A stretch of DNA of 64,000 bases, taken from positions 3,162,001-3,226,000 of the forward strand of contig NZ_CP084472.1 of NCBI RefSeq assembly GCF_020405225.1, given 5' to 3'. The position numbers were made by a program, and so were the translations under genes. The notes beneath the pieces were generated by a model. It did not search any database, was not told the DNA's origin, and saw nothing but the letters and a program-made list of their open reading frames with translations. Origin of the DNA: Natrinema sp. DC36. GTDB lineage: Archaea > Halobacteriota > Halobacteria > Halobacteriales > Natrialbaceae. Of this stretch, positions 1 through 64,000 are shown one piece after another; positions within the stretch are counted from its first letter, which is position 1; every line of letters starts with the position of its first letter.

Positions 1-1353
<1,353 letters not shown>

Positions 1354-1549
1354 AGGGCACCTACGGAATGACTGCCAATGATATGCGTGGTTTGTTTTCT
1401 CGATATTATTCGAACGTTCAGTAACGAATCGTCTCGATATAATCCGAATCCGATCGCGGAACGGACCGATCTGGCATCGGTGCCGGACGATCCGTTCGCC
1501 GAGCAACGGAGGACAACAGCGACGCTGACTCGCCGACGGACCGAGACAC

Positions 1550-1590
1550 TATACACGTAGTGTCGCAGCTGCGTCGGCGTTACGTGTATA
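1550..1590. promoter_or_regulatory. Perfect 10-bp inverted repeat in a divergent promoter region
   Basis: TATACACGTA at 1550-1559 is matched exactly by its reverse complement TACGTGTATA at 1581-1590, with 21 bp between. A second perfect palindrome, CGCAGCTGCG (1565-1574), lies inside. The structure sits between the divergent GAF/PAS sensor and the HalOD1 gene, about 43 bp upstream of the latter's ATG. The AT-rich arms could also serve as a TATA element. An operator for a dimeric regulator is an inference from symmetry and place. Confidence 0.5.
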
Positions 1591-1632
1591 ACAGCCAAGC
1601 GGATACCGGTCGCTCGCGTTGCTCCGACTACG

Positions 1633-1890
1633 ATGACTGGAACAACGGTAGAACACTACAGCGATTCGATCAGTCTCCGCGTCGTCGAGGCGCTCGCGAC
1701 GGCGACCGGCACCGCCGCACACGAACTCGAGCCCCTGTACAACGTCGTCGATCCCGAGGCGCTCGATCAGCTCTTCGAGCGGGACACGAACGACGGGATT
1801 CGCGTCACGTTCGAATACGGCGATTCGCTGGTCGAGGTTCGAAGCAACGGCACCGTCAGCGTCGACGGGAACGTCCATGACAGCGGGTAA
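1633..1890 (+). CDS. HalOD1 output-domain protein
   Basis: This 85-residue acidic protein looks like a single HalOD1 domain, a haloarchaea-specific output module of unknown biochemistry found alone or attached to receiver domains. Visible features are an N-terminal helical part (SLRVVEALATATGTAAHEL), the LYNVVDPEALDQLF segment, and a beta-rich C-terminal half ending in a VEVRSNGTVSVD strand pair. It has no membrane segment and no catalytic motif. Its place beside a GAF/PAS sensor and a receiver-PAS protein fits a signalling role. Family assignment is from recall of the pattern. Confidence 0.8.
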   Translation: MTGTTVEHYSDSISLRVVEALATATGTAAHELEPLYNVVDPEALDQLFERDTNDGIRVTFEYGDSLVEVRSNGTVSVDGNVHDSG

Positions 1891-2058
1891 ACGCCGGTAG
1901 CTCGAGACCAACTCGGCGGGTGTGACCAACGTGATCGACGTGACCGACACGAGACGGTGCCCGACGGATATGAACAGGCCGAGCCGACGATCGGCGAGCG
2001 CGATCCGACCCCGAACCGAACGCGGTCGTACAACGAGACCCTGCCGACGCCGAGACCA

Positions 2059-2910
2059 ATGTTGAGATCAACTGCTGCAGTCCCCGAACCGACCGTTCAA
2101 ACGCGGCCAGCACAGCTGCTGCTCCTCGTCGTCGGCCGCGAGTGCGACGCGATCGACCGCGCGTTCGACGACGAAACCGAAGTCACTGTCGAGTCGGTCC
2201 CCGAACTCGAGAACGCGCGGCCCAGGCTCGACGACATCGACTGTCTCGTCGTGCAGTCGCCGACGACGGCGACCGACGGAACTGAGGACCGCGGCGAAAG
2301 TGGCGAGCGGACCGATGATACGACGGGTGACAAGCCGACCGACGACGGGAGCGCGAACGACGTTGCCGATTCCCTCGAGACGATCAGGACCGACGCGCCC
2401 GAACTGCCGGTCGTCGTCCTCGCGGACGAACTCGCGCCCACACTGACGCGGGCGGTCCGCTCGGACGGGTGGACCGCCGTCGCCGAACGGGACGAGACGC
2501 TCGCACTGCTCGCCGACCGCGTCCACGATCTCCTCGAGCGCCGCCGGCTGACGACGCTCGCGCGACGATCGCTGGCGAGCGTGGAGTTCGCCGGCGATGC
2601 GATCGCGATCGTCGACCCCGACGGTGACGTTCAGTTCGCGAGTCGCTCCTTCGCGATGCAGTTCGGCTCCGATCGCGACGACCTCGCCGGAACCCCGTGG
2701 CGGGAGCTGTTCACCGACGCGGCCGTTTCCCACCTCGAGTCGGCGGCGCTCCCGACCATCGCCGAGGGATGGCGGTGGACTGGTAGCTGCACCGGCCGCC
2801 GGCAGACGGGCGCGACGTTCCCTGCTCGCGTTCGGCTCGGCGGCCTCGAGGACGGAAGCCTGGTGTTCGTGGTCGACGAGTCCGAGGGAAGCGACGGGCT
2901 CGAAGAGTGA
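2059..2910 (+). CDS. Degenerate receiver-PAS domain protein
   Basis: From the ATG at 2059 the product is 283 residues. An upstream in-frame GTG (1957) would add 34 Pro/Thr-rich residues and is less likely. Residues ~15-160 resemble a response-regulator receiver fold, but the strand that should end in the phosphoacceptor Asp reads CLVVQS. An acidic, Asp/Gly/Thr-rich loop (about residues 70-110) is inserted. Residues ~175-275 form a PAS domain (AIAIVDPDGDVQFASRS). There is no kinase or DNA-binding domain, so it may act as a sensory adaptor. It follows the HalOD1 gene by 168 bp on the same strand. Confidence 0.6.
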   Translation: MLRSTAAVPEPTVQTRPAQLLLLVVGRECDAIDRAFDDETEVTVESVPELENARPRLDDIDCLVVQSPTTATDGTEDRGESGERTDDTTGDKPTDDGSANDVADSLETIRTDAPELPVVVLADELAPTLTRAVRSDGWTAVAERDETLALLADRVHDLLERRRLTTLARRSLASVEFAGDAIAIVDPDGDVQFASRSFAMQFGSDRDDLAGTPWRELFTDAAVSHLESAALPTIAEGWRWTGSCTGRRQTGATFPARVRLGGLEDGSLVFVVDESEGSDGLEE

Positions 2911-2972
2911 GTTCCTGAGGGACGAATTCGGGAAGCGGTCGCGCTTCCACTGCTACTGAAGCACCGATCGAG

Positions 2973-4262
2973 CTACGTTCCGTGGTCCCAGCTACCCATG
3001 TAGTCGCGCTGGGTGTCCGTCAGCGAATCGAAGTCGACGCCTTCGGCCTCGAGTTTGATCTCGGCGATTTCCTTGTCGAGGTCGTCGGGGACGTCGTGGA
3101 CGCCGGCGTCGTAGGCGTCGCTGTTCTCCAGCATCTCGCGCACGCAGACGGCCTGCACGCCGAACGACTGATCCATGACCTCGACGGGGTGGCCCAGCGA
3201 AACGGGCGCGGCGAGGTTGACGAGCCGGCCCTCGGCGATGACGTTCAGCTTGCGACCGTCGGCCATCTCGTAGGCTTCGACGCCGTCGCGGGCCTCGAAG
3301 CGATCGACCGCGAGGTCGTCGAGCGCCTCGAGGTCGATCTCGATGTCGAAATGACCTGCATTGGCGAGCAGGACGCCGTCTTGCATCTCTTCGAAGTGCT
3401 CTTCGACGATGACGTCCCGGTTGCCGGTCGTCGTCAGGAAGACGTCGCCGACGTCGGCTGCGTCCGACATGGGCATGACGTCGTAGCCCTCCATGTGGGC
3501 CTCGAGCGCGCGGCGGGGCTCGACCTCGGTGACGATGACGTTGGCGTTCTGGCCCGACGCCTTCTTCGCGACGCCCTTCCCGCAGTAGCCGTAGCCGGCG
3601 ACGACGACGTTCTTGCCGGCCCACGAGAGGTTCGTCGTCATGGCGATCGAGGCCAGCGAGGACTCGCCGGTGCCGTGGACGTTGTCGAAGAGCCGCTTCA
3701 TCGGCGTGTCGTTGACGGCGAAGACGGGGTACTCGAGCGCGCCGTCCGCATCCATCGCGCGCAGGCGGTGGACGCCGGTGGTCGTCTCCTCCGCGCCGCC
3801 GACGATGCCGTCGATCAGTTCGGGGTAGTCCTCGTGGATCGCCGCGACGAGGTCCATCCCGTCGTCGACGGTGACCGTCGGCTCGTGGGCGATGACGGCC
3901 TCGATCGCGGCGTAGTACTCGTCGTCGTCGACGCCGCGTTTGGCGTAGCTGGTGATGTTCTCGTGCGTGTCGAGCGCCGCGCTCACGTCGTCGTGGGTCG
4001 AGAGCGGGTTACAGCCGGTAACGGCGACCTCGGCGCCGCCCTCCGCGAGCGTCTCGACGAGGATCGCCGTCTTCGCCTCGACGTGCATCGCCATCCCGAT
4101 GCGCTCGCCCGCGAAGGGCTGGTTCGCGACGAACTCCTCGCGAACGTGCTCGCAGATCGGCATGTGTTGAGCGGCCCAGTCCATCTTCCGGCGTCCCTCC
4201 TCGCGAGCGGACTCGAGGTCCTCGAGTTGCTCGCTGATCGGGGGATACTCGGTGTCGGTCAT
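2973..4262 (-). CDS. ahcY: Adenosylhomocysteinase (S-adenosylhomocysteine hydrolase)
   Basis: Converts S-adenosylhomocysteine to adenosine and homocysteine with bound NAD, pulling methyl transfer forward. The product is 429 residues from the ATG at 4262 (MTDTEYPP). An in-frame extension to 4289 has no merit. Visible family motifs are the N-terminal substrate-domain helices, GAEVAVTGCNPLSTHDDV, the hinge segment NDTPMKRLFDN, the NAD-binding Rossmann turn VVVAGYGYCGKGVA, and the conserved GHFDIEID and LVNLAAPVSLGHP segments near the C-terminus. Length matches archaeal and bacterial enzymes. An MTA/SAH deaminase lies 1.1 kb upstream on the same strand. Confidence 0.96.
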   Translation of the reverse strand: MTDTEYPPISEQLEDLESAREEGRRKMDWAAQHMPICEHVREEFVANQPFAGERIGMAMHVEAKTAILVETLAEGGAEVAVTGCNPLSTHDDVSAALDTHENITSYAKRGVDDDEYYAAIEAVIAHEPTVTVDDGMDLVAAIHEDYPELIDGIVGGAEETTTGVHRLRAMDADGALEYPVFAVNDTPMKRLFDNVHGTGESSLASIAMTTNLSWAGKNVVVAGYGYCGKGVAKKASGQNANVIVTEVEPRRALEAHMEGYDVMPMSDAADVGDVFLTTTGNRDVIVEEHFEEMQDGVLLANAGHFDIEIDLEALDDLAVDRFEARDGVEAYEMADGRKLNVIAEGRLVNLAAPVSLGHPVEVMDQSFGVQAVCVREMLENSDAYDAGVHDVPDDLDKEIAEIKLEAEGVDFDSLTDTQRDYMGSWDHGT

Positions 4263-4537
4263 GGCTCGACAGAGTGGGACCGTGGCCAAAACGCTACCGA
4301 ACCCGGTTCGGACACGGCTCCCGGACTCGAGGGCGTCGCGTCCCGACTCGGTGACTGTAAAAAAGGCGCAACGAAAGTGGTGGGTGGATCGACCGCACTA
4401 CGTGCCCGCTCGATCGCGGCGGTCCGGGGACGGCCGCGATCGGGGTCCGACACCGGCGACGACCGGGGGGATCCGCGTCGACCGGCGTCAGTCGTTCGAG
4501 TGTAATTGAATCGGACTATTCGTCAGCGGCGCCGGTG

Positions 4538-5236
4538 TTATTCCGGTCCGCCCGCGTGACTCGGCGGGCCGCCGCCCTTGCTGTCGTCGCCGTCGTTGCC
4601 GTCGTCAGCGTCGTCGCCATCGTCACTCGGTCCGCCCGCGTGACTCGGCGGTCCTCGTTTGTCATCGTCGCTCTCGTTCCCGTCGTCATCGTCGACGGAC
4701 GGCGGACCGGCGTGGCTCGGCGGGCCGGCGTGGCTCGGCGCGTTACCGGGGTTGTTCGCGACGACGAAGTTCGCGACGGCGATCCCGGTCGTCTCGTTGG
4801 ACTCGTTCTGCTGCGTCTCGACGAAGTCGGAGACGAGCGAACCGAAACTCGACTCGTTGTCGGTCTCGTTACCGTCCGCGGTCTCGTTGCTCGTTACGGT
4901 CAGCGTCGCCGTGGTCGAGGCGGTCTGATTGTCGGCCGTTGTGGTCACCGAGACGGTGACGTTCTCCGCGGGGTCGGGAAGCACGACCTCGCCGGCGTCG
5001 TCGGTCGTGTACGTTCCGGTCCCGTCGTAGGTCGCGTTCTCGTCGGTGGTCGATACGTCGACGGTCGCGTTCGCGACCGCACTGCCGTTTGCCGTGACGC
5101 CGACGACGACATCCTCGCCGTCGTCGACGGACACCGCGAGGTCACCGTCGGTCCCTGCCGCGGCCGCGCCCGCCGAGGCGAACGCGGACGTGACCATGAC
5201 GGCAACCAGTGTCATCGTGAGTAGCTTGTTCTTCAT
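4538..5236 (-). CDS. Secreted protein with GPPSHAG repeats
   Basis: A 232-residue secreted protein of unknown function. It has a Sec-type signal peptide (MKNKLLTMTLVAVMVTSAFA, then small residues and AAAAG). Residues ~30-120 are Thr/Val-rich and look like one Ig-like or CARDB-like beta domain. The C-terminal third is low-complexity: GPPSHAG or close variants recur about four times between Asp/Asn/Gly spacers, ending in PPSHAGGPE. At the DNA level a ~23 bp stretch recurs near 4544 and 4627. There is no transmembrane anchor or PGF-CTERM. The repeats could bind a surface partner or metal through His, which is inference only. It lies between the two SAH-recycling genes but is probably unrelated to them. 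Confidence 0.75.
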   Translation of the reverse strand: MKNKLLTMTLVAVMVTSAFASAGAAAAGTDGDLAVSVDDGEDVVVGVTANGSAVANATVDVSTTDENATYDGTGTYTTDDAGEVVLPDPAENVTVSVTTTADNQTASTTATLTVTSNETADGNETDNESSFGSLVSDFVETQQNESNETTGIAVANFVVANNPGNAPSHAGPPSHAGPPSVDDDDGNESDDDKRGPPSHAGGPSDDGDDADDGNDGDDSKGGGPPSHAGGPE

Positions 5237-5384
5237 CCGCTCCAGACTTTCCCGGTTTGTTAAATAAACCCCCTCGGCGGTTCTCGGCGTTCGCCCGGAG
5301 TTAAAACGGAAGCAGACACAGTTTGAGCGTTTATAGAGGAGCCTGAGAGTTTATCTCGAGATATCCGGTCAGACGCCTCCCGGC

Positions 5385-6683
5385 TCACTCGCCGGCGCGG
5401 GCCACCAACGACTCGGCGGCCTCGAGCGCTCGCTCCCGAACGTCCGCTTCGTCCAGCGTCAGCACCTCGCGGTCGCGCATGAGGACCCGGCCGTCGCAGA
5501 CGGTGTGGCGCACGTCGGCCGCCGCGGCCGCGTACGCGAGGTGGCTCACGAGGTCGTGTCGCGGCGTCAGGTGCGGTTGCTCGAGGTCGATCACCGCGAA
5601 ATCGGCCGGTGCGCCCGCCTCGAGGCGACCCGACTCGAGGCCGATCGCGTCGGCGCTGCCCCGGGTCATCGCATCGACGACCGCATCGGCGGGCACCGCG
5701 CTGGCGTCGTCGGCGGCGAGCTTGCCCAGCATGGCCGCGTCGCGGGCCTCGTCGAGCATCGAGAGGTCGTTGTTCGAGGCCGCGCCGTCCGTCCCGAGGC
5801 CGACGGTGACGCCCGCCTCGAGCATGCGCTGAACGGGAGCCATCCCGCTCGCCAGTTTCATGTTCGACGCCGGGCAGTGGATCACGCCGGTGCCGGCCTC
5901 GGCGAGCAGGTCGATCTCCCGGTCGTCGACGTGGACGCCGTGGGCGACGAAGTCCTCGGGCTCGAGGAGGCCGTGCTCTGCGGCGTACTCGAGCGGTCGC
6001 TGGTCGTGGTCGTCGACGATCGGTGCGACCTCATCTGCGGTCTCGTTGGCGTGGTAGTGGATCGGGACGCCCGCCGCTCGGGCTTCGGGAACGAACTCCT
6101 CGAGGTACTCGCTCCCGACGGTCGTCAGCGAGTGGGGCATGAACGCCGTCGAGATCCGCCCGTCGGCCGCGCCGTCGTACTCGCGGGCGATCTCGAGGCT
6201 CGTTCGCGCGTCGTCGCGCGCGGCCTCGCCGTCCTTGCCGACGGTGACGATGCCGTGGCCGAGGCGGGCCCGGAGCCCCGCGTCCTCGACCGCGGCGGCG
6301 ACCTCGGGGACGTGGAAGTACATGTCCGCGAAGGCGGTCGTTCCGGATTTGATCAGCTCGAGCAGGCCGAGTTCCGCGCCGACGCGGACGTCGTCGGGCG
6401 TCAGCTCCCCCTCGGCGGGCCAGATGTCCTCCTGAAGCCACGCCTCGAGGGGCTTGTCGTCGGCGTACCCCCGCAGGAGCGACATGGCGACGTGGCAGTG
6501 GCCGTTGACGAACCCCGGCGTCACGAGCGAGCCCGCGGCGTCGAGCGTCTCGTCGGCGTCGCCCGCGAGATCGAGGCCGATCTCGAGGATCTCGCCGCGT
6601 TCCTGATCGACCAGTACGTCGGCAGCCGTCACCGTCAGATCGGGGCGAAGGACCTGCCCGTCGGTAATCGCAAGCGTCGTCAT
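5385..6683 (-). CDS. mtaD: MTA/SAH (5'-deoxyadenosine) deaminase, amidohydrolase family
   Basis: A 432-residue TIM-barrel metal-dependent hydrolase of the cytosine/adenosine deaminase branch. Metal and active-site motifs are in order: GHCHVAMSLLRG (HxH, ~residues 61-72), IHYHANET (~217), VAHGVHVDD (~247) and LGTDGAASNNDLSM (~295-308). The LRGYADDKPLEAWL segment after the first motif is typical of methylthioadenosine/S-adenosylhomocysteine deaminases; archaeal relatives also deaminate 5'-deoxyadenosine. Substrate cannot be set from sequence. It lies near adenosylhomocysteinase, giving a deaminative as well as a hydrolytic route for SAH. Confidence 0.9.
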   Translation of the reverse strand: MTTLAITDGQVLRPDLTVTAADVLVDQERGEILEIGLDLAGDADETLDAAGSLVTPGFVNGHCHVAMSLLRGYADDKPLEAWLQEDIWPAEGELTPDDVRVGAELGLLELIKSGTTAFADMYFHVPEVAAAVEDAGLRARLGHGIVTVGKDGEAARDDARTSLEIAREYDGAADGRISTAFMPHSLTTVGSEYLEEFVPEARAAGVPIHYHANETADEVAPIVDDHDQRPLEYAAEHGLLEPEDFVAHGVHVDDREIDLLAEAGTGVIHCPASNMKLASGMAPVQRMLEAGVTVGLGTDGAASNNDLSMLDEARDAAMLGKLAADDASAVPADAVVDAMTRGSADAIGLESGRLEAGAPADFAVIDLEQPHLTPRHDLVSHLAYAAAAADVRHTVCDGRVLMRDREVLTLDEADVRERALEAAESLVARAGE

Positions 6684-6748
6684 TGGTGCAGGATTCTCGT
6701 CGGGCGGCCTTAGCCTGTCGATGACCGGTCGCGAGACGAGCCGCGGGC

Positions 6749-6754
6749 TTTATG
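6749..6754 (+). promoter_or_regulatory. TATA-like box of the SpoIIM-family gene
   Basis: TTTATG lies 29 bp before the ATG at 6778, in an otherwise GC-rich stretch. That is the spacing expected for a haloarchaeal leaderless or nearly leaderless transcript. No Shine-Dalgarno sequence is present. Confidence 0.5.
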
Positions 6755-6777
6755 CGTTATTTCGGAAATGTAAGACT

Positions 6778-7425
6778 ATGAACGAGCAAACCCAGCGCGA
6801 ACGTGACCGCACCACCGGCGGCTATCCGCCGCGCGAGGCGCTCGCGGACGCCTGGGACGAACACAGTCGATACGTCGGCTTCGCCGCCGGCCTGTTCGCG
6901 TTCGGGATCATCGTCGGCATCGCGCTGATGGCAGCCGGCTACAACCTCCTCGAGATCATCGAAGAGCTGGTTGGGGAGCCGCTCTTCCCGGATATCGGCG
7001 GGCAGAGCAGAACCGAACTGATGCGCTTCCTGCTCGTCAACAACACGCGGGCGTTCCTGCTATCGATCCTCGGCGCGCTCACGCTCGGCCTCCTGACGGC
7101 CTGGGCGATGGTGTTCAACGGAGTAATCGTCGGGAATGTCGGCGCGTTCGTCGCCAGCGACGTCGGTATCGGCTTCATCCTCGTCGGCCTCCTTCCGCAC
7201 GGAATCTTCGAACTCCCTGCACTGTTCATCGCCGCCGGCGTCGGCTTCCGGCTGCTGTATCGGGTCGGCCAGCGGCTTCGCGGGTTGCGCGACGCGATCC
7301 TCACGAGACGCTACCTCTACCGGACTGGCCTCCTCGTCCTCGCCGGCTGGCTGTTACTCGTCGTCGCGGCCGTCGTCGAGGCCTTCGTTACGCCCGCGCT
7401 GCTCGAGGCGCTGTTTGCTGCCTGA
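6778..7425 (+). CDS. Stage II sporulation protein M (SpoIIM/DUF95)-family membrane protein
   Basis: A 215-residue integral membrane protein from the ATG at 6778. The ORF extends 19 codons upstream, but the TATA-like box at 6749 lies inside that extension and supports the later start. It has about five hydrophobic segments (residues ~25-50, 88-112, 120-150, 153-170, 185-212). The central FLLVNNTRAFLLSILGALT followed by FNGVIVGNVGAF and LLPHGIFELPALFIAAGVG is the SpoIIM signature, including the conserved PHG-x-x-E-LPA motif. In non-sporulating archaea the role is unknown; relatives may act in peptidoglycan-independent membrane remodelling or transport. No operon partner is evident. Confidence 0.88.
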   Translation: MNEQTQRERDRTTGGYPPREALADAWDEHSRYVGFAAGLFAFGIIVGIALMAAGYNLLEIIEELVGEPLFPDIGGQSRTELMRFLLVNNTRAFLLSILGALTLGLLTAWAMVFNGVIVGNVGAFVASDVGIGFILVGLLPHGIFELPALFIAAGVGFRLLYRVGQRLRGLRDAILTRRYLYRTGLLVLAGWLLLVVAAVVEAFVTPALLEALFAA

Positions 7426-7528
7426 CGCAACGGGCGGGAGCAGCGTCCCACCGGAACGTCGGTTAGCCCGCTGTTTTCCCAGTTTTGAAGCGTCTAAACG
7501 GTTGTGAACGGATCGAATCGTCGATCCC

Positions 7529-7536
7529 CTTTTACC
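7529..7536 (+). promoter_or_regulatory. TATA-like box of the DUF4382 lipoprotein gene
   Basis: CTTTTACC ends about 23 bp before the ATG at 7559, a position that would give a leaderless transcript. It is preceded by AACGGTTGTGAACGG, which contains no clear BRE. Confidence 0.4.
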
Positions 7537-7558
7537 GGATGGCTGACTGTCGCTGCGT

Positions 7559-8386
7559 ATGAACAGACAAGCGGTCCAACTGATACTCGTGGCAGCCCTC
7601 GTCGCCATCGCCGGCTGTGCCGGCGGGATGGGCGGCACTCCAGAAAGCGATTCGCCGACCGACGACTCGTCCACCACGGACTCGAGCGATGGCGGGATGG
7701 GGACGGCCGCGTTCTACGTCAGCGACGACCCGAGCGTGATCGACGATTTCCAGCATCTCAACGTGACGATTACGAAGGTCGGATTCAAGCGAACCGGCGA
7801 TCTGAGTGACGACGACTCGAACGAGACCGACAGTAGCGGGAACGAAACTGACGGAGACGACGGGAACGAGTCCGACGATGGCAACGAGTCGACGAACGAA
7901 ACGGACGCCGAGGCAGACGCGGACACCGAGGCGGACGACGGCGCGTCCGACGAGCACTGGGTCGAGCACGACGTCGACAATCGGACGGTCGATCTCACCG
8001 AGCTGAAGGGCGCGAACGCGTCCATGATCGACGAGTTCGAGTTGCCGGCCGGCGACTACGAGAAAGTCTTCATCTACGTCAGCGACACCGAGGGGATCCT
8101 GACCGACGGGAGCGAGACGACAGTGAAACTGCCGAGCAACAGGCTCCAGATCAACTCGAAGTTCACCATCGGCGACGGCGATCGGGTCGACTTCGTCTAC
8201 GATATTGCGCCCCACAAGGCCGGTAACAGCGGGAAGTACATCCTCAAGCCGGTGATCAGTCAGAGCGGCACCGGTGACGATGTCGAAATTCGCGACGTCG
8301 ACAAGGAGAAAAACGACGACGACGAGAAAGCCGACAAACAGCGCGGCAACGAGAACGACGGCGAGAAGCGGGCCGAAGCGGCGTAA
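7559..8386 (+). CDS. DUF4382-type surface lipoprotein
   Basis: The 275-residue product begins with a hydrophobic signal and a lipobox (VAIAGC, Cys ~21), so it is probably lipid-anchored outside the membrane. A Ser/Thr/Asp linker precedes a beta-sandwich of the DUF4382 type. The strand GTAAFYVSDDPSVIDDFQHL opens it, and the pair VDLTELKGANASMIDEFELP and AGDYEKVFIYVSDTEG closes it. A ~50-residue Asp/Glu/Asn/Ser-rich insert splits the domain between residues ~82 and 135. The tail (residues ~245-275) is highly charged. Function is unknown; the family is common on archaeal and bacterial cell surfaces. Confidence 0.8.
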   Translation: MNRQAVQLILVAALVAIAGCAGGMGGTPESDSPTDDSSTTDSSDGGMGTAAFYVSDDPSVIDDFQHLNVTITKVGFKRTGDLSDDDSNETDSSGNETDGDDGNESDDGNESTNETDAEADADTEADDGASDEHWVEHDVDNRTVDLTELKGANASMIDEFELPAGDYEKVFIYVSDTEGILTDGSETTVKLPSNRLQINSKFTIGDGDRVDFVYDIAPHKAGNSGKYILKPVISQSGTGDDVEIRDVDKEKNDDDEKADKQRGNENDGEKRAEAA

Positions 8387-8625
8387 ACTCGAGCACCGGT
8401 CAGTCAGCCGCCGACCTGCACGCAGTTTACGGAGTCGATCGGCCGGCCGGTAGCACTTGATTCAGTTATCGGTCGCTCCCCCTGACTCTATTCCTATCAA
8501 GTCCGAGATGATCACGATACCGTGAGTTAAGTGACTAGGTACCGATTATATCGGAGTATGGATGCTTCGAATCAATCTCTATCGGTCAAACCACCACTTG
8601 TGTCCTGCTCCATCCGGGTGACAAA

Positions 8626-9630
8626 ATGAGCCGATCCGGAGGCTGGCGAGGGTGGTTCCCGGACCCGTCAGGGAGACGTGGCGTCAGCCTGGTACAATGG
8701 CTACTCTTGGAGGGGAATCGGCATGCCGTCACCGGGGCGCTTCTCACGATGACGTTCGTCGCTATCCTCGCAATTGGCACGATTTGGCCGTTCGAAATGC
8801 AACGACTCCTCACCGAGACCGCTGCCGTCGAGACGGTTCTCAACACCTTTCTGGGAGGGATTATCCTGCTTGTCTCGATCGTCGTATCGATCAACTCAAT
8901 CGTCCTATCATACGATATTATTTCTATCGGTGCACAGGAAGATCGTCTTCGAGGCACGCTAGAATTCCGCCGCGAAATAGGTCATCTGACAGACACCGAG
9001 CATAGCATCATGGACCCGGCTTCATTCCTCTCTATGATGGTCGGAGTTATCAACCAGCGAGCACACGAGTTAGAGACGGTTACAGAGGAACTTGACGGAA
9101 GGGATGCCGAGGAAATCAGAGAACACATCGAGACCATTCTCCAGACCATCGAATACATTGAGAAGTCCGTTGATCAAACGGGCGGGGGCGAGTTCAGTGC
9201 CCTGTGGCTTGGGCTTGATTTGAATCTTGGCCCGTTGATGGAACGATCGCGTGTATTGCATCTGGCGTATGCGGATGAGCTCTCTGATAGTGATGAAGAT
9301 CGGTTCGAGAGGCTCATCCGCGCGTTCGAACTGATCACGACCGGACGCCATTTTTTCACGACGTTGTATTATAGACGGGAGTTCTCAATGTTGTCACGCA
9401 CGCTCTTAATCGTCTCACTCCCAGCTATCTTGGGAACCGCAACCACGATTCTGGCTATAAACGCGAACATCCTCCCGCAAATATGGATATTTGGCCTCTC
9501 ACCGCTCCTGACTTTTGTGGCCGCCGCGTTCACGACCGCTCTGGCACCGTTTATTATCCTCACCGCCTATATGCTCAGAGTGGCGACCGTCACTCTGCGA
9601 GCCACCGCTACAGAGCCGTTTGTACTCTAG
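8626..9630 (+). CDS. Uncharacterised four-TM membrane protein
   Basis: A 334-residue protein I do not recognise. Two hydrophobic segments lie near the N-terminus (~residues 37-57 and 73-100) and two near the C-terminus (~258-285 and 290-322), enclosing a ~150-residue soluble, Glu-rich helical domain (HELETVTEELDGRDAEEIRE and on) that may be coiled. The layout suggests a membrane protein with a cytoplasmic helical sensor or scaffold. Base composition is visibly less GC-rich than the flanking housekeeping genes, with more A/T-ending codons, so recent gain is possible. Start is the ATG after GACAAA at 8626. No neighbour explains it. Confidence 0.65.
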   Translation: MSRSGGWRGWFPDPSGRRGVSLVQWLLLEGNRHAVTGALLTMTFVAILAIGTIWPFEMQRLLTETAAVETVLNTFLGGIILLVSIVVSINSIVLSYDIISIGAQEDRLRGTLEFRREIGHLTDTEHSIMDPASFLSMMVGVINQRAHELETVTEELDGRDAEEIREHIETILQTIEYIEKSVDQTGGGEFSALWLGLDLNLGPLMERSRVLHLAYADELSDSDEDRFERLIRAFELITTGRHFFTTLYYRREFSMLSRTLLIVSLPAILGTATTILAINANILPQIWIFGLSPLLTFVAAAFTTALAPFIILTAYMLRVATVTLRATATEPFVL

Positions 9631-9882
9631 TCCTGACCGGAGCCAGACCTTTCCGTCGCTGCCCCCGTGTTTCGTGTGGAGGAATGCCGTACCTCACACC
9701 CAGCTCCACCACAATAGAGCCAGTTTGAGCGGGATATCCGCTGGATTCAGCAGGCTGTTTCTGGTATCTATTTGAGAGGTGTGTAGCCGCTTCGGTAACG
9801 CCTTCGCCCGTACTCAACGGAACTTTGTATACGAGTGTATCGGAGAACGAAGGGTTATTTCCGGAACACCTCCAGTGACAGT

Positions 9883-10083
9883 ATGGCGGAAACGCTCACA
9901 GCCCTCTACCAGCGCAACGAAGTGTTCTGGATAGGATTATCCGCAGTAATTCTCGGGGTGTTGATTCCCGATACCCTCGCATTCGTGGGAATCAACCTTT
10001 CGGAACTGTTCGTCGTTACTGGGGGTGGCCTCCTGATTACGAGTGTTTTCGTCGGTATCTACAGACTCCTCACACCGACGTAA
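9883..10083 (+). CDS. Small two-TM membrane protein
   Basis: A 66-residue protein (MAETLTALYQRNEVFWIGLS) with two hydrophobic helices (about 13-33 and 38-60) and few charges. The ATG at 9883 is preferred over an upstream in-frame ATG at 9835, because the extra residues are basic and non-hydrophobic. Function is unknown. It shares the less GC-rich character of the preceding gene, from which it is separated by 252 bp in which I see no other feature. Confidence 0.5.
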   Translation: MAETLTALYQRNEVFWIGLSAVILGVLIPDTLAFVGINLSELFVVTGGGLLITSVFVGIYRLLTPT

Positions 10084-10274
10084 CTGCCGGAGCGGTCGGC
10101 AACAGTGAGAGCGATACGGAGAGACGCTGTCCGTACCGCGAGTTTCGCGGGAACTGCTGAATGAAGAAACCGTGCTATGAGCAAGTAGTACGGCCGTTAA
10201 CCCGTCCGTTACGACTCGAGCGAAATCCGGCCGAGGCTCGAGCAGAAAGCAGCCCCTCGAGGTCGGAGCGCCGC

Positions 10275-12872
10275 TCAGCGCCGAAGTCGCCCGAACAGTT
10301 CGTAGTCGTGATCCGGCGTGTATCGACGGAAGAGCAGGCTGTTCGAGAGGACCGACACCGATGACAGCGCCATCGCGCCGGCCGCGAGCACGGGCTGGAG
10401 CAGGCCGAGCGAGGCCAGCGGGATCATCGCGGTGTTGTAGCCCAGCGCCCAGACGAGGTTCTGCTTGATCTTCTGGAGGGTGGCCTCCGAGATGCGGATC
10501 GCCTTCACCACGTCGAGCGGATCGTCACGCATTAGCGTCACGTCCGCGGCTTCGATGGCCACGTCCGTCCCCGAACCGATCGCCGTGCCGACGTACGCAA
10601 CCGCGAGCGCCGGCGCGTCGTTGACCCCGTCGCCGACCATCATCGCCGTGCGACCCGCCGACTGGATGTCCTCGACGGCGTCGGCCTTGTCCTCAGGGAG
10701 GACACCCGCGCGAACGTTATCGGGGTCGATTCCGACCCGCTCGGCGACGGCACGGGCCGTTCGCTCGTTGTCGCCGGTGATCATCATGACATCCAGCCCG
10801 CGCTCTCGCAGCGCAGCGACTGCCTCGGCCGAGCTCTCCTTGACTGTGTCGGCGTCCGCGACCGCGCCCGCGACCGCACCGTCGACCGCAACCAACATCG
10901 CGGTCTTGCCCTCGCCCTCGAGGCGTTCCATCGCCGCTTCGGCGGGCGCGGGATCGACCCCCTCTCCCTCGAGCAGTCGGCGGTTGCCGACCAGCACCTC
11001 GCGGCCCTCGACGGTCGCCCGGACGCCCTGTCCCGGAACGTTCTCGAACGCGTCGGGATCGGATAGCTCGAGACCGCGCTCCTCGGCCCCCTCGACGATG
11101 GCCTGCGCGAGCGGGTGTTCGCTGTTGCGCTCGGCGCTGGCGGCGAGGCGCAGCACCTCGTCCTGATCGAGGGCTACTCGAGCAGCCACTGCTCCTCCAT
11201 CGGCCGCGGCGTCACCACCGTCGGCGGCCGCTCGATCGCCCTCGTCCTCGAGCGCGACCACGTCGGTCAGCGTCATCTCGCCGGTCGTCAAAGTGCCGGT
11301 CTTGTCGAAGACGACGGTGTCGACGTCCTTCGCGCGCTCGAGGATATCGCCGCCCTTGAACAGGACGCCGTTTTGGGCACCCAGCGTGGAGCCGACCATC
11401 GTCGCCGCAGGCGTGGCGAGGCCGAGCGCACAGGGGCAAGCGATCAGCACCGCGGAGGCGAAGACGACGACCGCGAACTCGAACGTCGACAGCGCGGCCG
11501 GGCCGCCGCCGACCAGCCCCCAGAGCGGCAGCGCGCCCACGACGCCGGAGAGCGTCCCGGGGAAGAGGAACCAGACCAGCCCCCAGAAGATCGCGTTGAG
11601 GATGACCGCGGGGACGAAGTACGCCGAAATGCGATCCGCGAGGTTCTGGATTTCGGGCTGTCGCGATTGCGCCTCTTTGACGGTCTGGACGATCCCCTGC
11701 AGTGCCGTGTCCTCGCCGACCTTGGTCGCCTCGACGGTCAACACGCCGTTCTCGTTGATCGTCGAGCCGATCACTTCGTCGCCCGCTTCCTTTTCGACGG
11801 GGACGGACTCGCCGGTCACCATCGACTCGTCGACCGCGGACTGGCCGTCGACGACGACGCCGTCCGTGGGAACCTTCTCGCCCGGCCGGACCTTCATTCG
11901 GTCGCCGACCGCGACGTCCTCGAGCGGTACTTCCTCCTCGTTCCCGTCGTCGTCGACCAGCGTGGCCGTCTCGGCCTCCATCTCGAGCAGTTTCCGCAGG
12001 GCCTCGCCGGCCTGACCCTTCGAACGGGCCTCGAGGTAGTTGCCCAGCGTGATGAACACGAGGATCAACGCGGCGGTGTCGAAGTACATGCTGCCGGCCA
12101 GCAGGCCGAGCAGGACGACGAGACTGTAGACGTACGCCGTCGACGAGCCCAGCGCGATCAGCACGTCCATGTTGGCGCGCCGGTTCTTCACGAGCGCGTT
12201 GTAGGAGTTGACGTAGAACGGGCGGCCGAGGACGAGCTGGACCGGCGTCGCGAGCAGGAACTCCACCCAGCCGAACTCGATGCCGAAGACGGTTTCCGGC
12301 ACGAGCGCCCCGCCGAGCAGGAACTTGTCGGTGAGGAAGAGCAGGAACGGGGCGGAGAGAACGGCACCGAAGATCGTCAGGCGGCGCTGTTTTCGCAGCT
12401 CCGCCTGCCGGGCCGCGTCGCGGCGCTCCCCCGCTGACTCCTCGTCGCCCTCGTCGCGGACGGGCGTGTAGCCGGCCCCCTCGATCGCCCCGTAGAGATC
12501 GGAGAGCGAGACGTCGTCGGGATTGTACTCGACGGTCGCCTCGTCGGTCGCGTAGTTCACGTCGGCGTCGATGACACCGGGCGTCTCCTCGAGCGCCGAC
12601 TCGTTCGTTTCGGCGCAGTTCGCACAGGACATGTCCGTGATCCCGATCGACCGGCTCGCGCGCTCGGCGCTGTAGCCAGCGTCTTCGATGGTCTCGTAGA
12701 TTTCGGCGAGCGATACCACCTCGGGGTCGTACTCGACGGTCCCGTCGTCGGTTGCGTAGTTGGCGTTCGCCTCGCTCACGCCGTCGAGGGACTCCAGGGC
12801 ATCGCCGATCGTCTGCGAACAGTTCGCACAGCTCATGCCCCGGATGTCCAGATGTGCGGTTCGAGTGCTCAT
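10275..12872 (-). CDS. copA: Copper-exporting P-type ATPase CopA (P1B-1)
   Basis: The 865-residue product pumps Cu(I) out of the cytoplasm. Two heavy-metal-associated domains occupy residues ~1-70 ([10 protein letters not shown]) and ~75-140 ([10 protein letters not shown]). The ATPase core follows: TGES, membrane motif IACPCALG (CPC), DKTGTLT phosphorylation site, SEHPLAQA nucleotide-binding motif, TGDN and [10 protein letters not shown]. The late helices carry GYN and [12 protein letters not shown], the P1B-1 set that specifies Cu+/Ag+. It lies 84 bp downstream of the Lrp-TRASH regulator on the same strand, and its upstream region carries ACTTTGGA-type sites. Copper induction through that regulator is inferred. 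Confidence 0.96.
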
Positions 12873-12916
12873 TACTGGATACTAGGTGATCCCGACTTAC
12901 CCACTTTACTGGCTAC

Positions 12917-12950
12917 AATCCAAAGTTCAAGGAGGGTGTGACTTTGGAAT
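12917..12950. promoter_or_regulatory. Paired ACTTTGGA-type sites upstream of copA
   Basis: AATCCAAAGTT (12917-12927) and GACTTTGGAAT (12940-12950) are inverted copies of one motif, 12 bp apart, 45-78 bp upstream of the copA ATG. The same motif recurs between the regulator and copZ (13591-13607). A TATA-like CCAGTAAAGTG (complement of 12902-12912) lies between the sites and the gene. This is a candidate operator for the neighbouring metal-responsive regulator. Confidence 0.5.
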
Positions 12951-12956
12951 GGAAGG

Positions 12957-13547
12957 TCAGACGCCCTCCTCGAGTCGAGTGTATCGCCCTTCGAATCGAC
13001 TCGAGCAGGAGGGACAGCAGAAGTGGTACACCTCGCCGTCGATCCGGGTCGATTCGCCCTCGCTGTCGACGGTGTTGCCACACTCCGCGCAGGTGAGCGC
13101 AAACGACGTGCCGTCGAGGGAAGGCGTCCACTCCGCGTCGTCCACCAGCGTGACGTCGTAGTCGACGCCGTCCGCGTCAGGGAGGAGTCCCTGGAGCCAC
13201 TCGCGGACCTGTCGGACCTGCGCACGGGCGTAGAACCAGAGCTCGCCGTCGGCGGTGACGAACACGTGCTCGACGGCGTCGGCGTCCGCGATGGCAACTT
13301 TGCAGTCGTCGACAGCGGCCGCGGGAACGGTCGCCTGCACGAACACCGGAATCCCGGCCCTGAGCTGTGACTGGTCCACGTCGACGGTGAATCCCTCGAT
13401 GACACCGGCCTCCTCGAGGCGCTGGACGCGGTCCGAGACGGCCGGCCCGGAGAGGTCCACCGTTGCGGCGATTTCGCTGTACGGTCGCCGGGCGTCTTCG
13501 CCCAGTAGCCGCAGGATTTCCATGTCGGTTTCGTCGAGGTCGCGCAT
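12957..13547 (-). CDS. Lrp/AsnC-type regulator with TRASH metal-binding domain
   Basis: A 196-residue protein. Residues ~1-60 form an AsnC-type winged helix-turn-helix (DETDMEILRLLGEDARRPYS, then DRVQRLEEAGVIEGF). Residues ~60-140 are a RAM/Lrp-like effector domain. Residues ~150-190 hold a TRASH zinc-finger-like metal-binding domain, with CAECGNTVD and FCCPSCSSRFEG giving CxxC...CCxxC. This architecture is that of archaeal copper-responsive regulators, which bind Cu(I) through TRASH and control CopA-type pumps. Start is the ATG at 13547 (MRDLDETD). It is transcribed towards copA and divergently from copZ. Confidence 0.9.
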   Translation of the reverse strand: MRDLDETDMEILRLLGEDARRPYSEIAATVDLSGPAVSDRVQRLEEAGVIEGFTVDVDQSQLRAGIPVFVQATVPAAAVDDCKVAIADADAVEHVFVTADGELWFYARAQVRQVREWLQGLLPDADGVDYDVTLVDDAEWTPSLDGTSFALTCAECGNTVDSEGESTRIDGEVYHFCCPSCSSRFEGRYTRLEEGV

Positions 13548-13590
13548 ACCGCACCGTTCGACCGGGATGGCAAAGAGGGTGGCGACCGGC

Positions 13591-13607
13591 ACTTTGGAAT
13601 CCGAAGT
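13591..13607. promoter_or_regulatory. Near-palindromic copper-regulon site
   Basis: ACTTTGGAATCCGAAGT is an imperfect dyad (ACTT-GGAATCC-AAGT) located 44 bp upstream of the regulator's ATG and about 68 bp upstream of copZ. It contains the same ACTTTGGAAT core as the site at 12940-12950. One site could therefore control both divergent genes. Binding is inferred. Confidence 0.45.
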
Positions 13608-13674
13608 CAATATCGTCTCTACGCTCCGATCGAAAGTAGAAACGCACAAAGAGCAGCCATCCATATGATATCGT

Positions 13675-13872
13675 ATGAGTCAGACCATTACCGTCGAAGG
13701 AATGTCCTGCGAACACTGCGAGCAGACCGTCGAAGACGCGCTCGAGGACGTATCGGGCGTCGAGTCGGTTAACGTGGATCGCGACGCGGAACGGGCAACC
13801 GTCGAGGGCAATGCGGAGACGACGGCTCTCGTCGAAGCGGTCGACGAGGCGGGGTACGAAGCTAGCGCGTAA
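13675..13872 (+). CDS. copZ: Copper chaperone CopZ (HMA domain)
   Basis: A 65-residue single heavy-metal-associated domain with the Cu-binding loop GMSCEHCEQT (residues 8-17) and the typical beta-alpha-beta-beta-alpha-beta length. It delivers Cu(I) to P1B ATPases in the cytoplasm. It lacks the Met/Lys variations of mercury-binding MerP. It is divergent from the Lrp-TRASH regulator, and the start ATG at 13675 follows a CATATGATATCGT stretch. Confidence 0.93.
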   Translation: MSQTITVEGMSCEHCEQTVEDALEDVSGVESVNVDRDAERATVEGNAETTALVEAVDEAGYEASA

Positions 13873-13893
13873 CTGCGCGAGCCGACTGCAGCG

Positions 13894-14151
13894 CTACTGA
13901 CGCCGCTCTTCTAATCGCGTTCCGTCTCGAGGACAGTAGTCGTATCCGCGATTCCGCGTCTGGAACCCACAGGAGGGGCACGCTCGAACTGGTTCTTCGG
14001 ACGCGTCTCGGCTCGAACCGCGGAACAGGAACGGAACGAACGGGATGAGCAAAAAGAACGCGAACGTATTGAAGTGCCACCAGAGGACGGCACTCACGAG
14101 CAGACTGACAAGCAGCCCCACCACTGCCGTCGCGGTTCGTGAACTAGGCAT
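13894..14151 (-). CDS. Small membrane protein with C-terminal zinc ribbon
   Basis: An 85-residue protein with two hydrophobic helices (residues ~7-25 and 27-45), followed by CPSCGFQTRNRGYDYCPRDG: CxxC and a single further Cys-Pro that forms an incomplete or three-Cys ribbon. Zinc binding is likely but weakly supported because the fourth ligand is missing. It lies between copZ and copB, so a link to metal handling is possible. Such short ribbon proteins are common in haloarchaea and may be unrelated. Confidence 0.65.
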   Translation of the reverse strand: MPSSRTATAVVGLLVSLLVSAVLWWHFNTFAFFLLIPFVPFLFRGSSRDASEEPVRACPSCGFQTRNRGYDYCPRDGTRLEERRQ

Positions 14152-14238
14152 ATGGGTGGTACATTCCCGATGATGAAAAGGAACGGGAGAATTTCGCCTC
14201 AGGTTCGTGACGAAGGGTTCGTACCGATGATTCGCGAG

Positions 14239-16254
14239 TCAGTCCGCCGGCCGAGCCTCCCCCGGCGCGGAGACGCCCGGCAGGCCCGGGACCGAGAGAT
14301 CGACGCGCCGGAGGAACTGCGCGTTGATCGCGACGATCACCGTGCTGAGCGACATGAGCAGCGCGCCGACGGCCGGCGAGAGGAGGATCCCGATCGGCGC
14401 GAGGATTCCGGCCGCCAGCGGGAGCGCGAAGACGTTGTAGCCCGCGGCCCAGACGAGGTTCTGTTGCATCTTCCGGTAGCTCGCCCGACTCAGTTTCACG
14501 AGTCGAACCACGTCCATCGGATTGTTCTTGACGAGGATGATGTCCGCCGACTGGACCGCGACGTCCGTCCCGCTCCCGATCGCGATCCCGATGTCGGCTC
14601 GAGTGAGCGCCGGCGCGTCGTTGACGCCGTCGCCGACCATCGCGACCGACTTGCCCTGCGCCTGAAGCTCCGTGATCTTCTCGTCCTTGTCCTCGGGTAA
14701 CACCTCTGCGAACACCGTATCGATCCCGAGATCGGCCGCAACCGCGTTGGCCACGTCCTCGGAATCGCCGGTCAGCATCGCCACCTCGAGGCCGAGTTCG
14801 TGAAGCGCGTCGACGACCCGGTCGCTCTCCTCGCGGATGACGTCAGCGAGCGCGAACGCGGCGACTGGGTCCCCCTCACGGACGAGGTAGACGACGGTTT
14901 GTGCGTTCTCGCCTGCTCGATCGGCGAACCGCTCGAGTGTCGCGGGGACGTCGCCCTCGAGTTCCGAGAGCAGGTTCGGACCGCCGACGTGCACCCGTTG
15001 ACCGTCGACCGTCGCGCGGACGCCCTTGCCTTTCAGCGCCTCGAAGTCGGTGGCGGTCCGGCGCTCGAGGCCGCGATCGTCGGCCGCCTCGCGGACGGCC
15101 TGCGCGATCATGTGCTCGGAGTCGCCTTCGACGGCGGCCGCGAGTTCGAGCGCCTCGTCCTCGGAGACGTCCTCGACAGTCGCAACGTCGACGACGCCCT
15201 GTTCGCCCACGGTGAGCGTGCCGGTCTTGTCGAAGACGACGGTATCGAGAGTCCGGGCTTGCTCCATGGCGATTCGGTCGCGGACGAGCATCCCGTTGCG
15301 CGCGGCCAGCGAGGTGTTAATCGCTACGACGAGCGGAATGGCCAGCCCGAGCGCGTGCGGACAGGCGATGACGAGGACGGTGACGACGCGTTCGATCACC
15401 GTCGAATCGAATCCCACCGCGATCGTCCACGCGACGGCCGTGACGAGGGCCGCGCCGAGCGCGACGTAGAACAACCACCCCGCCGCCCGATCTGCGAGCG
15501 CCTGCGTTTTCGATTTGCTTCCCTGGGCCTCCTCGACGAGCCGCATGATGCCCGCGAGGGTCGTCTCTTCGCCCGTCGCGCTGATCCGCACCCGGAGGCT
15601 GCCGTCGCCGTTTACCGTCCCGCCGATCACCTGGTCCGTGGGCTCCTTCGAGACGGGCGTCGATTCGCCGGTGATCATCGACTCGTTGACGTCCGACTCG
15701 CCCTCCTCGACGACGCCGTCCGCTGGCACGCTCGCGCCGGGACGGACGAGCACGAGATCCCCTTCCTCGAGGTCGCTCGCGGGAACCTCCTCGGTCTCAC
15801 CGTCGTCGGTGATTCGTTCTGCAGTGTCTGGCATGAGCTTCGCCAGTTCGTCCAGCGCGCTCGAGGCCCGCCGGACCGAGCGCATCTCGATCCAGTGGCC
15901 CAGCAGCATGATGTCGATCAGCGTGACGAGTTCCCAGAAGAAGGCCGAATCGGTCGGGACGACGAGGCTCGCGAGGCTGTAGACGAACGCGACCGTGATC
16001 GCCATCGAGATGAGCGTCATCATCCCCGGCGCGCGATCCCGCAGTTCCGGGGCCGCCATCCGGAGGAACGGAACGCCGCCGTAGGCGAAGACGATCACCG
16101 AGAAGACGGGGGTAAGCCACTCGCTACCGGGGAACGCCGGCATCGAGAAGCCGAGCCACGCCTGGAGCGTCTCGCTGTAGAGGAGGACGGGAATCGAGAG
16201 CAGCGTCGAGACGAAAAACCGCCGCCGGAACATCGTTTCGTGGCCGGCGTGCAT
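14239..16254 (-). CDS. copB: Copper-translocating P-type ATPase CopB (P1B-3)
   Basis: As the frame stands, the product is 671 residues from the ATG at 16254 ([13 protein letters not shown]). Motifs in order: TGES, membrane motif IACPHALG (CPH), [19 protein letters not shown] (HP motif position reads HM), TGDS and [11 protein letters not shown], then WAAGYN and [16 protein letters not shown] with MSxST marks the P1B-3 class, thought to move Cu(II) or Cu(I). This subclass normally starts with a His-rich tail. Here that tail is present in frame upstream (16255-16443) but cut off from any start codon (see separate entry). There are no HMA domains. CopA and CopZ are close by. Confidence 0.92.
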
Positions 16255-16469
16255 GCCGCCGTCGTGGTCACCGCGCTCGTGGCGGTCATCGCCGTGGCCA
16301 TGACCGCCGCCCGCATCGTGGCGATCTCGGATCTCGTCTCGCCCCCGTTCGGCGTCGTCGGCCTCGTCCTCGAGTAGCGACTCCTCGACCCGGTCCGGTC
16401 GGTCGCCGTCGTCTCGAGCGGTATCGGCCGGTTCCGGATCGTCCCCTGTTCGGCGTCGTGGTCGTCCAT
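16255..16469 (-). other. copB: Displaced N-terminus of copB: His-rich segment separated by an apparent one-base deletion
   Basis: In the copB frame the DNA upstream of 16254 is open to a stop at 16480-16482. It encodes an acidic, His-rich tail ([20 protein letters not shown]) typical of CopB, with no ATG, GTG or TTG in that frame. A good ATG exists at 16469 one frame over (MDDHDAEQG). The frames would join if one G were added to the GGGG run (complement of 16443-16446), giving [20 protein letters not shown] and a 743-residue protein. Either the run was mis-sequenced, or the strain has a real frameshift and makes the shorter form. Confidence 0.7.
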
Positions 16470-16604
16470 CGGTCGGTTCTCAATTGGGTGCTAGGTGGTC
16501 GCACACCAAGGAAGTGGGGCTGGCTACTCCCGGGAGAAGGGACACGAGGTAGCCGTCGATCGGATGAAAAGACAATTCCCGCCCCGCCGCTAATGTGCCA
16601 GCAT

Positions 16605-17465
16605 ATGCGAATCGCCGTTCCCAACAAGGGCCGCCTGCACGAGCCGACGATCGACCTCCTCGAGCGGGCGGGGCTCCACCTCGAGAACGGAGCAGACCGG
16701 AAGCTCTACGCGGATACCGTCGACCCCGACGTGACCGTGTTGTTCGCCCGTGCGGCCGATATCCCGGAGTACGTCTCCGACGGCGCGGCCGACCTGGGTA
16801 TCACGGGCTTCGATCAGGTGCAGGAGGCACGCGTAGACAACGTCTCGGAGCTGCTCGACCTCGAGTTTGGACGCTGCCGACTCGTCCTCGCGGCTCCCGA
16901 GGACGGCGATATCGAGCGACTCGAGGATCTGGCCGGCAAGACGGTCGCCACCGAGTTCCCGAACATCACGGCGGACTTCTTCGACGATACCGGCGTCGAG
17001 CCGGATATCGTCGAGGTGTCGGGCGCGACGGAACTCACGCCCCACGTCGAGATGGCCGACGCGATCGTCGACATCACGAGCACCGGGACGACGCTGAAGA
17101 TGAATCGACTGGCTATCGTCGACGAGGTCCTCTCGAGTTCCGTCCGGCTGTTCGGTCGCGACGACGTGCTCGACGAGCCCAAGATCGACGAGGTCAGGAC
17201 CGCCCTCTCCTCGGTCAAGCAGGCCGAGGGCAAACGGTACCTGATGATGAACGTTCCTCGAGACCGACTCGAGGACGTCCGCGACGTCATCCCGGGGCTG
17301 GGCGGGCCGACGATCATGGACATCGCCGACGAAACCGACGACGAGTCGACCGTCGCGGTCCACGCCGTCGTCGACGAGCGAAACGTCTTCGAGACGATTA
17401 CCGAGGTCAAAAACGCCGGCGCGAGCGATATTTTGGTGACCGAGATCGAGCGACTGGTCGAGTAG
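16605..17465 (+). CDS. hisG: ATP phosphoribosyltransferase (histidine biosynthesis, first step)
   Basis: Transfers the phosphoribosyl group of PRPP to ATP. The 286-residue length shows the long form with its own C-terminal ACT-like regulatory domain (residues ~210-286, [20 protein letters not shown] onward), so it should be feedback-inhibited by histidine without HisZ. Motifs: [16 protein letters not shown] start, [12 protein letters not shown], and the PRPP loop [16 protein letters not shown]. Start is the ATG at 16605; upstream in-frame codons lack family similarity. hisI lies elsewhere in the window (43640). Confidence 0.95.
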
Positions 17466-17486
17466 TCCGGTCGGTTGGGGCTCGGG

Positions 17487-17534
17487 CGGTTGGGTACGTC
17501 GGGACTCGAGCGGCTGGGTACGCCGGGACTCGAG
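17487..17534. repeat. Two tandem 24-bp repeats
   Basis: CGGTTGGGTACGTCGGGACT... (17487-17510) and the next 24 bp (17511-17534) differ at two positions. A partial, weaker unit precedes them (about 17472-17486). They lie just after the hisG stop and before the 3' end of the convergent DUF7344 gene. Confidence 0.7.
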
Positions 17535-17557
17535 CACCCGATCGACCCGAATCCGGG

Positions 17558-17977
17558 CTACTCGAGTCGGGCGGCGATCGGTCGCTCGAGCGAGTCGAAC
17601 TCGAGGAGCGAGTCGAACGCGGCGCAGTTCGCCGCCGGACCGACGAGGCTCCGCACTCGATCGAAGCGCACGATATCGTATTCCTCGAGCAGCGGGAGGT
17701 GGGTTTCGCGGAGCGACGTGTGGATCCGCTGGCGCAGTTGGTGGATCGTCGTCCCGACCGTCGGGTCGTGTTCGGCGTCGGCGAGCCGACCGACGAGCGT
17801 TCGGAGCTGGATCGGATCGTCGGTCGCGAGCACGCAGCGGAGGATCTCACACCGGCGGTCGCTGTCCACGACGCGGGAGATCGTCTCACGCGGGAGGGGG
17901 CGACGACCGAGCGCACCGTCGTTGCCGAGGCGAAACCGATCCGAAGCGGTCGGCGTTGGATCAGGGTGGATCGTCAT
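17558..17977 (-). CDS. DUF7344-type winged-helix protein
   Basis: A 139-residue protein from the ATG at 17977; a GTG two codons upstream is an alternative. Residues ~30-110 look like the haloarchaeal DUF7344 winged helix: VVDSDRRCEILRCVLAT, then IHQLRQRIHTSLRETHLPLL, which fits a DNA-recognition helix, and EYDIVRFDRVRSLV as the wing. The family is annotated as putative transcription regulators with unknown targets. It is convergent with hisG and downstream of a gap that contains two inverted repeats. Confidence 0.75.
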   Translation of the reverse strand: MTIHPDPTPTASDRFRLGNDGALGRRPLPRETISRVVDSDRRCEILRCVLATDDPIQLRTLVGRLADAEHDPTVGTTIHQLRQRIHTSLRETHLPLLEEYDIVRFDRVRSLVGPAANCAAFDSLLEFDSLERPIAARLE

Positions 17978-18204
17978 GGGCACGAGAAAGTCAGCGACGG
18001 CACATCGGATAAACGCGACCGGTCGTTTCGACGAGTATGGCTCGATTCAGGCCAGTCGGGCCCGCTATGGCCGGAATAAACGATCGATAATCCGACCAAA
18101 GCGGCGACGGGTCAGGTGACCGGCACGGGAACTCGAGACGATTCGGAAACGGAGCAGGCCCCAGACCGCGAGTAATATGTCACTACCGGCCGACGGTGAA
18201 CGGA

Positions 18205-18325
18205 AGCAGTCCGTCGAATGCAGATTCGAGACGATATCGCTCGAGCGTTCACTGATAAGGCGGCTGTAAGACGGACTGCTGAAAGTCAGTTCCGGAGCAA
18301 CCGGAGGACGGTTCGCGGTTGCTCC
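18205..18325. repeat. Two perfect inverted repeats downstream of tbp
   Basis: AGCAGTCCGTC (18205-18215) pairs with GACGGACTGCT (18270-18280) across 54 bp. GGAGCAACCG (18294-18303) pairs with CGGTTGCTCC (18316-18325) across 12 bp. Both lie 80-200 bp past the tbp stop, in the 427 bp gap before the DUF7344 gene. The second could form a 10-bp hairpin in the tbp 3' UTR. I saw no gene in the gap. Confidence 0.6.
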
Positions 18326-18404
18326 TGTACATCGGGACAGCAACCCGTATGAACGGACGGCAACTGGTGGCGACACCGACTCGAGCGGAACGGTTCGAGC
18401 GGCG

Positions 18405-18965
18405 TTACTCGAGCAGGCCGAGATCCTCGAGCCGGGAGACGATCTTGTCGACCGCGTGTTCGGCGTCGACTGGCTTTTTCCCGCCGGTGATGACGAGCTT
18501 CCCGGAGCCAAAGAGCAGGGCGACGACCTCGGGGTCGTCGAGTCGGTAGACGAGGCCGGGGAACTGCTCGGGCTCGTACTCGATATTCTCGAGGCCCAGC
18601 CCGATGGCGATCGCGTTCAGATTGAGGTTCCGGCCCAGATCGGCCGAGGTGACGATGTTCTGGACGACGATCTCGGGGTCTTCGTTGACCTGGATCTGGA
18701 GTTCGCGGAGCTTGTCGAAGACGATGCGCAGGCTCTCGTGGACGTCGTCGGTGCTTTTCGCGCCGGTACAGACGATCTTTCCCGATCGGAAGATCAGGGC
18801 GGCGGATTTGGGATTCTGGGTTCGGTAGACGAGACCGGGGAACTGCTCGGGGTCGTAGTCGGCCCCCTCGAGGTCCATCGCGACACTCTGGAGGTCGAGT
18901 TCCTGCCCGATGCCGGTCGACGCCACCACGTTTTCGATGTTGATGGTGTCCTTCGGATCCGTCAT
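18405..18965 (-). CDS. tbp: TATA-box-binding protein
   Basis: The 186-residue general transcription factor that binds TATA boxes and recruits TFB and RNA polymerase. Two direct repeats are clear: residues ~8-90 (NIENVVASTGIGQELDLQSV ... EQFPGLVYRTQNPKSAALIF) and ~98-180 (VQNIVTSADLGRNLNLNAIA ... EQFPGLVYRLDDPEVVALLF). Length and the very acidic surface match haloarchaeal TBPs, which often occur as several paralogs. A strong TATA box of its own lies 28 bp upstream. Confidence 0.97.
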   Translation of the reverse strand: MTDPKDTINIENVVASTGIGQELDLQSVAMDLEGADYDPEQFPGLVYRTQNPKSAALIFRSGKIVCTGAKSTDDVHESLRIVFDKLRELQIQVNEDPEIVVQNIVTSADLGRNLNLNAIAIGLGLENIEYEPEQFPGLVYRLDDPEVVALLFGSGKLVITGGKKPVDAEHAVDKIVSRLEDLGLLE

Positions 18966-18990
18966 TAGTCGCTTAAAAAGACGTATTTAA

Positions 18991-19002
18991 GGTTTATAAA
19001 GG
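18991..19002 (-). promoter_or_regulatory. TATA box of tbp
   Basis: Read on the minus strand, CCTTTATAAACC lies centred ~31 bp before the tbp ATG, followed by the AT-rich CTTAAATACGTCTTTTTAAG. Position fits a leaderless transcript. TBP binding to its own promoter could give autoregulation, which is inference. Confidence 0.6.
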
Positions 19003-19113
19003 TTGGTACCGCCACCTGATATATCCGGTATATACGACCGAAATCGATCCGAGACCGTCGCCGGGTCGCGGTTGCTCACACGACCAGTAGTATCGATCCA
19101 TGACTGACGAACT

Positions 19114-19305
19114 ACGTGCGGTGGCGCACGCTGTGCCGCGGTGAATGCCAATGAACCGCGGCTCGATGCCGTGCGAGGTCGTCACGAGTGTAGCGAGTGA
19201 CTGCTTGGAAGACGCTTTGCGTCTTCCAGTGGATGAGCGAAGGAGGGAGCGACTGAGTGAATCGGCTGGGGAGGGCGTGGCGATTCCCTGTTGCCACGGT
19301 AGCAG
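19114..19305 (+). repeat. Palindrome-rich intergenic repeat, copy A
   Basis: A 192 bp element between tbp and the G10 methyltransferase. It begins ACGTGCGGTGGCGC and ends with the conserved core GGGGAGGGCGTGGCGATTCC followed by CTGTTGCCACGGTAGCAG. The core can form a hairpin (CGTGGC/GCCACG, 11-nt loop). Inside are GCCGCGGT/ACCGCGGC (12-nt loop) and TGGAAGACGC-TTT-GCGTCTTCCA (19206-19228). The ends match copy B; the core also matches copy C in inverse orientation. There is no ORF. The rest of the 467 bp gap holds the tbp promoter and no other recognised feature. Confidence 0.7.
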
Positions 19306-19432
19306 AACGCTCGTTTTCGATGAAATCCGTCTTCGAGTCCGCAGTGGAGGGGGCGAGACGAACGGACGAGCATCCCGTGAGTGAGTCGCGAAAAACGGCA
19401 GCCTCATACTCGAGGCGCGGCGACAGTCGACC

Positions 19433-20518
19433 GTGTATCTGCTCGAGCTAGGCGGCGAGGACGACGCGTTCGCGGCCCGCGAAGCCGGGAGCGCCGCGAC
19501 CGGCGTGGAGGGAATCGCACCGGGGCTCGCCGTCGCACACACAATCGTCCCCGAGCGCGTCCGCGGCCTCGCCTACACCCACCGCGCCAGCGAACTCCTC
19601 GGACGGGGCGACGCAGACCTCGAGAGCGCTCGCGCGATCCTCGAGGCCGCCGCGATCGACCGGGAGGGATCGGTCGCGGTGCGGGCGACCGACGTCCACG
19701 GCTCGAGCGGCGTAAGCACCGAAACGGCGGAACGTGAACTCGGCCAAATCCTGGTCGATCGGGGTTTCGCGGTGGATCTCGAGGATCCCGACCACCTCCT
19801 GCGGGTCGCGTTTTCGGAAGGGACGCTCGAGACCGACAGGAACGACGGCGTGCTCGAGTCCCTCGAGGGCGACGGGACCGGTGAAGCCGACGGCGAGCGG
19901 GTCTCCGTCTGCGCGCTCGGCTGGCTCGCGGCCGAGAGCGTCCGCGATTTCGGCGCTCGCGCGCCGACGGACAAACCCTTCTTCCAGCCCGGCAGCATGG
20001 ATCCGCTGCTCGCGCGGGCCGTCGCGAACGTCGCCGGCGCTCGGCCGGGCGCGACGATCCTGGATCCCATGTGTGGCACCGGCGGCGTGCTCGTGGAGGC
20101 GGGCCTCGTCGGCGCGGACGTGATCGGCACCGACGCGCAGGCGAAGATGGTCGAGGGCGCGCGGGAGAATTTGGCGGCCTTCCTCGAGCGCGACGAGCCC
20201 TCGCCGACCGGCGTGTCGCGGGGATCGTGGCACGTCGGCCGGGGCGACGCGACCCGGCTGCCGCTGGCGGACGACGCGGTCGACGGCGTCGTCTTCGACG
20301 CCCCCTACGGCCGCCAGTCGAAGATCGAAACGCATCGGCTCGCGGACCTCGTCTCCGGTGCGCTCGAGGAAGCCCGTCGGGTGGCCCCGCGAGCGGTCGT
20401 GATCGCGGATCGGTCGTGGGCCGGGGAGGCGCGGGCGGCCGGCTGGGAACTCGAGTCCGCGTTCGAGCGCCGGGTGCACCGGTCGCTGACGCGGTACGTG
20501 ATGGTGCTCGAGCGATAA
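19433..20518 (+). CDS. trmG10: tRNA (guanine-10-N2)-dimethyltransferase (THUMP-type)
   Basis: A 361-residue protein starting at a GTG (19433, MYLLELGGED). Residues ~1-160 are the THUMP-containing RNA-binding half. Residues ~180-361 form a Rossmann-fold methyltransferase with KPFFQPGSMDP, the SAM-binding DPMCGTGGVLVEAGLVGADV and the catalytic DAPYGRQS (D/N-PPY-type motif IV, here with Ala). This fits the archaeal Trm-G10 enzyme that makes m2(2)G10 in tRNA. The start is supported by the fit to the family N-terminus. It lies between two copies of the intergenic repeat. Confidence 0.88.
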   Translation: MYLLELGGEDDAFAAREAGSAATGVEGIAPGLAVAHTIVPERVRGLAYTHRASELLGRGDADLESARAILEAAAIDREGSVAVRATDVHGSSGVSTETAERELGQILVDRGFAVDLEDPDHLLRVAFSEGTLETDRNDGVLESLEGDGTGEADGERVSVCALGWLAAESVRDFGARAPTDKPFFQPGSMDPLLARAVANVAGARPGATILDPMCGTGGVLVEAGLVGADVIGTDAQAKMVEGARENLAAFLERDEPSPTGVSRGSWHVGRGDATRLPLADDAVDGVVFDAPYGRQSKIETHRLADLVSGALEEARRVAPRAVVIADRSWAGEARAAGWELESAFERRVHRSLTRYVMVLER

Positions 20519-20591
20519 TCTCCGTAACGTCTGTCGGTTATTTGTGCTAAATCTGTATAACGGATACAGAACGACTGGGGGAACAGATTTG

Positions 20592-20838
20592 CTGCTATCG
20601 TGGCAACACGGAGTAGCCACGCCCTCCCCAGCCGATTTCTCCTCACGGGCGCTGCGAGGCGGTGAAACCGCCTCGACGGTCGCGGCGCGTCGCGCCGCGC
20701 TCTGCCCGTTCGGATGGTTCGCGGAACCCCCGGTTCCGCGCTAACGCTCGTTCACTACGTTCATTCGTTCGTCCCTCGCGATATCGCGTCGCGGTTCGTC
20801 ACTGACGAACCGCGACCCAGCGCGCCATCATAGAGACC
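20592..20838 (-). repeat. Palindrome-rich intergenic repeat, copy C (inverted)
   Basis: This fills most of the 419 bp gap after the G10 methyltransferase. On the minus strand the core GGGGAGGGCGTGGCTACTCC then GTGTTGCCACGATAGCAG matches copies A and B and keeps the CGTGGC/GCCACG stem. It is followed by a row of hairpins: CGAGGCGGT-GAA-ACCGCCTCG (20655-20675), CGCGGCGCG-T-CGCGCCGCG (20681-20699), CGCGGAACC-CCC-GGTTCCGCG (20720-20740), palindrome CGCGATATCGCG (20777-20788) and a 13-bp stem with 1-nt centre (20789-20815). No gene was seen in the gap. Confidence 0.7.
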
Positions 20839-20937
20839 GAACAGTCAGCCGCCCGCTGTAGCGAGTCACGATAGGGTTCGGATTGTCCCATCTCTTATTG
20901 AGGGCGGTGACGTGTGATTAGACACCGGTGATCCGGT

Positions 20938-21189
20938 ATGGACGGAACGGAAGACGCTGCTGGCGAAGAATACGGCACTATTCGTCTCGACTGTCGCGGC
21001 CGGGTAACGATTCCGACGGAACTCCGCGACGAACCCGATCTCGAGAAGCGAGCCGAGTTCCGGGTCATTCGCGACGGTGGTGACATCCATCTCATCAGGG
21101 AACTCCCCGATCTCGAGACGGTTACGCGAGGATCGAAGTGGGGCGACGAAGCGTTTCGGGACGCAGGTGACGCGACGTTCGGTGAGTGA
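20938..21189 (+). CDS. AbrB/MazE/SpoVT-type DNA-binding protein
   Basis: An 83-residue protein with a swapped-hairpin AbrB domain at residues ~10-55: GTIRLDCRGRVTIPTELRDE is the signature strand-turn-strand. The C-terminal ~30 residues are charged and could bind a toxin or partner. No toxin gene adjoins it: the next gene, ending at the very next base on the other strand, is a thioesterase. A stand-alone transcription regulator is therefore as likely as an antitoxin. Confidence 0.85.
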   Translation: MDGTEDAAGEEYGTIRLDCRGRVTIPTELRDEPDLEKRAEFRVIRDGGDIHLIRELPDLETVTRGSKWGDEAFRDAGDATFGE

Positions 21190-21627
21190 TCAACCCTTGA
21201 TCTCGTGGACGCGATCCCGAAGCCGTTCCCCTTTCTCGGTCTCGACCGAGAGGTCGGGAACCGGGACCTTCTCGCCGTTCTCATCGATCGCGACGAACGT
21301 GAACGTCGACTCGGTGGTCTTCTCGGTCTCGCCGCTGCGGGGTTCCTCGCGCCAGGCGCGCAGCGCGACGTGGACGCTCGTCCGGCCCGCGTCGTAGACG
21401 TATGCCTCCACGAGGGCGGTGTCACCGATCTGGATCGGCCGCTCGAAGTCGAGTTCGTTCACTCGAGCGGTGACGCAGGTCTCGCCGGCGAAGCGCATCG
21501 CCGACATCGCGCTTACCTCGTCGAGCCACTTCATCAGGTTGCCGCCGTGGAGCGTATCGTTGTTGTTCGCGTGATTGGGCTGGACGCGAAATCGGTTCCG
21601 AATGTGGGTCTCGAGAAGCGTCGGCAT
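21190..21627 (-). CDS. Acyl-CoA thioesterase (hotdog fold)
   Basis: The 145-residue product hydrolyses acyl-CoA esters. Residues ~10-45 carry the YciA/ACOT hotdog signature: NHANNNDTLHGGNLMKWLDE, with the catalytic Asn and Asp in place, followed by the long helix AMSAMRFAGETCVTARVNEL. The second half forms the strands of one hotdog domain (VEAYVYDAGRTSVHVALRAW, TFTFVAIDENG). Substrate chain length cannot be told. Its stop codon abuts that of the AbrB-type gene (convergent, no gap). Confidence 0.9.
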   Translation of the reverse strand: MPTLLETHIRNRFRVQPNHANNNDTLHGGNLMKWLDEVSAMSAMRFAGETCVTARVNELDFERPIQIGDTALVEAYVYDAGRTSVHVALRAWREEPRSGETEKTTESTFTFVAIDENGEKVPVPDLSVETEKGERLRDRVHEIKG

Positions 21628-21725
21628 ACCCGACCTTCGTCCGGCGATGGGATAACGCTCCGTATCGACGCGATATCGGCCGACGAATCCCTCGCCTTCA
21701 TGGATGTCGTCCCGAAAGCACGGCC

Positions 21726-22241
21726 ATGGTTGACCTCACGCTGGCGTGGTTCGGACTCGGTGCGACGGTCGTCTTACTATGCTGTAGCGCTTTCTTCTCG
21801 AGCGCAGAGACGGCGATCTTCACGCTCCCGATGGCGTGGATCGACGAGCGAGCGACGGGCGGCGATCGGCGAGCGACCGCGCTCAAATCTCTGCGGGACG
21901 ACCCGCACCGGCTGCTCGTGACGGTTCTGGTCGGCAACAACGTCGTCAACGTGGCGCTCTCGAGTATCGTGACGGTCGTCTTCGTCACCTACCTCCCCAC
22001 CGGAATCGCCGTGACCGCTGCGACGGTCGCCGTCAGCGTCGTCGTCCTCGTGTTCGGCGAGATCGTCCCCAAGTCGTACGGTCTAGGAAACGCCCAGCGG
22101 TGGGCGATGACGGTCGCGCGACCGATCTCGATGGTCGAGCACGCTCTGTCGCCGCTGGTGACCGTCTTCGACGTCGTGACGCAGTGGCTGAGCGACCGGA
22201 TCGGTGGAAACAGCGATCTCGAGCAGCCGTACGTGGAGTGA
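21726..22241 (+). CDS. Stand-alone CNNM (DUF21) transmembrane protein
   Basis: A 171-residue integral membrane protein matching only the DUF21/CNNM transmembrane domain: CCSAFFSSAETAIFTLPMAW (conserved SxxE(T/A)A), LLVTVLVGNNVVNVALSS with its conserved GNN, and FGEIVPKSYGL with the conserved GE-x-x-PK. The cytoplasmic CBS pair and CorC domain that usually follow are absent; the gene simply ends with EQPYVE and a stop. Relatives move Mg2+ or other divalent ions. Short stand-alone versions occur in haloarchaea, so this need not be a truncation. Confidence 0.85.
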   Translation: MVDLTLAWFGLGATVVLLCCSAFFSSAETAIFTLPMAWIDERATGGDRRATALKSLRDDPHRLLVTVLVGNNVVNVALSSIVTVVFVTYLPTGIAVTAATVAVSVVVLVFGEIVPKSYGLGNAQRWAMTVARPISMVEHALSPLVTVFDVVTQWLSDRIGGNSDLEQPYVE

Positions 22242-22270
22242 TGACGCGGGATACGGGCCGAGCGCGACAA

Positions 22271-23275
22271 TCAGGCGTCCCGACCCAGCTCCGCGAGGAA
22301 ATGCGAGACGTGAATTCGATCGCTCGTTCCCTCGTGCATCTCGAAATCGATGTCGGCGGCCAGCCGGTGAACTCGAGCGAGGTGCTCGCCCTGGTAACGC
22401 TTGCGCGCGACTCGGAGGATCACGTCCAGCACCTCGTTGCCGTCCAACCCCTCGTCGACGAGCAGGTCGTCCAGCGTCGATCGCGCGTCGGTGAACGCGC
22501 CGGCTTCGGCGTCGTCGAGCATCGACTCGACCTCGTCCTCGAGGCCGACCTCACCGATCGTCTCGTAGGCCGCGCTCATCGTGAGTTCGCCCGCGTTCTC
22601 GACGGTCGTCTGGGCCGCGAGGATCGCCTGCCGGAGGTTGCCGTTCGCGTAGCCCGCGACGAACTCGAGGCCGTCGTCATCGTAGTCGACGCCCTCGGCC
22701 TCGACGATGCGCTCGAGAACGGTCACGATCTCCTCGCTGGTCGGCGAGCGAAGCGAGACGGGGAAACACCGCGAGCGGATCGGCGGGATGAGCTTGGTCG
22801 GCTGGCGCGTCCCGACGATAAACTGCGTCGTCCGGTGGTGTTGCTCCATGATTCGGCGCAGGGCCTGTTGGAAGTCCTCGCGGATGTCCTCGGCGTTGTC
22901 GAGCAAGATTGTGGTGTAGCCGCCTGAAACGGGCGCGTAGCTCGCCGATTCCTTGAGGACGTGGTTGATCATGTCCCGTTTTGACATCGACGAGCGGCCG
23001 ACGAGGAAGTGTTCGAAGCGGGGATCGTTCTTGATCTCGGTCTTGGTCCGGCTGAAGAAGTCGGCGACGTTGATCTCGACGAAATCGTTGTCCGGATCCG
23101 CGTGGGCCGCACGGGCCAGTGCGCGCGCCGCGGCCGTCTTCCCGCTTCCGGGCGGGCCCTGCAGGAGGAGGTTGATTGGCTCCTCGACGGCCCGCTCTAA
23201 GTACTCGCGAGCGTCGTCCTGTGGCAACTCGGCCAGCTCCGGGGCGTGGGTTTCGGTCCACAGCGGCGCGTCCAT
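22271..23275 (-). CDS. rfcC: Replication factor C small-subunit paralog
   Basis: A 334-residue AAA+ ATPase of the clamp-loader small-subunit family, which loads PCNA at primer-template junctions. Walker A is LLQGPPGSGKTAAARAL (~residues 36-52). The Walker B region reads TTILLDNAEDIRE, with Asn where LDEAD has Glu. The arginine-finger SRC motif is intact (IPPIRSRCFPVSL). The C-terminal third is the helical collar. Haloarchaea carry divergent small-subunit paralogs named RfcC. The Walker B change suggests weak or no ATP hydrolysis by this subunit, acting within a mixed complex (inference). Confidence 0.85.
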   Translation of the reverse strand: MDAPLWTETHAPELAELPQDDAREYLERAVEEPINLLLQGPPGSGKTAAARALARAAHADPDNDFVEINVADFFSRTKTEIKNDPRFEHFLVGRSSMSKRDMINHVLKESASYAPVSGGYTTILLDNAEDIREDFQQALRRIMEQHHRTTQFIVGTRQPTKLIPPIRSRCFPVSLRSPTSEEIVTVLERIVEAEGVDYDDDGLEFVAGYANGNLRQAILAAQTTVENAGELTMSAAYETIGEVGLEDEVESMLDDAEAGAFTDARSTLDDLLVDEGLDGNEVLDVILRVARKRYQGEHLARVHRLAADIDFEMHEGTSDRIHVSHFLAELGRDA

Positions 23276-23437
23276 CGCCAGCGACTAGGAGTGGGGCGGG
23301 TAAGAATCGGTCGGTTGGAAGCCGGTACTGCAGTGTATTCATCTATCGACCGTCTTGACACGACAGGACGAGTCGCTAGCCGGCGGGACCCGTCGACAAC
23401 CCGGTGAGCCGCAGCCTCTCGGTGAGCCGTCGATTCG

Positions 23438-24559
23438 CTACTCGCCGCTCGAGTCGTTCCCGGCCCCGCCGTCGTCTGAATCGCCCGACTCCACGTTCGC
23501 CGGCGTAAACGTCGTCCGCACCGGTTCGCCCTCGAACTCAATCGGCGAGGCCGCATCAGCGTTGCCGGGATTACCGGCGTAGAGCGCCGCCGTCAGTTCC
23601 TCGTCCGCATCGATCGAGGCGTCGTCAGAGAGCTCGAGGGAGACGTTCTCGTGTTCGCCCGGCTCGAGTCGGTCGCTCGTGCCGATAACCGTCCCGTTTC
23701 GCTCGAGGGCGACGAATCCCGCCTCGGGAATCGCCGCGGAGACCGTCACGTTCCCGTCGCTCGCGGTTTCGACCGAGACGCTCGGATCGGTGTGGAACTC
23801 GAGATCGATCCGGTCGAGTTCCCCGTCGTCCTCGGTGTAGACGCCGATCGACCGGTTTCCGGGCGGTGCGCCGTTGGTGTCCAGTTCGAGGGTCACGGTC
23901 CGGGTCTCGCTGCCCTCGAGTTCCAGCACCTGTCGCGCGAAGACGGCCCCGTCGATACGGACCTCGACGGGCTGTTGAGCCCGGAACTCCGTCGGATTGC
24001 GGATCGTGGCGTTCACCTCGATCGTCTCGTTCGTCGTCGCCGTCGCCGGCGCGTCGATCGATTCGACCATGAACGAGTTGCTGACCGCGTCGTCGCCGGT
24101 CGTCACCGTCGCGGTGTCGCTGACCGGAAACCCGTCCTCGAGATAGGGGCGATCCTCCTCGCCGTCGCTCGCCTCGTAGGCGTAGCCCTCGTCGTCCGAA
24201 GTGTCCCGATGGACCGTCGCGGTCAGCTGCCCGAGGAGTTCGCGGGTCGCGTCGTCCTCGCGCTCGATAGTTACGTTCTCGTGGCTGCCGGCCTCGAGGC
24301 GCTCGGAAACGGCCAGCGGCTCGTCGCCGCCGTCGCCGATGACGACGTAGCCGCCCTCGGAAAGGGTAACCGACTCTACCGTGACGGTGGAGCCGTTGCC
24401 CTGTTGATCCTCGAACGTGATCGAGGCCTCGGGGTCTTCCTCGACGCCGAAGATGGCGGGGGCCTGGCCGACGATGATACCGGCGGCGATGACGATCACG
24501 ATCGCGATCAGAATCGCACCGATCCGCTTCAACGTGCCGAACGTCAGTCTCGAACTCAT
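23438..24559 (-). CDS. Membrane-anchored surface protein with DUF7282-type domains
   Basis: A 373-residue protein with one N-terminal hydrophobic anchor (residues ~10-33) and an all-beta exterior. Residues ~45-165 and ~260-360 look like two copies of the haloarchaeal DUF7282 domain: VTVESVTLSEGGYVVIGDGG with SERLEAGSHENVTIE, and VTVSAAIPEAGFVALERNG with SDRLEPGEHENVSLE. A CARDB-like sandwich lies between (~170-255). The C-terminus is an Asp/Ser/Gly-rich tail without a sorting signal. Function is unknown; probably part of the cell envelope. Confidence 0.78.
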   Translation of the reverse strand: MSSRLTFGTLKRIGAILIAIVIVIAAGIIVGQAPAIFGVEEDPEASITFEDQQGNGSTVTVESVTLSEGGYVVIGDGGDEPLAVSERLEAGSHENVTIEREDDATRELLGQLTATVHRDTSDDEGYAYEASDGEEDRPYLEDGFPVSDTATVTTGDDAVSNSFMVESIDAPATATTNETIEVNATIRNPTEFRAQQPVEVRIDGAVFARQVLELEGSETRTVTLELDTNGAPPGNRSIGVYTEDDGELDRIDLEFHTDPSVSVETASDGNVTVSAAIPEAGFVALERNGTVIGTSDRLEPGEHENVSLELSDDASIDADEELTAALYAGNPGNADAASPIEFEGEPVRTTFTPANVESGDSDDGGAGNDSSGE

Positions 24560-24813
24560 TGGGGGTGTCGTCGTCCCCGTCTTCGTGTTCGACGGACGTA
24601 AAATGCGCAGTCCGTTCGCAGGCTTCCGATTCGGTTCGAGATAGTTTATCTGAATAACCGCCAGTTACGAGCGTTCAGCGGGGCTGTTCGTCGCCAACGG
24701 GCGATCCGAACGGTCGGGCTCGCGATTCCCACCCGAGGAGGGCGGTGCTGAACGCGAAACTCGGCTCGAGCGATCCGAAGCCGGTTTAGTCGCGGCCCGC
24801 CGAAGGGATACCG

Positions 24814-25752
24814 ATGCCACTGCGCGTGACGTTTCTGGGGACGGCCGGTGCGATTCCGACGACGGAGCGGAACCCGAGCAGCGTCTTCGTCGCCCGCGAA
24901 GGCGAGGGGCTGCTGTTCGACGCCGGCGAGGGAACCCAGCGCCAGATGATGCGCTTCGGGACGGGCTTTTCCGTCTCGCAGCTGTTCGTCACGCACCTCC
25001 ACGGGGATCACGTCCTCGGGATTCCGGGACTGCTCCAGACGATGGCGTTCAACGACCGCGACGCGCCGCTCGCCATCCACACCCCTCGCGGCACGCGTAC
25101 CCAGCTCGAGTCGCTGGTGAACGCCCTCGGAAACCGCCCCTCGTTTCCGGTGCGGATCGACGAGATCGGCGGCGGCGACGTCGCCTACCGCGCCGAGGAG
25201 TACGAGGTCCGCGCGTTCGACACCGACCACGACACCCGCTCGGTCGGCTACGCGCTCGTCGAGGACGATCGCAAGGGCCGATTCGACCGCGAGCGCGCCG
25301 AAGAACTCGGCGTTCCCGTCGGCCCGAAGTTCTCGAGGCTCCACGAGGGCAAGTCCGTCGAACTCGAGGACGGTACCGTCGTCGACCCCGATCAGGTCGT
25401 CGGCGACCCCCGTCCCGGCCGATCGATCGTCTACACCGGCGACACCCGTCCCGCGCAGGCGACGATCGAGATCGCCGAGGAGCCCGACCTGCTGATCCAC
25501 GACGCGACCTTCGCCGACGACCGGGCCGATAGGGCGACCGACACCGCCCACTCGACCGCCCGCCAGGCCGCCGAGATCGCGAACCGCACCGGCGCGGATC
25601 GGCTCGCGCTCGTGCACCTCTCCTCGCGCTACGCCGGTCACACCGCCGATCACGAGGAACAGGCTCGCGAGGTCTTCGCGGGCGACGGCGAGGACGTGTT
25701 CGTTCCCGATGATGGGCAGCGCCTCGAGATTCCGTATCCCGACGGCGAGTAG
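24814..25752 (+). CDS. rnz: Ribonuclease Z (tRNA 3' endonuclease)
   Basis: A 312-residue metallo-beta-lactamase-fold enzyme that cuts the 3' trailer from tRNA precursors. Motifs: MPLRVTFLGTAGAIPTTERN start, zinc site FVTHLHGDHVLGIPGLLQTM, FDTDHDTRSVGY, IVYTGDTRP and LVHLSSRYAGH. The exosite-bearing loop and length match tRNase Z short forms (~305-310 aa). Start at the ATG 24814 agrees with the family N-terminus. Confidence 0.96.
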   Translation: MPLRVTFLGTAGAIPTTERNPSSVFVAREGEGLLFDAGEGTQRQMMRFGTGFSVSQLFVTHLHGDHVLGIPGLLQTMAFNDRDAPLAIHTPRGTRTQLESLVNALGNRPSFPVRIDEIGGGDVAYRAEEYEVRAFDTDHDTRSVGYALVEDDRKGRFDRERAEELGVPVGPKFSRLHEGKSVELEDGTVVDPDQVVGDPRPGRSIVYTGDTRPAQATIEIAEEPDLLIHDATFADDRADRATDTAHSTARQAAEIANRTGADRLALVHLSSRYAGHTADHEEQAREVFAGDGEDVFVPDDGQRLEIPYPDGE

Positions 25753-25817
25753 GTCAGTCGACGCTATCGTTCGATACAGGGGACCTATGTATCGCTCAGT
25801 CTGAGTCTGATCAACCG

Positions 25818-25959
25818 ACGTGCGGTGGCGCGCACTGTCGGCCGACCGAGTGGTAGCGAGGGCGGCCGACGATATTGCGCGAGGAATGAGTGAGCGAGTA
25901 CAGCGAGCGAACGAATCGGTTGGGGAGGGCGTGGTGATTCCCTGTTGCCACGGTAGCAG
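25818..25959 (+). repeat. Palindrome-rich intergenic repeat, copy B
   Basis: A 142 bp element between rnz and the DUF460 gene. It starts ACGTGCGGTGGCGC and ends GGGGAGGGCGTGGTGATTCC then CTGTTGCCACGGTAGCAG, matching copy A at both ends while the middle differs. The core stem survives with one G-U pair (CGTGGT/GCCACG). It contains the perfect palindrome GTCGGCCGAC (25837-25846). The DUF460 reading frame runs open through this element, but the translation there is not protein-like. The remainder of the 367 bp gap shows nothing else. Confidence 0.7.
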
Positions 25960-26119
25960 GGAGCTTCTTTCATCGAACGACTATCGAGCATCCTGCTCAG
26001 TAAACTGGGTGAATACGCAAATCGGCTGGAGAACGCGTACCAGCTCCCAGCTTTCACCCGACTCTATCGCAGTGCGAACCCGCGTCGGATTTATAGCCGT
26101 CTCGTTCCTACGGCCCGCT

Positions 26120-28096
26120 GTGAGTACGCGAACGAGTGCGCTCGATGCGGTCGTCTTCGGTGTCGATATCCAGAGCGGTGACGTGCGCGGCGATGCACCA
26201 TCGTACGCACTGGCGGTCTACGATGGGGAGGAGATCACTCGAGACGTCGTCTCTCACCGCAAGCTCAGACGACTGATCGACGACGAGGAGCCGGCGATCG
26301 TCGCGACCGACAACATGTACGAGCTGGCCGCCGACAAGGACCAGCTGATCCACTTCCTCGGCTCGCTCCCCAGCGGAACCACGCTCGTGCAGGTGACGGG
26401 TGCCGAACAGCCCGAGCCGCTCTCTCGCGTCGCCAACCGCCACAACATCCCCTACGGAAAGGACCCGATGCAGGAAGCCGAGGCCGCGGCCCGGCTTGCC
26501 GCCCACAACGTCGGCCACGAGGTGTCGGCCTTCACCGACACGACCGAGGTGAAGGTCGCACGGGGGCGCTCGACCGGCAGCGGCGGCTGGAGCGAGGACC
26601 GCTACACCCGCCGCATCCACGGCTCAGTCAGGAAACGAGCCCGCGAGGTGGAGTCCGAACTCGAGGAACACAACCTCGAGTACGAGCGCGACGTTCGGGA
26701 GGCCTACGGCGGCTTCGCGAACGCCGTCTTCACCGTGCAAGCCCGGCCCGGCGACATCCCCGTCTCCCGAAATCGCTCGGGGGACGTCCGGGTCGAAATC
26801 GAGCGCGAGCGCCGCGACGGCATCGAATTCGAGCCGCTCGTCAAGCGCCGCGATCACGTCATCGTCGGGATCGACCCCGGGACGACGACCGCCGTCGCCA
26901 TCGTCGGCCTCGAGGGCGAGGTCCTCGACGTCTGGAGTTCCCGAACCAGCGACACCGCCGACGTGATCGAGTGGATCGTCGAACGCGGCCGCCCGATCAT
27001 CGTCGCGGCCGACGTGACGCCGATCCCCGAAACCGTCGAGAAGTTCCGCCGGAGCTTCGACGCCGCCGGCTGGACGCCCGAGAGCGATCTGCCGGTCGAC
27101 GAGAAACAGCATCGCACGCGCGAGCACCCCTACGACGACGACCACCAGCGCGACGCGATGGCCGCCGCGCTCTTCGCCCTCGACGCCCACGAGGACCAGT
27201 TCGAGCGCATCGCCGACAAGCTCCCGCCGGGGATCGATCGCGGCGAGGTCACCGCTCGCGTCGTCGCCGGCGAGGAGAGCGTCGAGGCCGTCCTGCGGGA
27301 CCTGAGCGACGACGACAGCGGCGACGAGGAGGACTCCACCGAGCACGAGCCCCGCGAACTCACCGCGGAAGAGAAACGGATCAAGGACTTAGAGCGGCAG
27401 GTCGAACGGCTCCAGTCGCACGTCGAACGGCTCGAGGGCCGCGTCGCCGAGCGCGACGACCGGATCGACGAACTCGAGTCGAAACTGACGCTCGCTCGCC
27501 GCGAGGAACGAACGCAGGTTCGCAAGGACCGCGAGGTGAACCGCCTCGAGCGGAAAGCGAACCGACTCGAGCGCGAGCGCGACGACGCCCGCGAGGACGT
27601 CGAGAGCCTCGAGAACAAGGTCGAGCGGATGAAGGCCCTCTGGAAGCTCGACCACTCGAACTTCAGCGACGTCTCCGCGAAGAAGGAGGGGCTGGTCCCG
27701 GTGAAGGTCGTCGAAAAGTTCACGAAGGGCGCGATCCGCGAGGCCGACGAGCAATACGGCATCGCGAGCGGCGACGTGGTCTACATCCGGGACGCCAGCG
27801 GCGCGGGCCGATCGACGGCCGAACTGCTCGCGGAGTTCGATCCCCGCGTCGTCCTCAAGGACGGTGGCCTCTCGGAGATCGCCGACGAGCTCCTCTTCGA
27901 GAGCGAGATTCCGGTCGGCCCCGCCGACGACGTGGCCATGCAGGAGGTCGACGAACTCGCCGTCGCCCGCGAGGCCGACGTCGAAGCCGCCATCGACGAC
28001 TGGCACGAGCGCGCCGAGGCACGGAAACGCGACCGCAAATCGGCGATGGTCGACCAGCTCATCAGCGAGCATCGAGCCGGCGACAGCGAAGTGTGA
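26120..28096 (+). CDS. DUF460 protein with RNase H-like fold and coiled coil
   Basis: A 658-residue archaeal protein from the GTG at 26120 (VSTRTSALDAVVFGVD); the open frame before it crosses a repeat and is discarded. Two actin/RNase H-like beginnings are visible: AVVFGVDIQSGDVRG (~10-25) and VIVGIDPGTTTAVAIVGLEG (~248-267), the latter with the IDPG turn of RuvC-like nucleases. A long coiled coil spans ~415-515 (RQVERLQSHVERLEGRVAER on). The C-terminal ~140 residues form a globular domain. Family function is unknown. The RuvC-like fold suggests nucleic-acid processing, which is inference. Confidence 0.88.
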   Translation: MSTRTSALDAVVFGVDIQSGDVRGDAPSYALAVYDGEEITRDVVSHRKLRRLIDDEEPAIVATDNMYELAADKDQLIHFLGSLPSGTTLVQVTGAEQPEPLSRVANRHNIPYGKDPMQEAEAAARLAAHNVGHEVSAFTDTTEVKVARGRSTGSGGWSEDRYTRRIHGSVRKRAREVESELEEHNLEYERDVREAYGGFANAVFTVQARPGDIPVSRNRSGDVRVEIERERRDGIEFEPLVKRRDHVIVGIDPGTTTAVAIVGLEGEVLDVWSSRTSDTADVIEWIVERGRPIIVAADVTPIPETVEKFRRSFDAAGWTPESDLPVDEKQHRTREHPYDDDHQRDAMAAALFALDAHEDQFERIADKLPPGIDRGEVTARVVAGEESVEAVLRDLSDDDSGDEEDSTEHEPRELTAEEKRIKDLERQVERLQSHVERLEGRVAERDDRIDELESKLTLARREERTQVRKDREVNRLERKANRLERERDDAREDVESLENKVERMKALWKLDHSNFSDVSAKKEGLVPVKVVEKFTKGAIREADEQYGIASGDVVYIRDASGAGRSTAELLAEFDPRVVLKDGGLSEIADELLFESEIPVGPADDVAMQEVDELAVAREADVEAAIDDWHERAEARKRDRKSAMVDQLISEHRAGDSEV

Positions 28097-28137
28097 GACG
28101 ATCTGCCGTATCAGTAGTCAGTATGACGTAGACCGTC

Positions 28138-28317
28138 TCAGAACATCCCGAAGTTCTGGAGCAGTCCCGAGATCAGGGACTTGACGACCAGACCGAGGCC
28201 AGCGACGATGAGTGCCATCCCCGCAGCGATCAGTAGATTCTGGGATGCGATGAGACCGATACCGGCGAGCAAGATCACGATACCGGCGATACCGAGCGCG
28301 CCGAGGTTTTTCAACAT
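28138..28317 (-). CDS. Small two-TM protein
   Basis: A 59-residue, almost wholly hydrophobic protein (MLKNLGALGIAGIVILLAGI) with two Gly/Ala-rich helices separated by ASQN, ending LQNFGMF. It resembles a group of short haloarchaeal two-TM proteins that I recall as DUF7470. The start is set by the ATG at 28317; the longer upstream frame is not protein-like. Its function is unknown. It is convergent with DUF460 (41 bp) and divergent from aIF1A. Confidence 0.65.
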   Translation of the reverse strand: MLKNLGALGIAGIVILLAGIGLIASQNLLIAAGMALIVAGLGLVVKSLISGLLQNFGMF

Positions 28318-28447
28318 ACGCAGGGGTGCAGAGCCGAGCGAAATAAACGGCGTGGTTTCCGTGCTCGCACGTCCATCACGCGCCGTCAGCGTCCGACGTT
28401 CGGACGGACGATAAAGGATTAAACCACTCGAACGCGAATCCACGGCC

Positions 28448-28735
28448 ATGAGCGACGGAGACGGCGGTCGGAAGAACCTCCGGATGCCCGAGGATGACGA
28501 GGTCTTCGCGACCGTCACGAACATGCTCGGGGCGAATCGGGTCACAGTACGCTGTGCCGACGGGACCGAACGCACCGCGCGCATCCCCGGCAAGATGCAA
28601 AAGCGCGTCTGGATCCGCGAGGACGACGTCGTACTCGTCGAACCCTGGGACTGGCAGGACGAAAAGGCCGACATCACCTGGCGCTACGAGAAGAGCGAGG
28701 CCGATCAGTTGCGGGAAGAAGGCCATATTCAGTAA
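28448..28735 (+). CDS. eif1A: Translation initiation factor aIF-1A
   Basis: A 95-residue OB-fold factor that binds the ribosomal A site during initiation. It shows [60 protein letters not shown] and the [10 protein letters not shown] tail. A TATA-like GATTAAACC ends ~23 bp upstream of the ATG. A 13-bp GC hairpin with a TTC loop starts 12 bp after the stop and may end the transcript. Confidence 0.97.
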
Positions 28736-28746
28736 CGAAGTTTTGC

Positions 28747-28961
28747 GCCGAGGGCCGCCTTCGGCGGCCCTCGGCAACAATTCGATTAAAAGCACCGGAA
28801 GACGCTTCGCGTCTTCCGAGCCCTCGTTCACTCCGTTCACGAGGACACTCCTCCTTCCGTTTCGTGACGCTTCGGGTCACTCCACGTCAGTCGTCGGCCC
28901 GCTCGCTCAGCCGGTCTCACGGCCTTCGGCCGTTCGACTGTTCGCGGCGCATAGCGCCGCG
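28747..28961. repeat. Hairpin cluster downstream of aIF1A (related repeat D)
   Basis: The 422 bp gap before the subtilase contains a series of short perfect stems with three-base loops: GCCGAGGGCCGCC-TTC-GGCGGCCCTCGGC (28747-28775), CGGAAGACGC-TTC-GCGTCTTCCG (28796-28818), ACGGCC-TTC-GGCCGT (28919-28933) and CGCGGCGC-ATA-GCGCCGCG (28943-28961). The second is nearly identical to the hairpin in copy A. The conserved GTTGCCACG core of copies A-C is missing. The first stem may double as a terminator. I see no gene here. Confidence 0.6.
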
Positions 28962-29157
28962 CAAGGCTTCACTCACGGTGAACGACATCGTTCGGGTTCT
29001 TCGAACCACTCACTCGTCGACGATGCCGGTGGGTTATTTCCACTGGCGGTCACTCGTTAGTCAATTCTGGTGGCGCTCGATGACGCACGACCCATCATGA
29101 ATCCTGACTATCATCGGACACAGAAGACTTATTCCGTCCTTGTGCGTCGACCCGCGC

Positions 29158-30498
29158 ATGAAACTCAGCCGGCGGCGGTTACTCGGCGGTATCGGGGCCG
29201 GCGCCGCGGCCGGGCTGCTCGGAGCGCCGGCGTCGGCTGCGGAATCCAACACCGACACCGAGCGGGTGTTCGTACATCCCAAAACGGGACTGCTCGACGG
29301 CCTCAGCGAACTCCTCGGCGTCATCGAGGACAGCAGCGGAACCACGGTCCTCGAGTTCGACAACTTCGAGTTCGTGGTCGCGGAGGTGCCGTCGACCAGG
29401 CTGGACGAACTGCGCGGCGACCGCCGCGTGGCGTCCGTCGAAGACGACGAGGAGACGGGGATCCCGTCGAACTGGTCACCGTCCCTGTCGGACTTCCTGA
29501 ACCCACCTGGGGGTTCCGACTGTTTCGGCCATCCCGATCAACGACCGTCCTGGGGCGTCGAACGAATCGGTGCCGACGCCGTCGAATCGGACGGCTCGGG
29601 CGTCAACGTGGGAATCCTCGACACGGGAATCGAATCGGACCACTGCAGTCTCTCGGTCGAGGGCGGTCGGAACTTTACCGATGACGGGACGCCCGGCGAC
29701 TACGAGGACCGCCACGGCCACGGGACGCACGTCGCCGGTGTCGCCGGTGCGCCGGACAACGACCTCGGCGTCGTCGGCGTCGCTCCCGGGGCGAATTTGT
29801 ACGCGGTGAAGGTGCTCGGCGACGACGGATCCGGACGCTACAGCGAACTGATCGCCGGGATCGACTGGTGCATGTCGAACGACGTGGAGCTGATCTCGAT
29901 GAGCCTCGGCGGCGAGGCCGAGAGTTCCACGATGGACCGGGCGATCGAGGCCGCACACTCGGCGGGACACCTCCTGCTCTGTGCGGCCGGGAACGAAGGA
30001 AACGGCGGGAACGGATCGTGCGACGCGGAGACGATGACCTACCCGGCGACCCACGAGGACGTCATCGCGGTCACCGCGATGGACGAGGACGACACGCTGG
30101 CGTCCTACAGCAGCGTCGGCTCGGGTGTCGACCTGCTGGCGCCCGGCACGGCCGTTACCTCGACGACCGTCGACAACGAGTACGCGGAGGCGAGCGGGAC
30201 GAGCATCGCCTGCCCGTACGTCACCGGCGTCGCGGCGCTCGTCTGGGAGATCCGCGAGGAGGAGGGTCCGGGACCGAACGAGCCGGTCAGAGAAATCCTC
30301 GCCGAGACGGCGGAAACGGTACTCGGAACGTGCGCGGAGGGGGACGGCCTCGTGAACGCCCGGTCGGCCGTCGGCGACGACCGCGCGACCGACGGCGGTA
30401 GCAGTCCCCTCGACGGCGGCGGGTTGCTGTCGATACTCGAGCGAGTCGTCGACCTGATCGTGGGCTTCTTCGAATGGCTCTGGGGACTATTTTCGTAG
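29158..30498 (+). CDS. Tat-exported subtilisin-like serine protease (halolysin-like)
   Basis: A 446-residue extracellular S8 peptidase. The ATG at 29158 gives a twin-arginine signal (MKLSRRRLLGGIGAGAAAGL) cut near ASA-AE. A short inhibitor-like propeptide spans ~30-105, where VPSTRLDELRGDRRVASVED is typical. The catalytic triad is visible: Asp in VNVGILDTGIESD, His in DRHGHGTHVAGVAG and Ser in EASGTSIACPYVTGVAAL, with the oxyanion Asn in LCAAGNEGNGG. The C-terminus ends in an aromatic, hydrophobic ERVVDLIVGFFEWLWGLFS stretch after a Gly/Ser linker. This replaces the PKD-like tail of classical halolysins and may attach the protease to membrane. Confidence 0.92.
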   Translation: MKLSRRRLLGGIGAGAAAGLLGAPASAAESNTDTERVFVHPKTGLLDGLSELLGVIEDSSGTTVLEFDNFEFVVAEVPSTRLDELRGDRRVASVEDDEETGIPSNWSPSLSDFLNPPGGSDCFGHPDQRPSWGVERIGADAVESDGSGVNVGILDTGIESDHCSLSVEGGRNFTDDGTPGDYEDRHGHGTHVAGVAGAPDNDLGVVGVAPGANLYAVKVLGDDGSGRYSELIAGIDWCMSNDVELISMSLGGEAESSTMDRAIEAAHSAGHLLLCAAGNEGNGGNGSCDAETMTYPATHEDVIAVTAMDEDDTLASYSSVGSGVDLLAPGTAVTSTTVDNEYAEASGTSIACPYVTGVAALVWEIREEEGPGPNEPVREILAETAETVLGTCAEGDGLVNARSAVGDDRATDGGSSPLDGGGLLSILERVVDLIVGFFEWLWGLFS

Positions 30499-30592
30499 CT
30501 ATCGGCGAGTCGTGGCCACGATCAGGTCTCGGGAGTGAACGACGAAAAGTCGGTCCGTTTCGGTCGGTCGCGTTGGAATTTTCGAGCGCCGA

Positions 30593-31705
30593 TTACAGAT
30601 CGGCGACGTCTTCGATGGCGTCAGTCAATTCTGTGATGGACTCGAGGTCGTGTTCGCCCATGTGGCCGATGCGGAACGTCTTTTCGCCGAGTTGGGAGCC
30701 GTAGCCATTTGAAAAGACCATGTCGTACTCCGCGGAGACGGTCTCGATCGTCTCGGCGACGTCGATCCCCTGCGTGTTCTCGATGCAGGCCACCGTCTGG
30801 GATTCGTAGCCCGCCTCTGGGAACATATCGAAGTGCTCGCGGGCCCACTCGCGGGTGTACTCGGCCATCTCGCGGTGGCGCTGGTCGCGGGCGTCGTGGC
30901 CCTCCTCGAGCATGTGTTTCATCTGCTCGCGGTAGGCGAGCATGACCGGAATCGCCGGCGTGGAGTGGGTCTGTCCCTTCCGGTCGTAGTAGTCCAGCGA
31001 GCGCTGGAAGCCGCCGTACCACGACGCCGAGTCCTTCTCGAGTTCCCGCTCGTAGGCGTCGTCGTTGACGACACAGACGGCGAGGCCGGGTGGCATGGCG
31101 AAGGCCTTCTGAACCGACGTGAAGATGACGTCGATCTCGTGCTCGTCGATATCGACGAGGTCGCCGCCGAGCGCGGAGACGGCGTCGACGATAAAGTAGG
31201 TGTCCGGATAGTCGGCGACGACGTCACCGATCTCCTCGATCGGGTTGCGGACGCCAGTCGAACTCTCGTTCATCACGCAGGTGACGGCGTCGTACGCCGT
31301 CTCGCTCTCCTCGAGGCGCTCGCGCACGTCCTCGGGTTTGACCGCCTGACCCCACTCGTACTCGAGCGTGTCGACGGACTTCCCCAATCGCTCGGCCACG
31401 TTGGCCTGTCGTTCGCTGAAGCTCCCGCAGGTCGTACAGAGGACGTCCTCGTCGACGAGGTTGAGGAGCGAGCTCTCCATGAACTCGGTCCCCGACCCCG
31501 TGAGGATGATGACCTCGTTGTCGGTGCCGAGGAACTCCTTCGTGTCCTCGACGATGGTGGTGTAGAGGTCGGTCATTCGGTCCATTCGGTGGCCGAACAT
31601 CGGCTCGCACATCGCCTCGAGGACGTCCTCGCGTACCTCGGTCGGGCCCGGGATGTACAGCGTCTTGTCGGGATAGTCGTCCCTGTATTCGCGTTTCTTG
31701 CTCAC
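30593..31705 (-). CDS. Alanine/serine-glyoxylate aminotransferase family protein
   Basis: A 370-residue class-V PLP aminotransferase from the GTG at 31705 (VSKKREYRDDYPDKTLYIPG); the frame continues upstream to 31789 without family similarity. Motifs: TLYIPGPTEVREDVLEAM, MFGHRMDR, ILTGSGTEFMES, YFIVDAVSALGGDLVDID and the PLP-lysine segment IFTSVQKAFAMPPGLAV. This subgroup covers alanine-glyoxylate, serine-glyoxylate and serine-pyruvate exchange; the substrates are not fixed by sequence. It is convergent with the subtilase. Confidence 0.9.
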   Translation of the reverse strand: MSKKREYRDDYPDKTLYIPGPTEVREDVLEAMCEPMFGHRMDRMTDLYTTIVEDTKEFLGTDNEVIILTGSGTEFMESSLLNLVDEDVLCTTCGSFSERQANVAERLGKSVDTLEYEWGQAVKPEDVRERLEESETAYDAVTCVMNESSTGVRNPIEEIGDVVADYPDTYFIVDAVSALGGDLVDIDEHEIDVIFTSVQKAFAMPPGLAVCVVNDDAYERELEKDSASWYGGFQRSLDYYDRKGQTHSTPAIPVMLAYREQMKHMLEEGHDARDQRHREMAEYTREWAREHFDMFPEAGYESQTVACIENTQGIDVAETIETVSAEYDMVFSNGYGSQLGEKTFRIGHMGEHDLESITELTDAIEDVADL

Positions 31706-31808
31706 GGAAATCACCTGATACGGGCTACTGAGTCGCGAGGTGGTATGGTACTTTTGATGCTGCACTGGGAACGGAGCAGCGGTTACCACCGGAAGTCGGT
31801 TACCGGCG

Positions 31809-31920
31809 TTACTCCCTCGAGTCGTCGCCGTCCTGGATTTCGATGCTACCCGCCATCAGAGTAGTGGGGCAAACAGACGTATTCTGCCATCTCGCTCGAG
31901 GCGGTAAGGCCGACCGTTCG
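31809..31920 (-). pseudogene. Broken 3' fragment of a halocyanin-like gene
   Basis: Read on the minus strand, RTVGLTASSEMAEYVCLPHY matches the end of the neighbouring halocyanin (QTIEFTASTNIDEYACVPHY). The frame then stops after SDGG, but one frame over the DNA continues MAGSIEIQDGDDSRE and a stop, matching GMKGTIKITEG of the intact protein. A short indel near 31855 thus breaks the copper-ligand loop between His and Met. Nothing homologous lies further upstream, so this is a partial, decayed copy. The rest of the 388 bp gap (31706-32093) shows no other gene. Confidence 0.6.
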
Positions 31921-32093
31921 ACGTACCGTCCGTCGGGTCCGTCGATCGTCGGTTAGCACGTCCCCGAGAGTTAGCCGAATATAATTAACTCGGTGATAAT
32001 ACCTGCTGCTGGTCGGAGAGACGTTCGCCACGGTGGCCGCCAATAAACAATACAAAACAAGAGAGAAACTGTGGAGACCGGTACGAGTCTCGA

Positions 32094-32645
32094 TTACTCG
32101 CTGGACGAGTTGGACGAGTTAGACTCGTTGCCGCTGCCGCTTCCGCTGCCGCTGCTGCCCTCCGTGATTTTGATCGTGCCCTTCATTCCCGACCCGTAGT
32201 GCGGAACACAGGCGTATTCGTCGATGTTGGTGCTGGCCGTGAACTCGATAGTCTGGCTGTCGCCGGGCTCAGCCGTTTGCTCGGTTTTGTTCCCCTCGTA
32301 CGGGGACCCCTCGCTATAGAGCGCGATGTTGTGTTTGGCGCTGCCCGCGTTCTCGTCCCAGCCGATGGTGTACGACTTACCCTCAGTAAGCTCGATAGTG
32401 GGGTTCTCTTGGCCTTCGATTCCGGATGGGGATTTGCCCTCCCACGTGTTATTGGTCGTGGCCTTAAACATAATCGTCTCGCCGGGTTCGATCGCCACGG
32501 CACCGCTGTCCTCACCGTTACCGTTGCCGTTACCGTTTCCGTCTCCGTTACCACCGCTACAGCCGGCGACGAGCGCCGTCGATGCGGCCGCGCCCGTGAT
32601 CTTCAGTGCTGTCCGCCGCGAAACTGGGTTGTCTTGTGCCATCAT
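32094..32645 (-). CDS. Halocyanin-like type I copper protein, lipid-anchored
   Basis: A 183-residue blue copper electron carrier. The twin-arginine signal (SRRTALKITGAAASTALVAG) ends in a lipobox Cys, so it should be membrane-anchored outside. A Gly/Asn linker follows, then a cupredoxin domain (residues ~50-160). Copper ligands fit His in AKHNIALY, then Cys, His and Met in YACVPHYGSGMKG. The tail is Ser/Gly/Asn-rich. The ATG is doubled (32645 or 32642). A frameshifted relic of the same gene follows downstream. Its redox partners are not in the window. Confidence 0.93.
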   Translation of the reverse strand: MMAQDNPVSRRTALKITGAAASTALVAGCSGGNGDGNGNGNGNGEDSGAVAIEPGETIMFKATTNNTWEGKSPSGIEGQENPTIELTEGKSYTIGWDENAGSAKHNIALYSEGSPYEGNKTEQTAEPGDSQTIEFTASTNIDEYACVPHYGSGMKGTIKITEGSSGSGSGSGNESNSSNSSSE

Positions 32646-32763
32646 CGGAGATTGGGCCTGACCGCATAAAAATTGATACCTTCTCTCGTTACAATGTTAT
32701 GTGAGTACATGCCACAATATATGGACACCTATATTCGTTGACTGTCCACCAGAGCGGACGGTA

Positions 32764-33996
32764 TCAGGCGTCGCCACGGTCACTCGACCGAACGCGATCG
32801 GTCGCCTCGAGCGGGAGCCGCAAAAACAGTGGCACCGTGACGACGGCGATCGCGATCTCGAGGCCGCCGACGACGAGGAAGGCGGTGCCGTAGCCGTAGC
32901 TGCTGGCGACGGTGCCGCCGAGGAGGAAGCCGGCGAGGAAGCCGAGGCTGCCGGCGAGATTGAACCCGGCCATGGCGATCCCGCGTTCGCTCTCGTCGGC
33001 GAGGTCGGTGACCAGCGCCATCGTGGCGGGGGCCACCAGCGCGCCGAGGACGCCGACGCCGACCATCGCGATCGCGGCGGTCGCGACCGACGGCGAGGCC
33101 CCGACGAGGAGGATCCCGCCGCCGTAACACAGCGAGCCGACGACGATCGGAATCGTCCGACCGATCCGATCCGACAGGGCACCCATCGGATACTGCAGGA
33201 GGGCGAAGGGGGCGAAAAAGCACGCCAGCATGAGTCCGGTCGTTCCGGCGTCGAGCCCGAACGCCTCCTGGAAGTAGAGCGTTCCCACGAGCGCGAAGAA
33301 GCCGGCCGTGAGCCGATCGACGAAGCCGAAGGCGAACGGAATCGACAGCGTCGGCCGCCGGCGGATCCCGTTGACGAGCGCGCGAGCGGACCGGCGTTCG
33401 TCGGGGGTGCGGTCCTCGACGAGCGAGACGGCGATGCCAACGAAGACGAGCAAGCCGGCGGCGACGAGCAGCGGTGCGATCGGGTCGACCTCCGTTAGCT
33501 GGCCGCCGATCGGCGCACCGAGGGCGGCCCCGAGCCCGATGGCGATCCCCGCCGCGCCCATGTTCCGGCCGTGGCCGCCCTCGAGGTCCATCAGCATGGT
33601 CATCGTCAGGGAGAACGCGCCGATGGTCATCGCGCCCTGAAAGACCCGCAGGAGGAGCACGCCCTCGAAGGGAATCGATCCCACCGCGGGGACGGCGGCG
33701 AGAGCGGCGTAGCCGACGGCACCGGCGACGGCGCTGGCGACGATGAACGGCGTCCGGCGGCCGGTCGCGTCGCTCGCGACACCCCAAACGCCGACGAACG
33801 TGACGTAGGCGGCGAACTCGGCGACCAGAAACCACATGCTCGCGTCGAGCGGCGTCGCCGCGAACGCCGAACCCGTCGCGTCCGCACCCAGCGCCGCCAC
33901 GAGCGTCGCCACGCCCGGATAGAGCAACACCTGCGAGAACAACACCGCGAAGACGAGGGCGGCGAGCACGGCCCGATCGCGATCACTCGAGTGCAC
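32764..33996 (-). CDS. MFS transporter
   Basis: A 410-residue, twelve-helix major facilitator. The cytoplasmic loop motif A appears in both halves: GVASDATGRRTPF after helix 2 and GALSDRIGRTIPI after helix 8. The first half also shows the helix-5 segment GLGAALGAPIGGQL, typical of drug:H+ antiporter-like carriers. The start is a GTG at 33996. Substrate cannot be predicted; efflux of small molecules is the default guess. It diverges from the DUF6517 lipoprotein gene. Confidence 0.88.
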   Translation of the reverse strand: MHSSDRDRAVLAALVFAVLFSQVLLYPGVATLVAALGADATGSAFAATPLDASMWFLVAEFAAYVTFVGVWGVASDATGRRTPFIVASAVAGAVGYAALAAVPAVGSIPFEGVLLLRVFQGAMTIGAFSLTMTMLMDLEGGHGRNMGAAGIAIGLGAALGAPIGGQLTEVDPIAPLLVAAGLLVFVGIAVSLVEDRTPDERRSARALVNGIRRRPTLSIPFAFGFVDRLTAGFFALVGTLYFQEAFGLDAGTTGLMLACFFAPFALLQYPMGALSDRIGRTIPIVVGSLCYGGGILLVGASPSVATAAIAMVGVGVLGALVAPATMALVTDLADESERGIAMAGFNLAGSLGFLAGFLLGGTVASSYGYGTAFLVVGGLEIAIAVVTVPLFLRLPLEATDRVRSSDRGDA

Positions 33997-34147
33997 GACG
34001 GGGGCTTGTCGCTCCGTGAGTATGAAGCCGTTCGTCTCGAGGCGAGCAGCTACGGGACAGGGGTCGTCCTGTCACTGGTGTCAGCGCACGAAGACGACGA
34101 CGGCCGGAACCGATGGAGTTTCAGTCGCTGAGAACGTGTTACTCTCG

Positions 34148-34804
34148 ATGACAGTCACGCGTCGGCGATTACTCGCTGCGGGAGTCACCGCCGGAACGGG
34201 GGTCGTTGCCGGCTGTACGAGTCTCGTCGAGGATTCACTCTCGTCGAAAGTGGCGACCGTCTCCGGGACGGCGCTCGACGAAACCGGATACGGCGAACAC
34301 ACCGTCAACGAGGTCGTCATCGAGCGGACTGTCAGCCGGTTCGGGTTCGACCGGACTATCGAAGTCCGGAACTGGTACGCCGAGTACGATCGAGCGATCG
34401 CGCTCGATTCGTTCGGACTGACGCGCGCCCGGGCGGCGGTTGTCGCCGTCCTCACGACGCCGCAGGTATCTGTCCTCGGCAAGACGTTCAATCCCGTCGG
34501 CGAGTACTCGACGGACGAACTCGTCGAACTGATTCAGAGCCGATACGACCGACTCGAGGTCGGCCGGTCCGTCGACGAGCAATCGGTCTCTATTCTGGGA
34601 ACCGAAAGGACGCTTACCCGGTACGAGGCGCGTGCACGATTGATTTCCGCCGGAACCTCGTTCGACGTCTTTTTGCAGCTCAGCGAGCCCGTCGCCCACG
34701 GCGACGATTTCGTGATCTGCGTCGCGGTCTATCCGCAGGTACACGGGCTCGAAACCGAGTCCGGTGCCGTTCGGACGATGCTCGAGTCGCTCGAGCACAA
34801 CTGA
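34148..34804 (+). CDS. DUF6517-type Tat lipoprotein
   Basis: A 218-residue protein from the ATG at 34148. The twin-arginine signal and lipobox (MTVTRRRLLAAGVTAGTGVV, then AGC) predict an extracellular lipoprotein. The body matches my recall of the haloarchaeal DUF6517 family: DETGYGEHTVNEVVIERTVS, TIEVRNWYAEYDRAI, AVVAVLTTPQVSVLGKTFNP, ELVELIQSRYDRLEVG and DDFVICVAVYPQ. The 44 codons upstream in frame lack a signal peptide and are left out. Function is unknown. Confidence 0.82.
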   Translation: MTVTRRRLLAAGVTAGTGVVAGCTSLVEDSLSSKVATVSGTALDETGYGEHTVNEVVIERTVSRFGFDRTIEVRNWYAEYDRAIALDSFGLTRARAAVVAVLTTPQVSVLGKTFNPVGEYSTDELVELIQSRYDRLEVGRSVDEQSVSILGTERTLTRYEARARLISAGTSFDVFLQLSEPVAHGDDFVICVAVYPQVHGLETESGAVRTMLESLEHN

Positions 34805-34929
34805 GCCGCTCGCAGGACGTGCGTGCACGCCGACTGCAGCGGTATCCGTCAGTTCACGGCGGTACCTCCGTCAGCTGTACTGAGCAGAGTTACAGGGGCT
34901 CCTGGAAAACGGCTCTGCGCTTGCGATTG

Positions 34930-35268
34930 CTACGGACGGATGTAGGCGTAGCCCTCGTTTTGGAGCCGGGTGAGTTCGCCGCCACCGGAGGGAACGGTTT
35001 CGACGCCATCGACGAGATCCGATTCCGCGAGGTCTTTGAGGTCGAGCGTGTTACCGCAGGCCTTGACCGAGATGCCCGTCTCGAGCAGCGATTCGACCGT
35101 GTCGCTGCCGTCCCCGCCGGCCGTCAGCGGTTCGATCCCGTCGGCTTGGGCGACGATGGCGATGTCGCTAATCTCGACGGAGTCGTCTTTCGTGAGGTTC
35201 TCCGCGATCGTGAGTGCGGTCTGTCGTTGTGCCGGTTCGTCCGCGATGAGGTGGAAAACTGTCTGCAT
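34930..35268 (-). CDS. DsrE-family protein
   Basis: A 112-residue protein from the ATG at 35268 (MQTVFHLIADEPAQRQTALT). The fold is that of DsrE/DsrF/TusD-like sulfur-relay or peroxide-related proteins: a nucleotide-like alpha/beta domain with a central ISVKACGNTLDLKDLAESDL. The single Cys (KACGNTL) matches the position of the active cysteine in this superfamily. Partners for a sulfur relay are not adjacent, though methionine sulfhydrylation genes start 236 bp away on the other strand. Confidence 0.85.
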   Translation of the reverse strand: MQTVFHLIADEPAQRQTALTIAENLTKDDSVEISDIAIVAQADGIEPLTAGGDGSDTVESLLETGISVKACGNTLDLKDLAESDLVDGVETVPSGGGELTRLQNEGYAYIRP

Positions 35269-35486
35269 GTCTCGATGGTACGGCCGGCCAGCGAAAGTGT
35301 TTGAGCCTGCAAGCGAAGCGCTCCGTGGGAAACGGTCGGCTCGGCGGCTCAAGGCGGCCGTGTGTGTCCCTTATCGAGGCGGTCGTTCGTGTGTCCGTCT
35401 CTGACGCGAACGCGTCCGCCCCGTTCGTGCGTGATATTCTCTAGTCTGCGGTTTTTGCCGTTACTGCCACGCATATGAACGTGGAG

Positions 35487-35500
35487 TAGTATGCATACTA
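35487..35500. promoter_or_regulatory. Perfect 14-bp palindrome at the metY start
   Basis: TAGTATGCATACTA ends three bases before the metY ATG (35504). A looser dyad, CCACG-N8-CGTGG (35468-35485), lies just upstream. A regulator bound at the palindrome would cover the transcription start of a leaderless metY-metX message. Regulation by sulfur or methionine supply is inference. Confidence 0.5.
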
Positions 35501-35503
35501 AAC

Positions 35504-36856
35504 ATGAGCGACGACGCGAGCGACGGATACAACGCCGACTCCGATGCCGAACGCGGTGGGCGCGGGCTCGGAACGCGCAGCGTCCACGCCGGCCAGTCTC
35601 CCGATCCGGAGACCGGCGCGATGGCACCGCCGATCTACCAGACGACCTCCTACGTCTTCGAGGACGCCGACACGGCCGCCGCCCGCTACGCCCTCGAGGA
35701 CGACGGCTACATCTACTCTCGTATCGCCAATCCGACCGTCACGACGCTCGAGGACCGCCTCGCCGACCTCGAGGGCGGTGCCGGCGCGGTCGCGACCGGA
35801 AGCGGCATGGCCGCGCTCGACTCCGCGGTGTTGATCCTCGCCGAGGCGGGCGACAACGTGGTTTGTTCGACCGATACCTACGGCGGAACCACCGCCTACT
35901 TCTCGAAAACGGCGAGTCGACGGGACATCGAACCGCGGTTCGTCCCCACCCTCGAGTACGACGCCTACGAGGAGGCCATCGACGAGAATACCGCATTCGT
36001 CCACGTCGAGACGATCGGCAACCCCTCCCTGGTCACGCCCGACTTCGAGCGCGTCGCCGAGGTCGCCCACGATAACGGCGTCCCGCTCGTCGTGGACAAC
36101 ACCTTCGCGACGCCGGCGCTCTGTCGGCCGCTCGAGCACGGGGCCGACGTCGTCTGGGAGTCGACGACCAAGTGGCTCCACGGCTCCGGCACGACCGTCG
36201 GCGGGGTGCTGGTCGACGGCGGCTCGTTCCCGTGGAGTGAACACGGCTACGACGAGATTTCGGGTCAGAATCACGCCTACCACGACGTCGACTTCTCGCG
36301 GGATTTTTCGGACGCACCGTTCGCGGCTACCGCCCGATTCCGTTCGCTGCGCAGTCTCGGCAACCAGCAGTCGCCGTTCGACGCCTGGCAGACCCTCCAG
36401 GGGCTCGAGTCCATGCCCCTGCGCGTCGAAAAGCACTGCGAGAACGCCGCCATCGTCGCGGAGTACCTCGACGACCACGAGGACGTCGCCTGGGTCACGC
36501 ATCCCGGGCTCGCGGACCACCCCACTCACGACAACGCCACGCGGTATCTCGAGGACTTCGGTGGCATGGTCGCGTTCGGCCTCGAAGAAGGGTTCGAGGC
36601 GGGCAAGGCCTTCTGCGAGAACGTCGAACTCGCCCAGTTCCTCGCCAACATCGGCGACGCGAAGACGCTGGTCATCCACCCCGCGAGTACGACCCACGGT
36701 CAACTCTCGCCGGAAGAGCGCGAGGAAGCGGGCGTGACGGCCGACCTCGTGCGGATGTCGGTCGGGATCGAGGACCCCGCGGATATCCTGGCCGACCTCG
36801 AGCAGGCGATCGAGGCGGCGACGCGGGCCTGTCGAGGGACGGGGGAAACACGATGA
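35504..36856 (+). CDS. metY: O-acetylhomoserine sulfhydrylase
   Basis: A 450-residue Cys/Met-metabolism PLP enzyme that makes homocysteine from O-acetylhomoserine and sulfide. Motifs: [20 protein letters not shown], the [10 protein letters not shown] segment, [54 protein letters not shown] and the PLP-lysine segment [18 protein letters not shown]. The length and the [20 protein letters not shown] stretch are typical of sulfhydrylases rather than of shorter cystathionine lyases. It overlaps metX by four bases (ATGA), so the two are co-translated. Confidence 0.95.
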
Positions 36857-38058
36857 CGACGAAGGAGACGGTCGATCTGGGGGAGTTCCAGTTCGAGTCG
36901 GGGGAATCGATCCCGAACCTCGAGATGGCCTACGAGACCTACGGCGATTTCACCGGCGACAACGCAGTGTTGGTCTGTCACGCGCTGACCGGCAGCGCCC
37001 ACGTCGCCCGTCGACCGGACGCGGGCGGCGAGACGGCGGGGCAGGCCCGAGCCTGGTGGGGCGACGTCGTCGGTCCCGGAAAGGCGATCGACACGAGCGA
37101 ATACTACGTGATCTGTGTGAACGCTCCCGGCTCGTGTTACGGGACGACCGGCCCCGCCAGCGAAAATCCGGAGACGGGCGAACCATACGGCACCGACTTC
37201 CCGCCGGTCACGGTCGGCGACTGGACCCGCGCCCAGCGCGAGCTGCTCGACACCCTCGGCGTCGGCCGGCTTCACGCCGTCGTCGGCGGCAGCGTCGGCG
37301 GGATGAACGTCCTCGACTGGCTCCGCCGGTTCCCCGACGACGTCGAGCGAGCCGGCGCGGTCGCGACCGCCGCCCGGCTCGACCCGCAGTGTCTCGCGCT
37401 CGATACCGTCGCTCGTCGGGCGATCACGTCCGATCCCAACTGGAACGGCGGCCACTACTACGGCGGCCCCGAGCCCGAGGACGGCCTCGCTCGAGCGCGC
37501 CAGATCGGCCACATCATGTATCTCTCGAAGGCCTCGATGGGCCGAAAGTTCGGCCGCCGCTCGGCGGGTCGGGAAGCGGTCCGCGGGGACCCGCCGGACC
37601 CCGCGGCTGCCTTCTTCCCCTACCGGGAGGTCGAGTCCTATCTGGACTACCAGGCCGACAAGTTCACCGATCGGTTCGACGCCAATAGCTACCTCTACAT
37701 GACCCGCGCGATGGACGACTTCGACCTCTCGGCGGGGTACGAGTCCGACGCCGACGCGCTGGCGGCCTTCGAGGGGGAACTCCTCGTGCTGTCGTTTACC
37801 GGCGACTGGCACTTCACCGTCGAACAGGCCGAAGCGCTGGCCGAGGCCTGTCGCGACGCGAGCGTCGACGTCGCCCACCACGTGATCGAGTCCGACCACG
37901 GCCACGACGCGTTCCTCGTCGAACCCGAAACCGTCGGCCCGCCGCTCTCGGACCTGCTCGAGGCCGGACTCGAGGGCCGTGCGATCACCGATACGGCACC
38001 GGCGGCCGACGAGACCAGCGACTTCGCCCCGGTTCACACGAGTCTGTTTTCGAAGTGA
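36853..38058 (+). CDS. metX: Homoserine O-acetyltransferase
   Basis: A 401-residue alpha/beta hydrolase that acetylates homoserine, supplying MetY. The nucleophile elbow is [14 protein letters not shown] (Ser ~150). The acid and base are in [13 protein letters not shown] and [14 protein letters not shown]. It also shows [16 protein letters not shown] near the N-terminus and [14 protein letters not shown]. Haloarchaeal MetX enzymes use acetyl-CoA; related ones use succinyl-CoA, so the donor is inferred. It overlaps metY by ATGA. Confidence 0.95.
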
Positions 38059-38191
38059 TATAGTCCGATTGCCGATACGATCGGAAATTTCCGCTCGAAA
38101 GAGCGCCTCGAGTACGTTCTCGATACCCTGAATATCATGTTGTATAAACAGTGTCGTAAAGTATAATACCTCTCTGTCTGATGTGTTAGTG

Positions 38192-38983
38192 ATGTCAGAC
38201 GGGAAGCAACTGGATTACGAAACCGAGGAATCGGCGGAACAACAACAACACGTACCGCGGGACGACGGGAACGATCTACCGATCAAAGAGGGGGCGGTGT
38301 TCGGGGCTATCGCCGTGGTCGCCACGTATCTGACGCACCTGCTTCTAACGGCGATTTCGACGGCGCAAACGTCCCCTATCGCTGCATCCGTCGGAGCGGG
38401 TGGCGATGCATCGGTGGTCGTCACCGAAATGGTTGCCTCCTGGAAGGCCGCTGGGTGGAGCTACCTCAGCGTGTTCGGGACCGGATTCGAGGCTGACGGC
38501 GAAGCCGCGGTACTCGGGAACGCTCCGAACCACGGTGCTGCGTTCGCGACCAGTGCGTTCAGCATGTCGACGCTGGTCCTGTTTCTCGCGACGATTGGTG
38601 GAATAGTTGCCGCCGGCTACGCCGTCGCCAAATATACTGACGCGGACGACGCCGGCGACGCCGCAAAAGCGGGCGTCACCGTCGCCGTCCCTTATCTCGC
38701 GTTCGCCGCTATCGTCGCACTCGTGATGACGCAAACGTACTCCGAAGTGCCCACTGTCGCGACTCTCATCGGTACCGAGGACGCCGGCGTTCAGGGGCTC
38801 GCGTACGGAGATTACCTTAATGACGCGCAAGATACGGTCAGCACCGATGTCGAGTTCGGTCCGTCGATGACCGATGCAGTCCTCTACGCCGGCATCATCG
38901 TTCCGGCGATCCTCGGCGCCGTCGGCGGCCTGCTCACCCAGCCGCGTGACGCCCTCGAGACCGTGATGGCGAAAGTCCAGTAA
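38192..38983 (+). CDS. Multi-TM protein with acidic N-terminal tail
   Basis: A 263-residue membrane protein from the ATG at 38192. The first ~35 residues are Glu/Gln/Asp-rich (ESAEQQQHVPRDDGND). About four hydrophobic segments follow (~36-58, ~127-150, ~165-190, ~232-255), with an extracytoplasmic loop between the first two. It shares layout with the protein at 40532 (acidic tail, Lys-Glu/Gly-Gly entry into the first helix, a long Ser/Gly loop, three late helices), and the two may be distant paralogs (DUF7978-like by recall). Function is unknown. Confidence 0.6.
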   Translation: MSDGKQLDYETEESAEQQQHVPRDDGNDLPIKEGAVFGAIAVVATYLTHLLLTAISTAQTSPIAASVGAGGDASVVVTEMVASWKAAGWSYLSVFGTGFEADGEAAVLGNAPNHGAAFATSAFSMSTLVLFLATIGGIVAAGYAVAKYTDADDAGDAAKAGVTVAVPYLAFAAIVALVMTQTYSEVPTVATLIGTEDAGVQGLAYGDYLNDAQDTVSTDVEFGPSMTDAVLYAGIIVPAILGAVGGLLTQPRDALETVMAKVQ

Positions 38984-39189
38984 CTAGACCGCAGTCACCG
39001 ATCGAGCTACCCGAGAGTAGGGATAGTTCAGTACGCTACTGTATTCTTTTTCCAGGAGGGTTACCGTGCCCAGACGTGTTGCGCTCGAGTCACTACTGTC
39101 GAATCGGTCGACGGACGACGGCGAGTTGCGCGAGTACGGCGGACGGGGACACGAGGAAAGCAGCGGTTCCAGATGCGTGCTATCGAGTA

Positions 39190-39570
39190 CTAGTACTGCT
39201 GCTCGTGGCCGTGATCGAACGAGACGTACTGGTCCGCGGTCGTGCGGTCGGAGCGTCGGCGGTCGATCCAGTACTGCAGATCGGAGACGAACAGCGCGAG
39301 GTTTTCGCGGGCGAGCAGTTTCATCGAGACGCCCTGCGGTGAACGGAACAGGGCGATCAACGACCACATCGAACCGGCTGCGAGCGCGCCCAACGCGGAG
39401 AAGGTCATCCCGAGCGTGAAAAACGTCGTACTATACACGAATCCGATCCCCATCGACGGGAGGCTCGTGCCGAGCGGAACCCGCGCGCTCGAGTCGCGTA
39501 GCGTCGGCGCGAGGAAGATAATCGAGAGGCCGCTTCCGAGCATGAATACGAGGTCTTGCCACATCATCAC
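39190..39570 (-). CDS. Uncharacterised three-TM membrane protein
   Basis: A 126-residue protein (MMMWQDLVFMLGSGLSIIFL) with hydrophobic stretches at ~5-22, ~36-57 and ~60-75 and a soluble, charged C-terminal tail (LQYWIDRRRSDRTTADQYVS). The phrase LAPTLRDSSARVPLGTSLPS recurs in haloarchaeal proteins of this kind. Function is unknown. The start may be any of the first three methionines. Confidence 0.65.
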   Translation of the reverse strand: MMMWQDLVFMLGSGLSIIFLAPTLRDSSARVPLGTSLPSMGIGFVYSTTFFTLGMTFSALGALAAGSMWSLIALFRSPQGVSMKLLARENLALFVSDLQYWIDRRRSDRTTADQYVSFDHGHEQQY

Positions 39571-39765
39571 GATTACTTACTCGGGTGTGAGTTAAAACTC
39601 CCTCGGTCCGGAAATCGGCAGTTAACACGGACACTCACCGAGTACTGACGGAGTGTCGAAACCGAAATCAGGAGGACGAAAAACGCCGGAATCCGCAACA
39701 CGATCCGGCGTCGCAGGACCGCAACGAGCTATTACGCGGACGAAATCAGAAGCGTTCCCGACGGA

Positions 39766-40410
39766 TCAGCGCTCGGTGAGGACATTCTCTTCGAGCAGCG
39801 TCTCGCGGGCCTCGGCCATCGACGTGACGACGACGTCACAGTTGGGTTCGACCGCCGGTTTGGGTTCGAACCCGATCGCCAGCCCGGCGACCTCGAGCAT
39901 CGGCAGATCGTTGGCACCGTCGCCGACCGCGACGGTATCCGCGAGGTCGACGCCGACGTCGTCGGCGAGGGCCGCGAGGGCGTCGTCCTTGGTGCCCTCG
40001 ATCAGCGGGCCTTCGACCGCACCGGTGAGCTCGTCTCCCTCCATCGGGAGCCGGTTCGAGACGATGTGATCGACGGAGACGCCCTCGCGCTCGAGGGCAG
40101 CCGCGACGCCGCGTTCGAACCCGCCCGTGAGGATGGCGGTCGTGACGCCGGCCGCGTTCAGTTCCTCGATGAGGTCGGCAGCCCCCTCGCGGAGGACGAC
40201 CTCGTCGAAGGCCGCGTCGGCCTCGGCCCGGGGGAGCCCCTCGAGCAGAGCCGCGCGCTTGCGCAGACTCTCGGCGTATTCGATTTCATTGTTCATCGCG
40301 CGCTCGGTAATCTCGTCCATGTCGGCGGCGACGCCGCGGCGGTCGCCCAGCAGGACGGTCATCTCGGAGTCGGAAAGCGTCCCGTCGAAGTCGAAAGCGA
40401 CGACTGTCAT
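39766..40410 (-). CDS. serB: Phosphoserine phosphatase
   Basis: A 214-residue HAD-superfamily phosphatase for the last step of serine synthesis. Motif I is VVAFDFDGTLSDSEM (nucleophile Asp and DxD), motif II TTAILTGGFERGVAAAL, motif III the Lys of EGTKDDALAAL and motif IV VAVGDGANDLPML. The cap (~residues 20-75) suits SerB-type enzymes. SerA lies 1 kb away on the other strand, which supports the substrate. Confidence 0.92.
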   Translation of the reverse strand: MTVVAFDFDGTLSDSEMTVLLGDRRGVAADMDEITERAMNNEIEYAESLRKRAALLEGLPRAEADAAFDEVVLREGAADLIEELNAAGVTTAILTGGFERGVAAALEREGVSVDHIVSNRLPMEGDELTGAVEGPLIEGTKDDALAALADDVGVDLADTVAVGDGANDLPMLEVAGLAIGFEPKPAVEPNCDVVVTSMAEARETLLEENVLTER

Positions 40411-40531
40411 TGTGCCCCGGTTGTCGGTCCCCGGATAAACCAGTTCAGGTTTCCAGCCGGTCGGATCGCGGACCGGTTCCGTTCGTCAACTAATCGAAAC
40501 GTATTATCGGTCCGCCTCCGTTGGCGACCAC

Positions 40532-41230
40532 ATGTCGTCCGATCGACGGTTCGAGTACGAGACGGGGCCGGAGCTCGAGACCGAGCGTGGCGCCGCTGAG
40601 CGGGACGAACGAACGGGGGATGACGAGCAAAGCGAGGCCGGCGCCGACGACGACGGTCGGCCGGTGGCAGTCGTCGCCCCCTGGAAAGGCGGAATCGTCG
40701 CGGGCGTGAGCGCGTTCGGAGTGATGTTCGCCGCGTTCTATCAGCTCGTCTCCGCTTTCAGTGCGACGGGCGGGTATTCGCAAGGCGATACCGGACCGAG
40801 CGATTGGGTCGCAGCGAGTATGACGTCGCTGGCGAACCACGGCGTGACGATCCTGCAGGACGGCGAACCGATGGAGGGGTTCGCTACCCTCACGCTGGGA
40901 CTCACCCCGTACGTTACGGGGATCGTTCCGGCGGTCGTTCTGGCGGTCGCCGGCTATCTCCTCGTCCGATACGTCCGCCTCGAGAGCCGTCGAGACGCCG
41001 GGCTCGCGCTCGGCTCGCTGGTCGCGAGCTACGTCGTCCTGACGGGGAGTCTCTCCCTGATCGCCCGGTGGACGCCCGAACAGGGATCGGACGCCGCCCG
41101 GGAGACGACGACGATCTCCGCCGCAGCCGACTTCGGCGCAATCGTCGCGATCGGCGGCACTGCGCTCGTTTTCGCCGCGATCGGCGCTGGCGTAGCCGCC
41201 CTCCCGCAGCTGCTAACGGCCCGACGGTGA
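40532..41230 (+). CDS. Multi-TM protein between serB and serA
   Basis: A 232-residue protein with a 45-residue acidic N-terminal tail, then four hydrophobic helices (~50-75, ~118-148, ~157-178, ~196-225) and an outside loop containing GGYSQGDTGPSDWVAASMTS. The family is unrecognised (possibly DUF7978-like). Its position between serine genes may simply be conserved neighbourhood, and no catalytic motif links it to serine. Confidence 0.6.
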   Translation: MSSDRRFEYETGPELETERGAAERDERTGDDEQSEAGADDDGRPVAVVAPWKGGIVAGVSAFGVMFAAFYQLVSAFSATGGYSQGDTGPSDWVAASMTSLANHGVTILQDGEPMEGFATLTLGLTPYVTGIVPAVVLAVAGYLLVRYVRLESRRDAGLALGSLVASYVVLTGSLSLIARWTPEQGSDAARETTTISAAADFGAIVAIGGTALVFAAIGAGVAALPQLLTARR

Positions 41231-41415
41231 GCCGGGGGCTCGAGTCGAGGGGACGCTACTCACCGTAGTCGGTCGGCCTCTCGACGATCGTCACGGGTTC
41301 GAGGGACCTCGCGCGATACGGTCCCCCACCCGCCGACACGCACCTACTGGAGACAATTTTTGCCACCCCTCGCGACAACGGAAGGGTTTACGTTCTCCAC
41401 GCGGTTGTCTCGCGC

Positions 41416-43002
41416 ATGAAGGTTCTCGTCACGGATCCGATCGCAGACGCGGGTCTGGACGTACTCAGAGATGCCGGCCACGACGTCGAAACGGGCTACG
41501 AACTCGAGGGCGACGACCTCCTCGAGGCGGTCTCGGACGCGAACGGACTGATCGTCCGCTCCGGGACCGAGGTCACCGAGGAAGTCCTCGAAGCCGCCGA
41601 GGAACTCGCCATCGTCGGCCGGGCCGGCATCGGCGTCGACAACATCGACATCGACGCCGCGACGGACAACGGCGTCATCGTCGCCAACGCCCCCGAGGGG
41701 AACGTTCGCGCGGCCGCCGAACACACCGTCGCGATGACGTTCGCGAGCGCTCGCTCGATCCCGCAGGCCCACATCCGCCTGAAAAACGGCGAGTGGGCGA
41801 AAAGCGACTATCTCGGCACCGAACTCGACAGCAAGACCCTCGGCGTCGTCGGCCTCGGCCGCGTCGGCCAGGAGGTCGCCAAGAAGCTCGACTCGCTGGG
41901 GATGGACATCGTCGCCTACGACCCCTACATCAGCGAGGAGCGCGCCGAGCGCATCGGGGCCGAACTCGTCGAGTTCGATCCGTGCCTCGAGCGAGCCGAC
42001 GTGCTGACCGTCCACACCCCGCTGACACCGGAGACTGAGGGACTGATCAGCGAGCCCGAACTCGATCAACTCGGCGACGGCTACCTCGTCAACTGCGCCC
42101 GCGGCGGCGTCGTCGACGAGGACGCCCTCGCGGCGAAAGTCGAGGACGGCACCCTCGCCGGCGCGGCGATCGACGTCTTCGCCGAGGAGCCCCTACCGGC
42201 GGACTCGCCGCTGCTCGAGCACGACGACATCATCGTCACGCCCCACCTCGGGGCCTCGACGGAGGCCGCCCAGGAGAACGTCGCCACCTCGACGGCCGCG
42301 CAGGTCAACGCCGCGCTGATCGGCGAACCGGTCGCGAACGCGCTGAACGCGCCGTCGATCGACGAGAGCGCGTTCCCCCGCGTCGAACCCTACATCGAGC
42401 TCGCCGAAACCGCCGGCAAGGTCGCGGCACAGTTGCTCGAGGGCCGCATCGAGAACGTGGAAGTCGTCTACGAGGGCGACATCGCCGACGAGGACGTCGA
42501 GTTCGTCACCGCGAGCGCGCTCAAGGGCGTCTTCGAACCCCTCGAGTGGCAGGTCAACGCGGTCAACGCGCCCCAGATCGCCGAGGACCGCGGCGTCGAC
42601 GTCACCGAGTCCAAGACGCGACAGGCCGAGGACTTCCAGAGCCTGATCTCCGTGACCGTCAGCAACGACGACGACGAGGTTTCCGTCGACGGGACGCTCT
42701 TCGCCGGCGACGACCCGCGCATCGTCCGCATCGACGGCTACCGCGTCGACGCCATCCCCCACGGCCGGATGGTCATCACGCGAAACACCGACGAGCCCGG
42801 CGTCATCGGCCTCATCGGCTCCGTGATGGGCAAACACGGCGTCAACATCGCCGGCATGTTCAACGCCCGCGAGACCATCGGCGGCGAAGCGCTGACCGTC
42901 TACAACGTCGACAGCGACGTTCCCGCGGAAGCGAAGGCGGAACTCGAGGAAGACGATCGAGTCATCGGCGTCAGCGACATCACGCTGAACGGCCAGAGCT
43001 GA
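41416..43002 (+). CDS. serA: D-3-phosphoglycerate dehydrogenase
   Basis: A 528-residue enzyme for the first step of serine synthesis. The N-terminal substrate domain starts MKVLVTDPIADAGLDVLRDA. The NAD fold shows LGVVGLGRVGQEVAKKL. Catalytic Arg, Glu and His lie in NCARGGVVDEDAL, EEPLPADSPLL and VTPHLGASTEAA. An intervening ASB domain (~315-450) and a C-terminal ACT domain (~455-528, RNTDEPGVIGLIGSVMGKHG) mark the long, serine-regulated type. Confidence 0.97.
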   Translation: MKVLVTDPIADAGLDVLRDAGHDVETGYELEGDDLLEAVSDANGLIVRSGTEVTEEVLEAAEELAIVGRAGIGVDNIDIDAATDNGVIVANAPEGNVRAAAEHTVAMTFASARSIPQAHIRLKNGEWAKSDYLGTELDSKTLGVVGLGRVGQEVAKKLDSLGMDIVAYDPYISEERAERIGAELVEFDPCLERADVLTVHTPLTPETEGLISEPELDQLGDGYLVNCARGGVVDEDALAAKVEDGTLAGAAIDVFAEEPLPADSPLLEHDDIIVTPHLGASTEAAQENVATSTAAQVNAALIGEPVANALNAPSIDESAFPRVEPYIELAETAGKVAAQLLEGRIENVEVVYEGDIADEDVEFVTASALKGVFEPLEWQVNAVNAPQIAEDRGVDVTESKTRQAEDFQSLISVTVSNDDDEVSVDGTLFAGDDPRIVRIDGYRVDAIPHGRMVITRNTDEPGVIGLIGSVMGKHGVNIAGMFNARETIGGEALTVYNVDSDVPAEAKAELEEDDRVIGVSDITLNGQS

Positions 43003-43298
43003 GCGGTCTCGAACGGACGAATCGGTACGGACACGGCGCTCGTTTTCATCTCGATTCGATCGATCGGGTGTCCTCGTCTCGACGGTCCGACTCACACGCC
43101 GTGATTACGGAACCGCTTACACGACACCTCGAGCGGGAGATCGTCGAAATCGTCGTCACCACCGACGAGAAGCGTTACGTCCCGTTCGTCGGCGAACGCA
43201 ACGACGGCCGCGAACCCACCCATCGATCGGACAGTCCGTCCGTTCGTGAGCGCGCTTTATGCCCGTCGAGAGCCTCCTTTTAGGAGGAGGGAACCACT

Positions 43299-43556
43299 AT
43301 GACAGCATCGCACCGCGGTACAGCACAGCAGCCGACCGACAGTGCCCTCGAGGACGCCGCGGAGACGAGGTGGGGGATTCGCGAGGGGATCGGACTCTCT
43401 CTCGTCTCGATCTTCGGATTGCTACTACTGGTGGTCGGGCTGATGCTGGCCCCGGGACTCATCGCGGCGGCGTCGACGGTCGCCATCACGCTCGGCTTGC
43501 TGCTGTCCGCGGTCGCGCTGGTCGTCGTCGGCCGCTGGAGCTGGAACGGTCGGTAG
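43299..43556 (+). CDS. Small two-TM protein
   Basis: An 85-residue protein with a polar 30-residue head and two hydrophobic helices (~31-52 and ~56-78), ending [11 protein letters not shown]. Function is unknown. It has an unusually strong Shine-Dalgarno for this window, GGAGGAGGG ending 7 bp before the ATG; part of it can pair with CCTCCT at 43273-43278, three bases away. A TTTATG box near 43256 would give a short leader containing this hairpin. Confidence 0.6.
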
Positions 43557-43639
43557 CAGCGATTCGGTCGATTTTTCGTCGCCGTCCGAGAACCGCTCGC
43601 GGCAAAAGACCTATCGCTCGGACGAACGATATTCCGAGT

Positions 43640-44008
43640 ATGGACGACGACGTTTCGGTCGACTTCGGCGAGGACGGACTCGTCCCCGCCGTGGCACAGG
43701 ACGCCGACTCCGGCGAGGTGCTCATGCTCGCGTACGTCTCACCGGAGGCCCTCGAGCGGACCCGCGAGACCGGCCGCGCACACTACTACTCCCGGAGCCG
43801 CGAGGAACTCTGGGAGAAGGGTGCGACGAGTGGCCACGTGCAGGATGTCGCAGAAGTCCGTGTCGACTGCGACGCCGACACGCTCCTCTATCTGGTCGAT
43901 CAGGAGGGCGGCGCGTGTCACACCGGCCATCGGTCGTGTTTCTACCGGACGATCGACGGGGAGAACGTCGGCGAGCAAGTGTTCGATCCCGACGCCGTGT
44001 ACGAATAG
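43640..44008 (+). CDS. hisI: Phosphoribosyl-AMP cyclohydrolase
   Basis: A 122-residue single-domain HisI that opens the adenine ring in step three of histidine synthesis. Visible are the start [59 protein letters not shown] and the zinc ligands in [14 protein letters not shown] and [11 protein letters not shown]. There is no HisE domain. Start is the ATG at 43640. The next gene begins one base after its stop, so they form an operon. Confidence 0.95.
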
Positions 44009-44009
44009 G

Positions 44010-45188
44010 ATGAGCGAACGCGCTCCGCCCTCCGATGCCAGCTCGAGCGTCACAGCAGGGAGCGACGAGGAACCAACCCCGCTCGAGTCCCTCGCAGCCG
44101 CACGAAATCGCCTCGAGACGGTCGAGGGCCGCATCGCCGACCATGGAGAGGAAACCGTCGAGGAGGTCGCAACGGCCTACCGCGACGCGACGAAACTACT
44201 GGACGACTACGTCGACCGCGCGACCGGGACCGGCAAGGAGAACTTCCAGGCCTACATCGAACTCGAGGGGAAGTTCGACGGGCTCGTCTCGAGTCTCTCC
44301 GACGACCTCGTCGCGTACGAGGCCTTCGAGGACTCCCTCGAAGCGATCGACAAGCGCCGGCTCAGCGAGTCGGATTTCGAGCGCGCTCGCGAGGCCCTCG
44401 AGCCGGCCGCCGAGTACGCCGACCTGCTCGACAAACGCGAGGCCGCCCGCGAGGAGGTCGCGGAGGCGCGCAAGGCAGCCAACAAGCGCTCACGAGCGCT
44501 CGACGACGAAATCACCGAGCGCGAGCGGCTGCTCGAGCTCGCGACCGCCGATCTCGACGCGCCGGTCGATCGGCTCCGGGAGCCGATCGAGCGCTACAAC
44601 GAGGCCGTCCGCGAGGCCGTACAGGAGTACCGACTCGCGGTCAGCGCGCGCGAGGTGTTCGACCTGCTCGAGCGGAGCGCGTGGTATCCGTTCGTGAACT
44701 ACGAGCAGCCGCCCGACGACCTGCTGGAGTACGTCCGCGGGAATCAGGCCGGTGAGTACACCATTCCCGAGTTGCTCGAGTACGCCGACTACTCCCGATC
44801 GAAGCTCTCCCACTACGTCGACAGCGCGGACGAACTCAAGCGCAACGTGGCGACCCAGCAGACGTACCTCGACGGCATCGACGCCGAGCCGCTGACGGTC
44901 GACTGGCCGCCGGAGTCGGCCGGCACGCTGCGTCGACGCGTCCGAGAGTACCGGCCCTTCGTCGCTCGCGTCGCCGACGAAGACGTGGTCGCGAGCCTTC
45001 GCGAGATCCGTCTCCTCACGACCGACACCGACTACGACCGCCTCCAGACCGCGGCGCAGGCCGTCGCCCGGCTCGACCCCGCCGAACGCGAGCGGCTGAC
45101 CGACGGTCGCGTCGCGGACGAACTCGAGGAGCGACGGGCCGAACGAGAGCGGCTTCGGGACGCACTCGAGGTCGACGATGCTCTGTGA
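44010..45188 (+). CDS. Haloarchaeal coiled-coil protein (DUF7118-like)
   Basis: A 392-residue, highly charged and almost wholly helical cytoplasmic protein. Residues ~25-190 are heptad-rich (EERAEARKAANKR-like stretches, AREEVAEARKAANKRSRALD). A mixed domain follows (~205-300: SAWYPFVNYEQPPDDLLEYV, IPELLEYADYSRSKLSHYVD), then another coil. I recall it as DUF7118. The ATG lies one base after the hisI stop, a tightly coupled pair. SMC/Rad50-like hinge or ATPase motifs are absent. Its role is unknown. Confidence 0.75.
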   Translation: MSERAPPSDASSSVTAGSDEEPTPLESLAAARNRLETVEGRIADHGEETVEEVATAYRDATKLLDDYVDRATGTGKENFQAYIELEGKFDGLVSSLSDDLVAYEAFEDSLEAIDKRRLSESDFERAREALEPAAEYADLLDKREAAREEVAEARKAANKRSRALDDEITERERLLELATADLDAPVDRLREPIERYNEAVREAVQEYRLAVSAREVFDLLERSAWYPFVNYEQPPDDLLEYVRGNQAGEYTIPELLEYADYSRSKLSHYVDSADELKRNVATQQTYLDGIDAEPLTVDWPPESAGTLRRRVREYRPFVARVADEDVVASLREIRLLTTDTDYDRLQTAAQAVARLDPAERERLTDGRVADELEERRAERERLRDALEVDDAL

Positions 45189-45272
45189 CGACACTCCCCA
45201 TTCGGCGTGAAGGTTCGAGGCGTCGTTGGCACAGGGCGAAGTTACACGAAAGACAGCTGCCGATTACAGAGC

Positions 45273-46718
45273 CTACTTTTGCCGATCATTGAACTCCATT
45301 GCCGTCTCGGCGTCAATATCAGGAACGGTAGCACCGATAGCCAGCGGAAATGCGGCGGTTTCGACCCGTAGCGTCGAAAGACGGTGACGACGCTGAAAGA
45401 AAGACTGCGAGATGGTGTGCTGTTGAATGTTCTCGTAGCGAAGAACGTATTCCCGCCGTCGCCAGAATCCGCTGCGGATATAGAGGTGATCCGCCCCGAA
45501 TGTATACGAAATACTGGCCCACCGAACGTGGGCCGCAACCGGGACGAGCGCCACCGGGAGGAGAGACACGGAGAGCGGAATTGCTGTAATCGCCGGAACG
45601 ACGCGACGGCCGAGAACCGACACCGCGACGGCTAGCAAGACGAACAGAAGATACCGAACGAAATACCGCCGGCGTGCGCGTATTGGTGTCTTCTCCCTCC
45701 CGTCAAAGTCGACTGAGACGACCTGACTCGCTATTTCGTCGATATCCTCCCGTCGTGCCAGCGGAACGAGCGTCGTCCTCGAGTTAAACGGCATCATGTC
45801 GCTTCCGCCTGCAGTCTGCACGTCGAGTTCGGCCCAGCCGAGTATTCGAAGAATTGGATTGTCACTACGCCGGACGATCTGCACGTTTGCGATAGGAATC
45901 TCGTCCTCGACTCGACTAATGAGTCCGTGACGTCTATAGAGCGTCCCTCCGTCGCGGAATAACTGGAAGCCATACATTCGGACGGCCGACCGGACGACAC
46001 CGACGGCCCATCCCACACTGACCGCGAGAAGGACCAGTATCCCCCACTGTGACAGTCCGGCTCCGAATGGGAGGGTCGATCGGACGGACGCGACGACGAG
46101 AGCGGTGACCGAAGCCGAAGTCTCGACGGGAAGGAGTGCAACTGAGATGACGGTTCCAACGGCAAGTATCACTACTGCGTAATGGCTCTGTAGCAAGCTG
46201 TATCCGATTACTTGGCGAAATGAGAGGCTGTACAATTGCTTCTCAGCCGAATGGATATTATCTCGTCGGTCGAGGCGGCCCGATTCGAGCGTTTTCCGGA
46301 GTCGGGTTGCCGTAGCCGGAGAGATATATCGGAGTTCGACCTCACTTTCGTCGTTCGCTCCTGCCGTTTCACAATAGAGCCCGGTAACACCAAACAATCG
46401 GCTGGCAGGGGATTCTAAAAGCCGTACACACTCGATTTGATCGAACGGGACCGTCCGGTGACGACGACGAAGCACGCCGGAACTGACAGTGATATCGCCA
46501 GTCTCTTTGACAGTATACGTGAACCGGGACCAGTGGAGTGCTTCCCAAAGTGTGACCACAAGGAAGTACAGTACCAAAAACGGCAAGAGATAGCGGAGAT
46601 TCCGAACTCCGCCCTGATACACGAACATACCGCCAGTAACCACGATTATCGATCCCTTCATATCATCGATGGCACGGCAGACGATAGAAGCGATATGAAG
46701 TCTCGAGTTACCGGCCAT
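45273..46718 (-). CDS. YdbT-like membrane protein with three PH (bPH2/DUF304) domains
   Basis: A 481-residue protein from the ATG at 46718, overlapping the upstream YdbS-like gene by 11 bp; the longer frame overlaps it too far. Three bacterial PH domains are visible: ~70-150 (DITVSSGVLRRRHRTVPFDQ), ~265-340 (GTLYRRHGLISRVEDEIPIA) and ~415-475 (LYIRSGFWRRREYVLRYENI). Each is preceded by paired TM helices (~40-60, ~165-190, ~215-240, ~350-400). In Bacillus the ydbST pair, under sigma-W control, helps resist antimicrobials from related bacilli. That precedent, with the halocin-like gene close by, suggests envelope protection (inference). The gene is less GC-rich than its neighbours. Confidence 0.85.
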   Translation of the reverse strand: MAGNSRLHIASIVCRAIDDMKGSIIVVTGGMFVYQGGVRNLRYLLPFLVLYFLVVTLWEALHWSRFTYTVKETGDITVSSGVLRRRHRTVPFDQIECVRLLESPASRLFGVTGLYCETAGANDESEVELRYISPATATRLRKTLESGRLDRRDNIHSAEKQLYSLSFRQVIGYSLLQSHYAVVILAVGTVISVALLPVETSASVTALVVASVRSTLPFGAGLSQWGILVLLAVSVGWAVGVVRSAVRMYGFQLFRDGGTLYRRHGLISRVEDEIPIANVQIVRRSDNPILRILGWAELDVQTAGGSDMMPFNSRTTLVPLARREDIDEIASQVVSVDFDGREKTPIRARRRYFVRYLLFVLLAVAVSVLGRRVVPAITAIPLSVSLLPVALVPVAAHVRWASISYTFGADHLYIRSGFWRRREYVLRYENIQQHTISQSFFQRRHRLSTLRVETAAFPLAIGATVPDIDAETAMEFNDRQK

Positions 46719-47238
46719 CGTCCGAACCCCCTTGGCAACTGCCTTTGAGTGCACTCGCGTCGCTTGCAGTGAGCCCAGGAACGACCAGACTCGAGTGCGG
46801 TGAGCCGGCAGTGTGAATAACGAGCCGTGAGAGTCCGAACAACCGCTCGAGCGGTCGTGCTTCGACATCAATGTGTTGAATCTGTTTATAGGGCACGAAC
46901 GTCTTTTTCTTCCGGAGAACACCACGTTGGAGGAGCAGTTCCTCGTCTCGAATCGCTACGTCCCACGACCGATATCGAAACCAGCTGTAGATGAGGCCGC
47001 TACCGGAGAAGAGTACGATGGCGGTAGTTCCGGTCGTCGAAACGGGATCGAAACCCGACCACAGAACGTACAGTGCTCCCCAAGCAGCGATAGCGAGTAA
47101 AAGCACATAAATCGTCCAGACGTAGAGTATTCGTCGGTTCAACCGGATCATAGTCTGTTTGGAACTGATGGCACGAGCACGATGTCGTCGAGTTTCCTCG
47201 TCCCTGATCGTCGTTCTATACGTAATTTCCTTTCCCAT
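46708..47238 (-). CDS. YdbS-like membrane protein with one PH domain
   Basis: A 176-residue protein with two adjacent TM helices (~38-60 and ~68-88) followed by one bPH2 domain (~90-165: VAIRDEELLLQRGVLRKKKT, FVPYKQIQHIDVEARPLERL, FGLSRLVIHTAGSPHSSLVV). This is the classical YdbS layout, and it pairs with the YdbT-like gene whose start overlaps its end. It diverges from the small membrane protein at 47277 across a 38 bp promoter, so both may be switched together. Confidence 0.87.
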   Translation of the reverse strand: MGKEITYRTTIRDEETRRHRARAISSKQTMIRLNRRILYVWTIYVLLLAIAAWGALYVLWSGFDPVSTTGTTAIVLFSGSGLIYSWFRYRSWDVAIRDEELLLQRGVLRKKKTFVPYKQIQHIDVEARPLERLFGLSRLVIHTAGSPHSSLVVPGLTASDASALKGSCQGGSDDGR

Positions 47239-47276
47239 GTTTTATTATCTGAGGCGAAGGAATATATCTTGTGGTT
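47239..47276. promoter_or_regulatory. 38-bp divergent promoter between the ydbS-like gene and a small membrane gene
   Basis: Only 38 bp separate the two start codons. TTTATTAT (about 47241-47248) lies ~29 bp before the plus-strand ATG, and on the minus strand GATATATTCC lies ~27 bp before the ydbS-like ATG. The two promoters therefore overlap each other's start sites, giving leaderless messages that a single regulator could control. Confidence 0.5.
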
Positions 47277-47618
47277 ATGGTTGATACGGAAGACAGAATG
47301 TGGAAGACGGCCCTGAAAGTTGGATTCGGAACCGGTATACTGATACTTGTCGTTCTGTCATTGGTTGCTGGTTCTGAAGCGGCGGAAACCTCGCTTCAGG
47401 GCGTCATCCAGATCGCAATAATGGCATACGGAGCGAACGAAGGGCTCCGATACAGGGATCAAACGGCTCCCGCGATAGCGTCCGTCCTCTTAGTGATCGG
47501 CGGTGCGTATGGTTGTTATCTGGCTTGGAGAGGCAACGAGATGTTCACGAATTTCCTATATCTCGGACTCGTTGGGAGTGGATTACTGGGAGTCCAAGTT
47601 CGGGACGTTCAAAAATGA
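47277..47618 (+). CDS. Small multi-TM protein, candidate immunity protein
   Basis: A 113-residue protein (MVDTEDRMWKTALKVGFGTG) with three or four hydrophobic helices (~10-32, ~40-58, ~63-82, ~88-105). It has no match I recognise. It lies between the PH-domain pair, which it diverges from, and the halocin C8-like precursor, with which it converges (28 bp apart). Small membrane proteins in this position often protect a producer cell from its own peptide, but this is inferred from place and topology only. Confidence 0.6.
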   Translation: MVDTEDRMWKTALKVGFGTGILILVVLSLVAGSEAAETSLQGVIQIAIMAYGANEGLRYRDQTAPAIASVLLVIGGAYGCYLAWRGNEMFTNFLYLGLVGSGLLGVQVRDVQK

Positions 47619-47646
47619 ACCAGTCGGGGGGCGTCTCCGGTTCGCC

Positions 47647-48513
47647 TCAACAGAGACCCATTCCGGCACAGATCGTGCCGGCACCGACAGCACATCCGTA
47701 ATTATTGATCGCGTCGACGATCACGAAGCAGGCCGCACCGCAAGCACCGTACCCCCAAACGCTTCCGAGGAAGGGAGCGCACGCTTGGAGACATGCATAG
47801 CGGGAAACCGAGCCGGTAGCGCCTTCACAGAGAGTCCCGACGATCGCCGTACATCCGCCACAGCCGAGCGCGTCTTGCCAATCCTGTGCGGATACACCCC
47901 CGTTAATATCCGTTGAGGTGGTGCTGGCCGGCTTCTGAATGGGTTCTTGCTGTATAACCGACGCGGATCCCTGTTGATCGGCGGTGAACGTCTTCTGTTC
48001 GAGTCTGCCCGTCGAGTTCGAAGCCACAGAGACTCCCTGGCCTGTAGTCAGCGGTTCGACCGTCCGTCCAAACGCCATCATCGGCTCTCTCGTACTCGTT
48101 TCCGCGTCCGGAGTCGTATCGACGACGATAGAGAATAGTATTCCGGCGGACCCCTGTTGGGGGCGGTTGGACTGGTACCCGCTGAAGATGATCACTGGGT
48201 CTGTCTTGTTTATTTCCGGATCGTCCGTCTCGAACGCGATCCCAAACTGGCCGGCAGCCTCAACGTTCGACTCCGTTCGCATCGCGTTATCGATGTTCTT
48301 GGCTGCTGACGAGTCCAGTACGTAACTGAGTTCTTTTCGCGCCTCGGATTCCGAAATCTCAGTTCTGCTCACGATCTCGAAATCGGGTGTGTCGTCCTCT
48401 GCAGCGACGGTGTTCGACATGGAACCGAGCGTTACGGAAGCCGCACTTGCCGCGGCAGCGTTCCTGAGCAATCGACGCCGGCTGAACCTGTTATTGTTCG
48501 GATCTTCAGTCAT
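47647..48513 (-). CDS. Halocin C8-like precursor (Tat-exported peptide antibiotic)
   Basis: A 288-residue precursor from the ATG at 48513 (an upstream in-frame GTG at 48534 would give 295). The twin-arginine signal (FSRRRLLRNAAAASAASVTL) ends near TVAA-EDD. The middle (~35-195) is polar and could correspond to the HalI immunity part of ProC8. The last ~72 residues are Gly/Ala/Cys-rich with ten cysteines, opening LGCGGCTAIVGTLC and ending ICAGMGLC. Halocin C8 (from memory) likewise opens GCSAC and ends AGLC with ten cysteines, and comes from a ~283-residue Tat precursor. Processing, disulfides and activity are inferred. The AT-rich upstream region and weaker GC content hint at transfer. Confidence 0.88.
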   Translation of the reverse strand: MTEDPNNNRFSRRRLLRNAAAASAASVTLGSMSNTVAAEDDTPDFEIVSRTEISESEARKELSYVLDSSAAKNIDNAMRTESNVEAAGQFGIAFETDDPEINKTDPVIIFSGYQSNRPQQGSAGILFSIVVDTTPDAETSTREPMMAFGRTVEPLTTGQGVSVASNSTGRLEQKTFTADQQGSASVIQQEPIQKPASTTSTDINGGVSAQDWQDALGCGGCTAIVGTLCEGATGSVSRYACLQACAPFLGSVWGYGACGAACFVIVDAINNYGCAVGAGTICAGMGLC

Positions 48514-48565
48514 TGTCTGCAGATAGTCATTCACTTTATCAATTATTGAATTATTCCTATTTTCT

Positions 48566-48580
48566 CAAAATATAATACTG
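48566..48580 (-). promoter_or_regulatory. AT-rich promoter of the halocin-like gene
   Basis: On the minus strand CAGTATTATATTTTG is a strong TATA-type sequence within a ~70 bp stretch (48535-48605) that is mostly A/T, unlike the rest of the window. It would start transcription near 48540-48546, either just before the in-frame GTG (48534) or ~30 bases before the preferred ATG (48513). Confidence 0.45.
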
Positions 48581-48720
48581 AGGAGAATATTTTTATTACG
48601 TGGTCTCGATTATCGAACCTTGATTGATGTGGGAGAAGCGGCAACGGCTGACAGATTACCGCAGCGACGCCGATAAAATAGTACGGCTTCGAGGGATGGC
48701 GAGTGATCGGCAGAATCAAG

Positions 48721-50097
48721 TTACGCGTCGGCCTTCGCGTCGGCCAGCGCCTCGTACATGTCGTCGACGAGTTCCTCGGCGCGGTCACTGTCGCGGGCTT
48801 CGGCGTAGATCCGGACGAGCGGTTCGGTCCCGGAGGGGCGGGCGAGCACCCATGCGTCGCCGTGATCCAGCCGGTAGCCGTCGCGGGTGTTGAGCGCCGC
48901 ATCGGACGCCTGAGCGTGGTTAGCCGCCGCGTCGAGCATCGCGTCGCGCTCGGCCGTCGACTCGTACTCGACGTTCCGACGCACGTTTACGTAGCCGTCG
49001 TAGGGGGCGACGATCTCGCTGACCGGGCGCTCGGCGACTAACTCGAGGAAGCGCGCTGCAGTGAACGCCCCGTCCCGAGAGAGCCGGTATTCGGGGAAGA
49101 AGATCCCGCCGTTACCCTCGCCGGCGATCGGCACCCGCTCGCCGTTGGCCTCGAGTTCCTCGATGCGAGTGATGATGTTGGTCGAGCCGATGGGGGTCAA
49201 CTCGAGTTCGGCCCCGACCTCGGTGACCACGTCGACGAGTCGCTGGGAGACGTTGACCGCGGAGACGGTGGTGTCGCCGACCTCGAGTTCGGCGGCGGCA
49301 AGCGCGGCGAGCGTGGCGTCACCCTCGACGTAGTCGCCGTTCTCGTCGAAGAAGATCGCGCGGTCGGCGTCGCCGTCGTGGGCGATGCCGACGTCGGCGT
49401 CGGTCGCCCGGACGAGGCGGCCGAGGTCCGCGAGGTTGTCCGGAACCGGTTCGGGGTCGCGACCCGGGAAGTGACCGTCGGGCTGGGCGTTGACGGTGAC
49501 CACGCGACAGCCCAGTTCCCGGAAGAACTCGGGGCTGGTGAGCGCGCCCGCGCCGTGGCCCGGATCGAGCGCGACGGTGAGATCGGCGTCGGCGATCGAC
49601 TCCCGATCGGACGCCGCGAGCAATCCGTCGACGTACTCCCGGCACACGCCGTCGATCTCGCGGACGCGTCCCGTCTCGTCCCAGGAGGCGACAGTAAACG
49701 ACTCCGCGAGAAGCGTCTCCTCGATCGTCTCGAGGGCCGAGATCGAGAGTTCGACGCCGTCGCTCCCGACGAGTTTGACGCCGTTGTACGGCGGCGGGTT
49801 GTGCGAGGCCGTGATTACCATGACCGGTATCCCTTCGCGTTCGGCGTAGGCCTGTGCCCCCGGCGTGGGGACGATCCCGAGGCGGTCGACATCGGTCCCC
49901 GTACTCGCCAGTCCGCTGGCGGCCGCGTCGGCCAGCATCCGCCCCGTGTGACGGGTGTCGCGAGCGATGGCAACCCGGTCCCCACCGCGACCGCCGCCCC
50001 AGGTCGTCCCCGCCGCTTTCGCGACGCGCAGGACGAACGCGGGCGTCAACTCCTCGTTGGCGACGCCCCGCGTCCCACTCGATCCGAAGACTTGCAT
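48721..50097 (-). CDS. glmM: Phosphoglucosamine/phosphomannomutase family protein
   Basis: A 458-residue alpha-D-phosphohexomutase. All four family motifs are present: the phosphoserine loop VMVITASHNPPPYNGVKLVG, the metal loop IAHDGDADRAIFFDENG, the sugar-binding loop IAGEGNGGIFFPE and the phosphate loop LARPSGTEPLVRIYAEA. The start MQVFGSSGTRGVANEE with FGSSGTRG favours the archaeal phosphoglucosamine mutase branch, but glucose or mannose specificity cannot be excluded. The ATG at 50097 is preferred over the adjacent one at 50100. Confidence 0.9.
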   Translation of the reverse strand: MQVFGSSGTRGVANEELTPAFVLRVAKAAGTTWGGGRGGDRVAIARDTRHTGRMLADAAASGLASTGTDVDRLGIVPTPGAQAYAEREGIPVMVITASHNPPPYNGVKLVGSDGVELSISALETIEETLLAESFTVASWDETGRVREIDGVCREYVDGLLAASDRESIADADLTVALDPGHGAGALTSPEFFRELGCRVVTVNAQPDGHFPGRDPEPVPDNLADLGRLVRATDADVGIAHDGDADRAIFFDENGDYVEGDATLAALAAAELEVGDTTVSAVNVSQRLVDVVTEVGAELELTPIGSTNIITRIEELEANGERVPIAGEGNGGIFFPEYRLSRDGAFTAARFLELVAERPVSEIVAPYDGYVNVRRNVEYESTAERDAMLDAAANHAQASDAALNTRDGYRLDHGDAWVLARPSGTEPLVRIYAEARDSDRAEELVDDMYEALADAKADA

Positions 50098-50222
50098 CAC
50101 GTGATACTCTAACCGGACCCCCCAAAGGGATTCCGCAAACGGATTCCGATGCGGCGGCCGCCGTCGTCCCTCGCGGCAGCGCGGGACGGAACGTTTTCGG
50201 CCCGTCCCCGTGACGTTCCCGT

Positions 50223-51116
50223 ATGGATTCGATCGAGGAAAAGCGCGTCTACGGCGACCGCGGAGGGGCAGTCACCGCGTACGTCGCGAGTGCAATGGGT
50301 ATCGTTCGCGTGCGCGTCGCCGGCGACACCGTCGGCGAATTCGGTCTCTGTGAACGCTGTTCGGCTCGAGACGTGACGGCGAGCCGGGACGCGGTCGCCA
50401 TCGCGACCGACGAGGACGTCCGAGTACTCGCCCTCGAGGACGGAGCCGGAACGGATCACAGCGGCGGTGACGACGGCGACGCGTCGGTCGCGGCCGAGGA
50501 GGAGACGTTCGTCGGGACGGGGTTCGGCCCGGCGGTCGCCGTCAGCTACGACGATGACGGTGACCTCCTCGCGGCCGATCCGGACGGTCGCGTCGCGTGT
50601 CGAGCCGCGGACTCGAGCGAGTGGACCGCGCTCGCGGACGAGACCGTCGCGCCGGTGCGAGCGATCGACGGTGATCTCGTCGGGACGGCGGACGGCGTCT
50701 ACCGCGTTCAGGACGGCGGACTCGACCACGCCGGACTGACCGACGTGCGCGACATATCGGCGGCCGGCGTCCCGCTCGCCGCCACCGCGGACGGACTCTA
50801 CAAGCTCGGCAACGGCTGGATGGCGGTCCTCGAGGGGGCGTTCAACGCCGTCGGAGCCGATCCGCGCTCGGAGCCGGGCCAGCTCGTTCGCGCGCACGCG
50901 GTCACGGACGAGACGATTTACGAGTACGCGCCCAACGACGACGCGTGGCGCGAATCCGCTCGGTCGACCGATTCCGTGATCGGCTTCGGCTACGGTGAGA
51001 CGACCTACGCCGTGACGGAGCAGGGGGCCTTCCTCGCGGCGAGCGACGGGGAGTGGCGGACGCGAACGCTCGGTGTCAAGGACGTGACGGGGATTGCGAT
51101 CCCTCGACGAAAGTGA
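50223..51116 (+). CDS. HVO_0234-type beta-propeller protein
   Basis: A 297-residue cytoplasmic, all-beta protein opening MDSIEEKRVYGDRGGAVTAY. Repeating strand-turn units (VAIATDEDVRVLALEDG, LLAADPDGRVACRAADSSEW, LVGTADGVYRVQDGGLDHAG, PLAATADGLYKLGNGWMAVL, TYAVTEQGAFLAASDGEWRT) suggest a six- or seven-bladed propeller. I recall it as the family of Haloferax HVO_0234, whose function is unknown. A low-complexity Asp/Gly insert (~82-95) lies between blades. It has no signal peptide. Confidence 0.75.
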   Translation: MDSIEEKRVYGDRGGAVTAYVASAMGIVRVRVAGDTVGEFGLCERCSARDVTASRDAVAIATDEDVRVLALEDGAGTDHSGGDDGDASVAAEEETFVGTGFGPAVAVSYDDDGDLLAADPDGRVACRAADSSEWTALADETVAPVRAIDGDLVGTADGVYRVQDGGLDHAGLTDVRDISAAGVPLAATADGLYKLGNGWMAVLEGAFNAVGADPRSEPGQLVRAHAVTDETIYEYAPNDDAWRESARSTDSVIGFGYGETTYAVTEQGAFLAASDGEWRTRTLGVKDVTGIAIPRRK

Positions 51117-51218
51117 AATTGGCGTCCCGACGATGTCGGTGAGTGCACGTCTGAGACAGCCGGTCGGGCGCGATGTCTGACGGACGTTTAACTATACGGG
51201 ATTATTCTCTGTGAATAC

Positions 51219-51746
51219 ATGAGCGAACTACCACGCCGACGACTACTGGCCGTGACCGGCACCGCACTCACGGGTGCGGTCGCCGGCTGCACGGGCAGCG
51301 ACGACGACGCAGGGAACGGGAACGGTGACGGGAGCGGAAACGGGGACGGAAACGAACCCACCGCGCCCGAGAACGAACCGACCGATGCGACGAACGGCAC
51401 GCTCCTCGGGAAAATCTCCGTCGAGAATCTGAACGACGAATCGCATACGGTCGACGTCATCGTCGAGTTCGGCGGCGATCCCGAACACTGGTCGACCCAC
51501 GAACTCGCGGCCGACAGCGGCGCGGAGCTCGAGCGGAACTGGTCGACCGAACCGGGTGCGTTCAACATCATGTTCCGGCTCGACGGGGGGGAACCGATCC
51601 AGGTCACGCCGGCGAAGTGGAACGATCCGGACTGCATCAACGTCTTCGCGCTGGTCACCCGAAACGGCGAACTGAAGATTCTGAGCGATACCGACGGCGG
51701 CGCGTGCGGCGACGGCGATGCGACGGTTGACGACGCCGAGGCGTGA
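51219..51746 (+). CDS. Tat lipoprotein with a small beta domain
   Basis: A 175-residue protein. The twin-arginine signal and lipobox ([20 protein letters not shown] then VAGC) predict an extracellular lipoprotein. A Gly/Asn/Asp/Pro linker runs to ~residue 60. The domain after it (~65-165: GKISVENLNDESHTVDVIVE, WSTHELAADSGAELERNWST, INVFALVTRNGELKIL) looks like an Ig-like sandwich with two Cys (DCINV, ACGDG) that may pair. No family is recognised and no functional link to Prs, the next gene, is visible. Confidence 0.7.
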   Translation: MSELPRRRLLAVTGTALTGAVAGCTGSDDDAGNGNGDGSGNGDGNEPTAPENEPTDATNGTLLGKISVENLNDESHTVDVIVEFGGDPEHWSTHELAADSGAELERNWSTEPGAFNIMFRLDGGEPIQVTPAKWNDPDCINVFALVTRNGELKILSDTDGGACGDGDATVDDAEA

Positions 51747-51848
51747 GCGAGCAATCGGATCGCGACGACGCGTTTTTCGCGGACGGTGCGAGTCGACTCT
51801 CGGTCCGAGAACGAAAACTGGTTTACCCCCCGGCCTGTCCCACCGACT

Positions 51849-52706
51849 ATGATCGTCAGCGGATCGGCGTCGCAGGCTCTCGCCGCGGCGCTCGCTCGAG
51901 AACTCGAGGAACCGCTCGCCGCCGTCGAATACGACCGCTTTCCCGACGGCGAACTGCTCGCGGCCGTCCCGGAACTGGCCGACGCTGATCCGGACCGAGC
52001 GGTGATCGTCGCCTCGACCGTCTCGAGCGACGCCCACCTCGAGGTGCTCCAGTTACAGGACGCCGCTCGCGAGGCGGGCGTCGAGGAGATCGTCACCGTG
52101 CTGCCGTACATGGGCTACGCTCGACAGGACGAGGCCTTCGAGGCAGGTCATCCGGTTTCCGCGCGGGCGGTCGCCCGTTCGATTTCGACCGGTGCGGACC
52201 GCGTGCTCACCGTCAACCCCCACGAGGCGGCCGTCTGCGAGTTCTTCGAACCGGCGGCGACGGCCGTCGACGCGGCGGGCCGACTGGCCGAGCCGCTACC
52301 CGACGACCTCGCGGAGCCGATCTTTCTCTCCCCAGACGCCGGCGCGATCGATCTCGCCGAGACGGTCCGGGACGCCGCCGGCGCAGGTGAGATCGATTAC
52401 TTCGAGAAGACCCGCCACTCCGGTACCGACGTCGAGATATCCCCGAACGACGTCGACGTAGCCGGCCGCGACGTCGTCGTCGTCGACGATATCATCGCGA
52501 CGGGGTCCACGATGAGCGAGGCCGTCAGCGTCCTGCAGCAGCGAAACGTGGGGCGCGTGTTCGTCACCTGTGTCCACCCGCTGCTGGCCCGTAACGCCGT
52601 CACGAAGCTCTCGCGGGCCGGCGTCGAGGCGATCTACGGCACCGACACCATCGAGCGCGGGGTCAGCACCGTCTCCGTCGCACCGACCCTCGCAAGACAC
52701 CTGTAA
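51849..52706 (+). CDS. prs: Ribose-phosphate diphosphokinase (PRPP synthase)
   Basis: A 285-residue enzyme making PRPP from ribose-5-phosphate and ATP for nucleotide, His and Trp synthesis. Seen are YDRFPDGELLAAVPEL, the region VTVLPYMGYARQDEAF, VNPHEAAVCEFFEPAAT, SPDAGAIDLAETVRDAAG and the PRPP loop DVVVVDDIIATGSTMSEAV. The short length fits the haloarchaeal class. The ATG at 51849 (MIVSGSASQALAAAL) is chosen; 21 upstream in-frame codons look untranslated. Confidence 0.95.
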   Translation: MIVSGSASQALAAALARELEEPLAAVEYDRFPDGELLAAVPELADADPDRAVIVASTVSSDAHLEVLQLQDAAREAGVEEIVTVLPYMGYARQDEAFEAGHPVSARAVARSISTGADRVLTVNPHEAAVCEFFEPAATAVDAAGRLAEPLPDDLAEPIFLSPDAGAIDLAETVRDAAGAGEIDYFEKTRHSGTDVEISPNDVDVAGRDVVVVDDIIATGSTMSEAVSVLQQRNVGRVFVTCVHPLLARNAVTKLSRAGVEAIYGTDTIERGVSTVSVAPTLARHL

Positions 52707-52810
52707 GCAAACGATTAAGTAGTCCCCGTCCAGTCACCTAGTTGTTAGCGCGTGGCACGAGACTTGCTCGGCCACACGAGACGCCGCGGATATCGAACGA
52801 CATCGACTCG

Positions 52811-53353
52811 ATGCACGGAATCGTCCACAAAACCCTCAAAGAGTACGTCGTCGCCCGGACCGACGACGACACGTGGGGCACGATCGTCGACCGCTCCGAC
52901 CTCGAGCCGAAGCTGTACCTGCCCGTCACCCACTACGACGACGGCGAGATCGACGCCATCCTCGAGACACTGTCGACGATGGCCACCCAGGACAGGCACG
53001 CGATCGAACGCGACTTCGGCCGAACCCTCGCACCGGAACTGCTGTCGACGTTCAGCGCTCACTTCCGTCGCGACTGGGACCTACCAGAACTGCTCGACTC
53101 GCTCGAGGCGGTCATCGACGACGTCGACGCTGCCACCGAGGGAACCGTGCTGCCTGCACTCTCCTGTCACCGCGAATCCGACGCTGCGGTCGTCACGTAC
53201 GAGCCGGGCCGCGACACGCGATACTGCGGCCTCGCCCACGGGATCCTCGACGGAATCGTCGCCGCGTTCGACGCCGACGCGACCGTCGCGGAAACGGCCT
53301 GCGCCGACGACGGTGCCGACGCGTGCCAGTTCCGCGTCGACCTCGAGGCGTAA
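52811..53353 (+). CDS. HNOB (H-NOX)-fold protein lacking heme ligands
   Basis: A 180-residue protein from the ATG at 52811 (MHGIVHKTLKEYVVARTDDD), matching the heme-NO-binding domain over its full length: MxGxVxKxLxEYV start, TWGTIVDRSDL, DFGRTLAPELLSTFSAHF, then DLPELLDSLEAVIDDVD. Aligned by eye with bacterial H-NOX (LPEFMENLDNLHARV), the proximal heme His falls on Ile of EAVI, and the YxSxR propionate clamp reads YEPGR. Heme binding is thus doubtful. The end GADACQFRVDLEA is normal. The gene converges with a soluble PAS-histidine kinase, which could be its partner. Confidence 0.8.
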   Translation: MHGIVHKTLKEYVVARTDDDTWGTIVDRSDLEPKLYLPVTHYDDGEIDAILETLSTMATQDRHAIERDFGRTLAPELLSTFSAHFRRDWDLPELLDSLEAVIDDVDAATEGTVLPALSCHRESDAAVVTYEPGRDTRYCGLAHGILDGIVAAFDADATVAETACADDGADACQFRVDLEA

Positions 53354-53553
53354 CCGTCCCGCGTGGAGTCGCTCGGTACCGATAGGTGCGACCGGTCACA
53401 GGGAGTATCGTCGCCAACCGGGTGTTTCGTGATTCTCGACCCGATCGTGTCTCTCAGTCCTGTCTTCCAACGCTCTGAACGTCTCCGATACTCCCTCTCA
53501 GTACACGGCGGATCGCACGTCGGCTGTGCGATCGGTGTGAACAGTGCTGGGGA

Positions 53554-54573
53554 CTATAGCTCGATCTCGAACCGAGCACCGTGTGACGCGGACTCCGTCA
53601 CGGAGAGCTCCCAGTCGTGGACGGCGACTGCGTTCTCGACGATGGATAGCCCGAGTCCGCTGTTCCCGTCGGTCGAACGCGACGAGTAGCCGGCTTCGAA
53701 GATCGTTTCGCGTAACGGTGCCGGAACCCCGGGCCCGTCGTCTTCGACGTAGAAGCCGCGCCGATCCTCGAGGGAGCCCACGCCGATGGTAACCTCGTCG
53801 CCGCCGTGTTCGATCGCGTTGCGAAAGAGATTTTGTAAGATACTCGAGAGAATACTCCGATCAGCCTCGAAGGCGAGCGTCTCGCCGCGTTCGACGGTCG
53901 CGTTCTTGGTCTCGATGACGCCCCAGACGTCGTCAACGACGCCGTGGAGATCGACGATTTCGATGTCGTCGAGTTCCTGTTTCGAGAGTGTCACCGCGTC
54001 ATCGATGATAGCCGTCATCCGATTGAGCGCAGAGCGAACCTGCGCGGCCTGTTCCGGTGACGGATCCTCCATGAGTTCCTCCGTGTAACCGAGCGCGAGC
54101 GCCAGCGGGTTTCGGAGGTCGTGTGAGAGAACGTTCGATACCGTCGAGAGACGCTCGTTGCGCCTCTCGAGTTCTCGTTCGGTCCGTTTTCGATCGGAGA
54201 TCTCGAAGTGTTCCACGAGGACGTACAGTTCCCCGTCACGCTCGAACGTCGTCGCCCAGAGCAGGAACCACGATAACGAGTCGTCAGTCGTCGGGCAGGG
54301 ATATTCCAGCTGGAACCGCTCGTTTCGACCGTCGAGGAGGGATTTCAGTCCCTCGTACGCCTGCTCGGCATACGCATCGTCGTCGCGACTCGGCTCGCAG
54401 GCATCGAGGTAACTCGTTCCGACCATCGTGGAATCGTCGGTAAATCCGCCGTCCGTGCCGAACGCTTGCCACGCTGCGTTCGTGTACACGATCACACCGT
54501 CGGAATCGACGATCGCTACTTCCGAATCGAGTTCGTCGATAGCGCGGAGCGCGAGATCATCAGGTGTGGTCAT
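53554..54573 (-). CDS. PAS-sensor histidine kinase
   Basis: A 339-residue cytoplasmic kinase from the ATG at 54573 (MTTPDDLALRAIDELDSEVA). PAS ~10-120 (IVDSDGVIVYTNAAWQAFG, then VEHFEISDRKRTERELE). HisKA ~125-195 with the phospho-His in SNVLSHDLRNPLALALG. HATPase ~225-339 with NLFRNAIEHGG (N box), YVEDDGPGVPAP (G1) and NSGLGLSIVENAVAVHDW (G2). No membrane segment is present. The receiver partner is not adjacent; haloarchaeal kinases often work with dispersed receivers. It is convergent with the HNOB-like gene. Confidence 0.93.
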   Translation of the reverse strand: MTTPDDLALRAIDELDSEVAIVDSDGVIVYTNAAWQAFGTDGGFTDDSTMVGTSYLDACEPSRDDDAYAEQAYEGLKSLLDGRNERFQLEYPCPTTDDSLSWFLLWATTFERDGELYVLVEHFEISDRKRTERELERRNERLSTVSNVLSHDLRNPLALALGYTEELMEDPSPEQAAQVRSALNRMTAIIDDAVTLSKQELDDIEIVDLHGVVDDVWGVIETKNATVERGETLAFEADRSILSSILQNLFRNAIEHGGDEVTIGVGSLEDRRGFYVEDDGPGVPAPLRETIFEAGYSSRSTDGNSGLGLSIVENAVAVHDWELSVTESASHGARFEIEL

Positions 54574-54641
54574 ACACAACGGATGCCAGTCAGTCCATAT
54601 TAGACTTCGCACGCGGAACCGGTCGCTGGCCACGCTTGCGG

Positions 54642-56738
54642 TCAGCATCGACGGGCCAGCAACGCCCCGGAAACGGCCATCACGAGGGCGACGAGGGCCG
54701 CCGGGACGCCGAAGCCGGGGACCTTCTCGAGCGCCGCGGCCGGCCCGCCGCCGACGCGAACGGTGACGGTTTGCTCGCCGACGCCGATCTCGTATCGCCC
54801 GTTCTCGTCGAACTGGAGGGCCGCCTCGACCGTTGTCGACTCGCCGGGTCGGAGCGCCACCCACCGCTCGGCGACGACGCCCTCGGCGGTCCGGAACGCG
54901 ATGACGGCCGCCGCCGGTCGGTCGTCGGCGGATTCGACCGTTGCGGTCGCCGTCACCGACTCGCCGGGGTCGATCGTCTCGGACGAGAGCCGGAGGTCGG
55001 AGACGGTCACGCTCGTCGCCGACCGGACGACGGCGGTCAGCCGCTCGGAGCCGACGCGAACCGTGTACTCGCCGGGCTTCGACGGCGTCCACGAGAGACG
55101 GTGGCTCGTCCCCTCGCCGGGCGCGAGCGTCCCCTGCTCGTGGTCGACCACTCGGCCGTCAACCTGCAGGGTCGCATCGTAGGTCCCGTCGCGATCGCCG
55201 ACGTTATCGACCGTGACCGGGATCGACACGGATTCACCGACCGGAACTGCGATCACGTCGCCGTTCTCGCCGCCGGTCGCACCGATCGTCGACGAGTTCC
55301 AGCGCGGCCACTCCCGCTCACCCACTTCGATCGAGTCGGTTCCCAGCCCGTACTCGAAGACCGCAACCGGCTGGTCGAAGGCCGCTCCGTGCTGGCTCCG
55401 ACTCCACATTTCAGGGGTCGCTTCGGTCCGGGTGTACCGCTCGGCCATGGCCCGAACGTCCGTTCCGCCGTACTCTTCGAGCAGGCGGAGGAAGTCCGCC
55501 TCGGTGATCTCCCCCTCCCGGGCGTTCAGCGCGCGGAAGACGTCCTCGAGCGTGCGATCACCGTCGGTCGCGAGCCGCAGTCGGCGGTCTATCTCGCCGT
55601 AGACGAGCGCTCCCCTCGTGTAGTCGGTGTCCGGGTCGTCCCAGGTCGATCGGTCGACCAGTACCCCGTCGGCGTACCGTGATCGCTCCCCTCGCTCGAG
55701 GAGGTCGCTAAAGTCCCCGAAGTCGGTGCGCCCGGTCTCGAGGGCGATCAGACCCGCGTAGTAGTCGGCCTGGGCCTCGACCAGCCACTTCGCTTCGGCG
55801 GCGGTGTCGTCGTTCGAGTTGGAGAAGCGCTGGCGAACGTGAACGTACTCGTGGAACCAGACCGGGTTCGGCGTATCGAGACGTTGGTCGGCGACGACCC
55901 ACGCGTCCGATCGGCCGTACTTGAGCCCCGGTGGCCCCCAGTCGACGTCGTTCGGGACCGCGACGATGAATACCTCGTCGCTACGCATCCCGACATCGAG
56001 TCGGCCGCTGGCCTCCGCCAGCGCCGACAGGATCGCCTTGGGCGACTCCCGGAGGGTCGCGGCCTCGGGAACGACCAGCCTGAACGTCTCCCCGTCGACG
56101 GTCCGCCGGTGCTCTCGAACCGCACCGAAGAACGCGATGTCGCCGCCGGTCGCTCCCGGCCCGTCGACGCGAACCGACTTTTCGATGCCGACCGGATCGG
56201 TCCGACTGTACCGGATCGAAACGTCGGGCACCTGAACCACGCCCCAGTCACCGGTGTCGACGAACGTGTAGCCGTCGCTCGACGAGCCGACGGTTCCCTC
56301 GTCCCCTGTCCGATCGGCCGGCATCGTGTACCGGATCGTCGGCTCGTCGGTCGACTCGGTCCACTCGTATGTCCGCTCGCCCGTCCGTTCGAACCCCGTC
56401 GTCGACTCGACGATCGCTTCCGGCTGGAGCGTGATCTCGAGTTCCGTGACGGGATCCGGCACGCGGAGGGTCAACGTCGCCTCGAAGCGATCGGAGTCCG
56501 CCGGCCGGTGCCGGAGAACCGTCGTCCGGTGGAGTACATCGCCGGAGCCGCTCGTCGCCGCCACCGATTCGGTACTCGTTCCAACGGACGCGAGCGACTC
56601 GCCAGGCGCGCTTCCCGACCCGAAGTCGGCGGTCGACGCCGAATCGGCCGCCCCCACGGGCTCGAGCGCACCGACACCGGCCGGAAGACTTCCGACGAGT
56701 AAGACGACCAACACGACGACGGCGAGCCGAGATTTCAC
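54642..56738 (-). CDS. Surface zinc metallopeptidase with PGF-CTERM anchor
   Basis: A 698-residue secreted protein. There is a Sec signal peptide (MKSRLAVVVLVVLLVGSLPA). A beta-rich N-terminal domain precedes a gluzincin-type site: NPVWFHEYVHVRQRF gives HExxH (~residue 299) and WLVEAQADYYAG the third Glu (~322). The fold resembles M1/M61-like peptidases. Two CARDB/Ig-like domains follow (~485-650). The C-terminus is VPGFGVPAALVALVMAVSGA then LLARRC: a PGF motif, TM helix and basic end, the archaeosortase A (PGF-CTERM) sorting signal. It should be lipid-anchored to the outer face after sorting. Substrate is unknown. Confidence 0.85.
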   Translation of the reverse strand: MKSRLAVVVLVVLLVGSLPAGVGALEPVGAADSASTADFGSGSAPGESLASVGTSTESVAATSGSGDVLHRTTVLRHRPADSDRFEATLTLRVPDPVTELEITLQPEAIVESTTGFERTGERTYEWTESTDEPTIRYTMPADRTGDEGTVGSSSDGYTFVDTGDWGVVQVPDVSIRYSRTDPVGIEKSVRVDGPGATGGDIAFFGAVREHRRTVDGETFRLVVPEAATLRESPKAILSALAEASGRLDVGMRSDEVFIVAVPNDVDWGPPGLKYGRSDAWVVADQRLDTPNPVWFHEYVHVRQRFSNSNDDTAAEAKWLVEAQADYYAGLIALETGRTDFGDFSDLLERGERSRYADGVLVDRSTWDDPDTDYTRGALVYGEIDRRLRLATDGDRTLEDVFRALNAREGEITEADFLRLLEEYGGTDVRAMAERYTRTEATPEMWSRSQHGAAFDQPVAVFEYGLGTDSIEVGEREWPRWNSSTIGATGGENGDVIAVPVGESVSIPVTVDNVGDRDGTYDATLQVDGRVVDHEQGTLAPGEGTSHRLSWTPSKPGEYTVRVGSERLTAVVRSATSVTVSDLRLSSETIDPGESVTATATVESADDRPAAAVIAFRTAEGVVAERWVALRPGESTTVEAALQFDENGRYEIGVGEQTVTVRVGGGPAAALEKVPGFGVPAALVALVMAVSGALLARRC

Positions 56739-56849
56739 TACCCGTTGCTGGTCAGTCAGCGCTCAAGACTTTTATGGCAGCGTTACTGTCACTTTCTAAA
56801 GAAGCAAGCCCGATCAGAGCGATCCTATGAACGGCAGCCTCGTGACCGG

Positions 56850-59800
56850 CTAGTCCGACGCTTCCGCAGCCGCCAGCGGCTCGATCGCGATTTCCATCGT
56901 CACGCCTTCCACATCCCACTCCTTGCGGTGGCCGTCCTCGACCGCGCGGCGCTCGTCCGCGCGAACCTCCTCGCTGATCAGGTCCTCGTGGTCCGCGACG
57001 AGGTCCGCGACGCGGTCGTCGTCGATCTCGAGATCCAGCGCGATCCGCTCTTCCACGTCGAGATCGAGATCCTTGCGCATCTCCTGCACCCGGCGGATGA
57101 CCTCGCGGGCGTAGCCCTCGCTCTCGATATCGTCGGTCAGCGAGGCGTCGACGTAGGCGACGCCGCGGTCGTCGCCGTCGGTACCGAAGGCGGTGCCGGC
57201 GACGCCGTCGGGCGTCTGCGTGACGAACGAAACCATCTCGTCGGTGATCTCCTCGTCCGCTTCCAGCACGTCCGCGACGGCCTCTTCGATGGCCTCGAGG
57301 CTCGGTTCGTCGATGCGGGCCTCGTTGAGCGCGTTCATGACCCGCCCGGCGCGGTCGCCGAATTCGGGCCCGAGTTTACTCATGTCGGCCTCGGCGCTGT
57401 AGTTCAGTTCGCCCCAGCGGTCGTCCGGCGAGACGAGTTCGATCTCGCGGGCGTTGAGCCGATCCTCGAGCAGTTCGGTGTGGCGCTCGACGGCGTCGAC
57501 GACCCGCTGATCGTCGGCGGCGACGACGACGCGCGGAACCGGCCAGCGAAGCTTGCGGCCGGCCTGCTGGCGGGCGTTCGCGCCGGCCTCCTCGATCGCG
57601 CGGAGGAGGGCAACATCGGTCTCGAGCTGTTCGTCGGCCCAGTACTCCTCGACTGCGGGCCAGTCCTCCATGTGGACCGTCGGGTGGCCGTCGTCGCCGG
57701 TGAGCGTCCCGTAAATCTCCTCGCTGATGAAGGGCGCGTACGGCGCGAGCAGGGCGACGCTCTCCCGGAGCACCCGATAGATCGTCGCGTAGGCCGCGGT
57801 CTTCGAACCGCTGTCCTCCTCGGCCCACATGCGCTCGCGGACCGCCTGCACGTAAAAGCGCGAGACGTCCTCGACGACGAACTCGAGGAGCGCGTCGACC
57901 GCCCTGTCCTGGCGGAACTCCTCGAGGTGATCGGTCATCTCGGCCTTCGTGGTCTGCAGTCGGGCGAGCACCCACTCGTCGATCAACTCGAGATCTTCGT
58001 CGACCTCGTCCAGCGTCGTCTCCTGCGGATCAAATTCGTCCAAGCGCATGTACGGCAGCGGGAACCGGAAGACGTTCCACAGCGTCCGGAGGTGGTTCTC
58101 CATCGTCTGCATCCCGTCCCAGTCGAATCGCATGTCCTCGCCCTGGGGGTTGTTCGACAGCAGGAACAGCCGCATGGTGTCCCGGCCGTGGCGATCGATC
58201 GCCTCGTGGGGATCGACCAGGATGTCCTTGGACTTGCTCATCGCGCGGCCGTCGGGCATGAGCGCGTGGCCGTGCATCAGCACCTCCGTGTAGGGGATCT
58301 CGCCGAGCGCGGCGGTGCCCATCCCGAGCTGGGACCAGAACCAGCCTCGAGTCTGGTCGTGGGCCTCGAGGATGAGGTCGGCGGGCCAGAGCTCGTCGAA
58401 TCGGCTGTCGTCCGAGGGGTAGTTCAGCGTTCCCCACGACGCGACGGAGGAGTCGAGCCAGACGTCGAACACGTCGGGAACGCGCGTGTAGGTGGTGTCC
58501 CCGTCGGTGATCGTCAGGTCGTCCACGGTGTCCTTGTGGAGGTCGACATCTTCGGGGTCGACGTCCTGGTCGACGCGCTCGGCGAGTTCCTCGCGGTCGC
58601 TGATGACGATCCGGTCTTCGTCGTCGTCCCGACCTTCTGGAGTCCAGATCGGCAGCGGAATGCCCCAGTAACGCTGTCGGGAGACGTTCCAGTCGGGGGC
58701 CTCCTCGACGAAGTCGCGGAAGCGGTTGTCGCGAGCCCACTCGGGGTGCCACTCGCTGTCCTCTATATTCTCGAGGAGGTCGTCTTTGATGTCCGTGATC
58801 GTGATGAACCACTGGTCGGTGACGATCTGGAGGATCCCCGTGTCACAGCGCCAGCAGTGGCCGTAACTGTGGTGGACGGTGCCGGAGGCGAGGAGTGCGC
58901 CCTCGTCCTCGAGGTCGGCCGTGATCTCGTCGTCGGCGTCCTTGACGAACTGCCCCTCGTATTTGCCCGCTTCCGCGGTGTAAACGCCGTCGCCGCCGAC
59001 CGGACAGAAGATCGGGAAGCCGAGTTCGCGACCCCGTTCGAAGTCCACCTCACCGTGTCCGGGGGCGGAGTGAACCAGCCCCGTGCCGTCGCCGTCGGTG
59101 TCGACGTAGTCGGCCGCGTAGACCTCGAGCGCACCCTCGTGGTCCGGATGCTCGGGCACCTCCTCGCTGAGCGGATGCTCGTAGGTCCAGCCGAGCAGTT
59201 CCTCACCGGTGACTTCCGCCTCCACCTCGTAGTCGTCGTAGCGGCCCTCCCGCAGGACCTCCTCGTGTTTCGCCTCGGCGAGATAGAGCAGTTCCTCCTC
59301 GCCGTCTCTCTCCGCACGAACGCCGACGTAATCGCCGTCTTCGTCGACCGCGACGAAGGTGTTCGCCGGGATCGTCCACGGGGTCGTCGTCCAGATAACG
59401 AGCGAGCCCTCTCGGTCCTCGAGGTCGAATTTGACGTAGATCGAGGGATCCTCGACGTCCTCGTACTCGACCTCGTTGTTCGCGATGGCGGTCTCACAGC
59501 GCGGACACTGCGAGATGGAGCGATGTCCTTTCTCGACGAGGCCGCGGTCGGCGGCGTTCGAGAAGCCCCACCAGGCAGCCTCCATGTACTCCGGCTCGAC
59601 CGTTCGGTAGGGATCGTCCCAGTCCATCCAGACGCCGAAGTCCTGAAAGTCGGATTGGAGTCCCTCGAGCTGTTCGTCGGCGTAGTCCTTGCACTCCTGA
59701 ATGAAGTTCTCCTCGCCGAACTCCTCGATGTCCTGCTTGTTCTCGAAGCCCAGTCGCTCCTCGACGCGGGTCTCGATGGGGAGCCCGTGCATGTCGTAGC

Positions 59801-60056
59801 CGGGGCGATCGGTGACGTCGTACCCCTGCATCCGCAAAAATCGGATGTAGACGTCCTTTAGCGACTTGTTCCAGGTCGTTCCCATGTGCGCCGATCCCGA
59901 CGTGTACGGCGGGCCGTCGACGAAGAAATAGGACTCACCGTCCGCTCGGTGCTCGACCGTCCGCTCGTAGGCGTCGACGTCGTCCCAGTACTCGAAGACC
60001 CGCTGCTCGAGTTCGTGTGGGTCGTACTGGTCGTCGACCTCGTCGAACCTGCTCAT
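56850..60056 (-). CDS. ileS: Isoleucyl-tRNA synthetase
   Basis: A 1068-residue class I synthetase from the ATG at 60056 (MSRFDEVDDQYDPHELEQRV). The HIGH-type motif is PPYTSGSAHMGTTWNKSLKD and the KMSKS motif DGRAMSKSKDILVDP. An editing CP1 domain lies between (WTTTPWTIPANTFVAVDEDG, with the TTPWTxPAN signature). Zinc-ribbon Cys pairs appear as SQCPRCETA and HCWRCDTGIL. An anticodon-binding domain and a C-terminal extension complete the archaeal/eukaryote-like form. It stands alone with no visible T-box or leader. Confidence 0.97.
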   Translation of the reverse strand: MSRFDEVDDQYDPHELEQRVFEYWDDVDAYERTVEHRADGESYFFVDGPPYTSGSAHMGTTWNKSLKDVYIRFLRMQGYDVTDRPGYDMHGLPIETRVEERLGFENKQDIEEFGEENFIQECKDYADEQLEGLQSDFQDFGVWMDWDDPYRTVEPEYMEAAWWGFSNAADRGLVEKGHRSISQCPRCETAIANNEVEYEDVEDPSIYVKFDLEDREGSLVIWTTTPWTIPANTFVAVDEDGDYVGVRAERDGEEELLYLAEAKHEEVLREGRYDDYEVEAEVTGEELLGWTYEHPLSEEVPEHPDHEGALEVYAADYVDTDGDGTGLVHSAPGHGEVDFERGRELGFPIFCPVGGDGVYTAEAGKYEGQFVKDADDEITADLEDEGALLASGTVHHSYGHCWRCDTGILQIVTDQWFITITDIKDDLLENIEDSEWHPEWARDNRFRDFVEEAPDWNVSRQRYWGIPLPIWTPEGRDDDEDRIVISDREELAERVDQDVDPEDVDLHKDTVDDLTITDGDTTYTRVPDVFDVWLDSSVASWGTLNYPSDDSRFDELWPADLILEAHDQTRGWFWSQLGMGTAALGEIPYTEVLMHGHALMPDGRAMSKSKDILVDPHEAIDRHGRDTMRLFLLSNNPQGEDMRFDWDGMQTMENHLRTLWNVFRFPLPYMRLDEFDPQETTLDEVDEDLELIDEWVLARLQTTKAEMTDHLEEFRQDRAVDALLEFVVEDVSRFYVQAVRERMWAEEDSGSKTAAYATIYRVLRESVALLAPYAPFISEEIYGTLTGDDGHPTVHMEDWPAVEEYWADEQLETDVALLRAIEEAGANARQQAGRKLRWPVPRVVVAADDQRVVDAVERHTELLEDRLNAREIELVSPDDRWGELNYSAEADMSKLGPEFGDRAGRVMNALNEARIDEPSLEAIEEAVADVLEADEEITDEMVSFVTQTPDGVAGTAFGTDGDDRGVAYVDASLTDDIESEGYAREVIRRVQEMRKDLDLDVEERIALDLEIDDDRVADLVADHEDLISEEVRADERRAVEDGHRKEWDVEGVTMEIAIEPLAAAEASD

Positions 60057-60152
60057 ACCCGACCTAATCGCCTCCGGTAGTAAAGAGGAATCGATATTGC
60101 AGGTCGCTCGCGTCGCCGGCACCTCGAGAGAATCAGTCGCGGTCGCGGCCGC

Positions 60153-60383
60153 TCAAACGTACTGTGAGAGGACCTTCTTGTAACCCAGTCCGTAGACGCC
60201 CGCGTAGAGCATGACGCCGCCGAGAACGGCCAGCCACGCCGCGATCATCGCCTCGCCGGCCCCGAGGTGCTGGAGGCTCGCCTGTTCGACGAGGACGCCG
60301 CCGACCGTCAACACGCCGGCGACGAGCGTGTAGACGATCAGTACGAGTGATTCCGCGAGTAGTTCCGGACCGATCGATGTCAT
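60153..60383 (-). CDS. Small two-TM protein
   Basis: A 76-residue protein (MTSIGPELLAESLVLIVYTL) with two hydrophobic helices (~10-32 and ~40-66) and a basic end (YKKVLSQYV). The ATG at 60383 is used because the upstream frame is Arg-rich and not conserved-looking. Function is unknown. It lies downstream of the uracil-DNA glycosylase promoter region, in the opposite direction to that gene. Confidence 0.6.
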   Translation of the reverse strand: MTSIGPELLAESLVLIVYTLVAGVLTVGGVLVEQASLQHLGAGEAMIAAWLAVLGGVMLYAGVYGLGYKKVLSQYV

Positions 60384-60502
60384 TAGCACGCTTCTACCCA
60401 CCCGCTCAAGGTAAATCTGTCCCCTCGCGCGCGACGCGACCCGGTCGACATCGGGACGGCGCGGATCGACTCGCATATACCGTCTCGGACGTATCCTCGA
60501 GC

Positions 60503-61183
60503 GTGCCCGCGACCGATCCCGATACCGACGCCGAGCCCGATTCGGCGACCGCAGAAGCCCCGGCCTATCCGAGCGATCGTACCGTCCTCGAGCCCGACTG
60601 CACCCGCTGTCCGGCCCTCGCCGACTCCCGCGAGTGCATCTCGTGGGGAACCGGCGATCTCGAGGCCGACGTGGTCGTCGTCGGCGAAGCGCCGGGATAC
60701 GGCAACCCCGACGCCGACCGCTGGCGGGGCGGCAACTGGACCGGTAAGGCCTACACCTCGAGACACTCCGGCCGACGCATCCGTCGGATGATCGACGAGA
60801 TCGGCTACGGCGACGACGCCTACTACACGAACGCGGTGAAGTGCTTTCCAGCGAGCGAGGAGCTGACGAGCAATCGCGAACCCACCCCCGAGGAGCGCGC
60901 GAACTGCCGGACTCATCTCCTGACCGAACTCGAGGAGATCGATCCGACGGTCGTGCTCGCGACGGGAAAGCACGCGACGAAAACGGTGCTGGCGTCCGAA
61001 GATCGGGAGCTCGAGGGATTTATCGATAGCGTGCTCGAGCCGGTGCGGTGCGAGCGACTCGACGTGTGGCTCCTGCCGATCCTGCATCCCTCCTATCAGG
61101 ACGTCTGGATCGGCCGGCTGGGCTACGAGCCCGAGGAGTACCTCGAGGCGATCGGCAAGCGACTCGACAAGCTGTGTGAGTGA
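60503..61183 (+). CDS. Uracil-DNA glycosylase, family 4-like
   Basis: A 226-residue repair enzyme from the GTG at 60503. Motif A is VVVGEAPGYGNPDADRW, then YTNAVKCFPA and ATGKHATKTV. The catalytic-region motif is LLPILHPSYQ. Four cysteines (CTRCPAL, NCRTHL, VRCERL) fit the CxxC...C...C pattern of [4Fe-4S] glycosylases. The insertion WRGGNWTGKAYTSRHSGR between motif A and the next helix suggests the haloarchaeal subgroup. It removes uracil arising from cytosine deamination. Confidence 0.87.
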   Translation: MPATDPDTDAEPDSATAEAPAYPSDRTVLEPDCTRCPALADSRECISWGTGDLEADVVVVGEAPGYGNPDADRWRGGNWTGKAYTSRHSGRRIRRMIDEIGYGDDAYYTNAVKCFPASEELTSNREPTPEERANCRTHLLTELEEIDPTVVLATGKHATKTVLASEDRELEGFIDSVLEPVRCERLDVWLLPILHPSYQDVWIGRLGYEPEEYLEAIGKRLDKLCE

Positions 61184-61302
61184 TGATGTCGTGGATATCG
61201 GTATTAACCGATAGCCGGCGGTCACGGTCCTCTCGCGGTCGCAACTGGCGCAGTCCAAAAGACACCATTTAATTATTAGTTCGGTTTGTTTACCATATTA
61301 CG

Positions 61303-62094
61303 ATGACACGTTCCTCCCAGTGTGACTCTCCCTGTACCGTTTATCTTCAGGGTGAAACGCACCTTCGTTCGTATGACGCCGTGAAGCGTTCAGTAACGAC
61401 ACTGTCTACGAACACGCCGATAGGTTCGTATTACCTCGAGTTACCGACCGAGAGACCGACGCTGCTGCAATACGTCCTCGCTGTGATCCACCATCCACTC
61501 TACATAATCGGGATGTGCGTGTCACAGATGCTCTACGGACCGATCTACGCGATTCGATCTGGACGGCAGTGCGCCGTCGAAGTGTCCGCCGTCACGGACT
61601 TCGCGGCGGAGACGTCGACACCGTACAGCCGAACGGACACCCACCCTGTACTACTCGTCCCTCAACTCTCGCTTCTCTGGACAGTACTCTCCTGGATCGG
61701 AATCGGAGTGTCCGCGTTCTTCGCACCGATCGCTACCGGGCGTACCGCTGTGCTACTCCTGCTTATCACAGCGAGCATGGTCGCGATATTTCGACGACAA
61801 TCGACGTTCGAAAGGATGCTTTCCCCCGTCCTCGGCTGGGGAGGACTGCTACTCCTGATCGTAACGGGGCCCGTTCCGACCGCTATCGTCGTCGTCGGAC
61901 TGGCCACCCACGGACTCGTTCTCCTGCAAACTCTCGAGCGACGGAACGAGGACATGGTGGCCCGGACGGTCGAGGACGTGACCGAACACGGCTACCGAAA
62001 CGTCTGCGTCGTCGTGGGCGCGAAACACCTGGAGGGGATGGTTCGCGAGTTCGAAGATCGCGGCTTCGACGTGGCCGTCGCGGACTTCTCGTGA
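61303..62094 (+). CDS. Multi-TM protein with TraB-like C-terminal tail
   Basis: A 263-residue protein of unknown function. Residues ~1-50 are soluble, ~55-80 hydrophobic, then about four further helices (~120-140, ~145-165, ~175-200, ~200-215). The soluble tail reads YRNVCVVVGAKHLEGMVREF and ends in EDRGFDVAVADFS. The VVVGA-x-H-x-x-G segment resembles the end of TraB-family proteins. The N-terminal part lacks the TraB GTAH and EL motifs, so this is a weak likeness. Starts at the ATG 61303. Confidence 0.6.
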   Translation: MTRSSQCDSPCTVYLQGETHLRSYDAVKRSVTTLSTNTPIGSYYLELPTERPTLLQYVLAVIHHPLYIIGMCVSQMLYGPIYAIRSGRQCAVEVSAVTDFAAETSTPYSRTDTHPVLLVPQLSLLWTVLSWIGIGVSAFFAPIATGRTAVLLLLITASMVAIFRRQSTFERMLSPVLGWGGLLLLIVTGPVPTAIVVVGLATHGLVLLQTLERRNEDMVARTVEDVTEHGYRNVCVVVGAKHLEGMVREFEDRGFDVAVADFS

Positions 62095-62380
62095 CACCGT
62101 GACTGCGTGGCGGCGCGAAGTCGATTCCCGCCGAACCAGTGTCACAGACTCTGGCTTTCCTGGCGAGAGTGCTCTCGGCGGTGTCGGGGGCGGCGTAGCG
62201 ATAGTACTCGAGCGCATCGAACCCCTCGAAGACCGCAGCCCGACGGCGCTTCCGCCGCTGTGCCAAACCGGCGATCGGCGAGACGCTCGACGAACGCTGT
62301 AGAAGTGGCGTCGACGGATAGACACGATTCGGGCGTGTCAAATCGAGTGTCACACGAACTGCTCGTTAGGCGGCGCGTCG

Positions 62381-63082
62381 CTACAACTGCCGCGATTCGG
62401 CGGCCACCTCGAGCGAGGGCGGGGCGACGTCCCACCGATCCGCGGTGACGCCGTCGACGCCGGCCTCGGACAGGGCGCGCACGTCGTCGACGGTTCGCGC
62501 CGCCTTCCAGGCGATGACGTCGAGCCCGCGCTCTCGCGCGGCGGAGACGACGTCGGTGTCGACGCAGAGGTCGTAGTGGGGGAACACGTGCGTACACGCG
62601 AGGTCGACGGCCCGCGAGAGATTGGCGTCCGGTTCGTCCCCGAAGAGGAGGCCGTTCGGAACGTCCAGACAGCTCGCTTCGACTTCCGCGAGCGCCTCGG
62701 GGAGGAACGACGTGACGCGGACGTCCGTGCCGGCCGCCATCGCGAGTTGCATCGCGTCCGCGGCGACGCCGCGCTCTTTCAACTCGAGTTGGACGGTCGT
62801 CCCGTCCGGGACGGCCTGCAGCACCGTCTCGAGGCGCGGAATCGATTCGCCGGAGTCGAGGACCGTTAATTCGCGGAGGGTGGCCCACGCCGTCTCCGAG
62901 ACGCGTCCGTCCGTGCCGGTGACGCGCTCGAGGGTGGCGTCGTGAAACACCACCAGTTCGCCCGACTCGCAGCGTCGAACATCGATCTCGACTGCGGGCA
63001 GTCGTCGGGCGGCTTCGCGGATCGCGAGGAGGGTGTTCTCCGGATTCTGGTCTGCACAGCCACGATGGCCGATGATCTCCAT
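62381..63082 (-). CDS. ugpQ: Glycerophosphodiester phosphodiesterase
   Basis: A 233-residue TIM-barrel enzyme (GDPD family) that releases glycerol-3-phosphate from glycerophosphodiesters. Motifs: MEIIGHRGCADQNPENTLLA (catalytic His, Arg, Glu-Asn), VEIDVRRCESGELVVFHDAT (metal Glu/Asp and second His), LELKERG, and late barrel strands DVIAWKAARTVDDVRALSEA and VDGVTADRWD. No signal peptide, so it is cytoplasmic. In archaea it may act on archaetidyl-glycerol breakdown products, which is inference. The 286 bp gap before it shows no clear gene. Confidence 0.93.
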   Translation of the reverse strand: MEIIGHRGCADQNPENTLLAIREAARRLPAVEIDVRRCESGELVVFHDATLERVTGTDGRVSETAWATLRELTVLDSGESIPRLETVLQAVPDGTTVQLELKERGVAADAMQLAMAAGTDVRVTSFLPEALAEVEASCLDVPNGLLFGDEPDANLSRAVDLACTHVFPHYDLCVDTDVVSAARERGLDVIAWKAARTVDDVRALSEAGVDGVTADRWDVAPPSLEVAAESRQL

Positions 63083-63271
63083 CTATCGGGTTTCGATCAG
63101 CCAGCGATTATCAATACTTTGCTTTTCCTCCGATAATCGTTCAATCGGACAGAATGTGCTCGAAATCAGAATGAGAGGGTGGCGGACACGTCTCGACAGG
63201 GACACGCCGCCCGTCGCGGTCCAACGTCGACACTGCTTCGCCGCGACTTTCCCGCGTCGTTCGGTCGTCGG

Positions 63272-63952
63272 TCACGCGCACTGAATCCGTTCGGATGCGA
63301 GCCACGTACGAGCCCGCTCGAGGTCGCACGGTCGATTGATCTCGAGGTGTCGGTCGGCCGGGATCAGCAGCGGACGGGTCGGCGTCCGCGGGTAGACGCA
63401 GGGATACCAGTCGTGGAGCCGCTCTCGCAGGATTCGGATCGCCGCCGCCCGGTGGTCGCCGCTCACGATCCCGAACCCGGCGTGCTGATGACCCTCGATG
63501 AGACCGTAGGCCGTGACGCGTCCCGAGTCGTCCCAGCGGATCGCCGTCTCCGCGTCCTGTAGCCCCGGAATACAGCCGACGAGATTGAGACGGCCGTCGA
63601 GGGCGTCGAACGCACCCACGAGCCGCCCGATCTCGCGCTCGTCGACGAGCACGTCGCCGTTTATGACCAGCAGATCGTCGTCGATACGTCTGAGAGCCAG
63701 GAGCAAGGATGCGGCGTTCTCGTAGCGGTCCCACCCGCCGAGGACGATCGGATCGTCGGGATCGTACCCGTCGAGGACGGCCTCGTGGCGATACCCGAGC
63801 ACCACGCTCGTTCCGTCCGCGTGTCGCTCGAGCAGAGCGCGCTGTCGGTCGTACAGCGTCCGGCCGTCGAACTCGAGGAAGGCCTTCGGGACGTCGGCGG
63901 TGTACTTCCCCATCCGCCGGCCGCGGCCGGCCGCGAGGATCACGCCACGCAT
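63272..63952 (-). CDS. Sugar-1-phosphate nucleotidyltransferase-like protein
   Basis: A 226-residue GT-A-fold NTP transferase. The N-terminal signature is RGVILAAGRGRRMGKYTADV then PKAFLEFDGRTL; LLVINGDVLVDEREIGRLVG carries the metal-binding Asp. The length lacks a left-handed beta-helix domain, so it resembles CTP:phosphocholine/inositol-phosphate cytidylyltransferases as much as glucose-1-phosphate thymidylyltransferases. A Shine-Dalgarno GGAGGTG (complement of 63958-63964) five bases before the ATG at 63952 decides the start over the in-frame GTG at 63958. It may be an operon with a gene beyond the window. Confidence 0.85.
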   Translation of the reverse strand: MRGVILAAGRGRRMGKYTADVPKAFLEFDGRTLYDRQRALLERHADGTSVVLGYRHEAVLDGYDPDDPIVLGGWDRYENAASLLLALRRIDDDLLVINGDVLVDEREIGRLVGAFDALDGRLNLVGCIPGLQDAETAIRWDDSGRVTAYGLIEGHQHAGFGIVSGDHRAAAIRILRERLHDWYPCVYPRTPTRPLLIPADRHLEINRPCDLERARTWLASERIQCA

Positions 63953-64000
63953 CGGCACACCTCCCCGGCGGCGCGCTCGCCGGCCCGTCCGTCCATCGGA
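63940..64000 (-). CDS. Possible 3' end of an upstream gene (partial)
   Basis: One minus-strand frame is open from the right edge (…MDGRAGERAAGEVCRCVA) to a TGA at 63940-63942, overlapping the start of the nucleotidyltransferase by 13 bases. Such overlaps are common in haloarchaeal operons. Too little is present to name it, and it could be chance in GC-rich DNA. Confidence 0.3.
   Translation of the reverse strand, partial: PMDGRAGERAAGEVCRCVA

Follow-up and report, generated by a model that had tools for sequence, protein, structure and literature searches.

A halocin C8-family gene beside a YdbS/YdbT-like PH-domain pair in Natrinema sp. DC36

In the genomes of one family of haloarchaea, genes for halocin C8-like precursors lie repeatedly and non-randomly next to an additional pair of membrane PH-domain genes of the YdbS/YdbT type. 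We describe this association for a locus of Natrinema sp. DC36 that is contained in a stretch of 64,000 nucleotides (hereafter termed the window), which, by analogy to characterized systems, is probably best explained as a halocin C8-family cassette with a dedicated YdbST-type self-protection arm. Among archaeal peptide antibiotics, halocin C8 has been studied best, and its self-protection is ascribed to its own pro-region (HalI). We have found no paper connecting halocins with PH-domain proteins, and their association seems to be new to the literature. In both archaea and bacteria, bPH_2 membrane proteins have long lacked an explanation. If our reading is correct, archaea would possess a second, membrane-based arm of the kind used by producers of leaderless bacteriocins for protection or export, and bPH_2 (YdbS/YdbT) proteins, which are carried by nearly every haloarchaeon, would acquire a testable function.

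The precursor gene and its surroundings

A sequence-only reading of the window had proposed four genes, encoding a Tat-signalled precursor with a ten-cysteine tail ending in GLC, two PH-domain proteins and a small membrane protein, and all of them were recovered at their positions. Together they form an AT-rich insert with a G+C content of 0.555, whereas the flanking genes reach 0.684 and 0.697, in line with the lower GC content that had been noted. The AT-rich promoter regions proposed in the same reading are equally present in composition: positions 48514..48720 upstream of the precursor (G+C 0.411) may harbour its promoter, and the AT-rich spacer of 38 bp at 47239..47276, which separates the divergently transcribed small gene and PH pair, is a candidate for a promoter shared by both. 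At the locus, we found neither transposase genes nor convincing flanking repeats as marks of a mobile unit, with repeats confined to short, chance-like matches. A search for anti-phage defence systems returned no PADLOC model matching any of the four proteins.

The open reading frame of the precursor spans positions 47647-48534 on the minus strand (295 aa from a GTG start), but alignment with relatives favours the ATG at 48513 as start of a protein of 288 aa (47647..48513). Judged by its sequence, this protein is a member of the halocin C8 family, as had been suspected. The model TIGR04449 (halocin_C8_dom) matches residues 225-295 (counted from the GTG) with 31.9 bits, above its cutoff of 24, and scores 35.2 bits in the genome search, while a profile match to ProC8-type precursors extends over 263 columns, covering the whole length including the pro-region, with a probability of 98.6%. 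The N-terminus contains a predicted Tat-type signal MTEDPNNNRFSRRRLLRNAAAASAASVTLGSMSNTVAA (48400..48513, minus strand), which was assigned from its twin-arginine motif alone and whose end is approximate. In this motif (SRRRLL), R19-R20 are invariant in 12 window-type relatives. The following pro-region (47887..48399, minus strand) occupies the position of HalI and, judging from ProC8, may confer immunity; it evolves fast, with 58% identity to the sister genome and an omega of 0.28. The C-terminal domain (47650..47886, minus strand, with approximate boundary), which contains the TIGR04449 match, is the probable mature halocin. Its ten cysteines are found at positions 9, 12, 20, 32, 36, 49, 53, 65, 73 and 79 of the final 79 residues, with GLC as terminus. 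This domain is 88% identical to its counterpart in the sister species (omega 0.057), compared to 66% for the whole precursor and its ortholog at the same site. The strong conservation of the mature part at low omega, together with the retention of the four-gene set in a sister genome, indicates that the precursor locus is more than a product of chance. Across the halocin C8 family, the ten cysteines are not retained by every member.

Like the window protein, the precursor of halocin C8 itself (HalC8/ProC8; Halobacterium sp. AS7092, Natrinema) is of the Tat type, measures about 285 aa and combines a pro-region with a ten-cysteine C-terminal domain. Both proteins show no useful similarity in BLASTP and are joined by profiles only, and they differ in a loop and in the spacing of their cysteines. 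Unlike in the window, the HalC8-type gene of genome G004 (L038) has no adjoining YdbS/YdbT pair or small gene. The window precursor yielded no relatives when searched against GTDB r220.

The PH-domain pair and the small membrane protein

The YdbS-like membrane protein PHa (46708..47238, minus strand, 176 aa) contains one bPH_2 domain (PF03703, 61.7 bits) and the YdbT-like membrane protein PHb (45273..46718, minus strand, 481 aa) contains three (PF03703, 140.4 bits in three stretches). Encoded by neighbouring genes, they match the architecture of YdbS/YdbT pairs, and relatives show the same domain counts. Simple hydropathy analysis identifies one strong hydrophobic span in PHa, where two are visible, and six in PHb, compared to a standard of two and six in YdbS and YdbT. 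The overlap between both genes that had been described does exist, but it probably amounts to 11 nt, with the ATG at 46718 as likely start of PHb, whereas the 218-nt overlap of a PHb reading frame of 550 aa results from choosing the earliest possible start. In a tree of YdbT-like proteins, PHb falls into an accessory clade, and the PHa type is conserved adjoining C8-like precursors.

Located between the precursor and the PH pair, the small gene (47277..47618, plus strand) encodes a hydrophobic membrane protein of 113 aa that matched no Pfam or NCBIfam family. Two sister genomes have homologs with 54% and 52% identity at the corresponding position, such genes are rare class-wide, and a comparison with the 120-aa membrane proteins found beside other C8-like genes shows no relation. 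Genes of this type, which the sequence-only reading had suggested counting near C8-like genes, are tied to a PH pair at this site but not in general. Since this linkage is found at one site only, the small gene belongs to this particular cassette and not to PH-linked halocins as a group.

One sister genome contains the complete four-gene cassette at the same site. In Natrinema gelatinilyticum BND6, the small gene and the PH pair are present at this site and the precursor is absent. The trio is intact, with omega values relative to the copies in G398 of 0.08 for PHa, 0.16 for PHb and 0.24 for the small protein, and it has the appearance to be expected of an orphan immunity module.

Recurrence of PH-domain pairs next to C8-like genes

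In the haloarchaeal family to which the window belongs, 8/37 C8-like sites have an extra PH copy at a distance of at most 2 kb, compared to 0.12 expected from the real positions of PHb genes (P ~3e-13). After removal of the window, its ortholog and one duplicate, the count is still 5/34 (P ~6e-8), and in held-out genomes a PH pair is present at 3/5 C8-like sites. A ninth case emerged from a reverse search, in which an extra PHb copy in G192 pointed to a C8-like gene overlooked by TIGR04449, illustrating how such copies could serve as genomic markers for new halocins. The enrichment envisaged in the sequence-only reading is thus borne out, and with it the genomic side of its proposal of a halocin beside an envelope-protection arm, although confined to one family: PH linkage is found at 9/45 sites in the window's family and at 0/27 C8-like sites outside of it. 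In the nine loci (the window, L048, L056, L081, L087, L124, L125, L126 and L136), a PH gene is the direct neighbour, with 0.1-0.9 kb between the C8 domain and the nearest PH gene in every case. The arrangement occurs in several orientations and at many distinct sites. In the window, the small gene intervenes between precursor and PH pair, and in L124 the PH neighbour is fragmented. An annotated halocin C8-like protein is followed at once by a same-strand PH pair on pHTUR02 of Haloterrigena turkmenica DSM 5511 (HTUR_RS26060, HTUR_RS22475), where the precursor differs from that of the window (23% identity in the tblastn match) and the 47277-type gene is absent. Its annotation makes no mention of the association.

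Most C8-like genes, including the close relatives L072, L086 and L089, have no adjoining PH gene. Conversely, PH pairs conserved in places where no halocin-like gene exists, which had been named as a finding that would speak against the association, do occur in part, as 389/391 haloarchaeal genomes contain a housekeeping YdbT-like gene that is not near a halocin and the trio of N. gelatinilyticum stands without precursor. The near-universal housekeeping pairs are accounted for, since the halocin-linked copies are additional to them and mostly form a separate clade. According to the YdbT tree, at least two lineages were recruited beside halocins. At L129-L135, PH pairs from the same accessory clade stand alone, without a halocin, and a search for missed halocin genes next to them found none. 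G296 contains a PHb relic that had looked doubtful by tblastn but shows a clear match of 52 residues in the profile alignment.

Possible roles of the PH-domain pair

From bacterial parallels, we infer a role of the PH pair in envelope protection. YdbS-like and YdbT-like proteins are found beside the genes of the leaderless bacteriocins enterocin DD14 (DdE/DdF), lacticin Q (LnqC/D), aureocin A53 (Orf7/8) and geobacillin 6 (Geo6B/C) (PMC8657885, PMC10311245); in leaderless clusters at large they are common but not universal. Deletion of ddE or ddF traps enterocin DD14 in the cell and harms it (PMC8657885), and YdbST is listed as protective for B. subtilis against amylocyclicin (PMC8144471). The latter pair, part of the sigma-W regulon, shares the architecture found in the window but is encoded in a chromosomal stress operon without linkage to a bacteriocin. 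The cassette itself is not a leaderless cluster. Such clusters are bacterial, encode a core peptide without leader and usually include an ABC transporter, which is absent from the window cassette, whereas in the archaeal precursor the mature part is preceded by a Tat signal and some 170 residues of pro-region.

In the self-protection reading that we favour, the precursor would be exported via Tat and cleaved outside, which would set free a helical, disulfide-rich peptide of some 75-80 residues, presumably directed against the membranes of related haloarchaea. The PH pair and, at this site, the small protein would bind the peptide in the membrane of the producer and expel or neutralise it, thereby adding to or replacing a HalI-type protection by the pro-region. 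The sparse distribution of PH genes among C8-like genes, their restriction to one family and the stand-alone accessory pairs are points against self-protection, as is the fact that the best bacterial genetic evidence concerns the export of leaderless peptides, which a Tat precursor should not require.

That the pair would instead export or mature the peptide across the envelope in the manner of DdE/DdF, leaving self-protection to the HalI-like pro-region, appears unlikely. This possibility draws on the abolished export of enterocin DD14 after DdE/DdF deletion (PMC8657885) and on the similar size and equal domain counts of the proteins, with 141/458 aa in DdE/DdF and 176/481 aa in PHa/PHb. Yet, the Tat signal provides the precursor with its own export route, most C8-like genes lack the pair, and the survival of the trio without a precursor is a better fit to resistance than to export. 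Less likely still is a general envelope-stress set resembling ydbST, which would share variable islands with halocins without acting on the peptide. Housekeeping pairs, stand-alone accessory pairs and the low-GC variable sites that host both halocin and PH genes would all suit such a set, but residence in the same island would give looser distances than the uniformly short spacing observed, and the full cassette is kept in a sister genome. As an account of the locus, a chance adjacency of unrelated low-GC genes is highly improbable. The sequence-only reading had cautioned that proximity may mislead, and the association is displayed by a single family, but at the level of co-occurrence chance is already refuted by the observed counts, by their persistence after removals and by the further cases that held-out genomes and the reverse search provided.

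More tentatively, YdbS/YdbT pairs might constitute a cross-domain device that clears saposin-like antimicrobial peptides from the membrane, with one shared job for bPH_2 proteins, which would have been recruited by haloarchaea beside disulfide-rich C8-type halocins in the same way as by bacteria beside leaderless bacteriocins. A sequence search found no solved structures for the C8 domain. In a structure model, the C-terminal domain of the window precursor is predicted to fold into four helices (pLDDT 79-80), with NK-lysin and saposins as its best, non-significant matches in the PDB (TM 0.42-0.57).

Composition of the cassette and family of its precursor

The cassette consists of a precursor gene (47647-48513, minus strand), a small membrane gene (47277-47618, plus strand), the YdbS-like PHa with one bPH_2 domain (46708-47238, minus strand) and the YdbT-like PHb with three bPH_2 stretches (45273-46718, minus strand), and it is flanked by a DUF7118 gene (44010-45188, plus strand) and a phosphoglucomutase-type gene (48721-50097, minus strand). 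Its G+C content of 55.5%, compared to 68-70% in the flanking genes, bears out the lower value ascribed to all four genes in the sequence-only reading. The proposed overlap of the PH genes also stands, amounting to 11 nt from the PHb ATG at 46718 (four nt in the relatives L081 and L087), but the larger PHb reading frame, which began at an early GTG, probably does not.

The precursor had been regarded as C8-like, and its C-terminus scores 31.9 bits with the NCBI halocin C8 model TIGR04449 (cutoff 24). Whereas the pairwise distance to the HalC8 precursor is too great for BLASTP, profiles of window-type and HalC8-type precursors align over 263 columns, which include the pro-region (probability 98.6%, E 1e-15). 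Judged by these matches, the protein is a member of the halocin C8 family. A sequence at L038, from the same genus, is presumably HalC8 itself. Compared to the ortholog in genome G398, identity amounts to 88% (omega 0.057) in the C-terminal part and to 58% (omega 0.28) in the remainder, which indicates that selection guards the putative mature peptide. The window's own genome encodes two more C8-like precursors, at L092 (7998-8831, minus strand; C2:47372-47602) and L093 (7989-9011, minus strand; C1:165983-166993), one slightly below the TIGR04449 cutoff and the other recovered solely in protein searches or with window-type profiles; neither adjoins a PH gene.

Recurrence and origin of the halocin-PH association

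TIGR04449 identifies C8-like genes in 42-43 of 391 genomes of the class and in 24 of 125 of the window's family. Among 59 inspected neighbourhoods of C8-like sites, four besides the window contain a direct YdbT-like neighbour: L081, where precursor, PHa and PHb share one strand, L087, which has a divergent pair, and L048 and L056, where PHb occurs alone and convergent. Such neighbours were also found at three of five sites in previously unseen genomes, comprising a complete window cassette with the small gene, adjoining the same DUF7118 gene (L125), a divergent PH pair (L126) and a decayed PHb (L124). In the reverse direction, a precursor overlooked by TIGR04449 (L136) was recognised through an additional PHb copy in G192.

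In 24 genomes of the family, with 37 C8 sites and 52 PHb copies at their actual positions, 8 of the 37 sites have PHb within 2 kb, against 0.115 expected for uniform placement (P about 3e-13). When the window, its ortholog and one member of a near-identical pair of loci are left out, 5 of 34 sites remain (P about 6e-8). The null disregards accessory-gene clustering, and not every case is independent of the others. The association proposed from a single locus extends to an enrichment, all within one family: with the C8-like genes from every profile included, PH neighbours occur at 9 of 45 sites there and 0 of 27 elsewhere.

YdbT-like genes are present in 389 of 391 genomes, to which halocin-linked copies are additional. 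In a phylogenetic tree, PHb of the window, L081, L087, L125, L126, L136 and the precursor-less L200 belong to a divergent accessory clade (100/100) with long branches and unsure inner order, which also contains six stand-alone pairs without halocin. PHb of L048 and L056 falls inside the clade of near-universal housekeeping copies, and by this topology the partnership originated at least twice. Resident accessory pairs without a halocin nearby (L129-L135) are closest to the L087 and L126 copies, and L140 (G197, 5531-11953) contains three PH pairs in tandem. G398 carries two distinct cassettes, the window-like L125 and the divergent L126. L087 and L124, different cassettes from two genomes, share a neighbourhood of a V-type ATPase subunit and an acyl-CoA ligase, a possible insertion hotspot. 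The L087 precursor has a close relative at a contig edge (L226, 131-988; G351 C47), beyond which an upstream PH pair could be located.

The combination of halocin C8 with YdbS/YdbT, parts of known kinds, looks new, as had been supposed: a literature search, with subscription papers mostly outside its reach, found no paper that connects halocins to pleckstrin-type (PH) domains or YdbT, and the annotation of the Haloterrigena turkmenica locus names single genes without this link.

Proposed self-protection, with export as a possible alternative

In other genomes of the genus, the gap between the DUF7118 and phosphoglucomutase genes mostly measures 0.1-2.6 kb (4.3 and 6.0 kb in two others), and cassette genes are absent from the examined stretches; in G400, the nearest relative by that flank, the 987 bp gap holds a universal-stress-type gene. 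G398 contains the complete cassette at this site. In G296, from another genus, the small gene remains here together with a PHb relic of 52 residues. In Natrinema gelatinilyticum BND6 (G397; L200, 11285-13698), the small gene, PHa and PHb follow the order of the window, with 58 bp left in place of the absent precursor. This trio is intact and conserved (PHa 92%, omega 0.08 and PHb 86%, omega 0.16 versus G398). PH pairs conserved without a halocin gene had been held to speak against the link; the trio is one such case, and an immunity or resistance arm would be expected to persist in this way in the absence of the toxin gene.

As at the window, YdbS/YdbT-type pairs are found in bacterial gene clusters of leaderless bacteriocins, with counterparts for lacticin Q, aureocin A53 and geobacillin 6. 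In B. subtilis, protection against amylocyclicin is reported for YdbST (PMC8144471). A saposin-like fold is common to many bacteriocins of the leaderless and circular classes (PMC6072434); the C-terminal domain of the window's precursor is predicted to form four helices (pLDDT 79-80), with NK-lysin and saposins as its top PDB matches, none significant. By analogy, we favour a role of the PH pair in the membrane of the producer, where it would confer self-protection against its own peptide. The main alternative, a role in peptide export, draws on enterocin DD14, which upon deletion of DdE or DdF remains trapped in the cell and harms it (PMC8657885). However, export of a Tat precursor requires no helper, and the trio that N. 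gelatinilyticum keeps without a precursor points to protection; for these reasons we prefer self-protection over export.

Other neighbours of C8-like genes

Small membrane proteins of about 120 aa (L036, L037, L043, L059, L078) and about 68 aa (L056, L057, L061, L063, L079) recur beside precursors of C8 subfamilies other than that of the window, and a different small multi-span gene is found near each of the PH-less window-type loci L065, L072, L086, L089 and L093. The PH pair may be one among several interchangeable membrane partners of C8-like halocins. A winged-helix regulator of the HVO_A0261_N/FilR1 type is located near C8-like precursors at 16 loci and a ~530-aa membrane protein resembling an ABC-2-type permease at 12, with loci containing either or both including L036-L043, L049, L055, L059, L060 and L088.

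Follow-up and report, generated by a model that had tools for sequence, protein, structure and literature searches.

A small membrane protein gene of an unclassified family convergent with a halocin C8-like gene in Natrinema sp. DC36

RESULTS

The locus and its genes

The window analyzed here is a stretch of 64,000 nucleotides from Natrinema sp. DC36, within which a short open reading frame lies between a pair of genes for bacterial PH-like (bPH_2) membrane proteins and a gene for a halocin C8-like precursor. The features of the locus are as follows.

44010-45188, plus strand: gene for a 392-aa protein, a conserved chromosomal flank gene that is followed by a UspA-family gene in most relatives.
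45273-46718, minus strand: YdbT-like protein with three bPH_2 stretches (141.3 bits); its start was inferred by eye from the G056 orthologue.
46708-47238, minus strand: YdbS-like bPH_2 membrane protein (61.7 bits), divergent from the small gene at 38 bp.
47239-47276, no strand: divergent intergenic stretch with A+T-rich putative TATA-like elements in both directions, identified by eye.
47277-47618, plus strand: gene for a 113-aa membrane protein with three or four predicted helices, the feature under study (open reading frame, hydropathy, AlphaFold2).
47647-48534, minus strand: halocin C8-like precursor of 295 aa (TIGR04449, 31.9 bits), convergent with the small gene across a gap of 28 bp.

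The small gene is open from an ATG at 47277 to a stop at 47618, and an alternative GTG start at 47271 would give a protein of 115 aa. Hydropathy in a 19-residue window exceeds 1.0 at approximately residues 7 to 44, 61 to 86, and 88 to 111, so that the 113-aa product carries three hydrophobic stretches and is classed here as a small membrane protein. The first of these is long enough for two helices, and AlphaFold2 places four (residues 2 to 31, 34 to 56, 63 to 85, and 88 to 112) at low confidence (mean pLDDT 59.6). The reading frame, its length, and its spacing from the YdbS-like start and the halocin end were thus as the earlier note had described them, and its count of three or four short helices agrees with both predictions.

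That note had recognized no family for the protein, and none was found here: searches of Pfam and NCBIfam returned no match at an E value of ≤1. All five family members described below were likewise without a match in PHROGs and PADLOC (E ≤ 0.1). When Pfam was searched with the five members up to an E value of 10, three families appeared, each with one member only (best E value, 0.054), and the window protein matched none. The 113-aa protein represents a new, unclassified family, having no match in any of the four collections. Membership in the TMEM14 (Tmemb_14) family was considered and rejected, as the A2 profile matched TMEM14A in one direction only, through the C-terminal part of the small protein (63 positions; E = 0.15, not significant), and a reciprocal PF03647 search of five genomes (E ≤ 10) did not return the gene. 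Kinship with proteins of 120 to 132 aa that lie beside other halocins was also rejected, at an hhalign probability of 0.6%.

The neighbors likewise bear out the earlier description. In the precursor, residues 224 to 294 match TIGR04449 (halocin_C8_dom) above its curated cutoff of 24 bits, and 10 cysteines fall within the last 90 residues. Its N terminus has a twin-arginine stretch that scores 21.7 bits with the TIGR02811 TAT model, under the cutoff of that model. The N-terminal region of the precursor belongs, by single linkage and profile comparison, to the same family as those of three 283-aa precursors (L055 to L057), although the N-terminal regions of L010 and L055 gave no direct pairwise match at an E value of ≤1e-3. 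With one and three bPH_2 stretches, the two adjacent membrane proteins on the other side of the small gene form a YdbS/YdbT pair. The island has a G+C content of 0.515 to 0.575, against 0.68 to 0.70 in the two flanking genes. No ABC transporter is found among the immediate neighbors of the locus, and tblastn detects no UspA-family gene in the window after the 392-aa flank gene.

The genome of the window holds a second halocin C8-like gene (L108; G000:C2:41000-54000, positions 6155-6328 and 6370-7203) at 23.3 bits, just below the cutoff, with a 57-aa two-helix open reading frame 42 bp downstream on the same strand. A third match to the halocin C8 domain, at G000:C1:165983, is very weak (E = 0.45).

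Relatives of the small protein

Among 125 genomes of the family, clear members besides the window protein occur in G056, G055 (Natrinema gelatinilyticum BND6), and G024, with 47 to 54% identity. The distribution is thus patchy, at 4 of 125 genomes with the window's own included. Searching 391 genomes of the class with a profile brought in one more, distant member, in G258 (E = 1.2e-18; 32% identity). The existence of these four relatives indicates that the reading frame is a true gene rather than a chance frame. Selection points the same way: dN/dS is 0.24 to 0.39 for the 7 pairs (of 10) whose dS is finite, values that are rough because dS exceeds 1 in 6 of those 7, and the remaining three pairs are saturated. 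Conservation is concentrated in the C-terminal half, which has the pattern GGxYGxYL...FT...YLxLVGxG.

A profile scan of genome contigs gave 15 pattern matches, of which only that in G055 was confirmed, and a scan of genome contigs with the single window protein gave 458, none confirmed. None of 25 pattern matches in viral contigs, which were scanned for viral carriage of the gene, was confirmed either. Weak matches in G041 (E = 0.009), at a second place in G056 (E = 0.008), and in G066 (E = 9.6e-4) were left out of the set of relatives, as were 24 further profile matches from the 391 genomes with E values between 8e-4 and 0.1. The match in G066 (G066:C1:486007-486192) contains three internal stops and is possibly a decayed copy or a chance match.

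Loci of the five members and history of the site

In G056 the halocin gene, the small gene, and the PH pair have the same order and relative orientation as in the window, with the tail-to-tail layout kept at 54% protein identity. In G055 the small gene stands beside an intact PH pair, with UspA at the place of the halocin. The small gene of G024 occupies the same chromosomal site, with a different, 367-aa gene at the place of the halocin and a YdbT relic of 51 residues (53% identity; E = 6e-9). In G258 it is flanked by two genes that look metabolic by eye and adjoined by a C-terminal relic of YdbT (50%; E = 2e-13). In G024 and G258 only relics of the PH pair survive, and the small gene is still an open frame under constraint. 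The halocin C8 domain is absent at an E value of ≤10 from the genomes of G055 and G258, and the two such domains of G024 both lie away from the small gene.

The earlier note had proposed that homologs lying mostly far from halocin-like genes would speak against an immunity role. On this point the family is divided, with a halocin adjoining the small gene in two of the five members (the window and G056) and not in the other three. The PH pair is the steadier partner, as each of the five small genes adjoins either such a pair or a remnant of YdbT.

All 29 genomes of the genus carry the 392-aa flank gene, and the site was read in 20 of the 26 genus genomes besides the window, G055, and G056. No small gene, PH pair, or halocin was detected in these 20 fetched stretches (tblastn, E ≤ 1e-3; PH matches above 1e-4 dropped). 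UspA stands beside the 392-aa gene in 16 of them, a UspA remnant in one (G053), and neither in three. UspA is complete in G055 and G024, and its first 31 residues are missing in G056, where the halocin gene abuts. As UspA is intact in halocin-less G055 and truncated beside the halocin of G056, the halocin may be a later addition to an older module. On the simplest reading of the history, small gene and PH pair already formed a module when the halocin gene arrived and damaged UspA; G055 may instead have lost its halocin by recombination with an allele carrying intact UspA. The two damaged copies, 5'-truncated UspA beside the halocin in G056 (L007, 7277-7573) and the UspA remnant in G053, where no island was found (L188, 2519-2614), are recorded here in their own right, and the UspA site may be a recurrent spot of insertion and deletion.

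Small membrane open reading frames at the 3' ends of halocin genes

The survey set was made up of 60 halocin places (in 43 of 391 genomes), to which the G056 locus was added and from which the G082 locus (domain at a contig edge, no open reading frame) was removed, giving 60 loci in all. Genes were called with our own codon-usage caller. In the main setting, an open reading frame of at most 170 aa with at least two hydrophobic stretches had to lie within 150 bp of the precursor end. Such a frame is found at the 3' end of the halocin gene in 35 of 60 loci (24 of 41 clusters) and at the 5' side in 3 of 60 (3 of 41 clusters), against 15 and 4, respectively, of 160 background genes. The 3' excess at halocin genes has Fisher p values of 1e-10 and 5e-7. 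Halocins were clustered by similarity, and background genes were left unclustered.

When only the immediate neighbor was considered (≤400 bp, ≤170 aa, at least two stretches), the counts were 26 of 60 at the 3' end and 2 of 60 at the 5' side, with 19 and 11 of 201 in the background. Across three settings, 35, 39, and 40 of the 60 halocin loci carry such a frame at the 3' end and 3, 4, and 3 at the 5' side; for the 160 background genes the numbers are 15, 17, and 30 (3') and 4, 9, and 15 (5'), so that the two looser settings go in the same direction as the main one. These figures are to be read with the knowledge that the cutoffs for length, distance (400 bp; 150 and 300 bp), and hydropathy were set after the neighborhoods had been viewed and that the span for averaging hydropathy went from 19 to 17 residues during the survey. 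Kept in the set were L093 (a wrong-frame open reading frame without cysteines), L063, L098, and L101 (short frames), and L106 (an implausible 706-aa frame).

Of the 35 frames at 3' ends, 27 are on the strand of the halocin gene and 8 (in 4 of 24 clusters) are convergent like that of the window, where the convergent orientation means that halocin and small gene do not form an operon. By hand count the 35 fall into 17 blastp groups, the largest with seven members; the groups were formed at an E value of ≤1e-3, so distant kinship between them is possible. Widening the limits to 300 aa and 300 bp gives 24 groups, including one YdbS-type PH gene and one second frame of a single locus. Even at these limits no such frame is found in 16 of the 60 loci, among them the three with 283-aa precursors of halocin C8 size. 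Pfam searches with a set of 35 halocin neighbors, the window protein and three PH proteins included, gave strong matches only for bPH, the other matches being single and at E values of ≥0.002.

Two groups were searched for in the 391 genomes. A group of 66-aa proteins gave nine matches, seven of them strong; six of these seven have a halocin no more than about 2.4 kb away, the exception being that in G025. A group of 125-aa proteins gave six matches, five of them strong and all adjoining a halocin. Five of the strong matches in either group had themselves gone into the query profile, so what is informative is the small number of copies elsewhere. In many genomes only part of the first-look candidates was scored, and stand-alone copies may have been missed, since the 125-aa profile failed to recover L058 and L075, both of which belong to its own blastp group. 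Three weak matches (E = 3e-4 to 9e-4) come from genomes without a halocin match.

In one genus (g40), three genomes each encode, convergently to the halocin, a member of a group of 239- to 243-aa proteins with two hydrophobic stretches, at L084 (6359-7084), L085 (5325-6056), and L088 (6553-7272).

PH genes beside halocins

PH genes adjoin the halocin in 6 of the 60 loci (4 of 41 clusters): G026 and G075 have one YdbT-like gene there, and the window, G056, G028, and G065 have a pair, which in G065 lies on the 5' side. Such genes are not rare in themselves, with bPH_2 proteins in 115 of 116 class genomes. Their enrichment beside halocins has a binomial p of 5e-5 to 8e-4, calculated from an estimated chance of 0.5 to 1% per locus rather than from a shuffled control.

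In a tree of nine YdbT-like proteins, which has two long branches, the proteins of the window, G056, G055, G065, and G028 form one group, and the G026 and G075 proteins are placed with a PH paralogue from the genome of the window. Because the tree splits the halocin-linked PH genes in this way, the pairing with halocins probably arose at least twice. A single common origin is unsupported, with L064 and L072 among the nine rows grouping with the paralogue.

At L072 (G075, 5506-8880) the halocin is followed by a convergent YdbT-like gene and then by a 66-aa two-helix protein whose group elsewhere lies directly beside halocins. Two more YdbS/YdbT-type pairs of the window's genome, separated by about 4 kb, have no small membrane protein as partner (L109; G000:C1:1070000-1085000).

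DISCUSSION

From what is directly seen, namely, the gene itself, how it is arranged, which relatives it has, and the company of small membrane frames at 3' ends throughout the halocin family, we infer a role in membrane protection. The best-supported reading, which we hold with slightly better than even confidence from sequence comparison, is that the small protein shields the cell envelope from halocin C8-type peptide and is a probable immunity or resistance protein. It is favored because small membrane open reading frames at halocin 3' ends are far commoner than expected. The immunity role suggested in the earlier note gains from this association and is weakened by the three of five members that have no halocin beside them. 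Protection could take the form of cognate immunity to this peptide or of a broader resistance tied to the PH pair. It can be hypothesized that the helices of the small protein bind the hydrophobic, cysteine-rich peptide within the membrane or, alternatively, occupy its insertion site, and that the divergent YdbS/YdbT pair would cooperate by removing the peptide or stabilizing the membrane. The module of small gene and PH pair is probably older than this halocin and could act as a stand-alone resistance. Persistence of the small gene without the PH pair (G024 and G258) or without a halocin C8 domain (G055 and G258) might fit such a resistance gene, and the small protein may be a general resistance factor that predates the arrival of this halocin.

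Other observations count against this reading. The convergent layout of the window belongs to a minority, at 8 of 35 loci. The precursor carries an N-terminal region of the HalI type, the immunity factor in halocin C8, and a separate immunity protein may therefore not be needed; the PH pair by itself could also be the immunity factor. As judged from the state of UspA in G055 and G056, the small gene may have preceded the halocin at the site and served some other function.

One such function would be in general envelope homeostasis, as an accessory component of the complex formed by the YdbS/YdbT PH pair, with the halocin adjacent by chance. The constant company of a PH pair or its relic in all five members, set against a halocin in only two, and the later arrival of the halocin suggested by the integrity of UspA both agree with this proposal. 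We nevertheless regard it as unlikely, since G024 and G258 have kept the small gene with no more than YdbT relics detected beside it by tblastn, since the two other PH pairs that were read in the window's genome lack such a partner, and since it leaves unexplained the small membrane frames of other groups that abut halocin 3' ends. That last association, together with the conservation of the tail-to-tail layout between the window and G056 at the observed protein divergence, also makes it quite improbable that the gene is a mere passenger of an accessory island and irrelevant to the halocin, although the low G+C content of the island relative to its flanks and the patchy occurrence of the gene are what would be expected of a passenger.

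It could further be speculated that the PH pair and the HalI-like region of the precursor give immunity and that the small protein aids secretion or maturation of the halocin. The presence of that region allows for this, and PH pairs can matter for export, as the loss of either DdE or DdF, a YdbS/YdbT-like pair required for the export of enterocin DD14, is described in PMC8657885 as trapping the peptide in the cell. Such a role is very improbable here, given that the precursor has a Tat-like N terminus of its own and that the small gene is kept in two genomes (G055 and G258) with no detectable halocin C8 domain.

Comparison with known systems places the locus in context. The immunity factor of halocin C8 is reported, in the relevant part of PMC11509114, to be the N-terminal part of its precursor (HalI). 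The window precursor is similar in its halocin C8 domain and in the family to which its N-terminal region belongs, and the published case differs in that immunity resides within the precursor itself; L055 to L057, equated with the halocin C8 precursor by length only, have no small 3' membrane frame in our survey. Immunity might be doubly secured, or HalI might be active in only some members. The parts of PMC12893001 drawn on here hold nothing on immunity genes beyond one cited title.

The PH pair recalls leaderless bacteriocin clusters, in which a similar pair lies beside the antimicrobial peptide gene: DdE/DdF for enterocin DD14, ORF2/3 for capidermicin, and Geo6B/C for geobacillin 6, the last two being predicted by the passages concerned of PMC6795431 and PMC10311245 to serve transport or immunity. 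Unlike these, the present locus has an archaeal precursor with a Tat-like N terminus, an extra small membrane protein in between, and no ABC transporter directly beside it. YdbST of Bacillus subtilis, which likewise has one bPH_2 stretch in YdbS and three in YdbT, is tabled in PMC8144471 as protecting against amylocyclicin, although PMC8657885, where it mentions the matter, states that experimental support for a resistance role of YdbT is absent. It differs in its listed target, and the PMC8144471 passages on it name no small membrane partner. Small bacteriocin immunity proteins such as AurI, and SdpI/YfhL as treated in PMC8144471, resemble the window protein in being integral to the membrane and, if the favored reading holds, in protecting against a peptide; no sequence relation to them was found, the window protein being without a Pfam or NCBIfam match.

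More broadly, and more tentatively, at somewhat less than even confidence, haloarchaea may maintain an open, polymorphic repertoire of small membrane families, represented here by the 17 blastp groups, each serving as the cognate immunity factor 3' of a halocin C8-like gene, beside or instead of HalI. Copies would persist as stand-alone resistance, and in the present case a halocin would have joined a preexisting module of small protein and YdbS/YdbT. A paper by Makarova and others (mBio, 2019) reportedly deals with archaeal toxins and the halocin C8 family and may already describe small membrane genes next to those for halocin C8, and for this reason the general 3' rule is not claimed as new.

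In halocin C8, the known example, a single gene supplies both peptide and immunity. If many halocin C8-like genes have a separate, fast-diversifying membrane protein, it would follow that archaeal peptide warfare obeys the bacterial logic of toxin and cognate immunity. Genomes could then serve to predict resistance, and the recurrent pairing with YdbS/YdbT would provide a testable link between archaea and bacteria in protection against peptides.
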